Source of the DNA: Chloroflexota bacterium
Lineage (GTDB): Bacteria; Chloroflexota; Anaerolineae; UBA1429
Direction: 5' to 3'
NCBI GenBank assembly: GCA_012729455.1
Contig: JAAYDC010000029.1
Location: 62,001 to 126,000 of the forward strand
Length of the DNA: 64,000 nucleotides
Positions 1 through 64,000 of the stretch are shown piece after piece. The notes below the pieces were generated by a model, which made no database searches, was not told the origin of the DNA, and saw only the letters and a program-made list of their open reading frames with translations. Each line of letters starts with the position of its first letter. Position 1 is the first letter of the stretch. Position numbers and translations under genes: made by a program.

Positions 1-263
1 ACAGCATCCTCCCATTCGGCCAGCAACGGTTCAAGATCAAGGAGCCACTGCTGGGTAGCCGTCTTGCAGTCTGGTGTGGGAGTTGCATCGGGGACCATGG
101 CGGTCAGGGTAGCCTGCACGGCCGCATCGATCTGGGGCTGATTGGCAGTCAAGGTAGCCTGTACGGCTGCATCGACCTGAGGCTGAATGATAGCGGTGCA
201 GCCAGTGGCAATCATAGCCAACACGAGTAGCACCGAGACTACAAAGCTAAGTCGCTTATACAC
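1..263 (-). CDS. Partial lipoprotein with tandem QATLTA repeat (3' end beyond window)
   Basis: The gene reads from a GTG at 263 off the left edge, giving about 87 residues. The start is chosen because AGGAGAG lies six bases upstream of the GTG. The N-terminus is a typical lipoprotein signal: positive residues (YKR), a hydrophobic run, then the lipobox-like ATGC with Cys at residue 22. After the Cys come two near-identical units, DAAVQATLTA, about 13 residues apart, then a Pro/Thr-rich linker containing two cysteines or fewer. It should be a surface-anchored protein. Repeats of this AATQTA style are common in Chloroflexota lipoproteins (family knowledge). No function can be assigned. Confidence 0.7.
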   Translation of the reverse strand, partial: MYKRLSFVVSVLLVLAMIATGCTAIIQPQVDAAVQATLTANQPQIDAAVQATLTAMVPDATPTPDCKTATQQWLLDLEPLLAEWEDA

Positions 264-762
264 AGACGGCTCTCCTACCCATTATGTACACGTATTATAC
301 GCATAACCCCTGCCAAACACTATCCCCTTGTTGGCTTGTGGGGCCATTCCGTGTTGCGTTTATAACCTTTTTTCTAGCCTGCCGAAGGCTCACTGAATAG
401 ATTGCATAAACTCCGTGTCAACTTACGCCTAATGTATGCGACTTTCCAAGGTCTCGTACAGGTTCTGTACCATCATAATCAACATATAGCAGAAAGCCAA
501 GTATTGTGTTTATTTTATGCTAAATCTATTAACAACCATATATCATCTTGCTATTTTACATCTAGCGTACTGATGCCTCCTGGGCTGCATGATAACCACC
601 AGCGCCGGGCTGACAAGTTGCCGCGCGGCGTCTGCGGCGGTATCATCAGGGGAGTCAACACAGCGGAGTCAGAATGCACTTTCAGCGCGACGTGTCTGCG
701 GGCGTTTATCCCCGTCTTCAACCAACAGGGTCAGCTGCCCGGCTGCGCCATCGGCGGCGGCT
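264..762. other. AT-richer intergenic region
   Basis: About 500 bases without a convincing gene. The part from 400 to 570 is clearly more AT-rich than its surroundings and has no ORF with a ribosome binding site. Reading frames that run from here into mug lack coding character. Apart from the -10 box for the left lipoprotein I see no RNA gene, repeat or clear terminator. Confidence 0.5.
294..299 (-). promoter_or_regulatory. -10 box of the lipoprotein gene
   Basis: On the minus strand the sequence reads GCGTATAATAC, a perfect TATAAT about 30 nt upstream of the GTG at 263. No convincing -35 hexamer lies 16-18 nt further upstream, so it is either a weak or an activator-dependent promoter. Confidence 0.4.
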
Positions 763-1314
763 ATGAAGCGCCCCACGCGCGAGGAGCTGGAGGCGGCCGT
801 CACCCGCACGATCCCCGATCTGATCGCCCCCGACCTGCAGCTTTTGCTGGTGGGCATCAACCCCGGGCTCTATTCGGCCGCCATCGGGCACCACTTTGGG
901 CGCCCGGGCAACCGCTTTTGGCCGGCGCTGTACGCTTCCGGCCTGACCCCCAGACTGCTCTCGCCCTATGAAGAGCACGAGCTGCTGGGGCTGGGGATCG
1001 GGATCGTCTCGCTGGTCGACCGCGCATCACGCGCCGCATCCGACCTGACGCGCGAGGAGCTGATCGCCGGCGCTGAGGCGCTCGAGGTCAAGGTGCGCCG
1101 GTATCGGCCCAAATGGGTGGCGATCCTCACCATCGGCCTCTACCGGCAGGCCTTTCGGCGGCCCAAGGCGGTCATCGGCCGCCAGCCGGAGGATCTCGGC
1201 GGCGCGCGCCTGTGGGTGCTGCCGCATCCCAGCGGGCTGAACGCCCACTTTACCCCGGCGATGCTGGCCGCCAGCTATGCCGAGCTGCGCCGGGCGATGC
1301 AGGACGAGGAGTAA
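763..1314 (+). CDS. mug: G/U mismatch-specific DNA glycosylase (Mug/TDG family)
   Basis: Removes uracil (and related lesions) from G:U mismatches in double-stranded DNA. The 183-residue protein matches the Mug family (about 170 aa) along its whole length. Motif 1, GINPGLYS, is at residues 31-38 with the catalytic Asn at 33; the conserved NRFW follows; motif 2 is LPHPSG at 153-158, where the second residue is His rather than the Asn of E. coli Mug. The frame is open upstream to 589, but the conserved region begins just after the ATG at 763, and the upstream residues look non-coding. The ribosome site (GGCGG) is weak. The gene converges on the glycosidase gene and shares a terminator with it. 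Confidence 0.9.
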   Translation: MKRPTREELEAAVTRTIPDLIAPDLQLLLVGINPGLYSAAIGHHFGRPGNRFWPALYASGLTPRLLSPYEEHELLGLGIGIVSLVDRASRAASDLTREELIAGAEALEVKVRRYRPKWVAILTIGLYRQAFRRPKAVIGRQPEDLGGARLWVLPHPSGLNAHFTPAMLAASYAELRRAMQDEE

Positions 1315-1319
1315 AAAAA

Positions 1320-1346
1320 CGGGGAGGATGCTGAGCACCCTCCCCG
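1320..1346. terminator. Bidirectional terminator between mug and the glycosidase gene
   Basis: Stem CGGGGAGG (1320-1327) pairs with CCTCCCCG (1339-1346). It is flanked by an A-run on the left (1313-1319) and by a T-rich stretch on the right (1349-1355), so it has a U-tract in both directions. It lies in the 39-base gap between two convergent genes. Confidence 0.8.
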
Positions 1347-1353
1347 AATTGTT

Positions 1354-4218
1354 TTAGCGTTCCTGCCAGACGATCAGCGGCACGCCCTGCAGCTCCTTGG
1401 GGATGTGCAGGGTGGTTTCGCCGTCCTTGACCGTCACGTTCGCCTTTTGCGGCTCGCCGCGGCCGTTAAAGAACGGGTCAGCCGCCCACTGCAGATCCTC
1501 GGGCATCCGGCAGGGCAGGTGCAGGTCAAACACCGCCGTCTCCTGACGCGGTCTTACATACACCAGCCACGCCTGGGTCACGCCCGGCTCGAGGTGTTCC
1601 GCATCGAGCACGGTGTAGGTGACGTCGGCCGGGGCGTCGGAAAGTTTGTAGCAGCGCCCGTCGACTTTGATGCCGGTGGTGTTATCGCCCGCAAAAGCCA
1701 CCAGGCTGCCAGCAATGGTGCGGAAGGTGACCACGCGGTCGCCCTGATAGCTCACCTGGTAGGGGCCTACCTTTTCGTCGCACAGATCCAGGCACACCGG
1801 CGGCAGGTCGGGGCTTTCGTAGGGCTTGTCTTCCTTGCGGAAAAAGCCGCCCGTCCAGGCCTCGCGGATGCCGCGGTAGTGATGGGTGATCGCCACCGCC
1901 CCGTTGGGCGATTCGGCCACCAGATAATCCGAGTTGTTGGCCTTCCATTCGGGCCAGCCGATGCCCGCCGGCTGGTATGCCCCGAGGGCTTCCAGCAGGC
2001 GGTAGAGCGTGCGCGGCGCATCCTCGCCCTCGATAGAGCCGGACTGGTCGTCGCGCGGGCGCGCCCCCAGATAGACGCTGCTCCCCTTGCGCACGCCGAT
2101 CACATGCGAGCCCTCGGCGAGCTGGACCCGCGCGATCACTTCGCTGCCCTCGGCGGGCTTCACGGGGTAGAGCGCATCCGGCAGCATACCCGTCAGCAGC
2201 TTGTACGAGGGGATCTCTTTCAGCGAGCCCTCAAAGTTCACCTCGGCGTCCGCCTCGCGGATGCCGTTCCAGATCGGCCAGGACTGTGTGATGCCAAAGA
2301 TCGCTGCCCAGTCGTCCCTGGCACAGGCGCCGTCCTCGGCATAGACAGCCGTGCCGGGGCCGGTCCACAGCAATCTGCCGCCGCGCTCTGCAAAGGTCGC
2401 CAGCGCCTTGAGCGTCTTTTTAGGCAGGATGGGCGCATACAGCACCACCACGGTATCATAGGTACAGCCGCGCACTTCCAGACGGCCATCAGCCTTGACC
2501 TGACCCCACTCGGCCAGCTTTTCGGCCGTCAGCCAGTCGCAATAGCCGTACTGGACCATCCAGCTGCCGAAACGCTCTTCGACATAGTTGAGCTCGAGCG
2601 GATAGATCGCCAGCACGTTGGTCTTACGGTGCTGGTAGCCCTGCACCCAGGCAGCGTGGTCGGCGGCGTTGGATTCGCCGCGCAGTCGGCCGTTGATGCC
2701 CCAAGCGGCCGAGGCATCCAGAACCCGCTGGGCGACTTCTTTGGGCGAACCCCAGTGGCCGTAATAGCCATAGGGCACGTCGTTGTACGAGCCCCACGCC
2801 AGCGCCAATGCAGCACCATAATAGTTGCGGTCGAGATACCCGCCCTCGGGATGGTCGGTGCCCATGCCGGTGAGAAAATCGCCCCAGCGGAAATAATCAT
2901 AGCAGGCTGAGACGTTCTCGCGGATCGAACTGGACCAGTCATAGGCGGGGGTATAGTCGTAGCGGCTGCGCGGTGCGCTCTCGGGCGCCCAGGCAGCGTT
3001 GGTGTGGTCGCAGGTGGGCGCTTCCTGCCAGGTGGCATGGGCACGCGTCCAGATGCGGTCGTGGCCAAAGATCTCTTCGCCATAGGCCTTGGCCTCATTG
3101 AACATGTCGACAACATGGTCGATAAGGATGCGGTAATAGTCGCGCCGGAACTTCCATACGGCATAGACATCGGCCTCGCTCTTGCCCCACACATGCTGAG
3201 CCGGTTCGGGCTCGGTGCCGACAGGCTGCAGGTCGCGATGCTGGGCATAGGCGAAATAGACAAGCCAGCGGTCGAAATCCTTGTATTGGGCGCCGAATTT
3301 ATCCGCAAACACGGCCTCAAAGGAGGGCGTCATGTGGCGGGTGGTGATCTCGGTCACGCCAAAGTGGTTGTCAAGGTCCCAGTCGAACTGGATGTGCATC
3401 TCGTCGGAATAAAAGCTGTCGTAGCGGATGCCGGCAGCCTTGTGGTCGTCCAGCATCTTTTTGACCCACGGCAGCGCATCGGGATGGAAATAGTCGATCT
3501 CTTCCGTCTCGTAGCGCAGCACCACCAGCACCCGCGAGCGTCCGCCGGCCTTGGCGGTGCGGCCGTGCACCACGCCATCGGCATAGCCGAATCCGGCGCT
3601 GGTGACGGTGTTGGTGGATTCATCGATCGTCAACTCGGCCGACTCGCTGATTTCGAGCAGGTTGGCGGGGTCCACATAGTAATAGTGCGAATCGCCCAGC
3701 CTTTCTTCGTCAAAGGCAAACACCCGCACACCTTTCAGGTGTAAAAAGTTGGGACCCTTGTTGTGAAACCATCTGCGCTGTACCCTGACGGGCACGTTAA
3801 AGGAGCCGTCCGGGGCGAGGGCGCCCTCCTGGAACTGACGCGAGCCGGCGCCGCGCCCCTTTTCGCGATAGTAGGCCGGGCCGAGGTCAAGCGGCGAGAG
3901 CACGCTGGCGCCAAAGCCCACGCCCGCCTCGCGCGCCACGTCATGCAGCGCTTTGAAAGCCCGCACACATTCGGGGCTGGTGGGGAAATACTCGCGCACC
4001 TCCCCGCCAAAGAAAAAGTCATAGGCAATGTTGATCAGCGCGCCATCGTTGCCGCGCAGGCGCTCGACCAAATCCCCCATGCGGCCATCGAATGCGCGCA
4101 CCTGCGCGAGCGGGTCTGACCCGAGTACCCGCATCTCCTCGTCGGAGGTGATGATCATACCGCTCTGCGGTTTGAGCAGCCGCTGTACTTCTGTAAGCTT
4201 GAATACCTGTCGTGACAT
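1354..4218 (-). CDS. Putative glycoside hydrolase, cytoplasmic, with glutamine-amidotransferase-like C-terminal region
   Basis: A 954-residue protein without signal peptide or membrane segment. I do not recognise the exact family. The middle part looks like a (beta/alpha)8 glycosidase: aromatic-rich strands, YDSFYSDEMH near residue 270 with an acidic pair after the strand, then TEITTRHMTPSFE. Around residue 620 the stretch VVVLYAPILPKK followed by LLWTGPG resembles the trimerisation/amidotransferase-like domain of GH42-type beta-galactosidases. The C-terminal 250 residues look like beta-sandwich domains. The start ATG follows AAGGAGGATC directly. It is transcribed alone and diverges from the M20 peptidase gene. 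A role in intracellular oligosaccharide breakdown is inference. Confidence 0.6.
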   Translation of the reverse strand: MSRQVFKLTEVQRLLKPQSGMIITSDEEMRVLGSDPLAQVRAFDGRMGDLVERLRGNDGALINIAYDFFFGGEVREYFPTSPECVRAFKALHDVAREAGVGFGASVLSPLDLGPAYYREKGRGAGSRQFQEGALAPDGSFNVPVRVQRRWFHNKGPNFLHLKGVRVFAFDEERLGDSHYYYVDPANLLEISESAELTIDESTNTVTSAGFGYADGVVHGRTAKAGGRSRVLVVLRYETEEIDYFHPDALPWVKKMLDDHKAAGIRYDSFYSDEMHIQFDWDLDNHFGVTEITTRHMTPSFEAVFADKFGAQYKDFDRWLVYFAYAQHRDLQPVGTEPEPAQHVWGKSEADVYAVWKFRRDYYRILIDHVVDMFNEAKAYGEEIFGHDRIWTRAHATWQEAPTCDHTNAAWAPESAPRSRYDYTPAYDWSSSIRENVSACYDYFRWGDFLTGMGTDHPEGGYLDRNYYGAALALAWGSYNDVPYGYYGHWGSPKEVAQRVLDASAAWGINGRLRGESNAADHAAWVQGYQHRKTNVLAIYPLELNYVEERFGSWMVQYGYCDWLTAEKLAEWGQVKADGRLEVRGCTYDTVVVLYAPILPKKTLKALATFAERGGRLLWTGPGTAVYAEDGACARDDWAAIFGITQSWPIWNGIREADAEVNFEGSLKEIPSYKLLTGMLPDALYPVKPAEGSEVIARVQLAEGSHVIGVRKGSSVYLGARPRDDQSGSIEGEDAPRTLYRLLEALGAYQPAGIGWPEWKANNSDYLVAESPNGAVAITHHYRGIREAWTGGFFRKEDKPYESPDLPPVCLDLCDEKVGPYQVSYQGDRVVTFRTIAGSLVAFAGDNTTGIKVDGRCYKLSDAPADVTYTVLDAEHLEPGVTQAWLVYVRPRQETAVFDLHLPCRMPEDLQWAADPFFNGRGEPQKANVTVKDGETTLHIPKELQGVPLIVWQER

Positions 4219-4262
4219 GATCCTCCTTGTTTACCAGTCAACGTGAAAAACTGAACAATGCC

Positions 4263-4291
4263 AGTATACCCGCTGCTGTAACTCATAGCAA
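4263..4291 (-). promoter_or_regulatory. Promoter of the putative glycosidase gene
   Basis: Minus strand TTGCTA (4286-4291), spacer of 17, TATACT (4263-4268), about 45 nt upstream of the start codon. It is arranged back to back with a promoter for the M20 peptidase gene. Confidence 0.6.
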
Positions 4292-4303
4292 GTACCCTTC
4301 AGC

Positions 4304-4332
4304 TTGCCCGAAGCGCCGCTTTCTGCTACAAA
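4304..4332 (+). promoter_or_regulatory. Possible promoter of the M20 peptidase gene
   Basis: TTGCCC (4304-4309), spacer of 17, TACAAA (4327-4332), about 27 nt upstream of the ATG at 4359. Its position downstream of the alternative start at 4227 supports the later start. Confidence 0.4.
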
Positions 4333-4358
4333 AATGCCAATCTGATGCGGAGGAGACC

Positions 4359-5549
4359 ATGAAGGATAGCCTGCGCACGTGCGCGCATGAACATGCCGAG
4401 TACCTGACCAGGCTGTGCCAGGAGATGATCCGGCTGCCCTCGCTTTCGGGCAGCGAAACTGCCATGGCGGCTCTGGTGGAGCGCGCCATGCGCGAGCTGG
4501 ATTACGATGTGGTGGAGGCGGACGAGGTCGGCAATGTAGTCGGCACGCTCTACCCCGGCGAGCGCCCGGCCCTGATGCTGACCGCACATATGGATGTGGT
4601 CGACCCCGGCGCGCACGAGGCCTGGCGCCATGGCCCCTGGTCGGGGGTGCTCGAGGAGGGTTGCCTGTGGGGGCGCGGTGCTGTCGACGATAAGGCCAGC
4701 CTGGCGGCCATGATCGTGGGGGGAGCATTGGTCAAGCGCGCCGGCATCGATCCGGGGCGGCCCATTGTAGTGGTGGCGGCCGCCGGCGAAGAGGTGGGCG
4801 GGTACGGCGCGCGCCACCTGGTGACCTGGCTGCGGCCGGGCCTTGCGATCATCGGCGAGCCCTCTGCCAACCAGCTGCGGCGCGGACATCGCGGCAAGTT
4901 CGAGATCGTGGTGCGCTTTTACGGGCGCTCGGCGCACGCCTCTGCCCCGCAGGCCGGAATTAACCCCAACTATGCCATGGCACGCTTTCTGCTCGCGCTG
5001 CGCGAGCTGCCGCTGCGGCGCGACGCCGTCTATGGCGGAACCAGCGTGGCGCCCACGCTCGTTTATGTCGACCAGACCGCCAGCAACGTGATCCCGTCCC
5101 TAACCACCGTGCACCTGGATTGGCGCAACGCCCCCGGCGAGACGCTGGAGCAAGCCCTGGCTCAGGTGCGTACCGTGGCCGAGGCAGCCGCCGCAGAGGG
5201 CGTACGTGCTGAGGTGCTGGTGCCCTCCCATATCGAGACCAGCTATACGGGCGCTCAGCGCGAGCTGGATGCCAGCTTTGGCTCGGTGAATACCCCCGCG
5301 GATGACCCCAGGCTCGTGCAGGCTCAGCAACTGCTCGCGGATGCCCTCGGGCGGCCCTTTGAGGCCGGTGTGTGGGGCTTTTGCACGGATGGCGGGCATC
5401 TCGAGCGTCACGGCATCCCATGTATTGGGATCGGCCCGGGCAGCGAACGCATGGCGCATGTGCTGGATGAGCGCGTTGCGGTTGCAGAGCTGCAGGAGGC
5501 CATGCTCATCTATGCGGTGCTCGCAGCGGGGTTGCAAGTCGAGCTGTAA
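4359..5549 (+). CDS. M20 family metallopeptidase (ArgE/DapE/YgeY type)
   Basis: A 396-residue zinc amidohydrolase that cleaves an amide bond of a small peptide or N-acyl amino acid. Seen: AHMDVVDP with metal His77 and catalytic Asp79; GRGAVDDK with metal Asp110; AAGEE with Glu144/Glu145; GEPS with Glu167; and a C-terminal DGGH...GPG segment preceding the last metal His. The dimerisation domain includes GRSAHASAP. The ATG at 4359 follows GGAGGAGACC and starts the conserved helix; the frame is open 132 bases further upstream but that part lies over the likely promoter. The pattern is close to the YgeY/selenium-metabolism hydrolase subgroup, but no selenium gene is nearby, so the substrate is unknown. 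Confidence 0.85.
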   Translation: MKDSLRTCAHEHAEYLTRLCQEMIRLPSLSGSETAMAALVERAMRELDYDVVEADEVGNVVGTLYPGERPALMLTAHMDVVDPGAHEAWRHGPWSGVLEEGCLWGRGAVDDKASLAAMIVGGALVKRAGIDPGRPIVVVAAAGEEVGGYGARHLVTWLRPGLAIIGEPSANQLRRGHRGKFEIVVRFYGRSAHASAPQAGINPNYAMARFLLALRELPLRRDAVYGGTSVAPTLVYVDQTASNVIPSLTTVHLDWRNAPGETLEQALAQVRTVAEAAAAEGVRAEVLVPSHIETSYTGAQRELDASFGSVNTPADDPRLVQAQQLLADALGRPFEAGVWGFCTDGGHLERHGIPCIGIGPGSERMAHVLDERVAVAELQEAMLIYAVLAAGLQVEL

Positions 5550-5609
5550 ATCCCAGCCAGATGCGGGCCTTTATCGCAGCACCTGCCAGTATGGTACCAG
5601 TATTATAAA

Positions 5610-5634
5610 ACAGCCAGGCGAATCGCCTGGCTGT
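5610..5634. terminator. Bidirectional terminator
   Basis: Perfect 11-bp stem ACAGCCAGGCG / CGCCTGGCTGT with a three-base loop, between the convergent M20 and dUTPase-like genes. On the minus strand it is followed by TTTTATAATA, a good U-rich tail; on the plus strand by AATTGT, which is weaker. Confidence 0.75.
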
Positions 5635-5639
5635 AATTG

Positions 5640-6059
5640 TCAGATCGTCCCCGTTGAGCCAAAGCCGGCCTTGGCGGCGGGCAGCCCTGGCGGCGCCGAC
5701 GCGAGCTGCCGGAAAGCCCGGCGGTCGACGCCGAGGGCCCACATCTGGGCGATGCGCTGGCCATTGCGGATCAGCCTGGGCCAGGGGCAATAGATCAGCA
5801 CGTGCAGCTCGTTGCCGTTGAACTCGGATTCCACCAGCCCATCGTGCACGATAATCCCGCGCATAAAGCTGGAGGAGCGCCCCGTCACACGCACGACCTG
5901 CTCGGGCGGCAGTGCCAGCGCCACTCCGCAGGGGATGCGCGCCGTGCCCCACACCAGCCGTTTGCCCCTGCCGGGCAGGCGCGCTTTCAGATCCAGCGCG
6001 GCGCCGGCATGGCGCTCGGGGGCCTGGGCGTCCTCCCCCACCAGCCAATAGTCGATCAC
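5640..6059 (-). CDS. dUTPase/dCTP-deaminase-fold protein
   Basis: A 139-residue protein of the trimeric dUTPase/Dcd superfamily. Seen: GRSSSF at 60-65 (motif II), HDGLVESEFNG at 72-82 (motif III with the conserved acid and Gly), NGQRIAQM at 99-106 (motif IV), and a C-terminal FGSTG at 133-137 (motif V, the Gly-rich flap over the nucleotide). It should hydrolyse dUTP to dUMP and pyrophosphate. The start GTG at 6059 overlaps the TGA stop of the upstream SPFH gene as GTGA, so the two are translationally coupled. The open frame continues upstream inside that gene but is a shadow. Motif III lacks the usual catalytic Asp-Tyr pair exactly, so substrate preference is uncertain. Confidence 0.8.
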   Translation of the reverse strand: MIDYWLVGEDAQAPERHAGAALDLKARLPGRGKRLVWGTARIPCGVALALPPEQVVRVTGRSSSFMRGIIVHDGLVESEFNGNELHVLIYCPWPRLIRNGQRIAQMWALGVDRRAFRQLASAPPGLPAAKAGFGSTGTI

Positions 6060-6925
6060 GGTACTATGCCTTCGGTGTTGAGCATGATGTCCTGGCCGGA
6101 GGGCAGGAGCACCGTCGAGATAGTGGGCGAGAGGCGCACCGCCCACTCGTAACGGATCAGGTCGGGGTTGTTGCGCAGCTGCTGCGCAATGAGCGCCAGA
6201 GCGGCAGCCTCGGCCTCGGCCTCGATGCGGCGCGACTCGGCGCGTCCTTCGGCCCTCTTGATGGCGGCCTGACGCTCACCGTCGGCGCGCGCCACGGCGA
6301 TCTCGACATCCTTCTGGGCGGCCTGCAGCTCGTACTGCTTTTGCAGCGCTTCCTGCTCGGCCACCTGCTTGCGCTCGATGGCGGCATCAAACTCGGCCGA
6401 GAAGGTCACATCGGCCAGTGAAAAGTCGTCCACCACGATGTAATTATCGGCCAGGCGCTCTTCGAGGGTCTGGCGGATCAGCTCGCGCAGCTCGGTGCGC
6501 TTGCGCAGGATGTCCTCGACCTTGTACTTGGCCGTGGCGGCCTTGATCGCCTCAGCCATGGCGGGGGCGATGATGATCTGCTCATAGTTGAGCCCCACTG
6601 ACTGATACAGCACGTTGACCTTTTCGGGGTCGAGGTGATAGTTGAGCACGCCCACTACCGTCATCACCTGCAGATCGCTCGAGGCGGCTTCGGCCGAACT
6701 GGACAGCATTTTCACACGCACGTCCATCGGCACCACGCGCCGTACCATCGGCGGGACCACCAGATGAAAGCCTTCGTTGAGCACGGTATCCTCGGTGCGC
6801 CCGAGATTGACGACCACCCCGCGATGCCCGGGCTGCACGATGGCATAGCTGGTGAGCACAATCACCAACAGCACCACCACCACAATGCCGATTATGATCC
6901 ACCTGCCAAAGTTGATGCGTTTCAT
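6056..6925 (-). CDS. SPFH/prohibitin-family membrane protein
   Basis: A 289-residue protein with one N-terminal transmembrane segment (about residues 10-29, very Val/Ile-rich), a band 7/SPFH domain (about 30-180, starting IVQPGHRGVVV) and an Ala/Glu-rich coiled coil (about 180-245, e.g. RAEGRAESRRIEAEAEAAA). Prohibitin-like proteins form ring assemblies in membranes and act as scaffolds, often for FtsH-type proteases. The start ATG follows AAGGAGGAGC. It is coupled to the dUTPase-like gene by a GTGA overlap, which is an odd functional pair; the overlap is probably just operon compaction. Confidence 0.88.
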   Translation of the reverse strand: MKRINFGRWIIIGIVVVVLLVIVLTSYAIVQPGHRGVVVNLGRTEDTVLNEGFHLVVPPMVRRVVPMDVRVKMLSSSAEAASSDLQVMTVVGVLNYHLDPEKVNVLYQSVGLNYEQIIIAPAMAEAIKAATAKYKVEDILRKRTELRELIRQTLEERLADNYIVVDDFSLADVTFSAEFDAAIERKQVAEQEALQKQYELQAAQKDVEIAVARADGERQAAIKRAEGRAESRRIEAEAEAAALALIAQQLRNNPDLIRYEWAVRLSPTISTVLLPSGQDIMLNTEGIVP

Positions 6926-6941
6926 TGCTCCTCCTTAGTAA

Positions 6942-6972
6942 GCTGGCGCCACCCGGGTCGGGCAGCGCCAGC
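6942..6972. other. Stem-loop upstream of the SPFH gene
   Basis: GCTGGCGC (6942-6949) pairs with GCGCCAGC (6965-6972) around a 15-base loop, in the 105-base gap between the LysM gene and the SPFH gene. There is no U-tract, so it may be a weak terminator, a processing site or a leader structure. Confidence 0.4.
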
Positions 6973-7030
6973 GCTGTGACTGCATATCATACGTTGCCGT
7001 ACGCGGCGAGTTGCTGCCGCGTGCGGTTGT

Positions 7031-8785
7031 TTACTTGGGCATGTCGCGCAGGGCCGCATAGGCCGGGCGGTTCTGCACACCAAACTGAGCCAGCTCTGTG
7101 CCGCCGGCGGTGATGTTATAGTTCAGGTTCCAGACCATCGCCGGGCCGACAAAGCCCCACGAACGCATCAGCTGGAAGGCCTTGACCAGGTAAGCCGCCT
7201 GCTCGCTCTCGGTCACGTTGGCAGCATACTCATAGCCGGCTACCGGGCTCGGCGAAGACGCCCAGCCGAACTCGGTCGGCCAGATCAGCTTGCGCGAGTC
7301 GCCATAGGCGTTCATCACCGTGCGGTAAGAGAGCATGGTCTCCTGGAAGTAGAACGAGCGGTGCCCCTTGAAGGAGGGCTCGGCCGGATCGCTCCAGCCC
7401 GCGCGCACGTCGGGCGGGTTGTTGTAACCCGAGGGATGCGCACCCAGCCCGTCCATGCACGAGCGGCAGCCCGCGGCATACATGCGCCGCAGGTACTCGA
7501 GGTCGTCCACCGAGACGCCCGCAGCCGTCACACCGGTGGGGGTCAGCCCGCCCGAAATGATGGCGATGTTGGGATCAACCGCTTTGACAGCACGGTAGAC
7601 GGCGCACAGCAGCTCGACATAGCGCCCGGCATCCAGGGGTTCGTTGCCCCACTCATAAGCCAGGTTCTGCTCGTTCCAGACCTCGATGGCATGCACACGC
7701 CCCTTGTAGCGCGAGGCCAGGGCGGCCATCGTGTCGGCCATATCCTGCGGGTTGGCCGGAGGACCATGGACGCCCCAATCGGTATTGCCGGGGCGCGCCC
7801 ATCCGGGGGCTTTGACCACGCTCAGCATCAGGCGCAAGCCGGCGCCGCTGGCGCGGTCGACGATCTCATCCACCTGACCCCAGCTGTAGACGCCCTTGGA
7901 ATCCGGCTCGATGATATACCAGGGCACCTGCACCTTGACCCAGCCAAAGCCGGCGTCGCGGGTGGCCTGGGCAGCACCGGCCATATTGCCGTTATAACCA
8001 TCCACCTGGAAGCCATAGCCAAAGGCGTACATGCCGCCCGAGGGGGCCGGCGCGGGAGCTGCCGGAGCCGGCGATTCAGGCGCCGCCGGCGCAGTACCAC
8101 CCGATGAGCTCGGGATCCACAGCTTTTGGCCAGGATGGATCAGCTTGGGGTTGCTGAGCGAGTTGGCCAGGGCGATGGTGCTGGCGCTTACGCCAAAGCG
8201 CGCGCCGATCAACTCAAGCCACTCGCCGCGCTTGACGGTATACCACTGCCCTTCGCCCGAACCGCTGGGGGCCTCGGCTGAGGGCACGGGGGTTGCCGGC
8301 GCTGCGGGTGCGGCCTCTCCGGAGGAGCCGGGGACCCAGATGCGCTGGCCAATGTGGATCAGGTTGGGGTTGGCAAGCGAGTTGGCATTGACCAATGTGC
8401 GATAGTTCACACCAAAGCGCACCGCGATCAGCTCGAGCCAATCGCCCGCTTTGACGACATACCACTGCCCTTCGCCCGAGGGCTGCGCCGCGGGCTCACT
8501 GGGGACCGCAGGTGTTGCAGGTGCAGTACCGCCGGCCCTGGCGGGGACCCACAGCCTCTGACCGGGGTGGATCAGGTTGGGGTTGCCAAGTGAGTTGGCA
8601 TCGATCAGGGCGCGCTCGGGCAACCCAAAGCGCACGGCGATCAGCTCGATCCAGTCGCCCGGCTTGACGGTATACCACTGCCCGTCGCCGCCCTGGGCGG
8701 CCACCGGCGACGCGGTCAGGAGCAGGCTGGCGATCAGCAGCACAGTGCTGAGCACGGCAGCCAACGAACGATATGGTCTGGTCAT
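7031..8785 (-). CDS. Secreted glycoside hydrolase with three LysM domains
   Basis: A 584-residue exported protein. Residues 1-32 are a signal peptide ending SPVAAQ. Three LysM domains follow (about 36-82, 108-154 and 178-224), each with a QWYTVK or QWYVVK opening and a LIHxGQxxW end, separated by Ala/Pro linkers; they bind N-acetylglucosamine polymers such as peptidoglycan or chitin. From about residue 250 is a TIM-barrel glycosidase of the GH5/GH39 clan: acid/base Glu372 in VWNEQN and likely nucleophile Glu505 in WPTEFGW. The start is the ATG at 8785 rather than the adjacent TTG, given GAGGG eight bases upstream. It probably remodels the cell wall or attacks extracellular polysaccharide. Confidence 0.85.
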   Translation of the reverse strand: MTRPYRSLAAVLSTVLLIASLLLTASPVAAQGGDGQWYTVKPGDWIELIAVRFGLPERALIDANSLGNPNLIHPGQRLWVPARAGGTAPATPAVPSEPAAQPSGEGQWYVVKAGDWLELIAVRFGVNYRTLVNANSLANPNLIHIGQRIWVPGSSGEAAPAAPATPVPSAEAPSGSGEGQWYTVKRGEWLELIGARFGVSASTIALANSLSNPKLIHPGQKLWIPSSSGGTAPAAPESPAPAAPAPAPSGGMYAFGYGFQVDGYNGNMAGAAQATRDAGFGWVKVQVPWYIIEPDSKGVYSWGQVDEIVDRASGAGLRLMLSVVKAPGWARPGNTDWGVHGPPANPQDMADTMAALASRYKGRVHAIEVWNEQNLAYEWGNEPLDAGRYVELLCAVYRAVKAVDPNIAIISGGLTPTGVTAAGVSVDDLEYLRRMYAAGCRSCMDGLGAHPSGYNNPPDVRAGWSDPAEPSFKGHRSFYFQETMLSYRTVMNAYGDSRKLIWPTEFGWASSPSPVAGYEYAANVTESEQAAYLVKAFQLMRSWGFVGPAMVWNLNYNITAGGTELAQFGVQNRPAYAALRDMPK

Positions 8786-8819
8786 CAATTATCCCTCGTT
8801 TCGTTAAACCATTTGCCAA

Positions 8820-8848
8820 ATTATGGCATATCAACAGCCTCGGCGCAA
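8820..8848 (-). promoter_or_regulatory. Promoter of the LysM-glycosidase gene
   Basis: Minus strand TTGCGC (8843-8848), spacer of 17, CATAAT (8820-8825), 34 nt upstream of the start codon. Confidence 0.55.
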
Positions 8849-8852
8849 GCGC

Positions 8853-9311
8853 TTATTTCTGGCTCTCCTGGACGGCGTCGGCGGGCTCCAGCTGTGAGGT
8901 ACAGTTGGGGCAGCGCGTCGCGGCGATGGCGATATTCGACTTGCAGAATGGACACTCTTTGGTGACGGGCTCCTCAGCCCGGGGCTTTTTGGCGGCGTTT
9001 ATGCCCTTGATCAGGAAAAAGAGCACGGTGCTGACCACCAGAAAGTTGACCACCGCAGCGATAAAGTTGCCATAGTTGATGGTGGGCGCGCCGGCTTCCT
9101 GAGCGGCAGCCAGGGTATCATAGTGGGTGCTTGAGAGGTTGATAAAGAGCTGGGTAAAATCCACCCCGCCCAGCAGCACGCTGATCGGCGGCATGATGAT
9201 ATCCTTGACCAGCGAGTTGACGATGGCCGTAAAGGCTGCGCCCGAGATGACCGCCACCGCCAGATCAATGACGTTGCCGCGCATCAAAAAGGCTTTGAGT
9301 TCTTTCCACAT
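8853..9311 (-). CDS. mscL: Large-conductance mechanosensitive channel MscL with zinc-ribbon tail
   Basis: A 152-residue homopentameric tension-gated channel that releases solutes on hypo-osmotic shock. The N-terminus LKAFLMRGNVIDLAVAVI is the MscL signature leading into TM1 (about 14-36); TM2 is about 82-101. The usual charged cytoplasmic helix is replaced by a short linker and a rubredoxin-like knuckle, Cys120-x2-Cys123 and Cys134-x2-Cys137. The ATG at 9311 follows AAGGAGCGACAAGC; the frame runs upstream into the flavodoxin gene as a shadow. Zinc-ribbon tails are known on some MscL proteins of other phyla, and their effect on gating is unclear. Confidence 0.93.
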   Translation of the reverse strand: MWKELKAFLMRGNVIDLAVAVISGAAFTAIVNSLVKDIIMPPISVLLGGVDFTQLFINLSSTHYDTLAAAQEAGAPTINYGNFIAAVVNFLVVSTVLFFLIKGINAAKKPRAEEPVTKECPFCKSNIAIAATRCPNCTSQLEPADAVQESQK

Positions 9312-9343
9312 GCTTGTCGCTCCTTGGAAGGGTTTACATCCAG

Positions 9344-9832
9344 TTACAGCGTCGCTCTGGCCAGCTCCAAACCCCAGGCTTTCGACACGCCCAGGGCTAC
9401 CTCGTTGGGGTTGGGCGAGTAGCACACAAACAGCCCCGGCTCACGCCAGATATCGGGCAGCAACCCGCGCATCTCTTGCAGCACTTTAAGGTTTTCAGCC
9501 TCGCGGCCGCTCGCGGTGATAAAGCCGGTGGCGCGGCGAATGCGGCTGCCCTCCTGCAGGATAAAAGTGCGCATCGGAGCGGGCAGGGTGCCGGCATACA
9601 CCGGCGTACCCAAGACCACCAGGTCGTAGGCGGCCACATCACATGCCAGCGGCTTGAGCGCCACCGAGCGCCGGCGCATGGCCTCGAATCCGCCCATCAC
9701 AAAGTTCATAAACGTTCCACGGCGTTTGGGCTGCTCGAGAGCGCAGAGCTCGCCCGAACAGGCCCTGGCAACCGCTTCGGCAACGCGGCGGGTAAAGCCT
9801 GAATATGAGTAGTAGACTACCAGGATTCGCAT
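9344..9832 (-). CDS. Flavodoxin-family protein
   Basis: A 162-residue FMN-binding protein. The phosphate-binding loop is seen at the N-terminus, VVYYSYSGFTRRVAE (residues 4-18), followed by the second flavodoxin strand DLVVLGTPVYAGTLP around 70-85 that contacts the isoalloxazine ring. It should act as a low-potential electron carrier or an NAD(P)H:quinone-type flavoprotein. The ATG at 9832 is chosen because GGGAGGGAAC precedes it; the frame extends 69 bases upstream without family similarity. It lies 32 bases ahead of mscL in the same direction, so the two may be cotranscribed. Confidence 0.8.
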   Translation of the reverse strand: MRILVVYYSYSGFTRRVAEAVARACSGELCALEQPKRRGTFMNFVMGGFEAMRRRSVALKPLACDVAAYDLVVLGTPVYAGTLPAPMRTFILQEGSRIRRATGFITASGREAENLKVLQEMRGLLPDIWREPGLFVCYSPNPNEVALGVSKAWGLELARATL

Positions 9833-9945
9833 GTTCCCTCCCCCTTGACACAGCGCACGGATTATCATAGGATAGCAGAAAAGAGTCAGGAGGAAAAACA
9901 TAAGTCATATAGCCTCATAGTTCGACGGCGTATCGGTAATGTTGC

Positions 9946-9974
9946 TTGACGGGCATTTGATTAAGTGTTACGAT
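9946..9974 (+). promoter_or_regulatory. Promoter of the sugar ABC transporter operon
   Basis: TTGACG (9946-9951), spacer of 17, TACGAT (9969-9974), about 90 nt upstream of the binding-protein start, leaving an untranslated leader of about 80 nt. This position rules out the earlier in-frame start at 9965. Confidence 0.65.
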
Positions 9975-10063
9975 CGAATTGTCTGAGAGTATCGGGCACA
10001 CCCAATGGAGGGTCCAAAACATCGATGGCCCTCCGCCATTCCGGATGGTCTCAAGGAGGGATC

Positions 10064-11533
10064 ATGAAGAGCACACGTCGTCAGTTCCTGCAGCTTTCCG
10101 CATTGGCTGTCGCCGGAGTCGCGCTGGCAGCCTGCAACCCCGCCGAGACTCCTACCGCCGCACCGGGCGGTGACGGGGCGGGTGAAGGCGCTACCACCTT
10201 TAAAGGCACCGTCGAGTTCTGGTTGCAGACCTACACTCCCACCGAGAGCATGGAGTTTTCGGAAGATAACCCCCAGCCCCACAACATGGCCCAGGTCTTG
10301 GCCGATGAATACGCCGCCAAGTACCCCGAAGCCAAAGTCGAGTTGATCAACAAACCTTCGCAAGTGGCCGACCACGAGTGGATTACCACCGGCCAGGCCG
10401 GCGGTACCATCCCGCACATCTGCTGGACGCACCGCTTCTGGGTTGATGGCGAGGTCGACAAGGGTTGGTGGGTGCCGCTCGACTCGTATTTCAACGAGCC
10501 TAACCCCTACATCGCGGCCGGGCAGCCGGGCTCCGCGGTCTGGAAGGAAGTCTTTTTCGAGACCCCCTTTAACACGACGGTCGCCGTCGACGGGCACTGG
10601 TATACCGTACCCCTCGACCTCGTGACCACCTTCTTCTTTTACAACAAGGGCTTGTATGAGAAAGCCGGCATCAAAGAAGCGCCCAAGACCTGGAAGGATC
10701 ACCTCGCCGCTCTCGCGGCCCTGAAGGAATCGGGCGTCATCCCGCTCACGCACGTGGGCTGGTACGAGTACCAGATCGGCAATATGCTGTATGCCAAGAA
10801 GGAAAAGGCCGTTAACGTGGATGGCGGCGTTGTCTCGCTGCAGGAGGTGGCCTGCGCCATCGATCGCGGCGACTATCGCGCCACCAACCCCGAATACAAA
10901 GCTTGGCTCGAGTTCGTCAAGAAACTGATCCCCTTCTGCCAGCCCGACTGGGCCGCGGCTGACCCGCAGTCTGCCCGCAAGTTCAACAACGAGCAGGTTG
11001 CGACCTTTGAAGACGGCTCGTGGCGTTTCGGCACGCTGCGCGCCAACCCGCTGATCAAGTTCGAGTGGGGCACTTTCTACGCGCCGGTGATCACCCCCGA
11101 AGACAGCGAGTTTTCTACGGGCCAGACGGCCATCCCCATCGGCGGCCCCACGGCTGCGCAGTGGTCGGTTGCGACGCGCGCCGAAAGAGACGGCGTGCTG
11201 GCCACCGCGGTGGATGTGCTGCGCTGGTACACCGCCCCGCAGAACGGCGGACGCATGATCGGCGAGCTGGGCAGCTTCCTGCCGAACCTGAAGGGTTCGG
11301 AAGTCAACCCCGACCTGAAGGAACCGCTCAAGGCGATCTCGGAAGGCCTGGGCGAAGCTGCCATGTTTGTTTACCCGGACAAGATCGATACCGAGAACCG
11401 CGAAAAGATGACCCCGATTTGGACGGACTGGAAGTTGGACCAGATCACGCTGGAGGATGCCCAACAGCAGCTGGATACCATCATGACCGAGTACGCCAAA
11501 GCGGCCATCGCCAAGAACGGCTGGACCTGCTAG
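10064..11533 (+). CDS. ABC transporter sugar-binding lipoprotein (family 1)
   Basis: A 489-residue extracellular solute-binding protein. The N-terminus carries a twin-arginine pattern (TRRQFLQLS) and a lipobox LAAC with Cys at residue 24, then a Thr/Ala/Pro-rich linker, so it is probably Tat-exported and lipid-anchored. The body has the features of type-1 carbohydrate binding proteins, e.g. GTIPHICWTHRFW and PLDLVTTFFFYNKGLYEKAGI. ATG at 10064 follows CAAGGAGGGATC. Two permease genes follow. No ATPase gene is present, so a shared MsiK/MalK-type ATPase elsewhere is expected. The substrate is likely an oligosaccharide but cannot be told from sequence. Confidence 0.88.
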   Translation: MKSTRRQFLQLSALAVAGVALAACNPAETPTAAPGGDGAGEGATTFKGTVEFWLQTYTPTESMEFSEDNPQPHNMAQVLADEYAAKYPEAKVELINKPSQVADHEWITTGQAGGTIPHICWTHRFWVDGEVDKGWWVPLDSYFNEPNPYIAAGQPGSAVWKEVFFETPFNTTVAVDGHWYTVPLDLVTTFFFYNKGLYEKAGIKEAPKTWKDHLAALAALKESGVIPLTHVGWYEYQIGNMLYAKKEKAVNVDGGVVSLQEVACAIDRGDYRATNPEYKAWLEFVKKLIPFCQPDWAAADPQSARKFNNEQVATFEDGSWRFGTLRANPLIKFEWGTFYAPVITPEDSEFSTGQTAIPIGGPTAAQWSVATRAERDGVLATAVDVLRWYTAPQNGGRMIGELGSFLPNLKGSEVNPDLKEPLKAISEGLGEAAMFVYPDKIDTENREKMTPIWTDWKLDQITLEDAQQQLDTIMTEYAKAAIAKNGWTC

Positions 11534-11587
11534 TGCCCGGCAGGCTGTAACTGCGGGCTTGCAGCCTTTCGTTCTTTCGATAACTTT

Positions 11588-11621
11588 GGGTGCCAGCTCT
11601 GTCCCGCCGGGGCTGGCACCC
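11588..11621 (+). other. Intra-operon stem-loop between binding protein and permease genes
   Basis: GGGTGCCAGC (11588-11597) pairs perfectly with GCTGGCACCC (11612-11621), 10 bp, loop of 14. No U-tract follows; the permease ribosome site starts about 10 bases later. Such hairpins often protect the upstream mRNA so that the binding protein is made in excess over the permeases. Confidence 0.7.
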
Positions 11622-11639
11622 TGCGTTGTGGAGGTAGAT

Positions 11640-12584
11640 ATGACCACAGCATCAGCAGAGGCCCCCGTTGCGGCACGCACGCCGAAAACAGAGACCCTGT
11701 TTACGCGCATAATGCGCTACAAGCATGCTTATGCGATGATCGCGACCAGCTTTATCCTGCTGGCCATCTTTAACTATTACCCCGCTTTTATGGGGTTGGT
11801 TCGCGCGTTTTACAACTACGATATCGGGCTTGAGCCAGAGTTCATCGGCCTGGGCAACTTTATCAAGTTGTTTACCACCGACCAGACCTTTATCAAGTCG
11901 CTGGGGAACGTGGCCATCTTTACCCTGTGGCGCACGATCAGCGCGATGATCTTTCCCTTCCTGGCGGCTGAGCTCATCTTTGGCCTCACCAACCCCAAGC
12001 ACAAGTTCGGCTATCGCCTGGCGATGATTGTGCCGATCGTGGTGCCCGGGATGGTATCGATCCTGTTGTGGCAGTTTATCTATGACGGGGTCAATGGCCT
12101 GCTCAACGCCCTGCTCAAGGCAGTGGGGCTGGTAGATTGGCAGCGCGCCTGGCTGGGCGACCCCAGTGTGGCCCTGGGCGCGGTGACCCTGATGGGGTTC
12201 CCGTGGGTCGGCGGTACGAACGTGCTGATCTACCTGGCCGGCCTGCAGGGTATCACCAACGAGATCATCGACTCGGCCAAGATCGACGGCTGCACCGGCT
12301 TCCGGCGGGTGTGGTATATCGATATCCCGCTGATCCGCGGCCAGTTCAAGCTCATCTTTGTACTCTCGATCCTGGGCGGCCTGCAGGGCTGGGGCACGAT
12401 CTTTGTGATGACCAAAGGAGGCCCCGGAACCGCCACCATGGTGCCGGGCATGTGGCTCTATAACAACGCCTTCCAGTGGAACAAGATGGGCTATGCCTCA
12501 GCGATCGGCCTGTTCATGTTCCTGGTGATCATGGCGATTACGGTCATCAACATGAAGTTTATCAAGTCGTCGGACACGAACTAG
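11640..12584 (+). CDS. Sugar ABC transporter permease (MalF type)
   Basis: A 314-residue inner-membrane permease with about six transmembrane segments, the first at residues 37-57. The EAA loop that docks the ATPase is seen as EIIDSAKIDGCTGFRRVW near residue 211. The ATG at 11640 follows GTGGAGGTAG; an upstream in-frame start would sit inside the intergenic stem-loop. It pairs with the next gene (15 bases downstream) to form the heterodimeric channel for the solute delivered by the upstream lipoprotein. Confidence 0.9.
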   Translation: MTTASAEAPVAARTPKTETLFTRIMRYKHAYAMIATSFILLAIFNYYPAFMGLVRAFYNYDIGLEPEFIGLGNFIKLFTTDQTFIKSLGNVAIFTLWRTISAMIFPFLAAELIFGLTNPKHKFGYRLAMIVPIVVPGMVSILLWQFIYDGVNGLLNALLKAVGLVDWQRAWLGDPSVALGAVTLMGFPWVGGTNVLIYLAGLQGITNEIIDSAKIDGCTGFRRVWYIDIPLIRGQFKLIFVLSILGGLQGWGTIFVMTKGGPGTATMVPGMWLYNNAFQWNKMGYASAIGLFMFLVIMAITVINMKFIKSSDTN

Positions 12585-12599
12585 GCGAGGAGGCAAGCA

Positions 12600-13484
12600 A
12601 TGGCTCAAGCAGCGATCTCCAAAGTACGTGCCGAAAAGCCTAGACGAACCGGCGAGGCCTGGCGGGCCTTTTGGCGCACTGGCGACTGGTGGCATCACCT
12701 GTTGCTCGTCATTTTGCTCTTTTTTATGTTTGTGCCTATCCTGATGATGCTGATCATCTCGTTCAAGACGGTCTCGCAGTTTGATGTCGACCCCTTCCTT
12801 CCGACTTTTCCGCTGCACCCCGAAAACTATGCCCGCGCCTTTAACATAGTGTGGCGCTATATCTTTAACAGCTTTATCGTCAGCGGTGTTTCGGTGATCG
12901 GCATGGTGGTGCTGGCGACGATAACCGCCTGGGCGTTTGCGCGTTACCCCTTCCCGGGGCGCGATATCCTGTATTATCTGATCCTGGCGTTGCTGATGAT
13001 CCCGGGCGAGCTGACCCTGGTGCCTTCCTTCCTGTTGGTCAAGGCACTGGGCCTCCTTAACACGCGCTGGGTGCTGATCCTTCCGTACATCGCCGGCGGG
13101 CAGGTGTTTGCTATCTTTGTGCTGCGCTCGTTCTTTGAGGGCATGCCCGAAGAGCTCTTTGAGGCAGCCCGCATCGACGGCGCCAGCGAGCTGATGACCT
13201 TTGTGCGCATCGCCATGCCGCTGGCCAGCTCGATCGTGGGCGTGGTAACGATCATGCACATCACCAGCACCTGGAACGACCTGGTCTGGCCGATGATCAC
13301 CGTCAACGTCAAACGCCTGATGACCCTCACGATTGGTCTGTACGCCTTCCGCAACGAGATGTACACCCAGTGGGGCAGCCTGATGGCGGGCTATACAATC
13401 GCCTCGATCCCGATGATTATCCTGTTTGCTTTCACCAGCAAGCTGTTCGTCGAGGGTCTGGCCTCTGGCGCGCTCAAGATGTAA
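12600..13484 (+). CDS. Sugar ABC transporter permease (MalG type)
   Basis: A 294-residue inner-membrane permease with six predicted transmembrane segments and a short cytoplasmic N-terminus. The EAA motif is seen as EELFEAARIDGASEL near residue 184, with the following MPLASS. The start ATG follows GAGGAGGCAAGC closely. It is the last gene of the transporter operon and is followed by a terminator. Confidence 0.9.
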   Translation: MAQAAISKVRAEKPRRTGEAWRAFWRTGDWWHHLLLVILLFFMFVPILMMLIISFKTVSQFDVDPFLPTFPLHPENYARAFNIVWRYIFNSFIVSGVSVIGMVVLATITAWAFARYPFPGRDILYYLILALLMIPGELTLVPSFLLVKALGLLNTRWVLILPYIAGGQVFAIFVLRSFFEGMPEELFEAARIDGASELMTFVRIAMPLASSIVGVVTIMHITSTWNDLVWPMITVNVKRLMTLTIGLYAFRNEMYTQWGSLMAGYTIASIPMIILFAFTSKLFVEGLASGALKM

Positions 13485-13509
13485 GCCAAAGGTTGCATGT
13501 GTTTCTGGG

Positions 13510-13537
13510 TCAAGCCCTGCCAGTGCGCAGGGCTTGA
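13510..13537 (+). terminator. Terminator of the sugar ABC transporter operon
   Basis: Perfect 11-bp stem TCAAGCCCTGC (13510-13520) / GCAGGGCTTGA (13527-13537) with a six-base loop, followed by CTTTAAT. The distal arm overlaps the -35 box of the next gene. Confidence 0.7.
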
Positions 13538-13561
13538 CTTTAATAAGGACTGAATTATAAA
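13534..13561 (+). promoter_or_regulatory. Promoter of the FtsX-like permease gene
   Basis: TTGACT (13534-13539), spacer of 16, TATAAA (13556-13561), 30 nt upstream of the TTG start. The -35 box lies in the descending arm of the preceding terminator. Confidence 0.5.
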
Positions 13562-13590
13562 AAGGCGAACCCAGCTTTGAGGTAAGCACA

Positions 13591-16485
13591 TTGAGTCGAT
13601 TTTTCGCGCGCTTTAGCGGGTTGTGGCGTCTGGTCTATGCCAGATTGATGGCCGAAACCACCCTTACCCTCAGTCTGCTGTTTGGCTGGATCATCTTTGT
13701 TGCCCTCATCGCGGCCATCCCCATCTATACCGATGCCGTCAACCAGCGTATGCTGGCGCGCGAGCTTTCTGACCAGCCCGGCCGGGCGCCTTCTTATGCC
13801 TTTTACTACCATTACACCGCCGGGTCGTCTCTGGGTGCCAGCTATGAAAACCTTGTGGCGCTCGACCAGTACATGGTCAACAACCTGCCCGGCCAGTTCA
13901 GGCTGCAACGTGAGATCAACATGCACTTTGCCGCCAGCACCACCTACCAGCTCTACCCGGTGCGCTCGGCGGCCTATTCGCAGCGCAAGATGCTGGGACG
14001 CATCGCCATCGGCTATATCCGCACGCTCGAGGAGCGCGCCGAACTGGTAGAGGGCGTGTTCCCGCCCGTGGAACAGGACCCCGCCAACGCGCTGCAGGTG
14101 ATGATCTCAGAGGCGCAGGCCAACAAACTCGGCCTGCAGCTGGGCGACCGCCTGCAGCTCTTTGAACCCGGCGGCGGCACCGAGGCTGCCCCCAGAACGC
14201 GCGTCGAGCAGGATGTGGTGATCGTGGGCATCTGGCGCGCCAAAGACGCGGACGACCCCTTCTGGTACATCTCGCCCGCCGGCTTTGACGAAACCCTCAT
14301 GCTGCCCGAAGACACCTACCGTGCTCTGGCGGCCGAAGGCAGAATGCCGGTGCTCTTGTTTAACCTGGGATGGTATCAGACCTATGACGGGTCGCGCATC
14401 CGCTCACAGAACGTGCCCTCTTTCCTCGGGCGCGTGAGCGGGGCACAGAGCCGCGTCTCGACGCTCCTGCCCGGCACCAGCCTGGACCTCTCGCCGATCG
14501 CTCCGCTGACGCGCTACCAGCGCATGGCCAGCTCGCAGGCAGTGCAGCTGGTGATGTTCCTGATCCCCTTCATCGGGCTGGTGGTGTACTTTATCGTGCT
14601 GGTGGCATCCGGTGCGGTCTCGCGCCAGCGCCTGGAGATCGCGATGCTCAAGAGCCGCGGCTCGAGCTCGACGCAGGTTTTCGCGCTGTACGTGATCCAG
14701 GCCGCGGTGATGGCAGTCATCTCGATCATCGCGGGACCCCTGTTGGGGCGCCTGATCGCCCGGACGATCGGAGCCACCTATGCTTTTCTCTCTTTCAAGG
14801 TACGCGAGCCGCTCGACGTGGTGATCACTCCCGCGGCGATCGAATATGCCCTGGTGGGACTGGTGCTGGCGATGGCCGCCACCGTCCTGCCGGCGCTGAG
14901 CGCCAGCAAGATGACGGTGGTGGGGGCGCGTCACGATACCGCCCGCCGCCGCAAGGCGCCCTTCTGGCAGCGCTTTTTCCTGGATTTCATCCTGATGGGC
15001 CTGGCGATCTATGCCTATTACGTTTTAAAGCAGCAGGGTTTTTTGATCGGCCTGATGCAGATGGGCTCGAGCAACTCGCCCTACTCTAACCCGCTGCTGT
15101 TCCTGGCGCCGGCCCTCTTTATCGTGGCGTTTTCGCTGCTGGCGGTACGCTTTTTCCCGATCCTGATCGCCCTACCCGCCTGGATCACCTCAAAGATGAA
15201 CGGTGTCTCGCTCCTGCTGGCGCTGCGCAACCTGACCCACTCGGGATATGCCCACATCGGGCTCCTGCTGATCCTGCTGCTGACCACTGCCCTGGGCACC
15301 TTTACCGCTTCGGCGGCGCGCACCATGGACGATAACGTCGAGGCGCAGATCCGTTACAAGGTGGGCGCGGATGTGGTGCTGGTGGAAGCCGCCGCGCTGC
15401 TTTCGGATTTCGTAGGCGAAGAGGCTTATGAAGACGAAGACGGCAACGTGGTGACGCCCACATCCAGCATACCGATCTACCTGGTGCAGCCCGTCGAGCA
15501 GCACCTGGAAGCCGAGGGCGTACGCTATGTGGCCAGGGTGGGGCGCTTCAAGGGTTCAGCCCGTCTGGGCAGCGCGCCGGCGATCGGCACCGTGCTGGGC
15601 ATCGACCGCTATGATTATCCGCGCGTGGCCTACTATCGGCGCGATTTTACCGTGCAGTCGCTCGGAACTCTTATGAACCGCCTGGCGCTGCAGCGCGACG
15701 GCGTGATCGTCTCGCGCGACGTGATCACCAAATCGGGCCTTTCAGTGGGCGACCCGCTGGCGATCCAGGGCCTGATCGATGCCTCCAACCAGGCCGTCAA
15801 CTTTGTGATCGTTGGCGTGCTAGATTACTGGCCGACGGTTTACCCGGTGGATGGCTCGCTGTTTGTGGCCAATCTCGACTATATCCACGAATCGACGGGC
15901 GGCGAAAAGCCCTGGGAAGTCTGGCTGGAGGTGCGCGACGACGTCGGGTACGATGCGCTGGTGCAGTCGGTGGACGACCTGGGCTATGTGGTGATGCACG
16001 GGTCTGACTCGCGCGCGCTGATCGACGAGGCGCGCCAACGCCCCGAACGCACCGGGCTGTTTGGCTTTTTGTCGATCGGGTTCATCTTTACCATCGCGCT
16101 GTCGATGCTGGCGCAGATCATTTACGCGCTGCTGTCATTCCGTCAGCGCTTTATCCAGTTCGGCATGATCCGCGCCATCGGGCTTTCGTCAGCCCAGCTG
16201 GCGCTATCGCTATCGACCGAGCTGGCGCTGATCACCCTGGTGGGCGTGGGCGGGGGGCTGGTAAGCGGCCTCCTCACCAGCCAGCTGTTTATCCCCTTTT
16301 TACAGGTGGGTTTTACCGCAGCCGAACTGGTGCCGCCCTATCTGGTCAACATCGCCTGGGGCGATATCATCAAGGCGGTGGCGGCGATCGTGATCACCTC
16401 GTTGGCGACCAACTTTGGGGTAATATTCTTTCTCTCGCGCATCAAGGTGTTCGAAGCCCTCAAGCTGGGCGAATCGCTCACCTGA
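13591..16485 (+). CDS. FtsX-like ABC-type membrane protein
   Basis: A 964-residue membrane protein with the MacB/FtsX layout in duplicate: an N-terminal transmembrane segment (about 30-50), a large extracytoplasmic MacB-core-like region, three transmembrane segments with an FtsX domain (about 310-450), further membrane segments (about 470-580), a second extracytoplasmic region, and a C-terminal FtsX domain (about 820-960). FtsX-type proteins are mechanotransmitters rather than channels and act in lipoprotein release, efflux or wall-hydrolase control. The start is TTG at 13591 with GAGGTAAG upstream and a promoter just before. No partner ATPase (LolD/MacB type) is adjacent, so the partner must be encoded elsewhere. 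Confidence 0.85.
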   Translation: MSRFFARFSGLWRLVYARLMAETTLTLSLLFGWIIFVALIAAIPIYTDAVNQRMLARELSDQPGRAPSYAFYYHYTAGSSLGASYENLVALDQYMVNNLPGQFRLQREINMHFAASTTYQLYPVRSAAYSQRKMLGRIAIGYIRTLEERAELVEGVFPPVEQDPANALQVMISEAQANKLGLQLGDRLQLFEPGGGTEAAPRTRVEQDVVIVGIWRAKDADDPFWYISPAGFDETLMLPEDTYRALAAEGRMPVLLFNLGWYQTYDGSRIRSQNVPSFLGRVSGAQSRVSTLLPGTSLDLSPIAPLTRYQRMASSQAVQLVMFLIPFIGLVVYFIVLVASGAVSRQRLEIAMLKSRGSSSTQVFALYVIQAAVMAVISIIAGPLLGRLIARTIGATYAFLSFKVREPLDVVITPAAIEYALVGLVLAMAATVLPALSASKMTVVGARHDTARRRKAPFWQRFFLDFILMGLAIYAYYVLKQQGFLIGLMQMGSSNSPYSNPLLFLAPALFIVAFSLLAVRFFPILIALPAWITSKMNGVSLLLALRNLTHSGYAHIGLLLILLLTTALGTFTASAARTMDDNVEAQIRYKVGADVVLVEAAALLSDFVGEEAYEDEDGNVVTPTSSIPIYLVQPVEQHLEAEGVRYVARVGRFKGSARLGSAPAIGTVLGIDRYDYPRVAYYRRDFTVQSLGTLMNRLALQRDGVIVSRDVITKSGLSVGDPLAIQGLIDASNQAVNFVIVGVLDYWPTVYPVDGSLFVANLDYIHESTGGEKPWEVWLEVRDDVGYDALVQSVDDLGYVVMHGSDSRALIDEARQRPERTGLFGFLSIGFIFTIALSMLAQIIYALLSFRQRFIQFGMIRAIGLSSAQLALSLSTELALITLVGVGGGLVSGLLTSQLFIPFLQVGFTAAELVPPYLVNIAWGDIIKAVAAIVITSLATNFGVIFFLSRIKVFEALKLGESLT

Positions 16486-16488
16486 CGG

Positions 16489-17004
16489 TTATTCGCTCCA
16501 GATACCGCGGCGTTCAGCGCGCGCCTCAGCCTGAGCGGCATCCAGTGCGTTCTGGTGCGTGATGTCGGGCGGATAGCGGTGCGCCCTGGCGAGCCCTTCG
16601 CGCACCAGCAGCTCGTTTACCCACACGTCATCCACATAGACGTGCCGCAAGAGCCGTCCGTAGCGGTCGACCTCTAAGATATCGCGCACCAGCTCGACTT
16701 CGCGACCCAGCACCAGGGCGCGGTTGCGCTCGCGCGAGGCTTCTGCCCAGGATTCTGCGGGGCTGCCGTCGCGAGCGAGCTCGGGGGCGTCGATGCCGAT
16801 GTAACGCACCTTGAACTCATCATCACCGATGCGCACCCAGATGGTGTCACCATCCGCCACGTGCACCACCATGCCGCGCTGCGTGCCGCCGGTGCTGCCA
16901 TCGGATGGCAGCGGCAGGCGGATGCCTGTCATGGGCCAGTCGCAGCCGGCCAGCATCAGCAGGGCAACAACCAACAGGACGAGGTGGTTCAGGCGTACGC
17001 GCAC
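16489..17004 (-). CDS. Thermonuclease-family (SNase-like) lipoprotein
   Basis: A 171-residue exported nuclease. The N-terminus is a lipoprotein signal with lipobox MLAGC, Cys at residue 21. The staphylococcal-nuclease (OB-fold) core shows DGDTIWVRIG, VRYIGIDAPEL (Arg and Asp/Glu of the calcium/phosphate site) and EVDRYGRLLRHV (second catalytic Arg). It should cleave DNA or RNA outside the membrane. The GTG at 17004 (AAGGA six bases upstream) is preferred to the earlier in-frame start at 17040, because the latter lies inside the terminator of the upstream gene. Confidence 0.85.
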   Translation of the reverse strand: MRVRLNHLVLLVVALLMLAGCDWPMTGIRLPLPSDGSTGGTQRGMVVHVADGDTIWVRIGDDEFKVRYIGIDAPELARDGSPAESWAEASRERNRALVLGREVELVRDILEVDRYGRLLRHVYVDDVWVNELLVREGLARAHRYPPDITHQNALDAAQAEARAERRGIWSE

Positions 17005-17027
17005 GGCAAATCCTTCAAGGGATAAAA

Positions 17028-17057
17028 AAAGCCCTGCCATAATAATAGCAGGGCTTT
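17028..17057 (-). terminator. Rho-independent terminator of the small membrane protein gene
   Basis: On the minus strand AAAGCCCTGC pairs with GCAGGGC, loop of 10, followed by TTTTTTTA. A classical strong terminator directly after the gene at 17062. Confidence 0.85.
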
Positions 17058-17061
17058 ACAT

Positions 17062-17436
17062 TTACAGGCCTGGCGGCGGGGCCAGAGTGCCTCCGACCGG
17101 CGCGTTAGTACCGCCCGAGAGGTAATAGGCCGAGAGGCGGCTGTGGTATTCGAGCGAGACAAAGAGATCAGCAAAGTCGCTGACGGCCTTGAGCAGGATA
17201 AACTGGACCACCGAAGCGACCAGCATACCCAGGAACCCGGCAAGACCGACCAGGATGCCTCCGCCGGCTGGCATCGAATCCTGCATCTCCGGCACAAGTG
17301 CCGTCAAGCTGGACCCCAGAACACCGGCCAACAGAATGCCGATGGCTGAAAGGATGCCCAATATCAGTGCAATCCATGCCAACACCTTGAAAAAACCAGC
17401 GATAACACGCAATGCTCTGTACTTTTTCTCTACCAT
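17062..17436 (-). CDS. Small membrane protein of unknown function
   Basis: A 124-residue protein with two clear membrane segments: about residues 14-40 (very hydrophobic, Leu/Ile/Gly-rich) and about 62-84. The C-terminal part is polar (SLEYHSRLSAYYLS), then Gly/Pro-rich. The N-terminus MVEKKYRALRVI is basic, so it faces the cytoplasm. The start follows GGCTGGAGGAGAAC. It has its own promoter and terminator, so it is a single-gene unit. I do not recognise the family. Confidence 0.8.
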   Translation of the reverse strand: MVEKKYRALRVIAGFFKVLAWIALILGILSAIGILLAGVLGSSLTALVPEMQDSMPAGGGILVGLAGFLGMLVASVVQFILLKAVSDFADLFVSLEYHSRLSAYYLSGGTNAPVGGTLAPPPGL

Positions 17437-17481
17437 GTTCTCCTCCAGCCAAATTACGGCGCTGATCCGCGCCTGGGTACT

Positions 17482-17510
17482 ATTATATATTTTTTGCCTG
17501 CCCTACACAA
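17482..17510 (-). promoter_or_regulatory. Promoter of the small membrane protein gene
   Basis: Minus strand TTGTGT (17505-17510), spacer of 17, TATAAT (17482-17487); the perfect -10 box lies 45 nt upstream of the start codon. Confidence 0.7.
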
Positions 17511-17518
17511 GAGTGTTT

Positions 17519-18556
17519 TCAGCGTGTTTCGGTCACCTTAGTCAGGCCGCGCGGCTGGTCGGGGTTGAGCCCGCGAGCCACCGAGACGCCTCTGCCCAAA
17601 AGCTGAGCCGGCACAATCGCCGGCAGCGGCATGAGCCACTCGGGGATACCGCCTGCCAGCGGCAGCGGGATGGCCGCCTCCGCCAGAGCCTCGGGTTGAT
17701 CCGAGATCACGATGGTGCGTGCACCGCGGCGATTGCATTCGGCCTGCACGGCGCGCATGTCGGCATAGGTGACGCCGCCCGTCACCACCAGCACCACCGG
17801 GAAGCCCTGCTCCACGATCACGATCGGTCCGTGCAAAAAGTCGGCCGAGGAGTAGGCGTTGGCGCTGATATAGTTCATCTCCTTGAGCTTGAGCCCGGCT
17901 TCCAGGGCGGTGGTCAAGGTGAGCCCGCGCCCCACCGAGACGGTCTGGGTGATGCCGGCCAGCTCCGCCACTCGCGCGTCGATACCGGCGTTGCGCTCGA
18001 GAGTCTCGGCCACCTTGGCCGGGATGGCTTTTAGATCATTGAGCTGGCCGGGATCGGCACTGAGGGCGGCCGAGAGCATCGCCACGGCCATCAACTCGGC
18101 ACTATAGGTCTTGGTAGCTGCCACGCTGCGCTCGGGCCCGGCCTGCAGCGGGATCACAAAGCGCGCTGCTTTGGCGAGCGCCGAGTTGGGCTCGTTGGTG
18201 AGCGCCAGAGTCAGCTGTCCCTGCGCGCGGGCGGAATCAATCACGGACACTACATCGGGCGAGCGCCCGGATTGCGAGATTCCCACCACCAGCACATCCG
18301 ACAGACGCGGGGGCGCCTGGTAGAGGGTGTACAGCGAGGGAGTGGCCAGGGCAGCCGGCAGACGCTGGCGCCAGCCCAGCAGATACTGGGCATAGATGGC
18401 GGCATGGTCGGAAGTGCCGCGCGCCGCCAGGAGCACCCAGCGGATGCCGCTGGCGCGGATAGCTTTGGCGATGGTCTGCACTTCGCCCCACTCTTCGCGC
18501 AAGAGCCGTTCGAGCACGGCGGGCTGTTCGTGAATTTCCTGCCAGGTAAAATCCAT
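17519..18556 (-). CDS. SIS-domain sugar isomerase (GlmS C-terminal/AgaS-like)
   Basis: A 345-residue protein with two tandem SIS domains (about 30-165 and 200-330), equivalent to the isomerase half of glucosamine-6-phosphate synthase without the glutaminase domain. Seen: AARGTSDHAA at about 46-55, GISQSGRSPDV at about 92-102 (phosphosugar loop) and the downstream ATKTYSAEL. Such proteins act as fructosamine- or amino-sugar-phosphate deaminases/isomerases. The ATG at 18556 follows AAGGAGGCAAAA; the frame extends nine codons upstream into a stem-loop. It lies downstream of nfnB with 54 bases between. The substrate is probably an amino-sugar phosphate. Confidence 0.85.
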   Translation of the reverse strand: MDFTWQEIHEQPAVLERLLREEWGEVQTIAKAIRASGIRWVLLAARGTSDHAAIYAQYLLGWRQRLPAALATPSLYTLYQAPPRLSDVLVVGISQSGRSPDVVSVIDSARAQGQLTLALTNEPNSALAKAARFVIPLQAGPERSVAATKTYSAELMAVAMLSAALSADPGQLNDLKAIPAKVAETLERNAGIDARVAELAGITQTVSVGRGLTLTTALEAGLKLKEMNYISANAYSSADFLHGPIVIVEQGFPVVLVVTGGVTYADMRAVQAECNRRGARTIVISDQPEALAEAAIPLPLAGGIPEWLMPLPAIVPAQLLGRGVSVARGLNPDQPRGLTKVTETR

Positions 18557-18570
18557 TTTTGCCTCCTTGC

Positions 18571-18598
18571 AAAAACTCCCCAAGCCTCTCCCGGGGAG
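18571..18598 (-). terminator. Stem-loop after nfnB, possible terminator or attenuator
   Basis: On the minus strand CTCCCC pairs with GGGGAG around an 11-base loop, followed by TTTTTGC. It lies between nfnB and the SIS gene, and the T-run is only a few bases before the ribosome site of the SIS gene. Confidence 0.45.
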
Positions 18599-18610
18599 GG
18601 ATAAACGACG

Positions 18611-20038
18611 TTATGCTTCGGCGGCCGGTTCGACCCACCAGGGGCCAGAAGGATCCGCCAGGTAGGCGTCGATATCGCCGGCGGCAATGCGTCCGGCGCC
18701 CATGGCGCTGATGACCGTAGCGGCGCCGGTGACGATATCACCGCCCGCCCAGACGCGCTCCATGCGCGTACGCCCGTTGGCTTCGTTGGCGGTCACCGTG
18801 CCCCAGCGCGTGCGCGTGAGGGCATCGGCCTCGGTAAAGACGATCGGGTTGGGCTGCGTGCCGAGGGCCATCACCACCGTATCCATGGGCACCTCGTATT
18901 CCGAGCCCTCGATCGGCACAGGACGGCGGCGGCCGGAGGCATCCGGCTCGCCCAGCTGCATGCGGATGTAGCGCATGCCGGTGACCCAGCCCTTTTCGTC
19001 GCCCAGGATGGCCGTCGGATTGGTGAGGAAATCAAAGATGATGCCCTCTTCTGCGGCATGATGCACTTCTTCGGCTCTGGCGGGCACCTCGTCGCGCGAA
19101 CGGCGGTAGACAATGTGCACTTCCTTGGCGCCCAGGCGCAGGGAGCAGCGCGCGGCGTCCATGGCCACGTTTCCGGCACCCACCACGGCGACACGCTCAC
19201 CGACCTTTACCGGGGTATCCCACTCGGGAAAGAGATAGCCCTTCATCAGGTTGGTGCGCGTCAAGAGCTCGTTGGAGGAATACACGCCGTTATAGTTCTC
19301 GCCGGGGATGTTCAGCATCATCGGCAGACCCGCGCCGGTGCCCAGGAAGAGCGCGTCGTAATCCTGCAGCAGCTCTTGGAGGGTATAGAGTTTGCCGACC
19401 ACCGCATCGCAACGGATGCTGACACCCAGCTTGCGCACGTAATCGATCTCTGCCTGCACGATATCCTTGGGAAGGCGAAATTCTGGGATGCCGTACATCA
19501 GCACGCCTCCGGGGGTATGCAGGGCTTCGAGCATCGTCACCGAGTGGCCGCGCTTGGCCAGGTCGCCTGCCGCCGTCAGACCGGCCGGGCCGGTGCCAAT
19601 GACGACCACTTTTTTGCCGGTGGGGGCGGCCGGCTCGGGGATGCGCATGCCCTGCATACGCTCCCAATCCGCCACAAAGCGCTCCAGGCGGCCGATGGCG
19701 ACTGGCTCTCCTTTGCGCGCCAGGACGCAGACCGCCTCGCACTGCGTCTCCTGCGGACAGACGCGCCCGCACACCGCCGGCAGCGAGTTCTTATCCTTGA
19801 GGGCCTCGACGGCGCCCCACAGGTCCTGTTCGGCAAGCGCCGCGATAAACTCGGGGATGCGTACGTTCACCGGGCAGCCCGCCACACAGGAAGGTCCTTT
19901 ACAGTTCAGACATCGGGAGGCCTCGGCCACGGCCATCTCGAGGGAATAGCCCAGGGCCACTTCGTCAAAGGTGTGTCTGCGCTCTGCGGGGTCGCGCGCG
20001 GGCATTTCGTGACGCGGAAGGCTGCTTTTCTTTACCAT
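18611..20038 (-). CDS. nfnB: NfnB: large subunit of NADH-dependent ferredoxin:NADP+ oxidoreductase (GltA-like)
   Basis: A 475-residue flavoprotein of the glutamate-synthase small-subunit family. Two [4Fe-4S] sites are seen near the N-terminus: Cys43/46/51/55 and Cys90/94/100/104. An FAD-binding site follows (VVVIGTGPAGLTAAG, about 142-156) and an NADP-binding Rossmann site (VAVVGAGNVAMDAAR, about 283-297). The gene lies 14 bases after an NfnA-type gene and no glutamate synthase large subunit is present. The pair therefore reads as NfnAB, which couples NADH and reduced ferredoxin to NADP+ reduction by flavin-based bifurcation. Homologous SudAB sulfide dehydrogenase is the alternative. This implies anaerobic, ferredoxin-based metabolism. 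Confidence 0.88.
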   Translation of the reverse strand: MVKKSSLPRHEMPARDPAERRHTFDEVALGYSLEMAVAEASRCLNCKGPSCVAGCPVNVRIPEFIAALAEQDLWGAVEALKDKNSLPAVCGRVCPQETQCEAVCVLARKGEPVAIGRLERFVADWERMQGMRIPEPAAPTGKKVVVIGTGPAGLTAAGDLAKRGHSVTMLEALHTPGGVLMYGIPEFRLPKDIVQAEIDYVRKLGVSIRCDAVVGKLYTLQELLQDYDALFLGTGAGLPMMLNIPGENYNGVYSSNELLTRTNLMKGYLFPEWDTPVKVGERVAVVGAGNVAMDAARCSLRLGAKEVHIVYRRSRDEVPARAEEVHHAAEEGIIFDFLTNPTAILGDEKGWVTGMRYIRMQLGEPDASGRRRPVPIEGSEYEVPMDTVVMALGTQPNPIVFTEADALTRTRWGTVTANEANGRTRMERVWAGGDIVTGAATVISAMGAGRIAAGDIDAYLADPSGPWWVEPAAEA

Positions 20039-20052
20039 GACGAATGGATCCC

Positions 20053-20895
20053 TCAGCTGGCCGCGCGGGCAGAATTGTAGGCCTCGAGGGCGACTTGCTC
20101 CAGATCAGCATAGATGCGCAGACGGCTGAGCAGGAGGTCCCAATCGACCTCGTGGCCGTCGAACTCGGGGCCGTCGACGCAGGCGAAGCGGGTGCGCCCG
20201 CCCACCACCACACGACAGGCGCCGCACATGCCCGTGCCGTCCACCATGATCGAGTTGAGCGAGACGATCGTCCTGACGCCATACGGCTGCGTGGTGAGGG
20301 CGCAGAACTTCATCATGATGGCCGGGCCGATCGCCCAGACGGCATCATATTGGGTGCCAGAATCGAGCAGCTCCTTGAGCGGGGTTGTCACCACACCCTG
20401 GCGGCCATAGGAGCCGTCGTCGGTGCCGACGATCAGCTCGTCGGTGACGCTGCGCATGGCATCTTCCCAAAAGAGCAGATCCCTGGTGCGTGCGCCGATG
20501 ATGCCCGTCACATGGTTGCCGGCCTCGCGCAGCACGCGGCAGATCGGGTAAATGGGTGCAATGCCCAGACCGCCGCCCACCACGATCACATTGCCATAGT
20601 TTTTGACCTCGGTCGGGCGCCCCAGCGGGCCGGTAAAGCTGGCAAGGGCGTCGCCGGTCTCGAGCGTCCCGAGCTCTTGCGTGGATTTGCCCAGTTCCTG
20701 AACCACGATGGTGATGGTGCCGGCCGCACGGTCGTAATCCGCAATGGTCAGCGGGATACGTTCGCCACGCTCCGAGACGCGCAGGATGATAAATTGCCCG
20801 GCTTGCGCCTTGCGAGCAATCTCGGGCGCCTCGACAACAAAGAGCTTGGTGACTGGTCCGAGGACCTCTTTATGCGTGATGAGATACACAACCAC
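20053..20895 (-). CDS. nfnA: NfnA: small subunit of NADH-dependent ferredoxin:NADP+ oxidoreductase
   Basis: A 280-residue ferredoxin-reductase-type protein: FAD-binding barrel (about 1-95), NAD-binding domain with VIVVGGGLGIAPIYP (about 103-117), and a [2Fe-2S] site in DGTGMCGACRV followed by FACVDG. Three Cys and one nearby Asp match the unusual 3Cys/1Asp ligation known for NfnA. It is homologous to dihydroorotate dehydrogenase electron-transfer subunit, but the partner downstream is NfnB, not PyrD. The start could be GTG at 20895 or the GTG two codons later at 20889, which has AGAAGAG five bases upstream. Confidence 0.88.
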   Translation of the reverse strand: MVVYLITHKEVLGPVTKLFVVEAPEIARKAQAGQFIILRVSERGERIPLTIADYDRAAGTITIVVQELGKSTQELGTLETGDALASFTGPLGRPTEVKNYGNVIVVGGGLGIAPIYPICRVLREAGNHVTGIIGARTRDLLFWEDAMRSVTDELIVGTDDGSYGRQGVVTTPLKELLDSGTQYDAVWAIGPAIMMKFCALTTQPYGVRTIVSLNSIMVDGTGMCGACRVVVGGRTRFACVDGPEFDGHEVDWDLLLSRLRIYADLEQVALEAYNSARAAS

Positions 20896-20943
20896 TCTTC
20901 TGGATTGATCTAGTATTTGCCGCTCGCCTGGCCGGGAAAAGCT

Positions 20944-21156
20944 CTAGCGCAGAACCTGATAGACCTGCCTGCCGACGTTCACCAGGGAGATAGCCAGCTG
21001 CAGCAGATGGTTGGGATTAACGGCCAGCCGGTTGGCGCCCGCACCGCTCAATTCCTGCGGGGCAGCCACTTTTTTAGCCACTGCGAACCCCAAGAGGGCT
21101 CCCAGGGCTGCGCCGGCAATGGCGCCACCGATCAACGTTGCCCGATAGCGTGTCAT
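20944..21156 (-). CDS. Small glycine-zipper membrane protein
   Basis: A 70-residue protein with one membrane segment (about residues 7-27) of glycine-zipper type, GGAIAGAALGALLGFAVA, followed by a polar C-terminus. It resembles YtxH-like small stress proteins in layout only. The start ATG follows AAGAGGAGCG. It begins one base after the neighbouring single-TM gene ends, in an apparent operon DUF503, single-TM protein, this gene, nfnA, nfnB. Confidence 0.7.
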   Translation of the reverse strand: MTRYRATLIGGAIAGAALGALLGFAVAKKVAAPQELSGAGANRLAVNPNHLLQLAISLVNVGRQVYQVLR

Positions 21157-21157
21157 G

Positions 21158-21451
21158 TTATTTCGCTCCTCTTAAGAAAGCACAAACCCCCGACCAAACG
21201 CCGTGGGGCACCGCGCGGATCGCAGCAGTGCGGTAGTTGACCTGATCCGCCACACCGTTGGCGCTATCGGATACCTCGACCACCTTGCGGCCGGCTTTGT
21301 GCAGCGCCCCGCTGATCTTGCTGTTGGTTGCGCGGGTGGCTTGCAGCAGCTTGATGGCGCCGTATCCAAGGGCTGCCAACACAATGATGACCAGGAGAGC
21401 CAGCCAGATTATGGAAATGTCACGGGCGATCTGCAGAACCTGTTCGTTCAT
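21158..21451 (-). CDS. Small single-TM protein, DUF948/YtxH-like layout
   Basis: A 97-residue protein with one membrane segment near the N-terminus (about 11-35, IIWLALLVIIVLAALGYG) and a soluble helix containing SDSANGVADQVNYRT. This layout resembles DUF948-type proteins. The start is preceded by a modest GGTAAAGGGG site. It lies 18 bases after the DUF503 gene. Function unknown. Confidence 0.65.
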   Translation of the reverse strand: MNEQVLQIARDISIIWLALLVIIVLAALGYGAIKLLQATRATNSKISGALHKAGRKVVEVSDSANGVADQVNYRTAAIRAVPHGVWSGVCAFLRGAK

Positions 21452-21469
21452 GGATACCCCTTTACCTGC

Positions 21470-21754
21470 CTACAAGAGCTCGACCTCATAGCCCAGCAGC
21501 ACGAGATCCTGGTGAGCACCCTCGACAAATGTTACTACACGCTGGATCAGGCCGTCGAGGTAGGCGCGATCGTTCGAGACCGAGACAACGGCCAGAGTCG
21601 CCAACTGATGCGCATCCTGCTGGGCCACTTCGGCCACGGCAATGTTAAAGTCGGCGCGCAGCCGATCGATGACCGAGCGCAGCACCTGGCGCTTGCTCTT
21701 TAGGCTGGAAGCCGCCGGGATATGCAGCTCCAGGGTGCACAGGACGATCAGCAT
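21470..21754 (-). CDS. DUF503 (YlxP-like) protein
   Basis: A 94-residue protein matching DUF503 throughout: LELHIPAASSLKSKRQVLR near residues 8-26, then FNIAVAEV and a C-terminal strand. YlxP-type members occur near rbfA/infB in Firmicutes and have a ferredoxin-like fold; their role is not settled. Start ATG lies downstream of GAAGGATGG. It has its own promoter at the end of lpdA and heads a small operon. Confidence 0.8.
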   Translation of the reverse strand: MLIVLCTLELHIPAASSLKSKRQVLRSVIDRLRADFNIAVAEVAQQDAHQLATLAVVSVSNDRAYLDGLIQRVVTFVEGAHQDLVLLGYEVELL

Positions 21755-21770
21755 GCCGCAGCCATCCTTC

Positions 21771-21798
21771 AGTATATACCAGTTAATCCTATTTACAA
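21771..21798 (-). promoter_or_regulatory. Promoter of the DUF503 operon
   Basis: Minus strand TTGTAA (21793-21798), spacer of 16, TATACT (21771-21776), about 17 nt upstream of the DUF503 start. The -35 box overlaps the stop region of lpdA. Confidence 0.55.
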
Positions 21799-23178
21799 GA
21801 GTGCCTTTCGCGGCACATCGTGCAATGCCGCCGCCTCAGCCACGGCCTCGGAAAGGGTCGGGTGAGCGTGGATCGTCTCGGCCACATCGCGGACGCTTGC
21901 TCCCAGGCGGATCGCCAGAGCACACTCGGCCACCAGCTCACTGACGCCCTCGCCATACAGCTGCGCGCCGATCAGCACGCCGGCCTCGTCGGCCAGCAGC
22001 CTGATCTGCCCCTCCGGCTCGCCCAGGCTCTGGACGCGGCCATTGGCACTCAGCGGGTAGCGCGTTACGCGGTGCGCGATGCCGCGCGCCTTGGCTTGCG
22101 CCTCGTTGAGGCCCACGCCGGCAATCTCCGGCAGGGTGTAGACGCAGGCGGGCACCACGCGGTAATCGGCCGCAGTAGGCTCACCCAGGATGTTGCGCAG
22201 GGCCACGTCGGATTCATAACCCGCCACGTGCGCCAGCATCATCCCGCCGATACAGTCGCCGGCGGCATACACCCCCGGCAGTGTGGTGCGCAGCTGCGCA
22301 TCCACCGCGATGGTGGGTCCGTTATAGGCAGCGCCCAACTCGGCCAGGCCCAGGCTGCTGCTTTCGGGCACACGCCCGATCGCCACCAGCACGGCATCGC
22401 CCTCTGCGCCAGACGTCTCGCCGCGCTCGCTATAGGTGACCCTCAAGGCGTCGCCGGCACGCTCTATGCACTCGACTTCGACGCCGATGCGGATCACCAT
22501 GCCCGACTGGCGCAGGCGCGTCTGCAGGCGTTTTGCGAGCTGCTGATCGGCCTCGCGGATGAAAAACTCGCGGTCGAGCACCGTCACCTGCGCCCCGAGG
22601 GCCTGGAAAAGGCAGGCGAACTCCATCCCCGATACACTCGCGCCGATGATCACCAGCTGGCGCGGGAGCACGGGGCGGCTGAGGATGGCGGTGGTATCCA
22701 GCACGCCCGGCAGATCGGCGCCCGGCACCCTAAAGCGGATGGGACGCGACCCGCTGGCCACCAGCACGCTGCGGCTTGCAAAACGCTGGCTGCCCTCAGA
22801 AGCCGTGACCACCAGCGTATCCGGGGCCGTCAGGCGCGCCGTGCCGGCCACGAGATGCACGCCTGCGCTCTCCAGCACCCCGCGCAGGCCGTCGCGCAAT
22901 CCCGTCACCACACTGGTCTTGCGCGCGAGCAATTTGGCATAGTCGGGCCGGAGGCCGTCAAACGCCATGCCGTAAGCGCCGGAGGCGGCATCGCGGTAGA
23001 GTTTGGCGTCGTGCAGCATGGTCTTGGTGGGGATGCAGCCGGCATTCAGGCACACCCCGCCCAGATGCTCGCGCTCCGCCAGCAACACCCGCATGCCGCG
23101 GCGCGCGGCGCGCAAGGCCGCCGTGTAGCCGCCGATGCCGCCGCCGATGATCGCCAGGTCGAAAGGTGCCTCGCTCAA
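21793..23178 (-). CDS. lpdA: Dihydrolipoamide dehydrogenase
   Basis: A 461-residue FAD/NAD disulfide oxidoreductase that oxidises protein-bound dihydrolipoamide with NAD+ (or runs in reverse). Seen: FAD site IIGGGIGGYTAA (10-21), redox disulfide GGVCLNAGCIPTK with Cys43 and Cys48, NAD site VIIGASVSGMEFA (about 174-186), second FAD site GVYAAGDC (about 311-318), and the C-terminal dyad His439/Glu444 in HAHPTLSE. The start is a TTG whose TTGA overlaps the stop codon of the osmC gene, so the two are translationally coupled. No 2-oxoacid dehydrogenase or glycine-cleavage H gene is adjacent. The pairing with OsmC suggests a peroxidase reductant role. Confidence 0.92.
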   Translation of the reverse strand: MSEAPFDLAIIGGGIGGYTAALRAARRGMRVLLAEREHLGGVCLNAGCIPTKTMLHDAKLYRDAASGAYGMAFDGLRPDYAKLLARKTSVVTGLRDGLRGVLESAGVHLVAGTARLTAPDTLVVTASEGSQRFASRSVLVASGSRPIRFRVPGADLPGVLDTTAILSRPVLPRQLVIIGASVSGMEFACLFQALGAQVTVLDREFFIREADQQLAKRLQTRLRQSGMVIRIGVEVECIERAGDALRVTYSERGETSGAEGDAVLVAIGRVPESSSLGLAELGAAYNGPTIAVDAQLRTTLPGVYAAGDCIGGMMLAHVAGYESDVALRNILGEPTAADYRVVPACVYTLPEIAGVGLNEAQAKARGIAHRVTRYPLSANGRVQSLGEPEGQIRLLADEAGVLIGAQLYGEGVSELVAECALAIRLGASVRDVAETIHAHPTLSEAVAEAAALHDVPRKALL

Positions 23179-23639
23179 GAGGCACCGTCCTCGGCATCGT
23201 CGTCGACCACCTCGATAATGCGGTAGCTGGTCTCGACCTCGGCCTTTAAGCTGTTGATCGCCGAGCAGTATTTGGTGGTGGAAAGCCAGATGGCGCGCTC
23301 GACCGACTGGGCCGAGATACCCTTGCCGTGCACCTCGTGATCGATATAGATGCGCGTATAGTAGCTGGGGTAGCCCTCGGCGCGTTCACCCGTGATCGTC
23401 ACGTAATATGCGGTGACATGCTCGCGCTTTTTCTGCAGCACCGAGATGACGTCCATGCCGGTGCAGCCGGCCACGCCCATCAGCAAGAGCTCCATCGGGC
23501 TGGTGCCGCGCGCGGGCGGGTCATCCTCGCCGTGACGGGCGTCGATCGGCACAGTGCCGCCCGAGCCCTCGGCATAGGCGGTGAACTGGCGTGATTCAAT
23601 CCAGGTGGCGCGAATCGCGCGGGTGGTGGATGCCGCCAT
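23175..23639 (-). CDS. OsmC-family thiol peroxidase
   Basis: A 154-residue OsmC/Ohr-fold protein with both redox cysteines: Cys59 in MGVAGCTGMDV and Cys125 in TTKYCSAIN. These proteins reduce organic hydroperoxides and take electrons from dihydrolipoyl groups, which fits the overlapping lpdA gene directly downstream. The ATG at 23639 follows GAGGGAGGTAACG; the open frame runs much further upstream as a shadow of the LuxR-kelch gene. The upstream neighbour, 13 bases away, is the LuxR-kelch membrane protein. Confidence 0.88.
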   Translation of the reverse strand: MAASTTRAIRATWIESRQFTAYAEGSGGTVPIDARHGEDDPPARGTSPMELLLMGVAGCTGMDVISVLQKKREHVTAYYVTITGERAEGYPSYYTRIYIDHEVHGKGISAQSVERAIWLSTTKYCSAINSLKAEVETSYRIIEVVDDDAEDGAS

Positions 23640-23652
23640 GTCGTTACCTCCC

Positions 23653-24954
23653 TCAGGGAACATAGATGCGATACATCGCCTGATAAAACCACATATCCGC
23701 AACCAGGCCGTCGTTCCAGCCGCCCAGGGCAGCCAGGTACGTGCCTGAGGAAGTATCCAGAACCGAGAGTCCCAGCGACCGCCAGGGACCGATAAAGGGC
23801 GCCTCAAAGGCGCTCCACGCCTGCGATGTCAGGTCGTAGCGCTCGGCGGATGCCACGCTGCGCTGCCATCCGCCGCCCACAGCATATAGCGAGCCGTTGA
23901 GCGCCGCCAGCCCCAGACCGGCGCGCGGCACGATGAGGCTATCCAGCGTGCGCCAGCCGCCGGAGGACGGGTTGAACACCTCGAGGTTTGCGAGCACCTG
24001 CTCGCCGTTGTATCCGCCCGCTAGATAGATCAGCCCGTTCAGCTCGGCGGCAGCCGCAAAAGCCCGCGGTGCAGTGAGCCTGCCGGCGTCGCGCCAGGCA
24101 TCGGCAGCGGCATCGTAAAAGTAGACGGTATCGAGGTAGGCTGTGCCATCCCATCCGCCCAACAGGTAATAGCCGTCCGGCACGGCGGCGACGGCATAGG
24201 CGCACAAGGGCTGCGGCAGCGGCGCAGCACTCTGCCAGCGATCGGCAGCCGGGTCATAGACCTCGTGCACATCGCTGGGCAGGTTGTCGGCCGTCATCCC
24301 GCCGGGGATATAGAGCCGGCCATCCACCACCGCCGCACCAATATTGCTGACGGGAGTGGGCTTATTCGCGAGTTTCTGCCAGCGCGCCTCGCTCGTGAGC
24401 CACACCTCGCTGCCGGCGCTCGCACCAGACTGCTCCAGCCCCCCTACCAGATAGAGGTTGCCGTTGATGACCGCCTGGGCAAAGCGCGCCCTGGGTTGGC
24501 TGAGGCTACCGGCACGCTGCCAGCGTCTGCTGCCGACCGAAAGCGAGCTGGATGGCGGGGCGGGTTCATCTACAAATGGGTTGGCGAGCGCCCCGCGCGC
24601 CGTTGGCGCAGCCGGCCAGAGCATGGCGCCGACTATGGCGAGGATCAACAATGCCACGGCCAGCAGGCTGGCATAGACGGGCACGCCGGCCAGATCGGCG
24701 GGGGTGCTGCGCGCGGGGGCGGCTGTGTCAGCAGCGGGCACGGCGCCCGTCACCAGGTTGTGGCGCAGGGCATAGTTGGTGGCCTCGGTGCGCGATTCGA
24801 CGCCCAGTTTGCCAAAGATGTTGCGCAGGTGGGTCTTGACGGTGTTGACGCTGATGTACAGGCGGTGGGCGATCTGCTGGTTGGTGGCACCCGTCACGAG
24901 CAGCTCGAGCAACTCGAGCTCGCGGTCGCTGAGGTCGGGCGGATTCTCTGCCAT
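23653..24954 (-). CDS. Membrane-anchored LuxR-type HTH protein with extracytoplasmic kelch propeller
   Basis: A 433-residue protein. Residues 5-65 are a LuxR/GerE HTH (LSDRELELLELLVTGATN, then VNTVKTHLRNIFGKL). A linker leads to one membrane segment at about 94-113. Residues about 140-433 are five to six kelch repeats with GG pairs at regular spacing (NLYLVGGLEQ, YYLLGGWDG, IYLAGGYNG, LYAVGGGWQ). This is a ToxR/CadC-like one-component layout: a cytoplasmic DNA-binding domain joined through the membrane to a sensor propeller. It heads an operon with osmC and lpdA, its likely targets. The start follows a promoter so closely that the mRNA is nearly leaderless. Confidence 0.88.
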   Translation of the reverse strand: MAENPPDLSDRELELLELLVTGATNQQIAHRLYISVNTVKTHLRNIFGKLGVESRTEATNYALRHNLVTGAVPAADTAAPARSTPADLAGVPVYASLLAVALLILAIVGAMLWPAAPTARGALANPFVDEPAPPSSSLSVGSRRWQRAGSLSQPRARFAQAVINGNLYLVGGLEQSGASAGSEVWLTSEARWQKLANKPTPVSNIGAAVVDGRLYIPGGMTADNLPSDVHEVYDPAADRWQSAAPLPQPLCAYAVAAVPDGYYLLGGWDGTAYLDTVYFYDAAADAWRDAGRLTAPRAFAAAAELNGLIYLAGGYNGEQVLANLEVFNPSSGGWRTLDSLIVPRAGLGLAALNGSLYAVGGGWQRSVASAERYDLTSQAWSAFEAPFIGPWRSLGLSVLDTSSGTYLAALGGWNDGLVADMWFYQAMYRIYVP

Positions 24955-24962
24955 AATGGCCT

Positions 24963-24991
24963 ATTTTAGCATAGCGGCTGCCCCCTACCAA
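24963..24991 (-). promoter_or_regulatory. Promoter of the LuxR-kelch/osmC/lpdA operon
   Basis: Minus strand TTGGTA (24986-24991), spacer of 17, TAAAAT (24963-24968). The -10 box ends only eight bases before the ATG, so transcription should begin within a few bases of the start codon. Confidence 0.6.
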
Positions 24992-25061
24992 CTACCCGGT
25001 GCAACTAGAATGCGTGAAATACGTAATAGATAGGTCAGAGTACACAGAAAGGCGAACCAGA

Positions 25062-25496
25062 ATGAGCGTGAAATCTCCAACTGTGCGCCAGGTCGAACAC
25101 GAGATCCGCCCGATCGACTGGAAAAACCTCGAGCTGCCCAAGGTCGATACGCGTCCCCTGCGCGAGATGGGCGAGGCTGTGCTTTACACCAGTCTGGGGC
25201 TGGGCCTTTTAGCCGCTCGCGGGGTCCGCAGGGTGCTGCTCAAGGCCTACCGTGCCGGCAAAGACACCTACTCGAGCGGATCGTCTCCAGCGCAAAGCAA
25301 AGTGCGCGACACCACCAGCGTCAATGTGCCGGTGATGCGCGTGGCGGGTTATGCTGCCATGGACGAGCATGAGGCCATCAACGCCCTGAACGACCTCGAC
25401 GCCGCCAGCCTACGCGCGGTCGAGGCCTATGAGCGTGCACATGCCGCACGTCCGGGCGTGCTGGCGGTGATTGCAGACCGGCTAAAGAACGCCTAG
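25062..25496 (+). CDS. Conserved hypothetical protein upstream of ArsA-type ATPase
   Basis: A 144-residue protein. Residues about 40-62 are a moderately hydrophobic stretch (AVLYTSLGLGLLAARGV) that may be a membrane or amphipathic helix. The C-terminal 45 residues (YAAMDEHEAINALNDLDAAS, then RAVEAYERAHAARPGVL) resemble a short helical domain found in actinobacterial and Chloroflexota proteins where YERRHKNR-type sequences recur. The ATG at 25062 follows AAAGGCGAACC. Its stop TAG shares one base with the GTG of the next gene, so they are coupled. Function unknown; a helper of the ATPase is possible. Confidence 0.7.
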   Translation: MSVKSPTVRQVEHEIRPIDWKNLELPKVDTRPLREMGEAVLYTSLGLGLLAARGVRRVLLKAYRAGKDTYSSGSSPAQSKVRDTTSVNVPVMRVAGYAAMDEHEAINALNDLDAASLRAVEAYERAHAARPGVLAVIADRLKNA

Positions 25497-26662
25497 TGCG
25501 TATTCTGCTCTATACCGGCAAGGGCGGCGTCGGCAAGACCACCCTGGCAGCCGCTACCGCCCTGTACGGCGCACGCGACGGCAAACGGGTGCTGGCCGTC
25601 AGCACCGATATCGCCCACTCGCTGGGCGACGCGCTGGCCACCCCTCTGAATAATACACCGCGTGCGGTCGGCGACGGCGGCCTCGAGGCCGCCGAGGTGG
25701 ATTCCGGCACCGAGTTGGCGCGCTACTGGGGCGCGGTGCGGGAGCAGCTGGCGAACCTGCTGATGGCGGAGGGCATCTCCGAGACGGCCGCCGGCGAGCT
25801 GGCCGTGCCGCCCGGGTTGGATCAGATCCTGGCGCTGGCGCGCATCCGCCAGTGGCACAGCGAATCGGCTTACGACGCGCTAGTGATCGACTCCGCCCCC
25901 ACCGGCGCGGCCATGCGCCTGCTGGCAGCCCCCGACCTGGCCGGCTGGTATGCCCGTCGTCTGCAGGGACTGCGCGGCGCCTGGAAGCTGCTGCTGCCCG
26001 CATTGCGCAGCAAACTGCCGGCTGCGTTCAGCCAAGAACTGATCGAGGCCAAACTGAGCGAACTGGCCGGCGAGATCTGCGCCCTGCAGGAACTGCTTAC
26101 CGACGCCGAGACCACCTCAGTGCGCCTGGTGCTCAACCCCGAGGCGCTGGCGGTGCGCGAGACCCAACGCGCCTACACCAGCTTGAGCCTCTACGGCCTG
26201 CATTGCGACGCGGTTTATGTCAACCGCTACTATCCCCCGGAAGTGACGGACGAATACCTGCGCGGCTGGATGGCCGACCAGGCGCGCTACCGCGCCGAGG
26301 TGCACGCCCTTTTTGAGCCGCTGCGCATTTATGAGGTGCCGCTGCAGCGCGGCGAAGTGGTGGGCGCCGAGCGCCTGCTGGCGCTGGCCGAGGGCTTGTA
26401 CGGCGGCGAGGATCCGCTGGCGCGCCTGGCCGACGAGCAGCCGGTGCGCTATGAGCTGCGCGACGGCCGCTACACCCTCGAGCTGGCGGTGCGCGGACTG
26501 GAGCACGAAGAGGTGCGCCTCGAGCGCCGAGGCGACGAGCTATTTGTGCGGCTGGGCAACTGGCAACGCACACTGGTGCTGCCGCAGTTCCTTGCGGGCG
26601 CCGACCCGGATTTCGCCGAGATCGACGCACGCCGCCTGCGCATCACCTTTTCGGCGCGTTAG
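25496..26662 (+). CDS. ArsA/GET3-type ATPase with Hsp20-like C-terminal domain
   Basis: A 388-residue P-loop ATPase. The deviant Walker A GKGGVGKTT is at residues 8-16, followed by the switch AVSTDIAHSLGDAL and the second nucleotide motif VIDSAPTGA near residue 130. Only one ATPase half is present. The last 75 residues (from about YELRDGRYTLELAVRG) form the alpha-crystallin-like domain found at the C-terminus of many bacterial ArsA homologues. No arsenite pump, arsR or arsD is near, so arsenite export is unlikely; a targeting-factor or chaperone role is more probable. The start GTG overlaps the upstream stop by one base. Confidence 0.85.
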   Translation: MRILLYTGKGGVGKTTLAAATALYGARDGKRVLAVSTDIAHSLGDALATPLNNTPRAVGDGGLEAAEVDSGTELARYWGAVREQLANLLMAEGISETAAGELAVPPGLDQILALARIRQWHSESAYDALVIDSAPTGAAMRLLAAPDLAGWYARRLQGLRGAWKLLLPALRSKLPAAFSQELIEAKLSELAGEICALQELLTDAETTSVRLVLNPEALAVRETQRAYTSLSLYGLHCDAVYVNRYYPPEVTDEYLRGWMADQARYRAEVHALFEPLRIYEVPLQRGEVVGAERLLALAEGLYGGEDPLARLADEQPVRYELRDGRYTLELAVRGLEHEEVRLERRGDELFVRLGNWQRTLVLPQFLAGADPDFAEIDARRLRITFSAR

Positions 26663-27543
26663 CCCTCAAACTCCCAGCGCCGTTCCCACTGAGCCTGCTC
26701 GCCGGGGGCGAGGCTCAGGCGGATAAACACCTCAGGCGAGATGATGTGATCGACGGCCCACACCGCCACCGCTGCCGGCGAGAACGAGACCTGCTCGCTG
26801 ACGGCGGCCGGCATATCGGCATGCGACAGCCTCCAGCTAAAGGGCGCGGCCGCATCGCGATTGCTCAGATCGAGGTGCACCATGGCAGCCCGCGGGTTAT
26901 AGGCGCTGAACGAATAGGTTGCTCCCTCCACGCTAAAGGTGCCGTTCTTTTCCGGGCTGAGCGGCGCCATCTGCGCCGGCACCCCGCGGAATTCCAGGCG
27001 ATAGCCCGGCCCGAGCGGCAGCTGATCGAGCGTCACAAAGTTGTGGTTGTATTCATCCAGCATGATGGCCTTATCGCCGACGTTCTCGAGGGTGGTGCGC
27101 ACGCTCAGGGCGGTGCCCTCTACCGCGACGCGCCGCTCGCTCCGGAGCGCATACCCGCCGGCGGATTGCGGCTCACTCTTCATCAGCAGCATGTTAGTCC
27201 CCTGGCTAAGGCGCACCCTGACGCGCTCGGGGGAGTAGGGTTTGTAAAAGAGGTAATCGTCCTCGCTGGTTTTGGTGATGATCCCCACGCCGGGCTTTAA
27301 GAAGGGCTCGCCAATGGCCGCCTCGCGCGCCAGCTGGTCGGCCTTGAACTCGGCGCACAGCCCTACCCCGCCGCTGCACGGGTGCGAGAGGTTGGTCGGC
27401 TCAGAGGTGCAAAAGCGATGACGCCCATCCAGCACCACCTGGATGATAAAGCCGGCACTGTCAAAGCGGTTGGTGGTGTTAGGCGGCTCGCCGGGCAGGG
27501 CGATGACGGCGCTCAGGCGCACGCTGGACAGGGTAATCGGCAT
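26659..27543 (-). CDS. Putative carbohydrate mutarotase-like beta-sandwich protein
   Basis: A 294-residue soluble protein without signal peptide. Long beta-strand-like stretches and the segment LDEYNHNFVTLDQLPLGPGY around residues 172-191 recall the galactose-mutarotase superfamily, where a strand with conserved His/Asn sits in the sugar cleft. The match is by eye and family-level only. The ATG at 27543 follows TCAGGAGCTGAGC; it lies just after the stop of the broken aldo/keto reductase gene, so it was the last gene of the gcvT operon. It overlaps the convergent ArsA-type gene by four bases. The island insertion upstream probably reduces its transcription. Confidence 0.6.
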   Translation of the reverse strand: MPITLSSVRLSAVIALPGEPPNTTNRFDSAGFIIQVVLDGRHRFCTSEPTNLSHPCSGGVGLCAEFKADQLAREAAIGEPFLKPGVGIITKTSEDDYLFYKPYSPERVRVRLSQGTNMLLMKSEPQSAGGYALRSERRVAVEGTALSVRTTLENVGDKAIMLDEYNHNFVTLDQLPLGPGYRLEFRGVPAQMAPLSPEKNGTFSVEGATYSFSAYNPRAAMVHLDLSNRDAAAPFSWRLSHADMPAAVSEQVSFSPAAVAVWAVDHIISPEVFIRLSLAPGEQAQWERRWEFEG

Positions 27544-27757
27544 GCTCAGCTCCTGAAAATGGTGCGGGCTTCGTCCATCTGATCGGGGATGGGGATGTGC
27601 TGCAGGCAGCGCTCCAGGCACTCGCTGCAGGCAATGCAGGCCTCGGCGCTCGTGCCGGCGTTCGTCAGGCGTGCATACAGCCCCTCGGCGTGGGCGCGCA
27701 TGCCATATACCTTTTCATAGTTCACCGCCTCAAAGACCTGCGGGATAGCCACCCCCT

Positions 27758-28117
27758 AAGGCGGGATCAATTATCATAATCATATCATTGCTGTAATAGC
27801 GGATATGAATCATACCGTCGCTTTCGACAAAAAGAGATGAAGGCCAGTAAAAACCGTGTTCTTCATACTCCACTGGCATAACACTAAAATCGACGAGGGT
27901 TTTCCCATTGGGGTCAACACAAAAGAGCCAGGAACCGGAATATCCCGTAAGATAGAGATTGTCCTCGTCGTCACCCCCCCCAGGATGTATCGATTCCACC
28001 AAAACCCTCATATTTACTAATCGGTATTAAATTCAGCTTGCGGGAAATAATCTCATCGGAAGATTGAAGCGGTTTCAATCCGTATACCTTTCTAATTATA
28101 TTATACGGCTTTGCCAC
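27758..28117 (-). pseudogene. Frameshifted hypothetical gene truncated at the island's left edge
   Basis: A GTG at 28117, with AGGAAGGCAA just upstream, starts a frame reading VAKPYNIIRKVYGLKPLQSS and continuing to GFGGIDTSWGG. At a run of eight G (27977-27984 region) it must shift by one base to continue DDEDNLYLTGYSGSWLFCVD and so on to MIIDPALGG at the island edge. Beyond this the frame reads into host DNA. So the gene is both frameshifted in a homopolymer and cut off. The Gly/Asp/Tyr-rich strands resemble a beta-propeller or surface protein, but I do not recognise a family. Confidence 0.5.
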
Positions 28118-28297
28118 TTGCCTTCCTATTAATTTTGCAATCGAAGAATACTAAAAACGCTATTGACTAAATGGAAATAATACCATAAACAGGAGGAAAA
28201 TGAGTGACACAAGATGGAGCTGGAAATCATTTTTTTATAAGTCCAGATTGTAACTTAAAACTCTAGAGCATTGCTAAAGTACTGTTTAATTAATTAT

Positions 28298-28326
28298 TTG
28301 CATTCACCAGTATTATCAGTTATAAT
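28298..28326 (+). promoter_or_regulatory. Promoter of the DUF1508 gene
   Basis: TTGCAT (28298-28303), spacer of 17, TATAAT (28321-28326), about 45 nt upstream of the ATG. A near-consensus sigma70/SigA promoter. Confidence 0.75.
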
Positions 28327-28371
28327 ATAAATCGTTGTCACGGGACTTTGCGATAAGGGAGGTACATTACT

Positions 28372-28749
28372 ATGGGAAAGTATCAGGTTAAAACCACAAA
28401 GGATGGCTCCAGCTTCGTATTTAATCTCAAAGCGACAAACGGCCAAGTAATCGCTACATCCGAGGTTTATAACACTCTGGAATCTTGCAAAAATGGCATT
28501 AACAGCGTCAGCGTCAATGCTCCGGTAGCCAATCTTGAAGATCAGACGGTTCCCGGTTTCAAAGTGGAAGCAAATCCGAAATTCGAGATTTATACGGACA
28601 AAGGCGGCGAATTTCGTTTCCGTTTGAAGGCGAAAAACGGACAGATTGTAGCAGTCAGTGAGGGTTACTCAGCTATGGCAGGTTGCCTCAACGGCATAGA
28701 ATCCGTACGTAAGAATGCAGTAGATCCGGAAATTGAGATGGAAGAATAA
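28372..28749 (+). CDS. Tandem DUF1508 (YegP-like) protein
   Basis: A 125-residue protein made of two DUF1508 units, about 3-48 and 67-115. Each has a F/R-rich strand, then LKATNGQVIATSEVY or LKAKNGQIVAVSEGY, then a Cys-containing helix (LESCKNGINSV; MAGCLNGIESV) and a xxVRKNA-like end. E. coli YegP has the same tandem layout; its function is not firmly known. The ATG follows AAGGGAGGTACATTACT. Promoter, ribosome site and a perfect terminator are all intact, unlike the other genes of the island. Codon use is AT-rich, pointing to a Firmicutes-like donor. Confidence 0.88.
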   Translation: MGKYQVKTTKDGSSFVFNLKATNGQVIATSEVYNTLESCKNGINSVSVNAPVANLEDQTVPGFKVEANPKFEIYTDKGGEFRFRLKAKNGQIVAVSEGYSAMAGCLNGIESVRKNAVDPEIEMEE

Positions 28750-28770
28750 TCTCTACTTCTCAAATTGACA

Positions 28771-28803
28771 AATAACCGGCTGGAAACAGCCGGTTATTTT
28801 TTT
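28771..28803 (+). terminator. Rho-independent terminator of the DUF1508 gene
   Basis: Perfect 12-bp stem AATAACCGGCTG / CAGCCGGTTATT with a GAAA tetraloop, running into a T7 tract ending at 28803. Confidence 0.92.
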
Positions 28804-29294
28804 GCGATTTTATATAATCAGATTGTTTAATCTGAATTACAATTTAATACCCAGCCTCTATCGCCATTATAAAACATTTGCTTGGCAATGACAGAAATTA
28901 TTAAAATATTTAATTTGACACTCTAGAGGCATTTGAGGTCTTGTCGTAGAAGTCGTCCAGCTTATAGCCGTATTGAATGCATGATGTAAAGCACATTTAA
29001 GATTCGCTATATGCTGTCTTTCCTCTCTTTGTTTTTTCTCTCATTCTCTTCTCATTGAAATCTACACAAGTTTCTTGAGATGAGTTTTTGATTTAAGACT
29101 TCGATTAAGTTGCCATCAAACCTTTTAGTACAATCCTTACAATATATCCGTCTTTTTTAATAGCTCTCATCGGGATTGTATGAATAATCAATCCCGATTA
29201 TTTTTGCTACCGCTTTTTTCATACTCATAAATGTTCTCCTTTGTCGTATTCATCAATTGTTGGAATTATGCTCTTTTTTCATTTCCTCTATATT
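28804..29294. other. AT-rich region with gene remnants
   Basis: About 490 bases with no intact gene. On the minus strand a ribosome site AGGAGAAC precedes ATG at 29228, which opens a 23-codon reading frame (MSMKKAVAKIIGIDYSYN...). It is followed in another frame by YCKDCTKRFDGNL, a Cys-x2-Cys fragment resembling the zinc-binding part of some mobile-element proteins. This looks like the debris of a longer gene. No RNA gene or repeat was seen. Confidence 0.45.
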
Positions 29295-29615
29295 TCAAAT
29301 ACCAAGATAGCATTGTTGCCGCATGATCCTCTCCCCGGTATTTCCGTCAAGCTCCGCTATAATCTTCACGGCAGTTTTATTGGAACAGCCGAATTTCTCT
29401 TGTATTTCCTCAAGCGTGAAGATGATATAGACTCTGCCATATTCATCAATCCAACCTTTTTTAAGAGAAAGCGTAATCCTATGAAAGAAGAGTGCATATA
29501 GAATTTTGGTATCATTGGATAGAGCCTTAAATTTCGGTTCCTCGAAGAACACATGAGGAATCCGATAAAAAAGGAATCTTTTCACTTCTCGATTATAAAA
29601 ATAGTCAAAGCCCAT
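29295..29615 (-). pseudogene. Truncated replication initiator (RepA_N domain)
   Basis: The first 85 or so residues match the RepA_N domain of Firmicutes plasmid/ICE replication initiators: FLFYRIPHVFFEEPKFKALS, then LYALFFHRITLSLKKGWID and IIFTLEEIQEKFGCSNKTAVK, a winged-helix pattern. After KIIAELDG the similarity stops and 20 unrelated residues lead to a stop, so the protein is 106 aa instead of the usual 250-350. The ATG follows a strong GAGAGGAGGTATTTT. It indicates that the island derives from a plasmid or integrative element of low-GC Gram-positive origin. Confidence 0.75.
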
Positions 29616-30016
29616 AAAATACCTCCTCTCATTTGGGCATAAAAAAGCGACTGGATTTTTATTTTCTAATCGCTCTAATTTGTTCCGTATTCAATTTTAT
29701 GAAACGAGGGGAAGTATTGATGTGCTGCTTAGAATTATCCCTAAAATCCGGTCAAAAATCCTAAAATAACTCTAAGCAACATACCAATTTTCGAATTTCG
29801 TACTTTGTGGAAGCTCTGAAACCCTTTTGGTTACTGCGTTTTTCCCATTTAGCATTATTATGACACCCTCCCCTGAGAAGAAGTCATAAATATAACGCTG
29901 TTTTTAGCTGTTTTTAAATTCATAAAACCCCTTAAAATCAACCTTTTCAATCTGTAGCATTTGTTTGACATCAGGAGTGACGGCGAGTTCAGACACAAGC
30001 AAACCGGCATTTGATT
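29616..30016. other. AT-rich region with one 79-bp repeat copy and an ORF tail
   Basis: Holds repeat copy 1 (29797-29875). Minus-strand triplets from about 30030 down to a TAA at 29904 read SNAGLLVSELAVTPDVKQML, then IEKVDFKGFYEF, which looks like the C-terminus of a lost gene. A weak stem GCGA/TCGC followed by six T lies on the minus strand near 29650, ahead of the RepA_N fragment. Nothing else is apparent. Confidence 0.45.
29797..29875. repeat. 79-bp imperfect direct repeat, copy 1
   Basis: Same length and orientation as the copy at 30652-30730, with roughly four fifths of positions identical. Conserved blocks are ACTTTGTGGAAGCTCTGAAA, TTAGCAT, ATTATGACA and CCTCCCCTG. Outside these bounds the sequences diverge. 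Confidence 0.85.
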
Positions 30017-30554
30017 TTATTCCTTGCGATTGACAGAGTAATCACGGAAATGTTCTAATATCAGCTCATAATCAACAAAAGATTGCCACACCTCAAGCTG
30101 ATCTTTCCAAGAGTCATATCTCACCCTTATCTTCTGAAAACCCAATAATTCGTAAACATGCTGTGCTCAGATTTTTCAGGTTTGTATCTAAAACAAGCTT
30201 CGTAAACCCCATGGAAAAAAGCTCTTTGATGAACATACTCAGAATAATCCTTCCGAGTCCTTTATCCTGATAATCCGCCTCGCATATTTTGATGCCGATT
30301 TCCGCTGTGTTATTGCCTATATTGCGATAACTCATTTCTCCGATAGAACGCCCGTAGAATTCAATGATTAGCCTGCGCCCTTTTTCATCAGAATCGTTTG
30401 CGATTTTCCTTTCGATTTCATCCGGGGTCGTGCCAATCCCGTTTGGAAATCCGGCATGAGCCATAACCGTTCCGTCATTCCACCAATCTGCAAGTTGCTG
30501 ACAGTCTGCAGAAATAGCATTTCTAATACGTATTCCATCTAAACTAATGTTCAT
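30017..30554 (-). pseudogene. GNAT-family acetyltransferase, frameshifted
   Basis: An ATG at 30554 with AAGAGGTAAGC upstream opens a GNAT protein: IRIRNAISADCQQLADWWND at the start, then the acetyl-CoA loop YQDKGLGRIIL near residue 99. After LDTNLKNL (about residue 128) the frame shifts near 30165. The next frame continues AQHVYELLGFQKIRVRYDSW, the usual GNAT C-terminus, to a stop at 30017. One extra or two missing bases explain it. The intact protein would be about 178 residues. The shift removes the last beta strands in the present frame, so activity is doubtful. Confidence 0.75.
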
Positions 30555-30651
30555 TGCTTACCTCTTTCTAATTATCATTTATATGCTTCAATTCTTTTTC
30601 ATCATAGTTCTGATGTAGGGTGAGGAATATTAATTATATCACTTTATTGGT

Positions 30652-30730
30652 TTCACACTTTGTGGAAGCTCTGAAACACTTTTAAGTACTGCATTTCACG
30701 CCGTTAGCATAATTATGACATCCTCCCCTG
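30652..30730. repeat. 79-bp imperfect direct repeat, copy 2 (spans the island's right junction)
   Basis: Partner of 29797-29875. Its last bases, CCCCTG, are also the host gene sequence, so the island's end and the target site coincide within this repeat. Confidence 0.85.
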
Positions 30731-31586
30731 CGGACAGGGCAGGCAATAGCCGCAGCCGGTGCAATACAGGTCAGCCAGGGCCTTGTTTTCGGCCACCAGA
30801 CGGTTAACGAGCTCAACCTCGCTTGCGGAAAGGGGCCCGGCATCCACTGAGGCGCAGTTGGCCTCGACCTGCTCTCGGGTCGACATACCCGAGATAGCCA
30901 CATCCACCGATGGATTGGCCAGCACAAAGCGCAGCGCCAGCTCGGCCGCCGCGCCCTCGTCGTAGCCGCCCACCGGACCCATCACCACCGCCACACCGCG
31001 CGCGTGAGCCTCGGCCATGACGGCCTCGTGCGAGCGGTCGAGTTAGTTGTGCTGCAGCGTCACCAGCTCCATCAGGCCGGTATCGAGCAGCTTGATGAGC
31101 GTATTGGGGTCCGGGTCGTGAAAGGAAAGCCCCACGTGGCACACCAGCCCCTCGGATTTGGCACGCGCCATGTCGTCAACTCAGCTGGTGCGCGCATCGA
31201 TCTCACGCCAGTTATCATAGCCCACGCCGTGAAAGAGGTAATAGTCGAAATACTGACGGCGCTGCTTTCACAGCTGATGATCCAGCATGCGGCGCAGGTC
31301 GCCGGGTTTGCTCATGCGGAATTTGGTGCACTTGGCCGTCACCACAAGCTCGTCGCGGCACGGCCAGCTCTGCATAGCTGAGCCGACCACAAACTCGGAT
31401 TCCTCGTTGTTATAGATAAAGCCGGTATCGATATAGGTGAGCCCCAGCTCAAAGGCACGGTGCAGCATGGCCTCGGCGCGCTCGGTATCGACATATTCCT
31501 TGTCGTCGATGGTGTGCATCGGCAGCCGCATGGTGCCAAAGCCGAGGCGCGAGGCCTGCAAACCGCTGGGAGCATTGTGTAGCGCA

Positions 31587-32918
31587 TTATCTCTTCTGGG
31601 CGATCTCGGCCGCCGCGTCGTCCATCACATCCAGCGTCAGGTCGATATCGGCAAGGGTATGCGCGCTGGAAAAGCCATGGTGCGGCGACTTGAACATGAT
31701 ATAGACCCCGCGCTTTAAGCAGGCGAGGTGAAAGCGGCGGGCCATCTCCCAATCCTGGGCGGCTATGTCGCGATAATTCAGCGGTTCGCGCTCGAGCCCA
31801 AACAGCAGACCAAAGCGCGCCCCCACCCCCTGCACCCAGGCGCGGATCCCGCGGCGCGCGAAAACCTCGCGCATACCGCCATACAGGCGCTCGGCGAGTT
31901 CGTTGAGGTGCGGGTAGAAATCGGGCGCGGCGATCGTATCCAGAAAAGCCTCGGCGCCGGCTACCAGCAGCGGCGGGGCGTTATAGGTGCCCGATTGCAG
32001 GGCCGGGCCGACTGGCGTGCACATCATCATGATCTCGCGCGTGCCCAGGATGGCCGAAAGGGGCAGCCCGCCGCCATAGGCCTTGCCCAGACAGGTCATA
32101 TCGGGGTAGATGCCGGTGGAGGCCATGGCGCCGCCCGGGCCGACACGAAAGCCCGAGAGGATCTCGTCGAAAATCAGCACGATGCCCAGCTCACGCGTCA
32201 GCTCGCGCACCAAGCGCAGGAACTCGGGCTGGGCGCAGATGCCGCACGAATCATAGTTGACCGGCTCCATGATCAGGGCCGCCAGGGTATCGGCCTTTTC
32301 GCGCAGGGTGCGCTCGAGGGCGGCGGCGTCGTTAAAGGGCAGCACCGTCAGATAGTCGGCTGCGTAAGGGGGGATGCCGGCGCTATCCGCCACCGGCACG
32401 GGCGACTCGGCCGCGCCCGCCTCGGCCACTTTTGGCCAGTGCGAAAAGCCGACCGTGTCGTTGACGCCGTGGTAGTGCCCCTCGAACTTGACCACACCTA
32501 TCTTGCCGGTAAAGGCGCGCGCAATGCGTAGGGCGTGCCAGGTGGTCTCGGTGCCCGAGCAGGTATAGCGCATCATCTCGGCGCCCGGGAAGAGCGCGAG
32601 GGTCTTTTCGGCGGTGCGCACCTGCAGCTCGGTCTCGTAGGCGGCCAGGATGCCGCGCGTGAGGGCGGCCTCGGCAGCCTTGACAACGGCCGGATGGCCA
32701 TGCCCGAGCAGGCTGGCGCCGTGCGAGGTCAGCAGGTCGATGTAGCGCCGGCCGTCGCGATCATACAGGTAGGCACCCTCGCCGCGCTCAAAGTAGAGGG
32801 CGTGCCCGAGGGCGGCGTTATAGCGCGCCGAGGCGTTAACACCCCCGGGCATCACACGGCTGGCACGCTCCCACAGGGCACGTGAATTAGCATAGGCTTG
32901 ATAAGGATTGGTGGTCAT
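31587..32918 (-). CDS. Class III PLP-dependent aminotransferase (glutamate-1-semialdehyde-aminomutase-like)
   Basis: A 443-residue fold-type I PLP enzyme. Seen: the substrate/PLP region TCSGTETTWHALRIAR at 119-134, IFDEI with the PLP-N1 Asp251, and LGKAYGGGLPLSAI with catalytic Lys279. It resembles HemL-like transaminases, but the gene is not in a tetrapyrrole cluster; it lies between gcvT and an aldo/keto reductase pseudogene, so a catabolic transaminase or aminomutase is more likely. Its ATG overlaps the gcvT stop as ATGA, and its stop overlaps the reductase start as TAATG, showing a tightly coupled operon. Confidence 0.87.
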   Translation of the reverse strand: MTTNPYQAYANSRALWERASRVMPGGVNASARYNAALGHALYFERGEGAYLYDRDGRRYIDLLTSHGASLLGHGHPAVVKAAEAALTRGILAAYETELQVRTAEKTLALFPGAEMMRYTCSGTETTWHALRIARAFTGKIGVVKFEGHYHGVNDTVGFSHWPKVAEAGAAESPVPVADSAGIPPYAADYLTVLPFNDAAALERTLREKADTLAALIMEPVNYDSCGICAQPEFLRLVRELTRELGIVLIFDEILSGFRVGPGGAMASTGIYPDMTCLGKAYGGGLPLSAILGTREIMMMCTPVGPALQSGTYNAPPLLVAGAEAFLDTIAAPDFYPHLNELAERLYGGMREVFARRGIRAWVQGVGARFGLLFGLEREPLNYRDIAAQDWEMARRFHLACLKRGVYIMFKSPHHGFSSAHTLADIDLTLDVMDDAAAEIAQKR

Positions 32919-34018
32919 GCGTACACTCCTCTTTTTCGCGAATAGAACGGTCTATTTACCACCTGCGCCTCGACAAGTTTACCACGGATCTCGATCGCCA
33001 GCGGTGTGCCGGGCTCGGTCTTGTCAGCCGGCAGATAGGCCAAGGCGTAAAAGCCATCCAGGGTGGGGGCGTACATGCCGCTGGTGACGTGCCCAACGAC
33101 CTCGCCATCAGCGAGCACGGGATACCCGTGGCGCGGCACGCCGCGGCCCGTCAGCCGGAGGCCGGCCAGCTTGGTTGGGCTGCCGGCGCGCTGTTCAGCC
33201 AGCAGCGCCTCGCGGCCGATAAAGGCGCCCTTGTCGAACTTGACCGCCCAGCCCAGCCCGGCTGCCAGCGGCGAGATATCCTCATCAAGTTCCTGGCCAT
33301 ATAGCGGCAGGCAGGCCTCAAAGCGCAGCGAATCGCGCGCCGCCAGCCCGGCCGGCAGCAGCCCCTGAGGTGTGCCGGCATCCAGCAGGGCATCCCACAC
33401 TGTTTCGGCGGCAACGGCCGGCAGATACAGCTCGTAGCCATCCTCGCCGGTATAGCCGGTACGCCCGATCAGCGTGCGCGTACCGGCTAGGTCGGCCTCG
33501 ATGGCGCAGTGGCGTTTGATGCCTGCCAGATCGGCGTTAGTCAGCGGCTGCAGGATGGCCTGCGCGGCGGGGCCCTGCAGTGCCAGCATATAGGTGCCGG
33601 GCGAGATATCCTCAACCGTCACCTGGCAGCCGCCGACAGCCTCGCGCATCCAGGCCAGGTCTTTGGCGAGGTTGGCGGCATTGAGCGCCAGCATATAACG
33701 TCCCGGCAGGCGGTAGATAAAGACGTCATCAACGGTGCCGCCGGAGGGGTTGCACATAAACGCATAGGTTGCCTGGCCCTCCGCCAGGGCAGCGATATCA
33801 GCCGTCAGCAGATGCTGGAGATAGCTGAGCGCTCCCGGGCCGGAGACGGCTGCCTGGCCCATGTGGTCGATATCGAACAGGCCGACCGCGCTGCGCACGG
33901 CGTGATGCTCAGCCACCGGCCCAGATAGGTATTGAACCGGCAGCATATAGCCGGCAAAATCGACCATTCTGGCGCCCAGCGCGACGTGGCGGGCATAGAG
34001 GGCGGTTGTTTGAGCCAT
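32915..34018 (-). CDS. gcvT: Aminomethyltransferase-like protein (GcvT family)
   Basis: A 367-residue folate-binding protein of the GcvT family. Seen: ARMVDFAGYMLPVQY at the start, VGLFDIDHMGQ, the folate-site region TGYTGEDGYELYLP near residue 200, and the C-terminal barrel with VGHVTSGMYAPTLDGFYALAYL. In the glycine cleavage system it transfers the aminomethyl carbon from the H protein to tetrahydrofolate. No gcvH or gcvP is in the window, and the operon partners are an aminotransferase and a reductase, so a related demethylase role is possible. ATG at 34018 follows GAACGAGGTCAGAC. Confidence 0.85.
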   Translation of the reverse strand: MAQTTALYARHVALGARMVDFAGYMLPVQYLSGPVAEHHAVRSAVGLFDIDHMGQAAVSGPGALSYLQHLLTADIAALAEGQATYAFMCNPSGGTVDDVFIYRLPGRYMLALNAANLAKDLAWMREAVGGCQVTVEDISPGTYMLALQGPAAQAILQPLTNADLAGIKRHCAIEADLAGTRTLIGRTGYTGEDGYELYLPAVAAETVWDALLDAGTPQGLLPAGLAARDSLRFEACLPLYGQELDEDISPLAAGLGWAVKFDKGAFIGREALLAEQRAGSPTKLAGLRLTGRGVPRHGYPVLADGEVVGHVTSGMYAPTLDGFYALAYLPADKTEPGTPLAIEIRGKLVEAQVVNRPFYSRKRGVYA

Positions 34019-34045
34019 GTCTGACCTCGTTCGGGTGTTTAGGCT

Positions 34046-34074
34046 ATTGTGCAGCGCATGGGCGTATTAAGCAA
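34046..34074 (-). promoter_or_regulatory. Promoter of the gcvT operon
   Basis: Minus strand TTGCTT (34069-34074), spacer of 17, CACAAT (34046-34051), 28 nt upstream of the gcvT start. Confidence 0.5.
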
Positions 34075-34086
34075 GCGCTGCCAGGT

Positions 34087-34115
34087 TTGACGATGACCAC
34101 GCACACGGGTATGCT
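34087..34115 (+). promoter_or_regulatory. Promoter of the Hsp70-like gene
   Basis: TTGACG (34087-34092), spacer of 17, TATGCT (34110-34115), 24 nt upstream of the GTG start; back to back with the gcvT promoter. Confidence 0.6.
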
Positions 34116-34138
34116 TACCCACTCACGAGGAGGCCAGC

Positions 34139-35770
34139 GTGCTTACCATCGGTATCGATTTCGGCACCACCAACTGCTCGGTAGCGCTGTGGCGCGGTGG
34201 AAAAGTCGAGTTGATCCCGCTCGAAGAGGGCAACCCGGTGCTGCCCTCGCTTTTGTGCATCACGCGCGAGGGCGAGGTGCTGGTGGGGCGTGCCGCCATC
34301 CGCCGCTACCTCGAACTGATGCGCGGCAGCCCGCTGCGCTACCATTTCACCGACCTCAGAGCACTCACCAGCGTCTACCAGCACGATATCGAGGCCGCCG
34401 AAACGCTCTCCAGCGACCAGGATGGCGTGAGCATCTCGGCCGAGAACCTCGACGAAAACGACGCCCCCGCGCGCCTCTTTCAGTCGATAAAGACCGGCCT
34501 GCGCGACCGGTCGCTTTCCGGCACGACGGTTTATGGGCACTACTATGCCACCGAGGAGCTGATCGCCCTGGTGCTGGGCGAGATCCGCCGGCGCGCCGAA
34601 GATTATCTAGGCGAGCGTGTGCGCGCGGCGGTGATCGGCCGGCCGGTGACCTTTGCACACGAATCCGCCAGTCCCAATGAAGCCGCCGAGACCGACCGCA
34701 CCGCCCACGAGCGCATGCTGGCGGCGGCGCGCTTGGCGGGGCTCGAATATGCCGCGCTCGAGTTTGAGCCGGTGGCGGCGCTGCGGCATCTGCGCGGGTC
34801 GCTGCCCGAAGGCGGCCTGGCGCTGGCTTTTGATTTCGGCGGCGGCACCCTCGATATGGCATTGGCGCAGGTGCCGCGCGAGGGCGCGCCCGAGATCTTG
34901 GCGGCCAGCGGCCTGCTGGTGGGCGGCGACGACTTTGATTCGACCATCATGCAGCGCTTTTTCCTGGCCCACTTTGGCGCCGAGACGACCCTCACCGAAA
35001 AACAGCTGCCCTTTCCGCTCACGCTGCTCGACCCGCTGTGCCATTGGCAATCGATCCCGACCCTCACCAGCCCGCTCAATGCCGCGCGCCTTTTAGAGGT
35101 GCAGCGCCAGGCTAACGACCGCCAGACGGTTGCCAACCTGATCACTCTGGCACAGCAGGGTCTGGGCTTTGAGTTTTTTCAGGCGATCGAGGCCTGCAAG
35201 ATCAGGCTCTCGAGCGAACGCCAGACCCAATTCACCTTTGATGAGCGCGGCCTGTGCATCCGGCAGATCGTGGCACGCGAACGTTTTGTGGCAGCCATCG
35301 GCAGCTACCTCGAGCGCATCGAGCGCACCCTGGCAGAGCTGCTGGCGAGCGCCGGCGTGACAGCAGAGGCGGTTGACGCGGTGCTGATGACGGGCGGGTC
35401 GTCGCTGGTGCCGGTGGTGCAGGGCATGCTGCGGCGCGTATTTGGCGACAAGGTGCGGGTGGGCGACCCCTTTACCAGCATTGCGGCGGGGCTGGGGATC
35501 ATCGCCGCCGAAGAGGATGTGCTCAGCTCGGTGGCCGAGGCGACCTCATCCGCCACCGCGGCACGTCTGGCGGCCGAAGCGGTGACGCTGGGCGAAACGG
35601 TCGAGTTCGACCGCGGGCATCAGGTGCTGCAGGGCCTGGTGGTGCGCCGCGCCGGCGGACGCATGCACGACGCGATCTTGGTACTCGAGTATTGGGACCC
35701 CGAGATTCAGGAAGTGGTCTCGACCATGCGCCACGAGACTAAGGTCAGGCGCTTGGCTCATCCGGGATAG
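34139..35770 (+). CDS. Hsp70-family protein (YegD-like)
   Basis: A 543-residue actin-fold ATPase. Seen: phosphate 1 IGIDFGTTNCSVAL (residues 4-17), phosphate 2 LAFDFGGGTLDMAL (about 228-241), and the adenosine motif AVLMTGGSSLVPVVQG (about 415-430). The region typical of the Hsp70 substrate domain is missing, as in the YegD subfamily (about 450 aa); this one is about 90 residues longer. Start GTG follows GAGGAGGCCAGC. YegD-like proteins are presumed chaperones without DnaJ partners; none is near. The 3' end overlaps the convergent patatin gene by 26 bases. Confidence 0.88.
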   Translation: MLTIGIDFGTTNCSVALWRGGKVELIPLEEGNPVLPSLLCITREGEVLVGRAAIRRYLELMRGSPLRYHFTDLRALTSVYQHDIEAAETLSSDQDGVSISAENLDENDAPARLFQSIKTGLRDRSLSGTTVYGHYYATEELIALVLGEIRRRAEDYLGERVRAAVIGRPVTFAHESASPNEAAETDRTAHERMLAAARLAGLEYAALEFEPVAALRHLRGSLPEGGLALAFDFGGGTLDMALAQVPREGAPEILAASGLLVGGDDFDSTIMQRFFLAHFGAETTLTEKQLPFPLTLLDPLCHWQSIPTLTSPLNAARLLEVQRQANDRQTVANLITLAQQGLGFEFFQAIEACKIRLSSERQTQFTFDERGLCIRQIVARERFVAAIGSYLERIERTLAELLASAGVTAEAVDAVLMTGGSSLVPVVQGMLRRVFGDKVRVGDPFTSIAAGLGIIAAEEDVLSSVAEATSSATAARLAAEAVTLGETVEFDRGHQVLQGLVVRRAGGRMHDAILVLEYWDPEIQEVVSTMRHETKVRRLAHPG

Positions 35771-36800
35771 GCGCCGGCCCCTCGCCCGCGCTATTGACGG
35801 TGCGCGCCACCAGATAAGCCCCCAGCAGGCCGATCCCCAGCTCCAGCGGACCGTGCGCGGCCGGATTGGGCGTTCCAGGGGCGAGCTTGCGCGGCGACCA
35901 CTGCGCTTCATCCACCTGGTCGTTGAGGATTTTGCGCCCCATGGCGATGCCGTAATCCTCGAGAGCCCCCATGGCGGTGGCATCATCCATCTGGATGGGA
36001 GCGTCCAGGTCGACTTCAAAGCGGCGCAGGTCGAGGTTGGCGAAAAAGGTCTGCACCAGGTGGATCTGCTGGTCGGAGGCGGATTGCAGAAAGGCGCTCA
36101 GCATCGGCTCGACCCATTGCCAGGTGTGAAAACGCCCATAGCGCGGCGCGTTGGCGGGGCGCGGGGTGCGCCCGGCGCCGAGGCTGATCAGGGTCGTCTC
36201 GGCGGGATCCCAGCCCTGCAGGTAGTAGGCTTCATAAGCCGCCAGATAGGTGGGATTGGCAAACGCCCCGACCCCGCCATCGACATAGCGCCCGCCCACC
36301 ACCGGGAAATAGGTCGGCACGGCGCACGAGGCAATCACAGCCTGCGCCAGCGGCCATTCGCCATATTCGGGCTTGTAGGATTTGACAAGCCGCGAGCGGT
36401 TCTCGACCAGGTCAAACACCGGCAGCACCAGCACGGGCGCGCCAGGACGCGCGGCATGGGCTTTGAGCGGCAGGTTGCCGATCTCGGCCGATAGCGCCTG
36501 AAAAAGCGGCTTGAGGGAATATCGATAACGCGTGAGCGGCCACAGCGCGCTGCGCAGCGACGGCTTAAAGATGCGGCTGCCCAACTCCAGATAGAGTTCG
36601 GTGATGCGGTCGGCCGTCAGGCCGGCCCCCAGGGCAGCGGCGATAATCGCGCCGGTGGAGGTGCCCACCGTCAGCTGAAAGAGGCTGCTGGCGCTCTGGC
36701 CCAGCTCGGCCTCGACCAGCGCCAGGGCGCGTGCCGCAATCAGACCGCGGATGCCGCCGCCATCGACGGCCAGAGCCACATGTTTACGCAGTGGTTTCAT
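35745..36800 (-). CDS. Patatin-like phospholipase
   Basis: A 351-residue Ser/Asp-dyad lipid acyl hydrolase. Seen: oxyanion loop DGGGIRGL at 13-20, nucleophile elbow GTSTG with Ser48, and the catalytic DGG with Asp174 in RYVDGGVGAF. A hydrophobic segment near the C-terminus (LELGIGLLGAYLVA) may attach it to the membrane. No signal peptide, so it is cytoplasmic. It lies 36 bases after the SCP2 gene in the same direction, and both concern lipids. Start ATG follows GGAGGGGATAACC at some distance. Confidence 0.87.
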   Translation of the reverse strand: MKPLRKHVALAVDGGGIRGLIAARALALVEAELGQSASSLFQLTVGTSTGAIIAAALGAGLTADRITELYLELGSRIFKPSLRSALWPLTRYRYSLKPLFQALSAEIGNLPLKAHAARPGAPVLVLPVFDLVENRSRLVKSYKPEYGEWPLAQAVIASCAVPTYFPVVGGRYVDGGVGAFANPTYLAAYEAYYLQGWDPAETTLISLGAGRTPRPANAPRYGRFHTWQWVEPMLSAFLQSASDQQIHLVQTFFANLDLRRFEVDLDAPIQMDDATAMGALEDYGIAMGRKILNDQVDEAQWSPRKLAPGTPNPAAHGPLELGIGLLGAYLVARTVNSAGEGPAPIPDEPSA

Positions 36801-36836
36801 TCGTTCGGTTATCCCCTCCGCGGCAACAAACCAGGG

Positions 36837-37220
36837 TTATGCTTGCCCGCGTGCTACCTGCCAGGCGCGTTTGACGGCCGGCAGATAGTTGGCCACGAAC
36901 AACCCGGCGGTGTATTCATCGCCCACCAGCCGCAGCTTGCCCGACATATAGGCGCTTTCAGGATCTTGGCGGCCTGATAGGATGTCATCCAGCAGTTTAA
37001 AGGTGCTTTGCACGCCGATCGTCACCGGGTCGGCGTCATCCAGGGAGCTGTTGATCTCATTTTTAGCAAAACGCAGCGTGAGCGTGCCGGGCATGTCGGT
37101 AAAGGTAAAGCGGATCGAGGCCGGTGAGCGGGTATAGCTCGTGGCGGATTCAGCTTGAGCCTGCAACTCGTCATTAAAGCTGCGGAACAGCTCATCCAGG
37201 GTTTGGCGGTTGTTGGTCAT
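36837..37220 (-). CDS. SCP2 sterol-binding-domain protein
   Basis: A 127-residue single-domain SCP2-like protein. The fold pattern is visible as a beta-strand-rich N-half (ASIRFTFTDMPGTLTLRF), the segment DPVTIGVQSTFKLLDDIL and the helix SAYMSGKLRLVGDEYTAGLF, which is the typical YMsGKLKveGD element of this family. SCP2 proteins bind fatty acyl chains or other lipids in a hydrophobic tunnel. ATG at 37220 is chosen (GGAGGATCTGACC) over the in-frame ATG five codons upstream, which overlaps the ribosome site. Its neighbour is a patatin lipase. Confidence 0.82.
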   Translation of the reverse strand: MTNNRQTLDELFRSFNDELQAQAESATSYTRSPASIRFTFTDMPGTLTLRFAKNEINSSLDDADPVTIGVQSTFKLLDDILSGRQDPESAYMSGKLRLVGDEYTAGLFVANYLPAVKRAWQVARGQA

Positions 37221-37246
37221 GGTCAGATCCTCCATATGACACTGTT

Positions 37247-37275
37247 ATTTTAGCGAGCCAGCCGCGCCCGCGCAA
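37247..37275 (-). promoter_or_regulatory. Promoter of the SCP2-patatin operon
   Basis: Minus strand TTGCGC (37270-37275), spacer of 17, TAAAAT (37247-37252), 27 nt upstream of the start codon. Confidence 0.6.
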
Positions 37276-37341
37276 GCATCTGTTTACCGCTATCATACTT
37301 ACCACCGCGGCGCAGCGCTGATACGGCAAAGCAGTGCTGTG

Positions 37342-37369
37342 TTGCCTAATCACTTAAACTTGCTACAAT
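37342..37369 (+). promoter_or_regulatory. Promoter of the Dlt-like operon
   Basis: TTGCCT (37342-37347), spacer of 16, TACAAT (37364-37369), 27 nt upstream of the GTG at 37396. It covers the alternative in-frame start at 37339 and so excludes it. Confidence 0.6.
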
Positions 37370-37395
37370 ATCAGCCAGCTTTCCGGGAGAGGGAT

Positions 37396-38911
37396 GTGAC
37401 GAGCAACGTCTTGGCGTATTTGTGGGCCGCGCGGGCGCTGCACCCCAACAAGCCCGCCCTGCTCGACGAAGCGCGCAGCCTCACATATGCAACACTGGCA
37501 GAGATGGTACGTGCCGGCGGCAGCAGCGTGGCGCAGGCTGCTCCGCCCAACGCACCCGTGGCGGTGCTGACAGAGCGCTCGGCGCTGCAGCCGGCCGCCT
37601 TTTGGTGCGCCACTGCGGCGGGCTGCCCGTATGTGCCCCTCGACGTGAAACTGCCCGCGGTGCGTCTGGCTCAGATGCTCAGCATCACCCAGCCGGCCGT
37701 GGTATTGGCGGATGAGGCCGGGCTAAAGCCGGCCGAGCAGCTCGATATCCGCGCTCGGTTGATCGCACTCGACGAGGCGTTTGCCGCATCCCCCGACGAC
37801 GCCCTTCTGGAAGAGCGCCGGCGCTCGGGCCAGCGACCCGCTGTATGTGGTCTTTACCTCGGGCTCGACCGGCACCCCCAAGGGGGTGGCCGTCAGCCAC
37901 CGCAACGTGATCAGCTTTATCGAGGAATTTGTGCCCGTGGTAGGCCTGGGTGCGGATGACGTCCTCGGAGGGCAGGCGCCCTTTGATTTCGACATCTCCG
38001 TCAAGGACCTTTACAGCACGATCAAGTGCGGCGCGACGCTGTGCGTCATCCCGCGCAGCTACTTTTCCGTGCCGGTCAGGCTGCTGGCGTTCCTGAGCGA
38101 GCAGCGCGTCACCACGCTGATCTGGGCGGTCTCGGCGATGAGCATCCTGGCGACCCTGAAAGCCCTGGATGGCCGTTCGCTGCCGGATTTGCGCCGCGTG
38201 CTGTTTTCCGGTGAAGTGATGCCGATCAAGCATCTGGCATACTGGCGCGAGCACGTGCCCCAGGCATGCTACACCAACCTGTACGGCCCCACCGAGATCA
38301 CCTGCAACTGCCTGTATTATCACGTGCCCGAGGACGCGCTGCCCGAGACCCTGCCGCTGGGGGTGCCCTTTGCGAACGCCCGGGTGCTGGTGCTGGATGA
38401 AGCCGATCAGGCCTGTGCCGCCGGCGAGATCGGCGAGTTGTGCGTGGCCGGCGAGGGCGTCGCGCTGGGATATTATGACAACCCCGCCGCCACTGAGCGC
38501 GCCTTTGTGCAGAATCCGCTCAACCACACGCTGCCAGAACGCATCTACCGCAGCGGCGACCTGGCCAGCCGCGGCCAGGACGGGCTGTACTATTTCCACG
38601 GCCGGCGAGACAGCCAGGTCAAGCACATGGGGCACCGCATCGAGCTGGGCGAGATCGAGGCGGCCGCCGAAAGCCTCGAGGCAGTGGAAGCCAGCTGCTG
38701 TGTCTATCGTGCCGACGAATCCCGCATCGTGCTGGTGTATGCCGCCGCAGAGCCCCAGGACGAAGCCATCTATGGCGCCATCCGCGCGCGCCTGCCGGGC
38801 TTTATGCGCCCGCATCGATTGGTATGGCTGGAGGCGCTGCCGCGCAACGCACGCGGCAAGGTCGACCGCGCCAGCATCTGGCAGGAATACGGCCATGCAG
38901 CCAGTCGCTAA
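37396..38911 (+). CDS. DltA-like carrier-protein AMP-ligase (frameshifted)
   Basis: An adenylate-forming enzyme of the DltA/NRPS-adenylation family, about 505 residues if intact. The first part (37396 to about 37820) reads from GTG (GGAGAGGG upstream) through LTERSALQPAAFWCATAAGC. Near 37820 the frame shifts by one base (one extra or two missing). The second frame carries the core: YVVFTSGSTGTPKGVAVSHR (P-loop), YGPTEITCNC, RIYRSGDL and the C-terminal GKVDR with catalytic Lys. It would load an amino or other acid onto the carrier protein encoded three genes down. The shift may be genuine decay or a sequence error, since both halves are otherwise conserved. Confidence 0.8.
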
Positions 38912-39716
38912 CCTGAATATGTGGTCGGAACTGATGCGCGATCTGCGCGAGGACGGCCGGCGCAGCAACTGCTACCTGGTGCCATCCAGCGCCCAGCGCC
39001 TGATCGATGCCGGGTGGCTGTGGTACAGCCGCGCGCAGGAGGATGTGTATCTTTATGTCGACCAGCCCTTTTGCTGGCGGCTCTTTTATGGGCTGAGCGA
39101 GCATCCCGCCAGCATGCCCGAGCGCCCCGGCAAACCGCTGCTGATCGAGCTAGTCGGCCGCTCGCCCGTCGCCGAATCGCCGGCGGAACTGGCCGCCATG
39201 CGCGCAGCCGGGCTGGTGCATCACAAGACCAGCCAGCACTATAACGCCGATCTGCGCCAGTTCGACGCTCTTGCGGAGCGTCTTGTGCGTGCCCAGCAGC
39301 GCGTCGCTCAAGCCGGCTACATCCTGCAAACCGCGGACGGCAGCCAGGCTCAGGCGATCGCCGCGCTGTGGCAGAGCGAGCTGGATCCCTGCGACCTGGC
39401 ACACCCCCTGCCCGGCGACGCACGCGATGTCGAGACCCTCGCCGTGGTGGACGGCGCCGGCACTTTGGTGGGGGCGATGATCTATAACCTGGGGACGGGC
39501 GCCAGCCTGGCAGAGCATGTGACGGTGGCGCCGCATGTGCGCGGGCAGGGAATCGGGACGCTGATGTTGCTGAGCTGGCAGCAACGTGCCCTGGCGCACG
39601 GCCGCAACACGGCCACCTGCTGGATTGATGTCACTAGGCGCGCCTCCCAGGGGCTCTTTGGCAGTTGCGGGCTGCAGCCCGTAGCACGCTATGCACACCA
39701 GTATATCCTGGATTAG
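38895..39716 (+). CDS. GNAT-family acyltransferase with N-terminal extension, in Dlt-like operon
   Basis: A 273-residue protein. Residues about 130-270 are a GNAT domain: the acetyl-CoA loop VRGQGIGTLMLLS near residue 215 and a C-terminal GLFGSCGLQPVARYAHQY strand. Residues 1-125 form a separate domain (SNCYLVPSSAQRLIDAGWLW and further) without clear identity, perhaps a degenerate GNAT half. The ATG at 38895 follows CAGGAATACGG and overlaps the end of the ligase gene by 17 bases; the frame further upstream is a shadow. An acetyltransferase is not part of the classical Dlt system, so it may modify the loaded acyl group or the carrier-bound product. Confidence 0.75.
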   Translation: MQPVANLNMWSELMRDLREDGRRSNCYLVPSSAQRLIDAGWLWYSRAQEDVYLYVDQPFCWRLFYGLSEHPASMPERPGKPLLIELVGRSPVAESPAELAAMRAAGLVHHKTSQHYNADLRQFDALAERLVRAQQRVAQAGYILQTADGSQAQAIAALWQSELDPCDLAHPLPGDARDVETLAVVDGAGTLVGAMIYNLGTGASLAEHVTVAPHVRGQGIGTLMLLSWQQRALAHGRNTATCWIDVTRRASQGLFGSCGLQPVARYAHQYILD

Positions 39717-39725
39717 AGGTAGGAG

Positions 39726-39953
39726 ATGGACAAACTGTTAGATATCCTGCAAGACCTGCGCCCCGAGGTCGATTTTGAGTCCGAGCAAGCCCTGATCGAT
39801 GACGGCCTGCTGGATTCGTTCGATATCGTCACGCTGGTGAGCGATATCCGCGAGACCTTTGGGGTTGAGGTGGGCATCGACGATCTGGTGCCAGCCAATT
39901 TTAACTCGGTGGCGGCCATGCAGGCCCTGATCGAGCGCCTCGAACGCGCCTGA
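39726..39953 (+). CDS. Acyl/D-alanyl carrier protein (DltC-like)
   Basis: A 75-residue four-helix carrier protein. The phosphopantetheine attachment site is Ser31 in LLDSFDIVTLV. Acidic helix 2 and length fit DltC-type carriers. Start ATG overlaps its AGGTAGGAG ribosome site closely. It should carry the acyl group activated by the upstream ligase to the membrane acyltransferase encoded ten bases downstream. Confidence 0.88.
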   Translation: MDKLLDILQDLRPEVDFESEQALIDDGLLDSFDIVTLVSDIRETFGVEVGIDDLVPANFNSVAAMQALIERLERA

Positions 39954-39963
39954 GGTAAACGCC

Positions 39964-41541
39964 TTGTCACTGACCTCGCTGTGGTTCTATGTGCTGGTAG
40001 CCGTCCTGCTGGCGGTGTATTACATCACCCCCGGCAAGGCACGCTGGGTGGTGCTGCTGATTGCCAGCTGGGGCTTTTACCTGCTGGCCGCCAGCCAGTA
40101 TGCCCCCTATCTGGCTGCCACCACCTTTAGCACCTGGCTGGCCGGGCGCCTGATGGGGCGCGAACAGGTCCGCCTGGATGCCCAACTGGCTGACGACGGA
40201 GAGCGCAAGGTGCTGCAGGCCGCCAGCCGCAAGCGCAAGGCGCGCATCTCTGCCGGGGCGATCCTGCTCAATGTGGCGGTGCTGGCGACGGTCAAGTACG
40301 GCGGTTTTGCCGCGTCCAACCTGAATGTGCTGCTTGATGCGATCGGCCGCGACTGGCGCGTTCCGGTCCCCGAGCTGCTGATCCCGCTGGGGATCTCGTT
40401 TTACACCTTTCAATCGCTCAGCTATGTGATCGACGTCTACCGGGGCAAGATCGAGTCGCAGCCCAACCTGGCGCGTTATGCCCTGTTTGTGGGGTTCTTT
40501 CCTCAGATGGTGCAGGGGCCGATCGGGCGTTATGACGCACTTGCTCCGCAGCTGCTGGCCGCCAACCGCTTTGATTTCGAGCGCATCAAGGACGGGCTGG
40601 GCCTGATGCTGTGGGGGTTCTTTAAAAAGCTGGTGATCGCCGACCGCGGCGCGTTGATCGTCGCAAATATCCTCTCCAACGGTGATACTTATCAGGGGCT
40701 GTATGTGCCGCTGGCGATGGTGCTGACGGCTCTGCAGGTCTATTGCGACTTTTCGGGCGGCATCGATATCGTCACCGGCGTGGCCGAGATGTTTGGCATC
40801 CAACTGGCGACCAACTTCCGGCGCCCCTATCTTGCGCAGTCGGTGCCCGAATACTGGCGCCGCTGGCACATCACGCTGGGTGCCTGGATGCGTGATTATG
40901 TCTACTATCCGCTGGCGCTGTGGCCGCCGCTGGCGCGCGCCGGACGCTGGCTGCGGCGTGCCGGGCTCAAACGCCTGGGGGTGCTGCTGCCGGCCATGAC
41001 GGCCGAACTGGTGGTGTTCGCCGTGATCGGCATCTGGCACGGCGCCGAGTGGAAGTGGCTGGTATATGGCCTGTATTACGCGATACTGATCATCCTGGGT
41101 TTGGTGCTGGGGCCATATGCGACCAAAGTGGGTAACGCCCTGGGCCTGCGCGATGAGCGCTGGAGCACCAAGGCTCTGCGCATCACGGCGGTCTTTGCCC
41201 TGGCTTGCATGGGGCGCTATATCACGCGCGCCGACAACTTGAGCCACACCTGGGAGCTGCTCCTGCGCACCAAGGCGGCGTGGAACCCGTGGATACTCAC
41301 CGACGGGTCACTGTGGACGCTGGCCGGCTCGAACAACGAGACGCTGGTACTGCTGGCGGCGCTGGGCCTGCTGGGGGTGGTAAGCGTGCTGCAGGAGCGC
41401 GGTTTTGCGCTGCGCGAGCGCATTGCTGCCGGCGGACGGGCGGCGCAGTGGTCAGTGATCATTGTTGCGATTGTGGTAGTGGTGTTATTTGGGGTCTACG
41501 GGCCGGATTACCCCAGTGTGTTCGTCTATGAGTTGTTTTAA
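39964..41541 (+). CDS. MBOAT-family membrane O-acyltransferase (DltB/AlgI-like)
   Basis: A 525-residue polytopic protein, about 11-12 membrane segments, longer than DltB (about 400) and closer to AlgI in length. Seen: IPLGISFYTFQSLSYVIDVY (about 141-160), the MBOAT motif EYWRRWHITLGAWMRDYVYY near 296-315, and the catalytic His359 in IGIWHGAEW. It would move the acyl group from the carrier protein across the membrane to an envelope glycan. The start is TTG at 39964 with GAGGTAAACG upstream, ten bases after the carrier gene. Confidence 0.9.
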   Translation: MSLTSLWFYVLVAVLLAVYYITPGKARWVVLLIASWGFYLLAASQYAPYLAATTFSTWLAGRLMGREQVRLDAQLADDGERKVLQAASRKRKARISAGAILLNVAVLATVKYGGFAASNLNVLLDAIGRDWRVPVPELLIPLGISFYTFQSLSYVIDVYRGKIESQPNLARYALFVGFFPQMVQGPIGRYDALAPQLLAANRFDFERIKDGLGLMLWGFFKKLVIADRGALIVANILSNGDTYQGLYVPLAMVLTALQVYCDFSGGIDIVTGVAEMFGIQLATNFRRPYLAQSVPEYWRRWHITLGAWMRDYVYYPLALWPPLARAGRWLRRAGLKRLGVLLPAMTAELVVFAVIGIWHGAEWKWLVYGLYYAILIILGLVLGPYATKVGNALGLRDERWSTKALRITAVFALACMGRYITRADNLSHTWELLLRTKAAWNPWILTDGSLWTLAGSNNETLVLLAALGLLGVVSVLQERGFALRERIAAGGRAAQWSVIIVAIVVVVLFGVYGPDYPSVFVYELF

Positions 41542-43014
41542 ATGAACATACGGCGCTACGCGTGGGTGATCGAGCTGCTGGCGGCCAGTGTGGTTGTCCT
41601 GTTGGTGCTGTACACGATCAACCACACCGTAATCAAGCGTGACAACCTGGGCTATTCATCGCTCAGCCGCACTTTGCCCGATTACTATGCCCAGCCTGCG
41701 GATAGCGTGGATGTGCTGCTGCTGGGCACCAGCAAGACAATGTCGGGGTTGATGCCGGCTATCCTGTGGCACGAGTATGGCATCAGCTCGCACTTGCTGG
41801 CGGGCACAGGCCAAGCCCCGCTCCTGAGCTACTATTTGCTGGAAGAAGCGCTCAAGAGCCAGCATCCCAAGGCGGTGGTGGTAGAGGGCAACATGCTCCT
41901 GCGCATCAACAATTTGGATTATCTCGACGAAGCCTATTACGCAACGATCGACCACATACCGCTCTCGCTGACCAAGATCAAGCTGGCACTCGAGATGTGG
42001 AGTTATGCCGAATACGCCTCGCCCGAGGTCACCCTGTTGCCATTTATCCGATATCACCAGCGTTGGCTCAAACTCACAAAAACCGACTTTGTGCTGGATC
42101 CCATCTATCGCCGCAGCCTGCACGGCGCCTGGCTGTGGCCGGCCAGACGAGTCCAGCTGGCGGAAGGCTATATGGCCATCGATGACGGAGGAGCAGCGAT
42201 CGTCGATTTTGCCGGCATCTATATGCAGCGCATCGCCGACCTGTGTGCACACGAGGGCATCCAGCTGGTGATCGTCAACATGCCGGATCAAAACTGGAGC
42301 ACCTCCCGCTCCGACCTTACCATGGCGTGGGGACAGGAACGCGGGGTGCCTGTTATCGAGCTCAACGACTCGGATAACATGGCCGAGCTTGTGCTCGAAC
42401 CAGGGGTTGACCTGTTCGACCCGAGCCATCTCTCAAAGGAAGGCGCCGTAAAAGCCACCCGCATCGTGGGCCGCTTTTTGCGCGACGCCGGCGTGCCCGA
42501 TCGGCGCGGCACCGCGCTGGAAGCCGAGTGGAACCTTGACTATGACTTTTATGAAGCATACAGGCGGGTGGTCGATCTGCGCGACACTACCGATCCCGGT
42601 ACCTGGCTGCAGTTTGTCAACAACCCCGACTACACCGTGCTGATCGTCTCACGCCTCGATATGACAGAGGCGCTGGTGGGCGACGTGCCCTGGCTGCTGA
42701 GCCAGCTGGGGGTGAAAGCCAATCTGACCGCCACGCCGACCTGGTCGTACATTGGGATCGTGCGCGGCGGGCAGACCATCTACGAACAGTTTGAGGATGA
42801 GCCGATCACCTACGATACTGACCTGGCGGACGGCCGCCATGTGCGCATCTCGAGCAACACCGACGAGCCCAATCCCAGCATAGTGCTGATGGATGGTATC
42901 CACCAGGGCGGCGGACAGCAGGGAATCACATTCGTGGTATATTCGCACCAAATGCGAAGCGTGGTGGATGTTATCACGCTGAACTCCAGCCCGCCGAGGC
43001 ACTTTATACGCTAG
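41542..43014 (+). CDS. Membrane-anchored SGNH-hydrolase-like protein (DltD/AlgJ-like)
   Basis: A 490-residue protein with an N-terminal membrane anchor (about residues 8-25) and an extracytoplasmic SGNH-type domain: nucleophile Ser64 in LLLGTSKTMSG and the D-x-x-H dyad Asp293/His296 in DLFDPSHLS. DltD and AlgJ/AlgX-like partners of MBOAT proteins complete transfer of the acyl group to the polymer. A further C-terminal domain of about 170 residues (from EAEWNLDYDFYEAYRR) is of unknown type. Its ATG directly abuts the stop of the MBOAT gene, so the two are cotranslated. It ends four bases inside the convergent amidohydrolase gene. Confidence 0.82.
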   Translation: MNIRRYAWVIELLAASVVVLLVLYTINHTVIKRDNLGYSSLSRTLPDYYAQPADSVDVLLLGTSKTMSGLMPAILWHEYGISSHLLAGTGQAPLLSYYLLEEALKSQHPKAVVVEGNMLLRINNLDYLDEAYYATIDHIPLSLTKIKLALEMWSYAEYASPEVTLLPFIRYHQRWLKLTKTDFVLDPIYRRSLHGAWLWPARRVQLAEGYMAIDDGGAAIVDFAGIYMQRIADLCAHEGIQLVIVNMPDQNWSTSRSDLTMAWGQERGVPVIELNDSDNMAELVLEPGVDLFDPSHLSKEGAVKATRIVGRFLRDAGVPDRRGTALEAEWNLDYDFYEAYRRVVDLRDTTDPGTWLQFVNNPDYTVLIVSRLDMTEALVGDVPWLLSQLGVKANLTATPTWSYIGIVRGGQTIYEQFEDEPITYDTDLADGRHVRISSNTDEPNPSIVLMDGIHQGGGQQGITFVVYSHQMRSVVDVITLNSSPPRHFIR

Positions 43015-43844
43015 CGGCCGGCACGCTCCAACAGCTCTTGCAGATTCAGCCCCAGGATGAGCGCCTGATCCAGCGGCGGGATAAACCTGCAGTGCGTGCG
43101 AAAGGCCTCCAGGGCGTGCTGATAGGTCATGAAAAAGCGCACCACGGGGTAATCCGAGCCCCACAACAACCGCTGCGGACCAAAGGCATCATAGAGTGCG
43201 CGCACCTGGGCGTGGGTATCGGTCTGCGGGTAATCCCACGCAGTCTTGGATGCGTAATGAAAGCCGGATAGCTTGATATAGATGTTGGGCAGCTCGGCTG
43301 ACCGCAGCACCTCCTTGAGCGTATCCGGCTGCGAGACCCTTGCCAGCCCCATGTGGTGGCAGACAAAGGGCACCTCGGGGAAGCGCGCCGCCAGCTCGCG
43401 CAGCGCCGGCTGCCAGGCGGGGTTGAGCGCTAATGAGGCGACCAGCCTGTACTCGGCAGCCGTTTTAAAGAACGCCAGCCCCTCGGCCGATTCGAACCAG
43501 TCATAATCATCCTTGAGATAGTGGGTAAAGCCCTTGAGCTGGTATTTCTCGGCCGCCTCTGCCAGGCGCGCGGCAGCGCCGGGAGTGTGGTAGGTGGGCG
43601 ACCATTGGCAATCCACGTCGGCAAACTGCACCAGACGGTTCGGGTAGCGTTTGACGGCATCGGCGACATAGTCGTTGTTATGCAGGTTGTGCTCAATCTG
43701 GGCGCACACCAGCACAGCCTGGTCGACCCCCCAACGATCCATCTCCCACAGGAGCTGCTCGACGACGCCGCGGCTCTCGGCATCCGGCACGGCCGGTGTG
43801 TAGGGCCAGATGCGCCAGGCGTGGCTATGTGAATCGATTATCAT
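43011..43844 (-). CDS. Amidohydrolase family 2 (TIM-barrel metal hydrolase)
   Basis: A 277-residue protein. Metal-binding DSHSH at residues 4-8, a His pair in FVCHHMGLA near residue 156, and the C-terminal WGSDYP Asp (about residue 233) are all present. Members decarboxylate or hydrolyse small cyclic acids and lactones. The ATG at 43844 follows ACGGAGGTCACGC; the much longer open frame upstream is a shadow of the neighbouring amidohydrolase gene. It is the last gene of an operon with the branched-chain-type ABC transporter and the YtcJ-like amidohydrolase, so it probably acts on the imported compound. Confidence 0.85.
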   Translation of the reverse strand: MIIDSHSHAWRIWPYTPAVPDAESRGVVEQLLWEMDRWGVDQAVLVCAQIEHNLHNNDYVADAVKRYPNRLVQFADVDCQWSPTYHTPGAAARLAEAAEKYQLKGFTHYLKDDYDWFESAEGLAFFKTAAEYRLVASLALNPAWQPALRELAARFPEVPFVCHHMGLARVSQPDTLKEVLRSAELPNIYIKLSGFHYASKTAWDYPQTDTHAQVRALYDAFGPQRLLWGSDYPVVRFFMTYQHALEAFRTHCRFIPPLDQALILGLNLQELLERAGR

Positions 43845-43897
43845 GCGTGACCTCCGTGCTAAACTGACCTGATTATACGCCGTCTCGCCGCCTCGAT

Positions 43898-45442
43898 CTA
43901 CCCCGTTGCGCCCACGAGGGTGCCCAACACGCGCATCTCGAGCAACTCGGCCGGCGGACACGTGAGCGGGTCGCCCGAGAGGATGGTGGCATCCACCGCC
44001 ATGCCCGGCTGCAGCGTGCCCAGCCAGTGCTCCTGGCCGGCTGCCCATGCCGGACCCCAGCTATAGCCGCGCAGAGCCTCGGCGGCACTCAGGCACTCGG
44101 CAGGATACCAGGAGCCCTCGCCTTCCGCGTTGCGGCGGGTGCGCGCCGCATAGAGACCGCGCAATGGGTCGGCTGTTTCGACCGGGCAATCCGAGCCCAG
44201 CGCCAACACTGCACCAGAGTGCGCCACGGTTCGCCAGGCATAACTGGCCGCACAGCGCGCCCCCCAGTGGCGCTCGGCCATCAGGCGGTCGGAGGAGGCA
44301 TGCAGCGGCTGCATCGAGGCCGCCAGGTTGAGCGCACCCAGGCGCGGCAAATCGTCGCGATCGATGCACTGCAGGTGTTCGATGCGGTTACGCAGGGCGC
44401 GCGAGCCGACCTGCTCGAAATCATCCAGCAGCTGCCGTACAGCACGGTCGCCGATGGCATGCACGGCACAGGCGATCCCGCCGGCGTTGGCACGCCTAAT
44501 CGCCTCGCGCACAGCCGCCGGGTCAGCTGCCGACATGCCGGCATAGCTGGCTTCGCCCTCGTAAGGAGCGAGCATCCAGGCGGTGCGCGCGCCGAGGGCG
44601 CCATCCATAAAGAGTTTGAGCGCGCCGATCATCAGGCGTTCGCTGCCGAAACCGCTGCGCAGGCCCATCGCCAGCGCGCCCTCCAGCTCTTGCTCGCGCA
44701 GCTGATGCACGATGCGAAGCGGCAGCTCGCCGGCGGCGTCGAGGGCCTGCAGCTCGGCAAAGCTTTTGGCGCCATCCATGTCGTGAACGCAGGTAAACCC
44801 CAGCCCCGCTAGATGCGACAAAGCCTTCCGCATAGCCGCCAGACGCAGCGCCGGGGGTGTGGGCGGGATCACACGGTAAACCGCCTCGGCGGCCGTCTCC
44901 AGCAGGATGCCATTGGGACTGCCGTCGGAGGCACGCACGATCTGCCCGCCGGCCGGGTCGGGGGTCGCGGCGGTGATGCCGGCCAATGCCAGCGCCGCCG
45001 TGTTGACCCAGGCGGCATGTCCGCTCTTAGCTGCCAGGATGGCGGGGTGCCCCGCACTCACCGCGTCAAGCAGCGCAGCGGTAGGCCACTCCCCGCCCCA
45101 GGCATGGTGGTTCCAGCCGTAGCCGACCAGCCAGGCGCCCTCGGGCAGGCCCTGCGCGTGCGCCCGCACCGCAGCGAGGGCTTCGGCCAGGGCGGGCAGC
45201 TCGGTATCGACCTCTGACAAGCCCTCGGCGATCCATGCCAGATGCAGGTGCGCATCGGCCAGACCGGGCACCACGGTAGCCCCGCCCAGGTCGCGCCGTT
45301 CAGCATTGGGGCCCAGCCGGCCATAGGCGGATGGGTCGTCGCCTACATAGGTCACGCGGCCGCAATCCGCCAGCAGCACACTGGCCGGGCGCGGATCATC
45401 CGCCGTGCGATAGATACGCGCGTTTTCGAGCAACACTTGCAT
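43898..45442 (-). CDS. Amidohydrolase family 3 (YtcJ-like)
   Basis: A 514-residue metal-dependent hydrolase. Seen: ADAHLHL with His65 and His67 at the end of strand 1, AVHAIGDRAVRQ with a metal His, and LGSDCPVETADP with the catalytic Asp; N- and C-terminal small beta domains flank the barrel. Related proteins hydrolyse N-formyl or N-acyl amino acids and exoenzyme products. Start ATG follows GAGGTAAAGC. It begins 3 bases after the livM gene ends, which places it in the transporter operon. Confidence 0.87.
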   Translation of the reverse strand: MQVLLENARIYRTADDPRPASVLLADCGRVTYVGDDPSAYGRLGPNAERRDLGGATVVPGLADAHLHLAWIAEGLSEVDTELPALAEALAAVRAHAQGLPEGAWLVGYGWNHHAWGGEWPTAALLDAVSAGHPAILAAKSGHAAWVNTAALALAGITAATPDPAGGQIVRASDGSPNGILLETAAEAVYRVIPPTPPALRLAAMRKALSHLAGLGFTCVHDMDGAKSFAELQALDAAGELPLRIVHQLREQELEGALAMGLRSGFGSERLMIGALKLFMDGALGARTAWMLAPYEGEASYAGMSAADPAAVREAIRRANAGGIACAVHAIGDRAVRQLLDDFEQVGSRALRNRIEHLQCIDRDDLPRLGALNLAASMQPLHASSDRLMAERHWGARCAASYAWRTVAHSGAVLALGSDCPVETADPLRGLYAARTRRNAEGEGSWYPAECLSAAEALRGYSWGPAWAAGQEHWLGTLQPGMAVDATILSGDPLTCPPAELLEMRVLGTLVGATG

Positions 45443-45445
45443 GCT

Positions 45446-46249
45446 TTACCTCCGCGAGCGCTTCGGCTGCCACAGGGTGCTGCCCAACAGCAGGGCGCCG
45501 TTCAGCACCATACGCCACTCGGATGCCAGGCGCAAGAGCTCGGGCACGCCGGCGAGAGACAGAGCGGCCAGGGCAGTACCCCATAACGCGCCGCGTCCGC
45601 CCAGCACCACCGCCGCCAGCAGTTCCGTGGAACGCGCCAACCCAAAAAGAGCCGGCGCCAGGTAGCCGAGCTCGCCGGCCAGCAGACCGCCCGCCAGGCC
45701 GCCGCATGCCGCGCTGATCATCAGAGCCACCAGCTGAGTGGCGAGCACATCCACCCCGCTCGCGCGCGCGGCGGTTTCATCCATGCGGCAAGCCCTCAGG
45801 CGCAGCCCCCAGGACGAACGCACCAGCAGCTGCATGCCCGCCACCGTCAAGCCTGCCGAAGCGAGAGACAACGGCAGGATGGCCGGCTGAGACGCCAGCG
45901 ATTTACCCAGCGCCCCGCCAAGGACCTGGGTGTTGGTGAGCGTCAGGCGTACGATCTCGCCAAAAGCCAGGGTAGTGATGGCAAAGTAATCGCCCCGCAG
46001 ACGGCTGCGCAGGGCCGGATAACCCACCAGCAGGCTGGCAAGCGCTGCCGCCAACGCACCCGCCGCGAGCGACGGCACCAGCGCCCAGCCGAGGCGCTGC
46101 TGCAGCCAGACCGCTGTATAGGCGCCCACTGCCATCAGGCCGGCATGCCCAAGGGAGTAGAGCCCGCCATGGGCCGCCAGCAGAGCCAACCCGCAGGCGG
46201 CGATCACCGCCACACTGCCGAGCACCGCCAGGGTCGCCAGGTAGGCCAT
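45446..46249 (-). CDS. livM: Branched-chain-amino-acid-type ABC permease LivM
   Basis: A 267-residue permease with about eight membrane segments. Seen: GGLYSLGHAGLMAVGAYTAV near the start and FAITTLAFGEIVRLTLTN, both typical of LivM. The ATG at 46249 overlaps the livH stop (TGATG), and the open frame upstream of it is only a shadow of livH. Together with LivH it forms the membrane channel. The genes for ATPases LivG and LivF are not in the cluster. Confidence 0.88.
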   Translation of the reverse strand: MAYLATLAVLGSVAVIAACGLALLAAHGGLYSLGHAGLMAVGAYTAVWLQQRLGWALVPSLAAGALAAALASLLVGYPALRSRLRGDYFAITTLAFGEIVRLTLTNTQVLGGALGKSLASQPAILPLSLASAGLTVAGMQLLVRSSWGLRLRACRMDETAARASGVDVLATQLVALMISAACGGLAGGLLAGELGYLAPALFGLARSTELLAAVVLGGRGALWGTALAALSLAGVPELLRLASEWRMVLNGALLLGSTLWQPKRSRR

Positions 46250-47118
46250 CAGGCGACCTCGCGCGCGCCAAACAGGCCGTTCGGGAACACCAACAGCACG
46301 ACAATCAGCACGGCAAAGGCCAGCAGGTCGCGCCAGGCGGTTGAGACGGTGGCGGCGATCAACGTCTCGGTCAGGGCCAGCAGAAAGGCCCCCGCCAGCG
46401 CCCCTTCCAGCGACCCAAGGCCCCCCAGGATGGCCGCGATCATAGCCTTGAGGGTGACGAGCCCCATATAGGGGTAGACGGCATACCTCAAGCCGACCAT
46501 GATGCCCGCCAACCCGGCCAGCACGCCGCTCATGCCGAACACCAGCATGGCCAGCTGGTTGGCATCCACTCCCATCAGCGCGGCGGTCTCGAGATCGTAT
46601 GCCGAGGCACGGATCGCCATCCCCACCCGCGTGCGCCGCAGCACCCACGCCAGAGCCCCCAAAGCGGCGCACGCCAGCAGGCCGGTGGCCACGTCCAGGC
46701 GCCCGAGCGAGACGCTGCCGATGCGCCAGCCCCCCGGCACCAGCTCGGGCAGACGGCGCAGCGCCCCGCCAAAGATGAGGGTAAAAAGGTTGATCATCAT
46801 CAGGTTGGCGCCCATGGCCGAGATCAGCACCAGCACCCGCGGCGCACTGCGCTCGCGCAGGCGGCGGTAAGCTGTGAACTCGAGCAGCCATCCGAGCACA
46901 GCCCCCGCCAGCAGGGCCAGCGGCACGGCCAGCCACCAGGGCAGGCCGGCCCAGTTTAGGGCATACCAGAGGGCATAGGCGGCGCCCACCAGCAGGGCAT
47001 CGAACGACCAGTTGGTAAAGCGGTAGACGCTGTAAACCAGGGCATAGCCGACGGCCAGCAGCCCATACAGCGCGCCGATCGAAAAACCGCTGACAAGCTG
47101 CTGCAGGGCGGCATCCAT
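46249..47118 (-). CDS. livH: Branched-chain-amino-acid-type ABC permease LivH
   Basis: A 289-residue permease with about eight membrane segments: GALYGLLAVGYALVYSVYRF near residues 15-34 and the cytoplasmic loop RRTRVGMAIRASAYDLETAA (about 160-179) that contacts the ATPase are typical of LivH. The C-terminus VLLVFPNGLFGAR is the usual family end. It starts immediately after the binding-protein gene (two bases) and overlaps livM by one base. Confidence 0.9.
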   Translation of the reverse strand: MDAALQQLVSGFSIGALYGLLAVGYALVYSVYRFTNWSFDALLVGAAYALWYALNWAGLPWWLAVPLALLAGAVLGWLLEFTAYRRLRERSAPRVLVLISAMGANLMMINLFTLIFGGALRRLPELVPGGWRIGSVSLGRLDVATGLLACAALGALAWVLRRTRVGMAIRASAYDLETAALMGVDANQLAMLVFGMSGVLAGLAGIMVGLRYAVYPYMGLVTLKAMIAAILGGLGSLEGALAGAFLLALTETLIAATVSTAWRDLLAFAVLIVVLLVFPNGLFGAREVA

Positions 47119-47120
47119 AA

Positions 47121-48263
47121 TCAGCGCGGGGTATAGGTCTTGACGAGCACCCAGGCTCCCTGACGCACCTGCAGGATCTCGACCGGCTTGTTGAGCGGAT
47201 TGTGTGTAGCAGGGTCGACGGTCACCATACTGGTAAAGAGCTCGGTGTCTTTCAGGTTGGCAAGCACCTCAGCCAGGGCGGGGCCATCGGCATAACTGCC
47301 GGCGGCGTAATAGGCGCTTTCGATGGCTGCCAGGGCATCCAGCGCGTAATAGGCATAGATCGAGGGCTGGATGCCGTGTTTGGCGCTAAAGGCAGCGTTG
47401 AACTCGGCAAAGCGGGGCGCTTCCGTCGAGACGCCGCTCGCCAGATAGGCGCCCTCCAACTCGGCGCCCGACATAGCCAGCAGGTCGTCGGCCATCCAGC
47501 CATCCACCCCCAGGTACTGGATATTGATGCCCAGCCCGGCGGCCTGCCTGGCAGCCAGGGCGATATCGCGGTAAGTGGCGCTCGGCACCATCAGCACATC
47601 CGCGCCGGCGGCGGCCACCTTGGTAAGCATGGGGCGGAACTCGGTCTCGTTAGCCTGGTAGGCTTCTTCGGCCACCACTTCACCGCCCAGGGCGCGAAAG
47701 CGCTCGCTAAAGAACTGCTGGATGCCGACCGAATAGGGGCTGGTGATATCGGTGATAAAGCCGGCCCGCCGCAGGCCCAGCTCGTGGTAGGCAAAATCGG
47801 CCAGAGCAGAGCCCTGGTAAGGATCGATAAAGCACACGCGGAACATGAAAGGGTGCACCGCGCCGGCCTCGTCGACGGTCACCAGCGGGTTAGAGGCGGT
47901 GGTAGCGATCACCGGCACCTGCGCCTCGTCGGCGATGGCCGCAATGGGGATGGCCGCGCCCGACCATGAGGGCCCGATGATGACATCGACGCGGTCCTGG
48001 TCGATCAGGCGGTGTGCGGCTGCCACGGCCTCGGTGATCTCGCCGCGCGTGTCATAGATCACCAGCTCGACCTTGCGCCCGGCGATCCCGCCGGCGGCGT
48101 TGAGCTCGTCGACGCGGTCGCGCAGGGCCAGGTCCGATGCCTGGCCGACATAGGCATCCGGCCCAGAAGAGATCGAGAGCACCCCAATGCGGATGTTATC
48201 CGAGCGGCTGCAGCCGCTCAGAAGGCCCGCCATGAGCACCAACACAGCCAGTAATCTGCGCAC
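47121..48263 (-). CDS. ABC transporter substrate-binding lipoprotein (LivK type)
   Basis: A 380-residue periplasmic-binding-fold type I protein. Lipoprotein signal VRRLLAVLVLMAGLLSGC with Cys18. Family features: IRIGVLSISSGPDAYVGQ at the start of the mature protein, LIDQDRVDVIIGPSWSGAAI, and VIATTASNPLVT. The start is the GTG at 48263 (GGAGGG four bases upstream): the only upstream ATG, at 48296, lies within the -10 box of the promoter, and further upstream the frame runs antisense to the GNAT-VOC gene. The ligand is likely an amino acid, a short peptide or an acylated amino acid, given the two amidohydrolases downstream. Confidence 0.87.
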   Translation of the reverse strand: MRRLLAVLVLMAGLLSGCSRSDNIRIGVLSISSGPDAYVGQASDLALRDRVDELNAAGGIAGRKVELVIYDTRGEITEAVAAAHRLIDQDRVDVIIGPSWSGAAIPIAAIADEAQVPVIATTASNPLVTVDEAGAVHPFMFRVCFIDPYQGSALADFAYHELGLRRAGFITDITSPYSVGIQQFFSERFRALGGEVVAEEAYQANETEFRPMLTKVAAAGADVLMVPSATYRDIALAARQAAGLGINIQYLGVDGWMADDLLAMSGAELEGAYLASGVSTEAPRFAEFNAAFSAKHGIQPSIYAYYALDALAAIESAYYAAGSYADGPALAEVLANLKDTELFTSMVTVDPATHNPLNKPVEILQVRQGAWVLVKTYTPR

Positions 48264-48291
48264 AAGCCCTCCAGAGAAAAATCTGCCTTCT

Positions 48292-48320
48292 AACATAGCC
48301 GGCATACGCGCAGCGTGCAA
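48292..48320 (-). promoter_or_regulatory. Promoter of the LivK-LivHM-amidohydrolase operon
   Basis: Minus strand TTGCAC (48315-48320), spacer of 17, TATGTT (48292-48297). Transcription would begin near 48285, 22 nt before the GTG at 48263, so it decides that start. Confidence 0.6.
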
Positions 48321-48328
48321 ATGGCAGC

Positions 48329-48357
48329 TTGACGCCCTGCCTGATAACACACACAAT
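48329..48357 (+). promoter_or_regulatory. Promoter of the GNAT-VOC operon
   Basis: TTGACG (48329-48334), spacer of 17, CACAAT (48352-48357), 15 nt upstream of the ATG at 48372. Confidence 0.55.
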
Positions 48358-48371
48358 ACCCGCGAGGTGCG

Positions 48372-49376
48372 ATGTCTACCCTGCCAAGCCTGATGACGCC
48401 ACGTCTGCAGCTGCGCGCGCTGCAGGTGCTTGATGCTGCGCGCATCGAGCAGCTGGCGGGCGAGAAAGAGGTGGCCAGGCTGACGAGCGGCATCCCGCAC
48501 CCCTACCCGCGCGGGCAGGCCGAACGCTGGATATCGCGGCATGCTGCCGCCTGGCTGCGGGGTGAAGTGGCCAGCTGGGGCATCTGTATCCGCGGATCGG
48601 ACGAGTTGATCGGTGCCCTTTCGCTGCACCATGACGAACCGCACCAGCGCGCCGAGCTGAGCTACTGGCTGGGCACGGACTATTGGCACCAGGGCTATGC
48701 CAGCGAAGCGGCGGCGGCGGCGCTCGCCTGGGCTTTTGGGCCGGCGGGCTACCAAAAGGTGACCGCCTCGGTATATGCAGCTAACGTGCGTTCGTCGCGG
48801 CTTTTGGAGCGGCTGGGATTTGTGCGCGAGGGGCTGCAGCGCCGGCAGATCAACAAAGACGGCATCTGGCATGACCTGGAGCGCTGGGGCATGCTGCGTG
48901 AAGAGTATCAGGCTGTGCTGGCAGCAGGCAACCGCCTGCTGTGTGAGGTCACGATCGATCATGAGGAGGAGCCGATGATTACCGGTATTGCGCATCTGTG
49001 TCTGCGGGTGGCTGATCTGGAGCGTTCGGTCAGGTTCTACCACGAGGGTCTAGGAATGGCCAAGGCGTTCGAGTTCCGCCGCGAGGATGGCACCTGGTTC
49101 GGGCAGTATCTGTATGCCGGCGGGCGCAACTTTATCGAGATTTTCGCGGCCGAATTGAGTGCGCCGGCCAAGGGGCAGTCATTCGGGCATATGTGCCTGG
49201 AGGTTGACGACATCAACGCCACCGTCGAGACGCTGCGCAAGCGCGGCATCGAGGTCAGTGAGGTCAAGATGGGCAGCGACCACGCCTGGCAGGCCTGGCT
49301 GACGGACCCCGACGGCAACCGCATCGAGCTGCACGGTTACACCCCGGAGGCCAAGCAGCTGGCCAGCATCCGTTAA
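48372..49376 (+). CDS. Fusion of RimJ/RimL-type GNAT acetyltransferase and VOC (glyoxalase-fold) domain
   Basis: A 334-residue two-domain protein. Residues 1-180 are a RimJ/RimL-like GNAT domain (ELSYWLGTDYWHQGYASEAA holding the acetyl-CoA loop; SVYAANVRSSRLLERLGFVREG). Residues 202-330 are a VOC domain (ITGIAHLCLRVADLERSVRF, then GHMCLEVDDINATVETL and DPDGNRIELHGY), whose metal ligands His207 and the C-terminal Glu are present. An internal GAGGAGGAGCCG precedes ATG 202 (48975), so the VOC domain could also be made separately. RBS of the main start is GAGG. Its partners downstream are a serine hydrolase, a UroD-like protein and an AAC(3)-like protein. Confidence 0.82.
   Translation: MSTLPSLMTPRLQLRALQVLDAARIEQLAGEKEVARLTSGIPHPYPRGQAERWISRHAAAWLRGEVASWGICIRGSDELIGALSLHHDEPHQRAELSYWLGTDYWHQGYASEAAAAALAWAFGPAGYQKVTASVYAANVRSSRLLERLGFVREGLQRRQINKDGIWHDLERWGMLREEYQAVLAAGNRLLCEVTIDHEEEPMITGIAHLCLRVADLERSVRFYHEGLGMAKAFEFRREDGTWFGQYLYAGGRNFIEIFAAELSAPAKGQSFGHMCLEVDDINATVETLRKRGIEVSEVKMGSDHAWQAWLTDPDGNRIELHGYTPEAKQLASIR
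48975..48977 (+). promoter_or_regulatory. Possible internal translation start for the VOC domain
   Basis: A strong GGAGGAG lies three bases before an in-frame ATG at the domain border of the fusion. It would give a free 133-residue VOC protein ending at 49376. In the fused reading the ribosome site encodes HEEEPM of the linker. Confidence 0.4.
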
Positions 49377-49397
49377 ACCAGTACTCAGGAGGATCAC

Positions 49398-50441
49398 ATG
49401 GCAGAGTTACAAGCGCGAATCGAGCGCGCGGTCGAGATCATGCGCGCGGCGGTAGCAAGCGGCGAGAACGCCTCCGCGGTGATGGGCGCAGCCAGCACCA
49501 ACGAGGTGCTCTTTGTCGAGGCAGCCCCATCGGTGGACGGCAAGGAGAACCCCGACGGCGACTCGATCTGGCTCCTGGCGAGCATCACCAAGACCTTTTT
49601 CGGCACGGCATTCATGCAGCTGGCCGAGGCCGGCAAGCTCTTGCTCAACGACCCGGTGGTAACCTATATCCCCGAGTTTGGCGTCAACGGTAAAAAGGAT
49701 ATCACCATCTGGAATTTGCTGACCCACACCGCCGGGCTGTGCGAAGACGCCTGGTTAGAGGTCTACAAGCGCGGCGGCACCACCACCGCGCTGATCCAAG
49801 CCGAGTGCAGCACCTGGCTGAACTTTAAGCCCGGCACGGCCTGGGAATACAACAACGGCTCATTCTGGATTTTGGGCGAGCTGATCACGCGCATCAGCGG
49901 GCAGCCCTACCCCGAGTATCTGCGCGAGCACATCTGTGCGCCGCTGGGGATGAACTCGACTGCCTTCAGCTTTACGGGCAAAGTCAAAGCGCGCATGATG
50001 CCGGTGCACACCTGGGAGACGGAGGGTCTGGTCTCGGCGCCCAATGCGCTCGAGTATCTGCAGTCGACCGCCTTTGGCGCCGGCGGGCTGTGGTCGAGCT
50101 GCTACGACCTGCTGGCCTATTGCCAGGCGCACCTCAACGCCCTGGCGGGGCGCCAGCCGGCGCTGGTGAGTGCCCCCGGCACGCGCATGATGACCAAACG
50201 CCACACCGCCAACGTGCGCGATGTAAACGGCGCGCCGGCCTGGTATGGTCTGGCGTGGGGCACCGACGACGGCGCGGGATTCACCCTGGGGCGCGGCAGC
50301 GGCTTTGGGCACGGCAGCGCCGCCAGCTGCTATCTGTGGATCGAGCCCGAGGCCGACCTGGCCTTTGTCTACCTGACGAACATGTGGGCCTATCCGCGGC
50401 GTGCCTCGCAGCTGGCACTGAACGTGCTGCTTTCCGGCTGA
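49398..50441 (+). CDS. Beta-lactamase-fold serine hydrolase (class C/esterase type)
   Basis: A 347-residue serine hydrolase. Seen: S-x-x-K as Ser62-I-T-Lys65, Y-x-N as Tyr151-Asn152-Asn153, and GFGHGSAASC replacing the KTG box. No signal peptide, so it is cytoplasmic; it is likely an esterase, amidase or D-aminopeptidase rather than a true beta-lactamase. The start follows AGGAGGATCAC. It is the second gene of the operon, and its stop TGA overlaps the ATG of the UroD-like gene. Confidence 0.87.
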   Translation: MAELQARIERAVEIMRAAVASGENASAVMGAASTNEVLFVEAAPSVDGKENPDGDSIWLLASITKTFFGTAFMQLAEAGKLLLNDPVVTYIPEFGVNGKKDITIWNLLTHTAGLCEDAWLEVYKRGGTTTALIQAECSTWLNFKPGTAWEYNNGSFWILGELITRISGQPYPEYLREHICAPLGMNSTAFSFTGKVKARMMPVHTWETEGLVSAPNALEYLQSTAFGAGGLWSSCYDLLAYCQAHLNALAGRQPALVSAPGTRMMTKRHTANVRDVNGAPAWYGLAWGTDDGAGFTLGRGSGFGHGSAASCYLWIEPEADLAFVYLTNMWAYPRRASQLALNVLLSG

Positions 50442-51586
50442 TGGATAGCCGCACACGCGCGCGTACCGCCATCGCCGGAGGGGTGCCCGACAAGGTGCCC
50501 CTCGGCGATTTCGCTATCGATTTCGATACCGCCGAGCGTATCCTGGGGCGCTCGACCTACCACCGCGCCAAAGCGCGCTGCATGCAGGCCTACTGGGAGG
50601 GCCGCCGCGACGAGGTCGTGCAGTCTCTGATCGCCGATACTATCGAGCTGTATCAAAAGCTGGATATCTACGACATCATCAACCTCGCGAGCATGACGCT
50701 GTCGCTGGTGCCGCCCAAGGGGTATCATCCCGAGACGCCCCGCCGGCTTGATGACACTACCTGGGAATATGCCGACGGCCGGGTGCTGAAATACTCGCCC
50801 CTCACCGCGGATTTGACGCTGGTATATGATCCGGCGCAGTGGACGCGGCCGCTATCTGAAGATGACTTTCCGCTCGACCCGCCCTATACCCCGCCCGACC
50901 CGAGCTGTTACGAGCTGGTAGAAGCGGTGACGGCCGCCTTTGCCGGCGAGCGCTACCTGCTGGGGCCTTTCCCGTCGGCGCCGCAGTGGCCCCCTTTGGG
51001 CGATATGGAGCGCTCGCTGGTGGAGCTGGCCGAACGCCCCGAGCTGGCCGAGCGCGCCCTGCAGAGCTCGCTGGCCGCAGCAGCCAAAGCGCAGGCGGCG
51101 TGGCGCAACCCGGGCTACGACGGCACGCTGGATGGCACCGACTGGGCGTTCAAATCGGGCACCTTTATGTCGCCTAGAGCCTGGTGGCGATTTTGCCAGC
51201 CGGCGCTGGCAGCCAATGTGGCAGCCGCTCATCGGGCAGGCCTCCAGTGGGTGCAGCACGCCTGCGGCAACAACTGGAGCATCCTCGAGGGGATGATCGA
51301 GGCGGGCGTGGATTGCTACCAGTCGATCCAGGGAACCGCCGATATGGATCTGGCAAGGGTGCGGGAGGCTGCCGCCGGGCGCATGGCCCTGTGGGGCGGC
51401 GTGCCGGTCGAGCTGCTGGTAGATGGCACCCCTGCCGAGGTGCGCGCCGCCGTATGCGCCGCCATGCAATCCGCCAAAGCGGGCGGCGGCTTTATCCTGG
51501 GGGCATCCCACTCGATCGCGGTGGGCACCAAATACGACAACTTTATGGCGATGCTGGACGAGTTCGCCGCCACACGCGACTATTAG
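50441..51586 (+). CDS. Uroporphyrinogen-decarboxylase-family protein (MtaA/CmuA-like)
   Basis: A 381-residue TIM-barrel protein of the UroD superfamily. Start ATG overlaps the previous stop as TGATG. The N-terminal IAGGVPDKVPLGDFAIDF, the FKSGTFMSPRAWWRF segment, and the HACGNNWSILEGMIEAGVDC region correspond to the UroD signature regions. The His-x-Cys-Gly in the last segment resembles the zinc site of corrinoid:CoM methyltransferases of the MtaA/CmuA type more than haem-pathway HemE. The context (catabolic operon, no hem genes) agrees with a methyltransferase or a lyase of unknown substrate. The frame further upstream is a shadow. Confidence 0.8.
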   Translation: MDSRTRARTAIAGGVPDKVPLGDFAIDFDTAERILGRSTYHRAKARCMQAYWEGRRDEVVQSLIADTIELYQKLDIYDIINLASMTLSLVPPKGYHPETPRRLDDTTWEYADGRVLKYSPLTADLTLVYDPAQWTRPLSEDDFPLDPPYTPPDPSCYELVEAVTAAFAGERYLLGPFPSAPQWPPLGDMERSLVELAERPELAERALQSSLAAAAKAQAAWRNPGYDGTLDGTDWAFKSGTFMSPRAWWRFCQPALAANVAAAHRAGLQWVQHACGNNWSILEGMIEAGVDCYQSIQGTADMDLARVREAAAGRMALWGGVPVELLVDGTPAEVRAAVCAAMQSAKAGGGFILGASHSIAVGTKYDNFMAMLDEFAATRDY

Positions 51587-51594
51587 GAGGCCTG

Positions 51595-53772
51595 ATGCAG
51601 ACACTCCCTCAAACCTCGGAGCGTCCCGCGCTCGTCTACGAGCACTTTCCGAGCGTCTGGCAGGGTATCATCTGGCGCAACTGGGGGCTGGTGCCCGCCG
51701 AGCGCCTCGCCAGGGCACTTGCCACCGATGAAGCCTCTGTGCGCGCCGCGGCGGCTGAGCTGGGGCTGGATCCTGAGCGCGAGGCCGACCCGACCTGGAT
51801 GACGCGCGGGTATCTCTCGATAATCCGCCACAACTGGCACCTTTGCAGTTTTGAGCAGATCCTGACGATGCTCGAGATCAGTGCTAAAGAGCTGGCCTTT
51901 ATCCTCAAAGAGGATGACTTTATGTGGCACAAGATGGGCTATCTCAAGCCGACCGTGTGCGATAACCTCTACCGCGCGTTGACGCCCGCGGAGCGCGCAC
52001 GCACGCGTGAGATCGCGGCGCAGCTCGCGCAGGAGCTGCCCGAGCGCCCTGACGAGAACGCCTTTGCGTTTATCGCGCCCTTTATGCAGCCCACCGCGGA
52101 ATGTGACCGCCCCGCCGCAGCCGCCGAGCCGGCAGAGATCGCCGCAGGGGGCCTGCGCACGGTCTATTCGTATTTCGCGCTGTATGGCGACCCGCTGATG
52201 AACCCCGAGCTGGATCCCTTCCCCGAACGCCTTTTGGCTGAATACACGCGCTGCGGGGTCAAGGGGGTTTGGCTGCAGGGGCTCCTGTATCAGCTGACCG
52301 AATTTTCCTTTGATCCAAGCCTCTCGGCGGGCTATAAGCAGCGCCAGCAGGCCTTGCGCGAGCTCACCGAACGCGCCGCGCGCTATGGCATCGGCGTGTA
52401 CCTGTACCTCAACGAGCCGCGCGCCATGAACGAGTCCTTTTTCGCGCGCTACCCCGAGCTGCGCGGCACACGCGAGGGCGACTTTTGGGCGATGTGCACC
52501 AGCCAGCCCGAGACCAAACGCTACCTCGAAGAGGCCATGCGCAGCCTGTGCGCGGCGGTGCCAAAGCTGGCCGGATTCTTTACCATCAGCATGTCCGAGA
52601 ACCTCACCAACTGCTACTCGCGCCCTGGCGACGGCCGCCTCTGCCCGCACTGTGCCGCGCGGCCGCCCGAAGAGGTGGTGGCCGAGGTCAACAACCTTCT
52701 GGCGCGCGGGGCACATGCTGCCAACCCGAACGTTCGGGCGATCGCCTGGAACTGGGCTTGGGGCGAGACCTGGGCGGCCAAAATTCCGGCGCTCCTGAGC
52801 GAGGGACAGATCGTGCAGTGCACCAGCGAAAACCGCCTGCGCACCGAGATAGCCGGCGTGGTGGGCGAAGTGCACGATTACAGCCTCTCGCAGATCGGGC
52901 CGGGGCCGGTGGCACGCGAGCTGTGGCAGGCGGCGCACAAGGCCGGGCACGAGACCTGCGCCAAGGTGCAGTTCAACAACACCTGGGAGCTCTCGGCGAT
53001 CCCCTGGCTGCCCGTCTTTGAGCAGGTGGCGCGCCATGTCGCCAATCTGCGTGAGTTGGGGGTGCAGCACCTGCAGCTTTCGTGGACCCTGGGCGGGTAT
53101 CCATCGCCGGTGCTGCGCATGGCCAACCAGCTGATGGCAGGCGAGGGCGATGTGCACAGCTTTATGCGGGCGTGGCTGGGCGATGATCTGGGCGAGGTGG
53201 CGGATCATGCCCAGGCGGCCATCTCAGCCGGCTGGCGCGAATTCCCCTTTAACATCGGTGTGGTGTACACCGCGCCGATGAACTATGGCCCGCAGGCGCC
53301 CTTTTTCATGCAGCCAACCGGCTGGCGCGCCACCATGATCGGCTTTCCCTATGACGACCTGGATACCTGGCGCGCGATCTATCCGCGCGAGGTGTTTGCC
53401 GCACAGCTGGAAAAAGTGGTAGATGGCTGGCGCACGGGAGTGAATTTGCTCAAGACGCGCCTGGGCGAGAACCCCGAGTTCGATGACTTGGCCACCCTGG
53501 CAGAGGCCGGCTTGTGCCATCTGGCGAGCACCTGGCATCAGATACGCTGGGTGATGGCGCGCGACCGCTGGCTGGCCGGCGAAGAAGGCGCACGCTCCGA
53601 GCTGCGCGGCATCATCGCCGAGGAGCGCACGGTGGTGCAGCGCATCATCACCCTCAGGGTGCAGGATGCGCGCATCGGCTATGAGGCCAGCAACCACTAT
53701 TACTATACCCAGCAGGATCTGGCGGAAAAGCTGGTCAACCTGGCCTGGTGTGACGCCAAACTGCAGCCGTAA
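51595..53772 (+). CDS. Putative TIM-barrel glycosidase-like protein with HTH-like N-terminal repeats
   Basis: A 725-residue soluble protein. Residues 20-62 (WQGIIWRNWGLVPAERLARA and VRAAAAELGL) and 80-118 (IIRHNWHLCSFEQILTML and ELAFILKEDDF) look like two copies of a helix-turn-helix-like unit. From about residue 185 there is a barrel-like region (RTVYSYFALYGDPL, GVYLYLNEPRAMNESFF, FFTISMSENLTNCYSR, RAIAWNWAWGE), with acidic residues at the ends of likely beta strands as in GH20/GH84-type enzymes. The family is not recognised. ATG at 51595 follows TAGGAGGCCTG. The next gene has a similar N-terminal unit. Confidence 0.55.
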   Translation: MQTLPQTSERPALVYEHFPSVWQGIIWRNWGLVPAERLARALATDEASVRAAAAELGLDPEREADPTWMTRGYLSIIRHNWHLCSFEQILTMLEISAKELAFILKEDDFMWHKMGYLKPTVCDNLYRALTPAERARTREIAAQLAQELPERPDENAFAFIAPFMQPTAECDRPAAAAEPAEIAAGGLRTVYSYFALYGDPLMNPELDPFPERLLAEYTRCGVKGVWLQGLLYQLTEFSFDPSLSAGYKQRQQALRELTERAARYGIGVYLYLNEPRAMNESFFARYPELRGTREGDFWAMCTSQPETKRYLEEAMRSLCAAVPKLAGFFTISMSENLTNCYSRPGDGRLCPHCAARPPEEVVAEVNNLLARGAHAANPNVRAIAWNWAWGETWAAKIPALLSEGQIVQCTSENRLRTEIAGVVGEVHDYSLSQIGPGPVARELWQAAHKAGHETCAKVQFNNTWELSAIPWLPVFEQVARHVANLRELGVQHLQLSWTLGGYPSPVLRMANQLMAGEGDVHSFMRAWLGDDLGEVADHAQAAISAGWREFPFNIGVVYTAPMNYGPQAPFFMQPTGWRATMIGFPYDDLDTWRAIYPREVFAAQLEKVVDGWRTGVNLLKTRLGENPEFDDLATLAEAGLCHLASTWHQIRWVMARDRWLAGEEGARSELRGIIAEERTVVQRIITLRVQDARIGYEASNHYYYTQQDLAEKLVNLAWCDAKLQP

Positions 53773-53781
53773 GGAGCGCTC

Positions 53782-55142
53782 ATGAGCGACGACGTGCGGC
53801 ATCTGATTGCCCCGCATCTGGCAGTGCTGCTGCGCCAGTGGAACCGTCTGCCGTTGGCAGTTTTGGCGGCATTGCTCGAGGCAACCCCCGCTGAGGTGCT
53901 GGCCGAGGGCGAGCGCCTGGGGCTGCCGGCGTGGCAGGAACCGTCCGCACCTGAGCCCCTGCGCGAGCTCACCACCACCGAATGGCGCCGCACGCAAAGC
54001 TACCGCGCTATGCGCGCCGAGCTGTGGCCCGCCCGCGACCCCGACCGCAGGCTGGCGGCCCTGCAGAGCGCCCTCGAACGCGCCGAGAACATCACGCTCA
54101 AGAACACCGCCGCCGAGGCCCTGCGCAAGGCCGCAGAAACCGCCATCCGCGAGCTGGAGGCGGTCATCGCGGCGGTGCGGGAGCTGCCCGATCTGCCCAT
54201 CCCCGGCAGCGACGGCCTGCAGGAAGCCCTGCTCGAGCGCATGGCCTACTATCGCCGGCTGGTCTCGCGCACCTATGCGCCGTACATCGGGCGCGCCGAG
54301 GTGGCGGAGGCCTTTCGTGCCCTGGGGGTGCGTGAGGGCGGCATCCTGCTGGTGCATTCGGCCTATGCCAGCCTGGGCAACGTGCTGGGCGGGGCGGAGG
54401 CGGTGATCGCCGGACTGCACGACGTGCTGGACGCGGACGGCACGCTGGTGCTGCCGACCCTCAGCCAGCGCCGTTTCGCCAAGGTCTATCAGGAGTGGCA
54501 CCTCGACCGGCCTTCCGATACCGGCTACCTGACGGAATACTTTAGGCATCTGCCGGGCGTGCTGCGCTCCGACCAGGCCACCCATTCGGTGGCGGCGCAA
54601 GGACCGTTGGCCTATGAGCTGACCCGCGAGCACGGCGCGTGGGGCGGCCGCGAGCGCGTCTTTGGCGCAAGCGCCTTTGCGCGTTCCTCGCCCTGGCAAA
54701 AGATGATCGACCGCGGCGGCCAGGTGGCATTCATCGGCGTGGATATGAACTCGAACACAAGCACCTGATCGAATCGCAGCTGGTCGAGCGGAAGCTGGCG
54801 GCCATCGCCGATGATCAAGTGCGCGAACAGTTCCGCGCACAGCTGTGGCAGCATTACCAGTACGACGAGTTGGTGCGCGGCAGCGATGCGGACGTGTGGC
54901 CCTTTTATGACGGCAACCAGATGGCCGCGCGCCTCGACGAGCTGGGGCTCCTGCGCCGCGGGCAGCTCGGGAACGCTGCGCTCCTGTGCCTCGACCTGGC
55001 GTCTATGGCACAGGCGACCCTGCGCGAGCTGGAAGCCAACCCGGCCGTGTGGTTCAAGGGACGCGCGCTCGAGTGGCTGGAGGCAACCGCCAGGGCTAGT
55101 ACTGCAGCGGACGATCGGCCAGCAGCATCCCCGCCCAGCTGA
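53782..55142 (+). CDS. AAC(3)-like N-acetyltransferase with N-terminal HTH-like extension (frameshifted)
   Basis: From ATG 53782 (AAGGAGCGCTC upstream) the frame runs 328 residues to a stop at 54768. Residues about 1-45 (LAVLLRQWNRLPLAVLAALL, VLAEGERLGLP) resemble the N-terminal unit of the preceding protein; residues about 45-165 are mostly helical; from 172 starts the aminoglycoside-3-N-acetyltransferase domain (GILLVHSAYASLG; RSDQATHSVAAQG). At GVDMNSNTS near 54750 one base is missing: the next frame continues HLIESQLVERKLAAIADDQV to a stop at 55142, as the family requires. The shift is either decay or a sequence error. YokD/AAC(3)-type proteins acetylate amines on various substrates. Confidence 0.72.
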
Positions 55143-56448
55143 CCACTTCAGGGTGGTGCTCGTAGGCATAGCTCGGGCTGAGGTTGATTAACGTGGGCAG
55201 CAGCTCACGCGAAGCGGGCAGCCCGGGAGGATCGGGAATCTCGCTGTGATAGGTGTAAAACCCCGCCACACACCAGGTGGCCCAACCGCGCTGGCAGGGC
55301 GGATCCCCAAGCAGCCAACGGATCGCCAGTTTGGCAGCCTGGGCGTGCAGGGCGCGGTCGGTAACGGCGATATAGCTGCGCTCCTGCAGGCCGATGAAGG
55401 GCGCCAGGCTCGTCACCGGGTATACGCTGGGCGCGCCTCCGACCCGCGCGAGGATATCCAGCCCGCACAGGCCCAGCTGCACGTCTCCCTCGCCGCTGTT
55501 GACCCGCTGCGCCACCTCGGCCTCGCCCGGCAGCAGCACCGGCTGGTTGGCCAGCATACGCTTGAACCACTCGCAGGCGGCATCCGGGCAGCCCTTACTG
55601 AGCTTTAACGGCGCGCCATAGCGCGCCACATAGTCGGCCTCGAGCTGGTCGGCCTCCTGGCTGAGCGCCACCAGCAGGTTGAGGCTGCGCGCCGAGGCCC
55701 GCGGATCAGCCAGCGCCACCCTTGCCTGCCAGGCCGGCTCGGTCAGTTCCCACCAGCTGGCGGGGCTGGGCCAGGACAGCTTGGGGTTGTGCACCCAGAG
55801 GTAAGGTGTCCAGTGATGCGTGAGCAAACCCTCCTGCTCGGCGCCGGCCAGCACCTCAGCCTGGTCGGGAGGGATCCAGGTCCACAAACGCCCCTGCTGG
55901 GTGAGCGCCCAGGCGTCGCCCGGGTCGGAATAGAGCACCAGGTCGGCGCCGCGCGTGCCGGAGGCGGCATCATCCGCCAACTGCAGGGCAATGTCCTGGC
56001 TATCGGCCACCATACCCTCGGCGCTGAACCCTTCGGTGCTGCGCGCCAAGGATTCCAGGGCTGTGAGGGCGCGCCCGCTATCGGCATACAGGAACACCTG
56101 CCCCTCGGCCAGGCCGCCCGCCAGCAGATCGTCATAGCTGGCAGGGGCAGGCTCGATCAAGCCGGCTTTCTCAGCCCAGGCACGCGCCTCCGGGGCGACG
56201 GTAGGGATCTCTTCCCGCAAGGGTTCGGGTGTGCGGGTGGGAACGGCGGTGATGTACACTGTCGGCCAGGGAGTTTCGGTGGGCGTTGCGCTGGGCTCAA
56301 TCGTGGGCGTGGCCGTCGGCTGGTTGCGCAGATCCAGGGGCGGCAGCGGTCCCTCAACCGGCAGCGGCTGACAGGCGCCCAACAGGGCAGCGCACGCCGC
56401 GATGGCGGCAAGCAACCCGGCAAAGCGCAAAGGGCATTTATGCGGCAT
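55096..56448 (-). CDS. ABC-type solute-binding lipoprotein
   Basis: A 450-residue exported lipoprotein: hydrophobic signal then lipobox LLGAC with Cys about residue 26, and a Pro/Thr-rich linker (TPTIEPSATPTETPWPT) typical of this lineage. The body (about 90-440) has a periplasmic-binding type II layout, with strands such as ADLVLYSDPGDAW, QARVALADPRASAR, GDVQLGLCGLDIL and YIAVTDRALHAQAAKLAIRW. It is closest in style to iron or spermidine-type binding proteins. No permease or ATPase is adjacent. The start at 56448 has no clear ribosome site. It overlaps the 3' end of the frameshifted AAC(3)-like gene by 47 bases. Confidence 0.75.
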   Translation of the reverse strand: MPHKCPLRFAGLLAAIAACAALLGACQPLPVEGPLPPLDLRNQPTATPTIEPSATPTETPWPTVYITAVPTRTPEPLREEIPTVAPEARAWAEKAGLIEPAPASYDDLLAGGLAEGQVFLYADSGRALTALESLARSTEGFSAEGMVADSQDIALQLADDAASGTRGADLVLYSDPGDAWALTQQGRLWTWIPPDQAEVLAGAEQEGLLTHHWTPYLWVHNPKLSWPSPASWWELTEPAWQARVALADPRASARSLNLLVALSQEADQLEADYVARYGAPLKLSKGCPDAACEWFKRMLANQPVLLPGEAEVAQRVNSGEGDVQLGLCGLDILARVGGAPSVYPVTSLAPFIGLQERSYIAVTDRALHAQAAKLAIRWLLGDPPCQRGWATWCVAGFYTYHSEIPDPPGLPASRELLPTLINLSPSYAYEHHPEVVSWAGMLLADRPLQY

Positions 56449-56644
56449 TAAAGGATACAATCCGGATAATATGTAAATACGGGTGACACGCCCCGCGATC
56501 GGCGTTTGGCGAGGGTATCTTAACACGTCCGGATGGGGAGCCAAAATGGCCGATCTTTCGCGCACTGGCTGATTCGGCGGATGACCGCGACCCGCGTTGC
56601 CCCAGGGGACAACATCTGGGCGCAACAGGTTACGGGATAAAGCG

Positions 56645-56672
56645 CGAGCGCCGGCGGGTTCGCCGGCGCTCG
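56645..56672 (-). terminator. Stem-loop after the FAD oxidoreductase gene
   Basis: Perfect 12-bp stem CGAGCGCCGGCG / CGCCGGCGCTCG with a four-base loop, six bases past the stop codon on the minus strand. The following bases CGCTTTATC are only weakly T-rich, so it is a terminator of moderate quality. Confidence 0.55.
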
Positions 56673-56678
56673 GGTGTG

Positions 56679-57992
56679 TTACGGCGCGGGGGTGATGCCT
56701 AGGCGTTCGAGAATGCGCTCGCCGGCCTCGCGTCCAGAGACGACGGCATAGTTCATGCCTCTATCTTGCGGGTAAATCTGCGCCATGCAGGCCAGCCACA
56801 GGTTGCGGACGGGCGTCTCGGGCGGCGGCAAAAGCTGCGAATAGTTGCGCACGATCACCGGCTGGGTATAACGCGCGCGCCAGTCCCACAGGTTTTTCAC
56901 CCAGCTACGCTCAAAGCCGGGGTAGATCGTCTGCAGGTGCGGCAGATATTCGTCGAGCAGCTCCTCGGCGCTTTTGGCGTATGAAGGCTCGGTGTGCGCC
57001 AGATAGCGTGAGATATAGACCAGATGCGCGCCACCATAGATCTCGGACCGCTGCATGTTGGTGTGTTCGATGATGCCGGTAAAGGGCATCTCCTGCACGC
57101 CGATGTTGAGCCAGTAGGTATCCGAGAGTTTGCGGTCGAGCTGCATCGTCAGGCAGACGTTGGCGAGGTAGTCGATCTGCCCGAGGCGCGCGCGGTAATC
57201 GGCCGGCAGATCAGGGGCGATCGAGAGCAACACATCGGGCGCGGTGGTGACGAGCACCTGGTCGTAAGCCTCGTCGCCGGCAGCCGTGCGCACCCCGGTA
57301 GCCTGGCCGTCCGCACTGAGCACGCGCTCGACAGGGGTATTGAGCTCGATGCGCACCCCGCGGCGGCGCAGCTCGGCTTCCCAGGCCTCGAGCGCCTGAC
57401 CAAACCCGCCGCGCAGGTAGCCGAGGCGTTCTTCCTGGCCCTTGCCGCGCGAGCTGCCGCGCAGTTTGAGCTTGTTCCAGATCCACACGGCCGAGATCTG
57501 GTCGGCATAGGCGCCGAATTTGGCGCGGATGAGCGGTTCCCAGACCACCCGATAGGTGTTTTCGCCGACCTGCCTGATCAGCCATTCGCGCGCGGTGAGG
57601 TTCTCCAGCGGCTGCCAGTCGCCCAGTGAGGCTGACCGCAGGTAAAGTATCCCCAGGCGTATTCGTTCAAAAAAGCTGATGCGCGTAAAGCGCAAGAGGT
57701 CGATCGGTGTTGAGAGGCGGTACGTGCGTCCGGCATAGTACGAGTTATTGGTGGGCAACCACTCAAAGCGGTCGATCAGCCCCATGCGCTCGATGACATC
57801 CACCATGGCGGTATCGCTGGTAAAGAGGTGGTGGTAAAAGCGCTCGAGCAGCACGCCATCGACGCGAAACGAGGCCGCGAGGCCGCCCAGGGTGGCTTCG
57901 CTCTCATAGAGGGTGACCTCGACGCCCTGCGCGCTGAGGGTATCCGCCGCGCTCATGCCGGTAATCCCGCCGCCTACAATCGCTGCTCGCAT
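56679..57992 (-). CDS. FAD-dependent amine-oxidase-like oxidoreductase
   Basis: A 437-residue flavoprotein of the protoporphyrinogen-oxidase/desaturase clan. The FAD site is AAIVGGGITGMSAADTL (residues 3-19) followed by YESEATLGGLAASF. FERFYHHLFTSD (approximately LERFYHHLF at 49-57), and the C-terminal MAQIYPQDRGMNYAV, match a subgroup often found in polysaccharide and isoprenoid-glycan clusters. The gene stands alone with its own promoter, diverging from the uronate-isomerase-like gene. The start ATG follows CACGGAGGCGCT. The substrate is unknown. Confidence 0.82.
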   Translation of the reverse strand: MRAAIVGGGITGMSAADTLSAQGVEVTLYESEATLGGLAASFRVDGVLLERFYHHLFTSDTAMVDVIERMGLIDRFEWLPTNNSYYAGRTYRLSTPIDLLRFTRISFFERIRLGILYLRSASLGDWQPLENLTAREWLIRQVGENTYRVVWEPLIRAKFGAYADQISAVWIWNKLKLRGSSRGKGQEERLGYLRGGFGQALEAWEAELRRRGVRIELNTPVERVLSADGQATGVRTAAGDEAYDQVLVTTAPDVLLSIAPDLPADYRARLGQIDYLANVCLTMQLDRKLSDTYWLNIGVQEMPFTGIIEHTNMQRSEIYGGAHLVYISRYLAHTEPSYAKSAEELLDEYLPHLQTIYPGFERSWVKNLWDWRARYTQPVIVRNYSQLLPPPETPVRNLWLACMAQIYPQDRGMNYAVVSGREAGERILERLGITPAP

Positions 57993-58018
57993 AGCGCCTC
58001 CGTGCCAAGTGATAAGTA

Positions 58019-58047
58019 AGTTTAGCGTGCGCCCGGCGGTGCGTCAA
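58019..58047 (-). promoter_or_regulatory. Promoter of the FAD oxidoreductase gene
   Basis: Minus strand TTGACG (58042-58047), spacer of 17, TAAACT (58019-58024), 26 nt upstream of the start codon. Confidence 0.6.
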
Positions 58048-58059
58048 ACGCGCTGGCCC

Positions 58060-58088
58060 TTGCGCCCGCCGCGATTGGCGCGCATAAT
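58060..58088 (+). promoter_or_regulatory. Promoter of the uronate-isomerase-like gene
   Basis: TTGCGC (58060-58065), spacer of 17, CATAAT (58083-58088), 32 nt upstream of the ATG; divergent from the preceding promoter, with 12 bases between the -35 boxes. Confidence 0.55.
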
Positions 58089-58120
58089 GCGGCAGAGCAC
58101 CTGAAAGGAAATATTTCCCC

Positions 58121-59437
58121 ATGAACCACGCCCTCATATCCGAGATTTTCGGCCAGTTGGACGCCCTGCCGATCGTGGATATCCACACCCACGTGCAATT
58201 CAACCAGCCCAATGCGTGCAATATCGGCGATATCCTCAGCTACCACTATTACACTGAGCTGTACAACTCGGCCGAGTTCCAGGATGGAGCCCTGCCGCTG
58301 GGCGACCCGGAGGCGCTCACGAGGGTGCTCTTCAAGGGGCTCAGGCTGATCAAGAACACTGTGCAGTATGATTGGCTGATGGCCATCGGGCGCGATTTTC
58401 TCGGCCTGGAGGCCAGCGACTGGCAGCCCGAGTGCTGGCGCAAGGTCTTTGATCGCTCCTGCGAGGTGATGGGACGTGCCGAGTGGGTTGGGGAGCTGCT
58501 CGAGCAGGCCAACATCGTGCGGGTGTACCTGACCAACTCGTACGACGACGACCTCTCCGGCCTCAACCGCAGCCTCTATACCCCCTGCCTGCGCGTCGAG
58601 CCCTTCCTGAACGGCATCGAACAGGCTGCCGAGCGCGAGCGCATGAGCGCCTACCTCGGTCAGCCGATCGAGGTGCCCTGCGATGTGATCGCCGCGCTGG
58701 ATATCGCACTGGATTCGTTCAGCGAGTACAGCCTGGGATATGTGGCGGCTTCACTGGCGCCTAATGTGCGCACCTGGCAAGTCGCCGCCGAGGACGCCGA
58801 GCGCCTGATGCGCCGACTGATCGAGGGCGGCAGCTGGTCGGACGACGACCGCGCTGCCTGGCAAGCCTATACCATGGGGCGCATCGCCGAAGCCTGCCGC
58901 GCGCGCAATCTGCCGTTTCACCTGATGGTGGGGGTCGACCGCGCCGCTTACGCTCAGGCGGTGCCCTCGGGCAGCGACCTGCCCGATTCGATCAGCTCGC
59001 TGCGCGGCTATGACTGGCTGTTCAACAGCTTTCCCGAGGTGCGCTTCCCGCTGGCGGTTCTGACGGATACCACCGGCCTGGAGCTGGCCTCAGCGGGGTG
59101 GATCCGCCACAACGTCTACCCCTCCGGGCACTGGTGGTATGCCAACCAGCCCAGCGAGATCGCCCGCGAGCTGCGCCGGCGCCTGGATGTGGTGCCGGGC
59201 GGCAAGCTGATCGGCTATTTCTCGGATGCCTACTACCTCGAGTTCATCCTGCCGAAATTCCGCATGTACAAGTTCGAGCTGGCCACGGTGCTGGCCGAGC
59301 GCGTCGAGCGCAGTCTGCTGCATCCCAACAGCAACCCATTCACCCTGGATGACGCCCTCGAGCTGGGCAACATGCTGCTGGTGGATAACCCGCTCTCGAT
59401 CGTCGGCACGGCTGAATCAGCCCTCAACATCGCCTAA
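58121..59437 (+). CDS. Uronate-isomerase-like amidohydrolase-superfamily protein
   Basis: A 438-residue TIM-barrel metalloprotein. The N-terminus PIVDIHTHVQFNQPNACNIG, with His-x-His after strand 1, and the following LSYHYYTELYNSAEF match the glucuronate/uronate isomerase (UxaC) branch of the amidohydrolase superfamily. Late regions include FHLMVGVDR and a C-terminal acid-containing GYFSDAYYLEFILPKFRMYK. UxaC isomerises glucuronate to fructuronate; no uxu/kdg genes are near, so this may be a paralogue with another substrate. ATG at 58121 lies 11 bases after AAAGGAAA. The oligoendopeptidase F gene follows after 11 bases. Confidence 0.75.
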   Translation: MNHALISEIFGQLDALPIVDIHTHVQFNQPNACNIGDILSYHYYTELYNSAEFQDGALPLGDPEALTRVLFKGLRLIKNTVQYDWLMAIGRDFLGLEASDWQPECWRKVFDRSCEVMGRAEWVGELLEQANIVRVYLTNSYDDDLSGLNRSLYTPCLRVEPFLNGIEQAAERERMSAYLGQPIEVPCDVIAALDIALDSFSEYSLGYVAASLAPNVRTWQVAAEDAERLMRRLIEGGSWSDDDRAAWQAYTMGRIAEACRARNLPFHLMVGVDRAAYAQAVPSGSDLPDSISSLRGYDWLFNSFPEVRFPLAVLTDTTGLELASAGWIRHNVYPSGHWWYANQPSEIARELRRRLDVVPGGKLIGYFSDAYYLEFILPKFRMYKFELATVLAERVERSLLHPNSNPFTLDDALELGNMLLVDNPLSIVGTAESALNIA

Positions 59438-59448
59438 AAGGAGCTGTG

Positions 59449-61251
59449 ATGCGCGCAGCCGCCCTGCCCCAACGCTCCGAGGTGCCCGTTGCCGACACCT
59501 GGGATGTGACCAGCATCTACCCCGACGATGCCGCCTTTGACGCGGCATTGGCCAGGATCGCCGCCGAACTGCCGGCCGCGGCCGCCTACGCTGGCCGGCT
59601 GCACGAGGGCGCGGGGGTGCTGGCGGATTGGATGTCGGCCAAAGAGGCCCTGCTGAGTGAGCTGGCCAAGGCCGGCACCTATGCCATGGGTTACTATGCC
59701 GTGGATACCGCCGACCAGACCGCCGCCGCGCGCCAGGAACGGGTGGCAGAGCTGAGCAGCCAGGTCGACGCGGCGCTCTCCTTTGAAGAGCCCGAGCTTC
59801 TGGCGGTGGGTCTGCCGACGCTGCGCAGCTGGGTAGCCAGCGAGCCCAGACTGGCGCACTATGGGCATTATCTGGACGAACTCGAGCGCCAGCAGAGTCA
59901 CGTGCGCTCAACCGAGGTCGAAGAGGTGCTGGGCCTGGCAGGCTCGCCGATGGGCACCGCGCGCGGCACGCACGCCATCCTCACGGATGCCGACCTGCGC
60001 TTTGAGGATGCCGTCGATTCTGAGGGACGGGCGCACAGTGTGGAACAGGGCACTATTGACGCGCTGTTGCAATCGCCGGATGGGGTGCTGCGTAAGAGCG
60101 CCTGGGAGCGCTACGCCGACGGCGCGCTATCCGTGCGCAACACCCTCGCCAACTGCCTGGCAACCGGCATCAAGCAGGATATCTTTATCGCCAGGGCGCG
60201 GCGCTACCCGAGCTCCCTAGTGGCCGCACTCGACGGCACCACGGTGCCCGAGCCGGTTTACTACCAGACACTGGATGCCAACGTGCGCAACCTGCCGGTG
60301 TGGCACCGCTTTTGGCGATTGCTGGGCAAGCTGCTCGGGAGACGCGCGGGGGTGTGGGATATCGCCGCCCCCCTGGCGCCCAACCCAGAGATCCCCTTTG
60401 AGCAGGCACTCGAATGGATCTGCGCCGGTCTGGCGCCTATGGGCGAGGATTATGTCAAGATTATGCGGTGCGGAGTAACCGAGCAGCGCTGGGTGGATAA
60501 ATACCCCAACGCGGCCAAGACCCCGGGAGCCTTCTCGGCGGGCGTGCCCGGCACGCACCCCTTTATCCTGCTCAACTATATGCCCGACGCAGCCGGCCTC
60601 TCGACGCTGGCGCACGAGCTGGGCCACTCGATGCATTCCTATCTTGCGTGGCAGACCCAGCCCTTTATCTATGGCGAGTACACCATCTTTGCCGCTGAAG
60701 TGGCCTCCAACACGCACCAGGCGCTGGTGCGAGACTGGTTGATGCGCTCCCAGCCTTCGCGCGAGCTGCAGATCGCCCTGCTGCTGGAGACGATCGCGAA
60801 CCTGCACCGATACCTCTTCCTGATGCCGACCCTGGCACGCTTTGAGCTGGAGGCGCACCAGCGCGCCGAACGCGGTGAGCCGCTCACCGCGGAGGTGCTC
60901 TCGGGCATCCTGGCAGAGTACTTTGCGCAGGGGTATAGCGGTGAGATGGAGGGCGACGCCGAGCGCATCGGCATCACCTGGGCGCACTTTCCGCACCACC
61001 TGTACGCCAACTTTTACGTGTACCAGTACGCCACCGGCATCGCCGCGGCGCAGGTGCTCTCGAAAAAGCTGCTGGCGGGCGAGCCGGGCGCGCTCGAGCG
61101 CTACCTTGGCTTTCTCTCGGCAGGCGGCAGCCGCTATCCGCTGGATGCCCTGCTGGAGGCTGGCGTGGATATGCGCGCCCCCGAACCGATGCAGGCCGCC
61201 TACGATTACCTGGCGCAGGTGATCACGCGCCTCGAGGAGCTGCTGGGCTAA
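59449..61251 (+). CDS. pepF: Oligoendopeptidase F (M3B zinc peptidase)
   Basis: A 600-residue cytoplasmic metallopeptidase that cleaves short peptides. The zinc motif is His389-E-L-G-His393 in LAHELGHSMHSYL, with the third ligand Glu in YTIFAAEVASNTHQ about 27 residues on, and C-terminal HLYANFYVYQYATGIAAA typical of PepF. Start at ATG 59449 (AGGAGCTGTG upstream) rather than the adjacent GTG. It probably completes breakdown of imported peptides. It overlaps the convergent methyltransferase gene by four bases. Confidence 0.92.
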   Translation: MRAAALPQRSEVPVADTWDVTSIYPDDAAFDAALARIAAELPAAAAYAGRLHEGAGVLADWMSAKEALLSELAKAGTYAMGYYAVDTADQTAAARQERVAELSSQVDAALSFEEPELLAVGLPTLRSWVASEPRLAHYGHYLDELERQQSHVRSTEVEEVLGLAGSPMGTARGTHAILTDADLRFEDAVDSEGRAHSVEQGTIDALLQSPDGVLRKSAWERYADGALSVRNTLANCLATGIKQDIFIARARRYPSSLVAALDGTTVPEPVYYQTLDANVRNLPVWHRFWRLLGKLLGRRAGVWDIAAPLAPNPEIPFEQALEWICAGLAPMGEDYVKIMRCGVTEQRWVDKYPNAAKTPGAFSAGVPGTHPFILLNYMPDAAGLSTLAHELGHSMHSYLAWQTQPFIYGEYTIFAAEVASNTHQALVRDWLMRSQPSRELQIALLLETIANLHRYLFLMPTLARFELEAHQRAERGEPLTAEVLSGILAEYFAQGYSGEMEGDAERIGITWAHFPHHLYANFYVYQYATGIAAAQVLSKKLLAGEPGALERYLGFLSAGGSRYPLDALLEAGVDMRAPEPMQAAYDYLAQVITRLEELLG

Positions 61252-62555
61252 CTTTCCCTGTGGGTTTTGTCTTTAAGGCTGGCCAGCGCGGCGCGGATGG
61301 CCTCGTTCTCGGCAGAGTCATCCCACTCATCGGCCTCGGCCACGCCCTCGCGTTCGGCGCGGCTGCGGTAGGCCTTGACTGCCTGCAGCACGCGGAAGCG
61401 CGTGTCTTCGTGCACGACCTCGAAATTGCCAAAGACGGCCTCGAGCACCCGCTGGTAGGGTAAAAAGCGGTTGGCGACGATCACCAGCCTCCCGCGCGGG
61501 GAGAGGTGTTCATAAGCCAGACGCATCCAGCGTTCAGCGGTAGCTGAGTTTACCTGATGGTCGGCATGAAACGGCGGGTTGGAGACGATCAGGGTGTAGC
61601 GCTGGTTGGGCAGGCCCTCCAGGCCGTCGCCCAGGAACACGGGCACATCCGTGTAGCCGTGCGCGGCCAGGTTGCGGCGCGCCGATTCGACAGCCAGCAA
61701 GTCGCTATCCACCAGCGTCACCGAGCCGCGCGGGACGCGTGCCGCCATCCACAGGCCAATCACGCCGTAGCCGCACCCCAGGTCGAGGGCGCGGTCGTAG
61801 GGCTGCACCGTCATATGCTCGAGCAGGCGCGCGGTGCCGTCATCCAGCTCGCGCCACGAAAAGACCCCCGGGCGGGTCTCGAGCGTGACCGGCTCGCCCG
61901 CCAACTCGGCGCTGAACTGGTGCCAGGTGCCGCGGGCGATGCCGGGTTTGGCGTAACGCTCAGGCAGCGGCTCAGGCAGGGCTGCCGGGCGGATAAAGCG
62001 CACCACGCGGTTAGAGTGCTTGAAGGCCAGCACCTCGCCCTCACCGTAGAGTTCGGCGGCATCCCCCGCGATTGACTTGATACCTTCTTTGTTAGCCCCC
62101 GCCAGATACAGACTCCCGCCCGGAGCGAGCGCCTCGGCGGCTGCCAGCAGCATCAGGCGCGCCAGATCGCGCCCCTTGGGCAAGGGCATCAGCACCGCTC
62201 GGTAGCCGGCGCCAACCTCGGGCAGTGCCACCTCACAGCGCACACCCGAGGTGCGGTTAGCAGCGAGGGTGGCGCGGGCGGTCTCGATGGCAGGCAGGTT
62301 GGTATCGAGCAGTATGACATTGGCGCCCCCCGCCACGCCGGCCGCCCACACCCCCAGGATGCCGCTCAGGGCCGGCCAGATCAGCACGGGTTCGCCGCGC
62401 GCGAGCTCGGCATGTCGCGCCAGCAAGAGCTCGGCGGTGCTGGGACAGGCCCGGTGCTCGGCACCGGGGGTTTGAGCGGTCTGAATAACCAGGTCATCCA
62501 GCCGGCAGGGATAGATCGGGCGCGTCAGTGGGGGGCTCGAGATGGGTTTGGGCAT
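61248..62555 (-). CDS. RsmC/RlmG-type rRNA (guanine-N2) methyltransferase
   Basis: A 435-residue two-domain SAM methyltransferase. The N-terminal half (1-200) is a degenerate Rossmann domain, used for substrate binding in RsmC/RlmG. The C-terminal half is catalytic: SAM motif I ALDLGCGYGVIGLWMA (about 258-273) and motif IV NPPFH at 326-330. It should methylate N2 of a guanine in 16S or 23S rRNA. The ATG follows TAAGGAGCAGCC, in which the TAA is the stop of the shifted NUDIX frame. Length is a little above the family norm, due to a C-terminal acidic tail. Confidence 0.87.
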   Translation of the reverse strand: MPKPISSPPLTRPIYPCRLDDLVIQTAQTPGAEHRACPSTAELLLARHAELARGEPVLIWPALSGILGVWAAGVAGGANVILLDTNLPAIETARATLAANRTSGVRCEVALPEVGAGYRAVLMPLPKGRDLARLMLLAAAEALAPGGSLYLAGANKEGIKSIAGDAAELYGEGEVLAFKHSNRVVRFIRPAALPEPLPERYAKPGIARGTWHQFSAELAGEPVTLETRPGVFSWRELDDGTARLLEHMTVQPYDRALDLGCGYGVIGLWMAARVPRGSVTLVDSDLLAVESARRNLAAHGYTDVPVFLGDGLEGLPNQRYTLIVSNPPFHADHQVNSATAERWMRLAYEHLSPRGRLVIVANRFLPYQRVLEAVFGNFEVVHEDTRFRVLQAVKAYRSRAEREGVAEADEWDDSAENEAIRAALASLKDKTHRES

Positions 62556-62564
62556 GGCTGCTCC

Positions 62565-63106
62565 TTAGAGATATCTGGCCAGGGGCGCACACTGCGCAGA
62601 GAGCAGGATCGCTCCGCACTGCCCCAGCAGGCCAAAGAGGGTATCGATGAAATAATAGGGCACAAACTTGCGCGTACCAGTGCGAGCACCTGCTCGCGGC
62701 TGGCCCAGCGCACCTCGGCGACCTCTTCGGGCTGCGGGTGCAGCTCCTCAGGGGCGACCTCGCGCTCGATCAGATAATAGTCTTCAAAGCCATTATCGAA
62801 ATGAACCGTAAAATAGGGACGCTCGCCCGACAGGTCGAGCGTCAGGCCGAGCTCTTCCGCCGCCTCGCGCTCGGCAGCGGCGCGCGAATCTTCGCCGCAC
62901 AGGGCGCTGCCGCCCGCCGAGAGATCCCACATGCCGGGCCAGCCGTCCTTCCAGGGCTGGCGGAGCTGTATCAGGAGCTCGCCGGCGCGGTTAAAGATCA
63001 CTACGTGGACGACCAGGTGCAGGGCGCCATCCGGCAGAGCCTCGCCGCGCTGGGCCTGACAGCCGAGCGGCAGATGATTGGCGTCGTAGAGATCCCACAG
63101 TTCCAT
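62565..63106 (-). CDS. NUDIX hydrolase (frameshifted near the C-terminus)
   Basis: From ATG 63106 (GAGGTATT upstream) the protein reads MELWDLYDANHLPLG, as in the isopentenyl-diphosphate-isomerase-like NUDIX group. The NUDIX box G-x5-E-x7-REAAEELGL lies near residues 66-88. At ASREQVLALVR (about 62680) one base appears missing: the present frame runs on through the next gene, while the other frame reads KFVPYYFIDTLFGLLGQCGA and stops at 62565, just before the ribosome site of the methyltransferase gene. The shift may be real or a sequence error. It should hydrolyse a nucleoside diphosphate derivative or isomerise a prenyl diphosphate. Confidence 0.8.
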
Positions 63107-63118
63107 AATACCTCGAGA

Positions 63119-63147
63119 TTGACGATTGACGGACGTCTCCATATTAT
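63119..63147 (+). promoter_or_regulatory. Promoter of the UbiA-family gene
   Basis: TTGACG (63119-63124), spacer of 17, TATTAT (63142-63147), 28 nt upstream of the ATG. A minus-strand TATAAT (63143-63148) overlaps it and may serve the NUDIX gene, though no good -35 was found for it. Confidence 0.6.
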
Positions 63148-63175
63148 ACACACAGACTTGAATTGACGGGAAACC

Positions 63176-64000
63176 ATGTTTAAACAGCTGATCCGTGCCA
63201 TGCGCCCCAAGCAGTGGGCCAAGAACGTGTTTGTGTTTGCCGGCGTGGTATTTGACGGCCGCCTGGCGGATATGCGCGCGGTGGTCAACAGCCTGGCGGC
63301 CTTTGTAGTCTTTTGCCTGATCTCGGGCGCGATCTATCTGCTCAACGACCTGGCCGATATCGAAAAGGACCGCCAGCACCCCAAGAAGCGCTTCCGCCCG
63401 CTGGCTTCGGGCGCGCTCAGCCCGCGCGTTGCCCTGGCGGCCGCGGTGGTCATCCTGGTGCTGGGGTTGGCGGCGGCCTTTTGGCTCGACCCGGTCTTTG
63501 GCGCCATTGCGGCGGCGTATGTAGTGCTGATGCTGGCTTATAACGCCATCCTCAAACATGTGGTGATCCTGGACGTGATGACGGTGGCGGCCGGCTTTGT
63601 GCTGCGGGTGGCAGCCGGCGCGGCGGTCGTGCACGTTTCGCGCTTTTCGCCCTGGCTGTACGTCTGCACGACCTTTGTGGCTCTGTTTATCGCCATCAAC
63701 AAGCGCCGCCACGAGCTGGTCCTGCTGGCGGATGGCGCCGCCAACCACCGCGCCATCCTCGACCAATACACCCCCGCGCTGATCGACGACATGTCCTCCC
63801 TGGTGACTACTGCCACGCTGGTGGCGTATTCCACCTATACCTTTGCCGCCCCCAACGTGCCCGAAAATGGCGCGATGATGTTAACGATCCCCTATGTGCT
63901 GTACGGGATCTTTCGCTACCAGTATCTGGTACGCAGCCGCAACCAGGGCGGCGCGCCCGAAGACCTCGTGCTGGGCGACTGGCCGCTGATCATCTGCTGC
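63176..64000 (+). CDS. UbiA-family prenyltransferase, decaprenyl-phosphate phosphoribosyltransferase-like (partial)
   Basis: 275 residues from ATG 63176, running off the right edge. A polytopic membrane protein. The N-terminal MRPKQWAKNVFVFAG and first Asp-rich motif NDLADIEKDRQHPKKR (residues 57-72) match the subgroup of 5-phosphoribosyl-1-diphosphate:decaprenyl-phosphate phosphoribosyltransferases, which make a lipid-linked pentose donor for wall polysaccharide. Ordinary UbiA would attach a prenyl chain to an aromatic ring. The second motif region begins LDVMTVAAGFVLRVAAGA. RBS is weak (GGGAAACC). The C-terminus is not in the window. Confidence 0.85.
   Translation, partial: MFKQLIRAMRPKQWAKNVFVFAGVVFDGRLADMRAVVNSLAAFVVFCLISGAIYLLNDLADIEKDRQHPKKRFRPLASGALSPRVALAAAVVILVLGLAAAFWLDPVFGAIAAAYVVLMLAYNAILKHVVILDVMTVAAGFVLRVAAGAAVVHVSRFSPWLYVCTTFVALFIAINKRRHELVLLADGAANHRAILDQYTPALIDDMSSLVTTATLVAYSTYTFAAPNVPENGAMMLTIPYVLYGIFRYQYLVRSRNQGGAPEDLVLGDWPLIICC

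Follow-up and report, generated by a model that had tools for sequence, protein, structure and literature searches.

The window analysed here, a stretch of 64,000 nucleotides from a Chloroflexota genome of 2.64 Mb, carries on its + strand, between positions 37396 and 43014, five consecutive genes for an AMP-forming ligase, a GNAT protein, a stand-alone carrier protein, an MBOAT protein and an SGNH protein. We read them, with a probability of roughly 0.55, as a Dlt-like operon for the carrier-dependent acylation of the cell envelope, in which the acyl shuttle is built into the MBOAT and the acyl group is tailored on the carrier. Within open-access papers this operon is so far undescribed, as neither a GNAT in a dlt-like operon nor carrier-dependent MBOATs outside Dlt were found in that literature. 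The features are collected in Table 1.

Table 1. Features of the operon (positions in the window)
Feature	Position	Strand	Basis
Promoter-like site, TTGCCT-16-TACAAT with extended -10	37342..37369	+	pattern match
Ligase, N-terminal part (AMP-binding)	37396..37959	+	PF00501 2.6e-13; match to sister ligase 37405-37821
Ligase, C-terminal part, other frame, pocket DIKILSLCNK	37781..38911	+	PF00501 3.1e-46, PF13193
Tandem GNAT, 273 aa; degenerate half ~1-139, catalytic-type half 140-273 with RGQGIG loop	38895..39716	+	PF00583, model
Stand-alone carrier, DSFD phosphopantetheine site	39726..39953	+	PF00550 4.9e-5
MBOAT, 525 aa, His359, C-terminal FVYELF acyl-shuttle motif (Tyr522)	39964..41541	+	PF03062
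Membrane-anchored SGNH acyltransferase, GTSK and DPSH motifs, C-terminal ILEI-like domain from ~residue 350	41542..43014	+	alignment, model

The GNAT gene starts (38895) before the ligase gene stops (38911), giving an overlap of 17 nt, and the gaps that follow measure 9 nt (GNAT to carrier), 10 nt (carrier to MBOAT) and 0 nt (MBOAT to SGNH), so that the arrangement is operon-like. These coordinates agree with the order and the tight packing described in an earlier note made from the sequence alone. The same note had placed the genes behind one promoter. A single promoter-like site ends 26 nt upstream of the ligase start, and a single promoter driving the operon is plausible, yet the shuffled region yields 1.9 sites of this kind, so that the pattern, though well placed, is not above chance. 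Divergent from the operon lies an SCP2-like gene (36837-37235, - strand), and its homologue in the sister genus (L028, 4-498) has the same location.

The ligase requires a separate comment. Its region (37396-38911) spans 1516 nt, which is no multiple of three, and the two parts given in Table 1 are in different frames, a break that was missed when the ligase was taken for a single reading frame in the earlier note. Compared with the sister-genus orthologue, which is intact (L028, 545-2119), the first part shows 43% identity and the second 57%, and the coding match to this orthologue stops around 37821 and resumes at 37832. One explanation is that the operon is decaying in this strain, the frameshift being real and the pathway off. 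The difference in frame at 37821-37832, the lack, in the 99%-complete host genome, of any further ligase copy that could stand in for the broken one and the rarity of the operon in the host phylum speak for such a decay. We nevertheless consider it unlikely, while keeping it in mind, because the remaining genes of the operon are all intact, the new frame past the break stays free of stops for 1.08 kb with a coding-like GC pattern, and a one-base assembly error is an equally likely origin. The break would be either an assembly error or a recent mutation, and with the ligase frameshifted in the assembly, the pathway may or may not operate in this particular strain.

The order of the genes is more than a product of chance, because it is found again in the sister genus (a Chloroflexi MAG, L028 and L037), in another family of the class (L035, with the complete operon in genome G213) and in many Clostridia. 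When 400 genomes of the phylum were drawn and searched with a GNAT profile at E 1e-8, only three matched, the host included; a search of viral contigs with the GNAT gave no match. Of the other two matches in the phylum, one is G213 (L035), and the second, L036, was discarded as a relative of the operon, its tandem GNAT being unrelated. Outside the phylum, the nearest MBOATs come almost exclusively from Clostridia, with a GNAT close to the MBOAT in 18 of 80 such loci. Ten Clostridia loci were picked among 391 genomes by the GNAT profile alone, ignoring the MBOAT. All ten showed ligase, GNAT, MBOAT and terminal gene in this order, and nine of them had the carrier between GNAT and MBOAT. In most of the GNAT-bearing loci, the GNAT gene begins 11-29 nt before the end of the ligase gene. 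The survey of genomes that the earlier note had proposed thus finds that the five-gene order recurs, and that relatives do carry the GNAT, though most of the wider MBOAT family is without it. The operon is beyond chance and is not specific to Chloroflexota, as it recurs widely in Clostridia. On a tree of the MBOATs, the presence of a GNAT changes about five times, compared with 25.7 for shuffled labels, and the window protein groups with that of L037 near the GNAT-bearing Clostridia, a position that suggests transfer of the operon between phyla.

A first indication of what the ligase may load came from its pocket. The residues, among them those at positions 235, 239 and 331, were read through an alignment to GrsA. 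Position 331 is Asp or Asn in 25 of the 27 ligases accompanied by a GNAT and in none of the 49 that are not, an association inflated by relatedness, given the roughly five changes of the GNAT label on the MBOAT tree. Asp235, the ligand of the free alpha-amine of the amino acid, is retained in 25 of the same 27 ligases, which argues that a free amino acid would be loaded and acylated afterwards. As for the side chain, two Clostridial codes (DGKQLGLVDK and DAKLTALVDK) resemble the code for Glu, and that of the window (DIKILSLCNK) does so less. Lys239 gives a hint of a substrate with an acidic side chain; it is also present in most ligases without a GNAT, and it was therefore rejected as proof of glutamate. 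The loaded amino acid would perhaps be acidic or polar.

The predicted structure of the GNAT (pLDDT 90) consists of two consecutive GNAT-fold halves across residues 1-273. In fold comparisons the whole length aligned with mycothiol synthase MshD (2c27), with a Z of 19.1 and an rmsd of 4.1 over 251 residues, and with MAB_4324 (7q3a), also with a Z of 19.1. What had been described as a novel N-terminal domain is, on this match, the first of the two GNAT halves in degenerate form, and a novel domain was accordingly rejected; the canonical acyl-CoA loop RGQGIG is confined to the C-terminal half. No membrane segment was seen in the GNAT sequence, so that the protein would act before export. Most likely, it N-acylates the amino acid bound to the carrier before export, a role favoured by the fact that its presence tracks position 331 of the pocket and that Asp235 is kept, and by its match to mycothiol synthase, which N-acetylates an aminoacyl amine. 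The earlier suggestion that the GNAT acetylates the carrier-bound amino acid is strengthened by the pocket association and by the finding of all ten GNAT-selected loci inside the operon, while the chemistry itself is one that we infer. Its substrate could instead be the free amino acid or some other amine. Two other roles were weighed. As a supply enzyme, the GNAT would acylate the free amino acid, or make another building block, before loading by the ligase, with the rest of the pathway as proposed. Free small molecules are common GNAT substrates, and in L101 and L106 the GNAT has genes for a dehydrogenase and a transketolase as neighbours, an arrangement like that of a pathway for building blocks; the retention of the ligand for a free alpha-amine in nearly all ligases of the GNAT-bearing type speaks against this role, which we regard as improbable. 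Alternatively, the GNAT might be an aminoacyltransferase that moves the amino acid from the carrier to a cytoplasmic amine, in the manner in which FemX and MprF proceed from tRNA, the MBOAT exporting something else off the same carrier. The tandem GNAT fold is indeed common to MprF and to aminoacyl-tRNA-dependent peptide synthases. However, the C-terminal half bears the canonical acyl-CoA loop, the nearest folds are those of acetyl-CoA enzymes and no second MBOAT substrate can be seen, which makes this proposal very improbable.

Acylation on the carrier would have a counterpart in a sister branch, whose ligases lack Asp235 (pocket IARCCSQASK). In the two loci examined there (L064, 6801-7982, and L051, 2925-4103), a PLP decarboxylase is encoded between carrier and MBOAT, and in the biosynthesis of vicenistatin the enzyme VinO decarboxylates an amino acid while it is bound to a carrier (PMC11284099). 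Considering this slot and the VinO precedent, different branches of the family appear to tailor the carrier-bound acyl group each in its own way. Two GNAT-bearing operons (L101, 5064-7760, and L106, 703-3312) also have a second ligase, as well as genes for a short-chain dehydrogenase and a split transketolase.

The carrier scores under the cut-offs of the NCBIfam AmcB and DltC models, and a phosphopantetheinyl transferase is encoded in the host genome. The MBOAT histidine is invariant (H359 in the sister alignment), and the C-terminus reads FXYXX(F/Y) in almost every MBOAT of the family, a few having an altered last residue. In PatA, the tyrosine of the C-terminal FXYXXF motif becomes acylated and serves as donor for the SGNH partner (PMC12148441). 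The MBOAT was rightly called AlgI-sized in the earlier note, which missed the specific meaning of this size, namely a fused acyl shuttle. A carrier and the fused shuttle motif occur together in nearly every locus surveyed in the family. For the model of the SGNH protein, DltD was the best Foldseek match, and the comparison with 3bma gave a Z of 12.3 and an rmsd of 4.9 over 238 residues, a result equalled by other SGNH enzymes. In the sister genus, two SGNH genes stand in tandem (L028, 4825-5883 and 5896-7398), and one of them lacks the C-terminal domain. In the commonest type of GNAT-less Clostridial operon (pocket DAKCAGLGMK; L045, L049, L065, L068, L089, L096 and others), the position of the SGNH nucleophile is occupied by Cys (GDC), not Ser, and a nucleophile of this kind would form a thioester intermediate.

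With respect to the polymer that receives the acyl group, a teichoic acid was considered and is unsupported, because the CDP-glycerol transferase family (PF04464) is absent from the host genome, though an LCP-type ligase is encoded there. This agrees with the earlier view of the acyl group and the polymer as open questions in a lineage without known teichoic acids. The extra C-terminal domain of the SGNH protein, noticed at that time, corresponds to an extension of about 140 aa. It does not match the ILEI/FAM3 model (PF15711, cut-off 27 bits) in the window, and it is homologous to a domain that does pass it in L037 (29.3 bits); the L101 protein reaches 38.6 bits. The start of the profile matches near the end of the domain in L037 and the rest from the front in L101, as in a circular permutation. 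FAM3 and POMGnT1 relatives bind GlcNAc (PMC9802357). In 15 GNAT-bearing Clostridia loci, the terminal protein aligned as an SGNH-like part joined to a polysaccharide deacetylase part, and PF01522 matched in all six such proteins scanned. The deacetylase part is of the PgaB/NodB type (L053, 6260-8116; L072, 7168-8994; L088, 9575-11485; L137, 3475-5301; and 11 others). The fusion suggests that one glycan may be deacetylated and then reacylated. Together with the ILEI-homologous domain of the window protein, it points weakly to a glycan of GlcNAc type as the target.

The chemistry that we infer, down to the identity of the amino acid, of the acyl donor and of the polymer, could be integrated as follows. 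Briefly, the ligase would activate an alpha-amino acid other than D-Ala, whose side chain is perhaps acidic or polar, and load it onto the carrier, where the tandem GNAT would N-acylate (most simply, N-acetylate) its amine in the cytoplasm. The acyl group would then be moved across the membrane by the MBOAT and received by Tyr522 in the FVYELF motif of that protein, from which it would pass to the SGNH serine and finally to a polymer outside the cell. This polymer may be a glycan that contains GlcNAc and is bound by the C-terminal domain. We tentatively extend this scheme to a class of envelope modification, in which a carrier-loaded amino acid would be tailored, by N-acylation through a GNAT or by decarboxylation in the sister branch, and delivered by an MBOAT tyrosine shuttle to a glycan, whose accepting amine could in some Clostridia be freed by the fusion of transferase and N-deacetylase. 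If this is true, the envelope decorations would be N-acyl-aminoacyl groups, which are so far undescribed. Members of the family occur widely among Clostridia of the gut and the rumen, and the family brings in an enzyme able to alter the acyl group before export; many commensals would then bear at their surface amino-acid derivatives that have not been sought, and genes for testing this are available in a cultured strain. An intact relative of the operon, with ligase, GNAT and carrier, is present in Chakrabartyella piscis (L039, 5287-7975).

The system most similar in content is DltXABCD, which likewise joins in one operon a stand-alone amino-acid ligase and carrier, an MBOAT and an SGNH protein with a DltD-like fold. 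The DltABCD logic invoked in the earlier note stands to that extent, and it might be argued that the window encodes an ordinary D-alanylation system with an accessory GNAT. However, the curated models are missed by far. On the DltA model (TIGR01734, cut-off 559.85 bits), the intact sister orthologue reaches 295 bits and the second ligase piece of the window 216.6 bits; the carrier scores 25.4 and 32.2 bits on the DltC models TIGR01688 (cut-off 52.35) and NF003464 (cut-off 68), respectively, and the MBOAT 153.4 bits on the DltB model TIGR04091 (cut-off 375). A D-Ala ligase, and with it a true Dlt system, was set aside as improbable on these cut-offs. The pocket comparison with DltA that had been proposed also showed a difference, DIKILSLCN in the window against DLMTLCTVA in DltA. 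Moreover, the extra GNAT sets the operon apart, the genome has no PF04464 member, and the shuttle tyrosine belongs to the MBOAT itself, whereas in Dlt the shuttle motif is carried by the separate microprotein DltX (PMC12148441). We consequently give an ordinary Dlt system hardly any credence and retain the reading of a Dlt-like operon with a fused shuttle and on-carrier tailoring.

PatAB and AlgI-AlgX share with the window an AlgI-sized MBOAT that ends in FXYXXF and is paired with an SGNH protein (PMC12148441). There, the donor is an acyl-CoA, and the non-Dlt MBOAT/SGNH pathways are, according to the same authors, without a carrier protein, whereas the family described here encodes a ligase and a carrier beside the MBOAT, for which a donor role is predicted. 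D-alanylation is regarded as the carrier-protein route among MBOAT-SGNH systems, and this family combines a carrier with a fused tyrosine shuttle. The VinN/VinL/VinO set resembles the first steps proposed, with a stand-alone adenylation enzyme, a carrier and an enzyme that tailors the loaded amino acid, but it feeds a polyketide synthase and tailors by decarboxylation, instead of serving an envelope acyltransferase through a GNAT (PMC11284099). Finally, mycothiol synthase MshD is built, like the GNAT of the window, of two GNAT halves and N-acetylates an aminoacyl group, while sharing only 11% identity with it and acting on a free small molecule, with no carrier protein involved.
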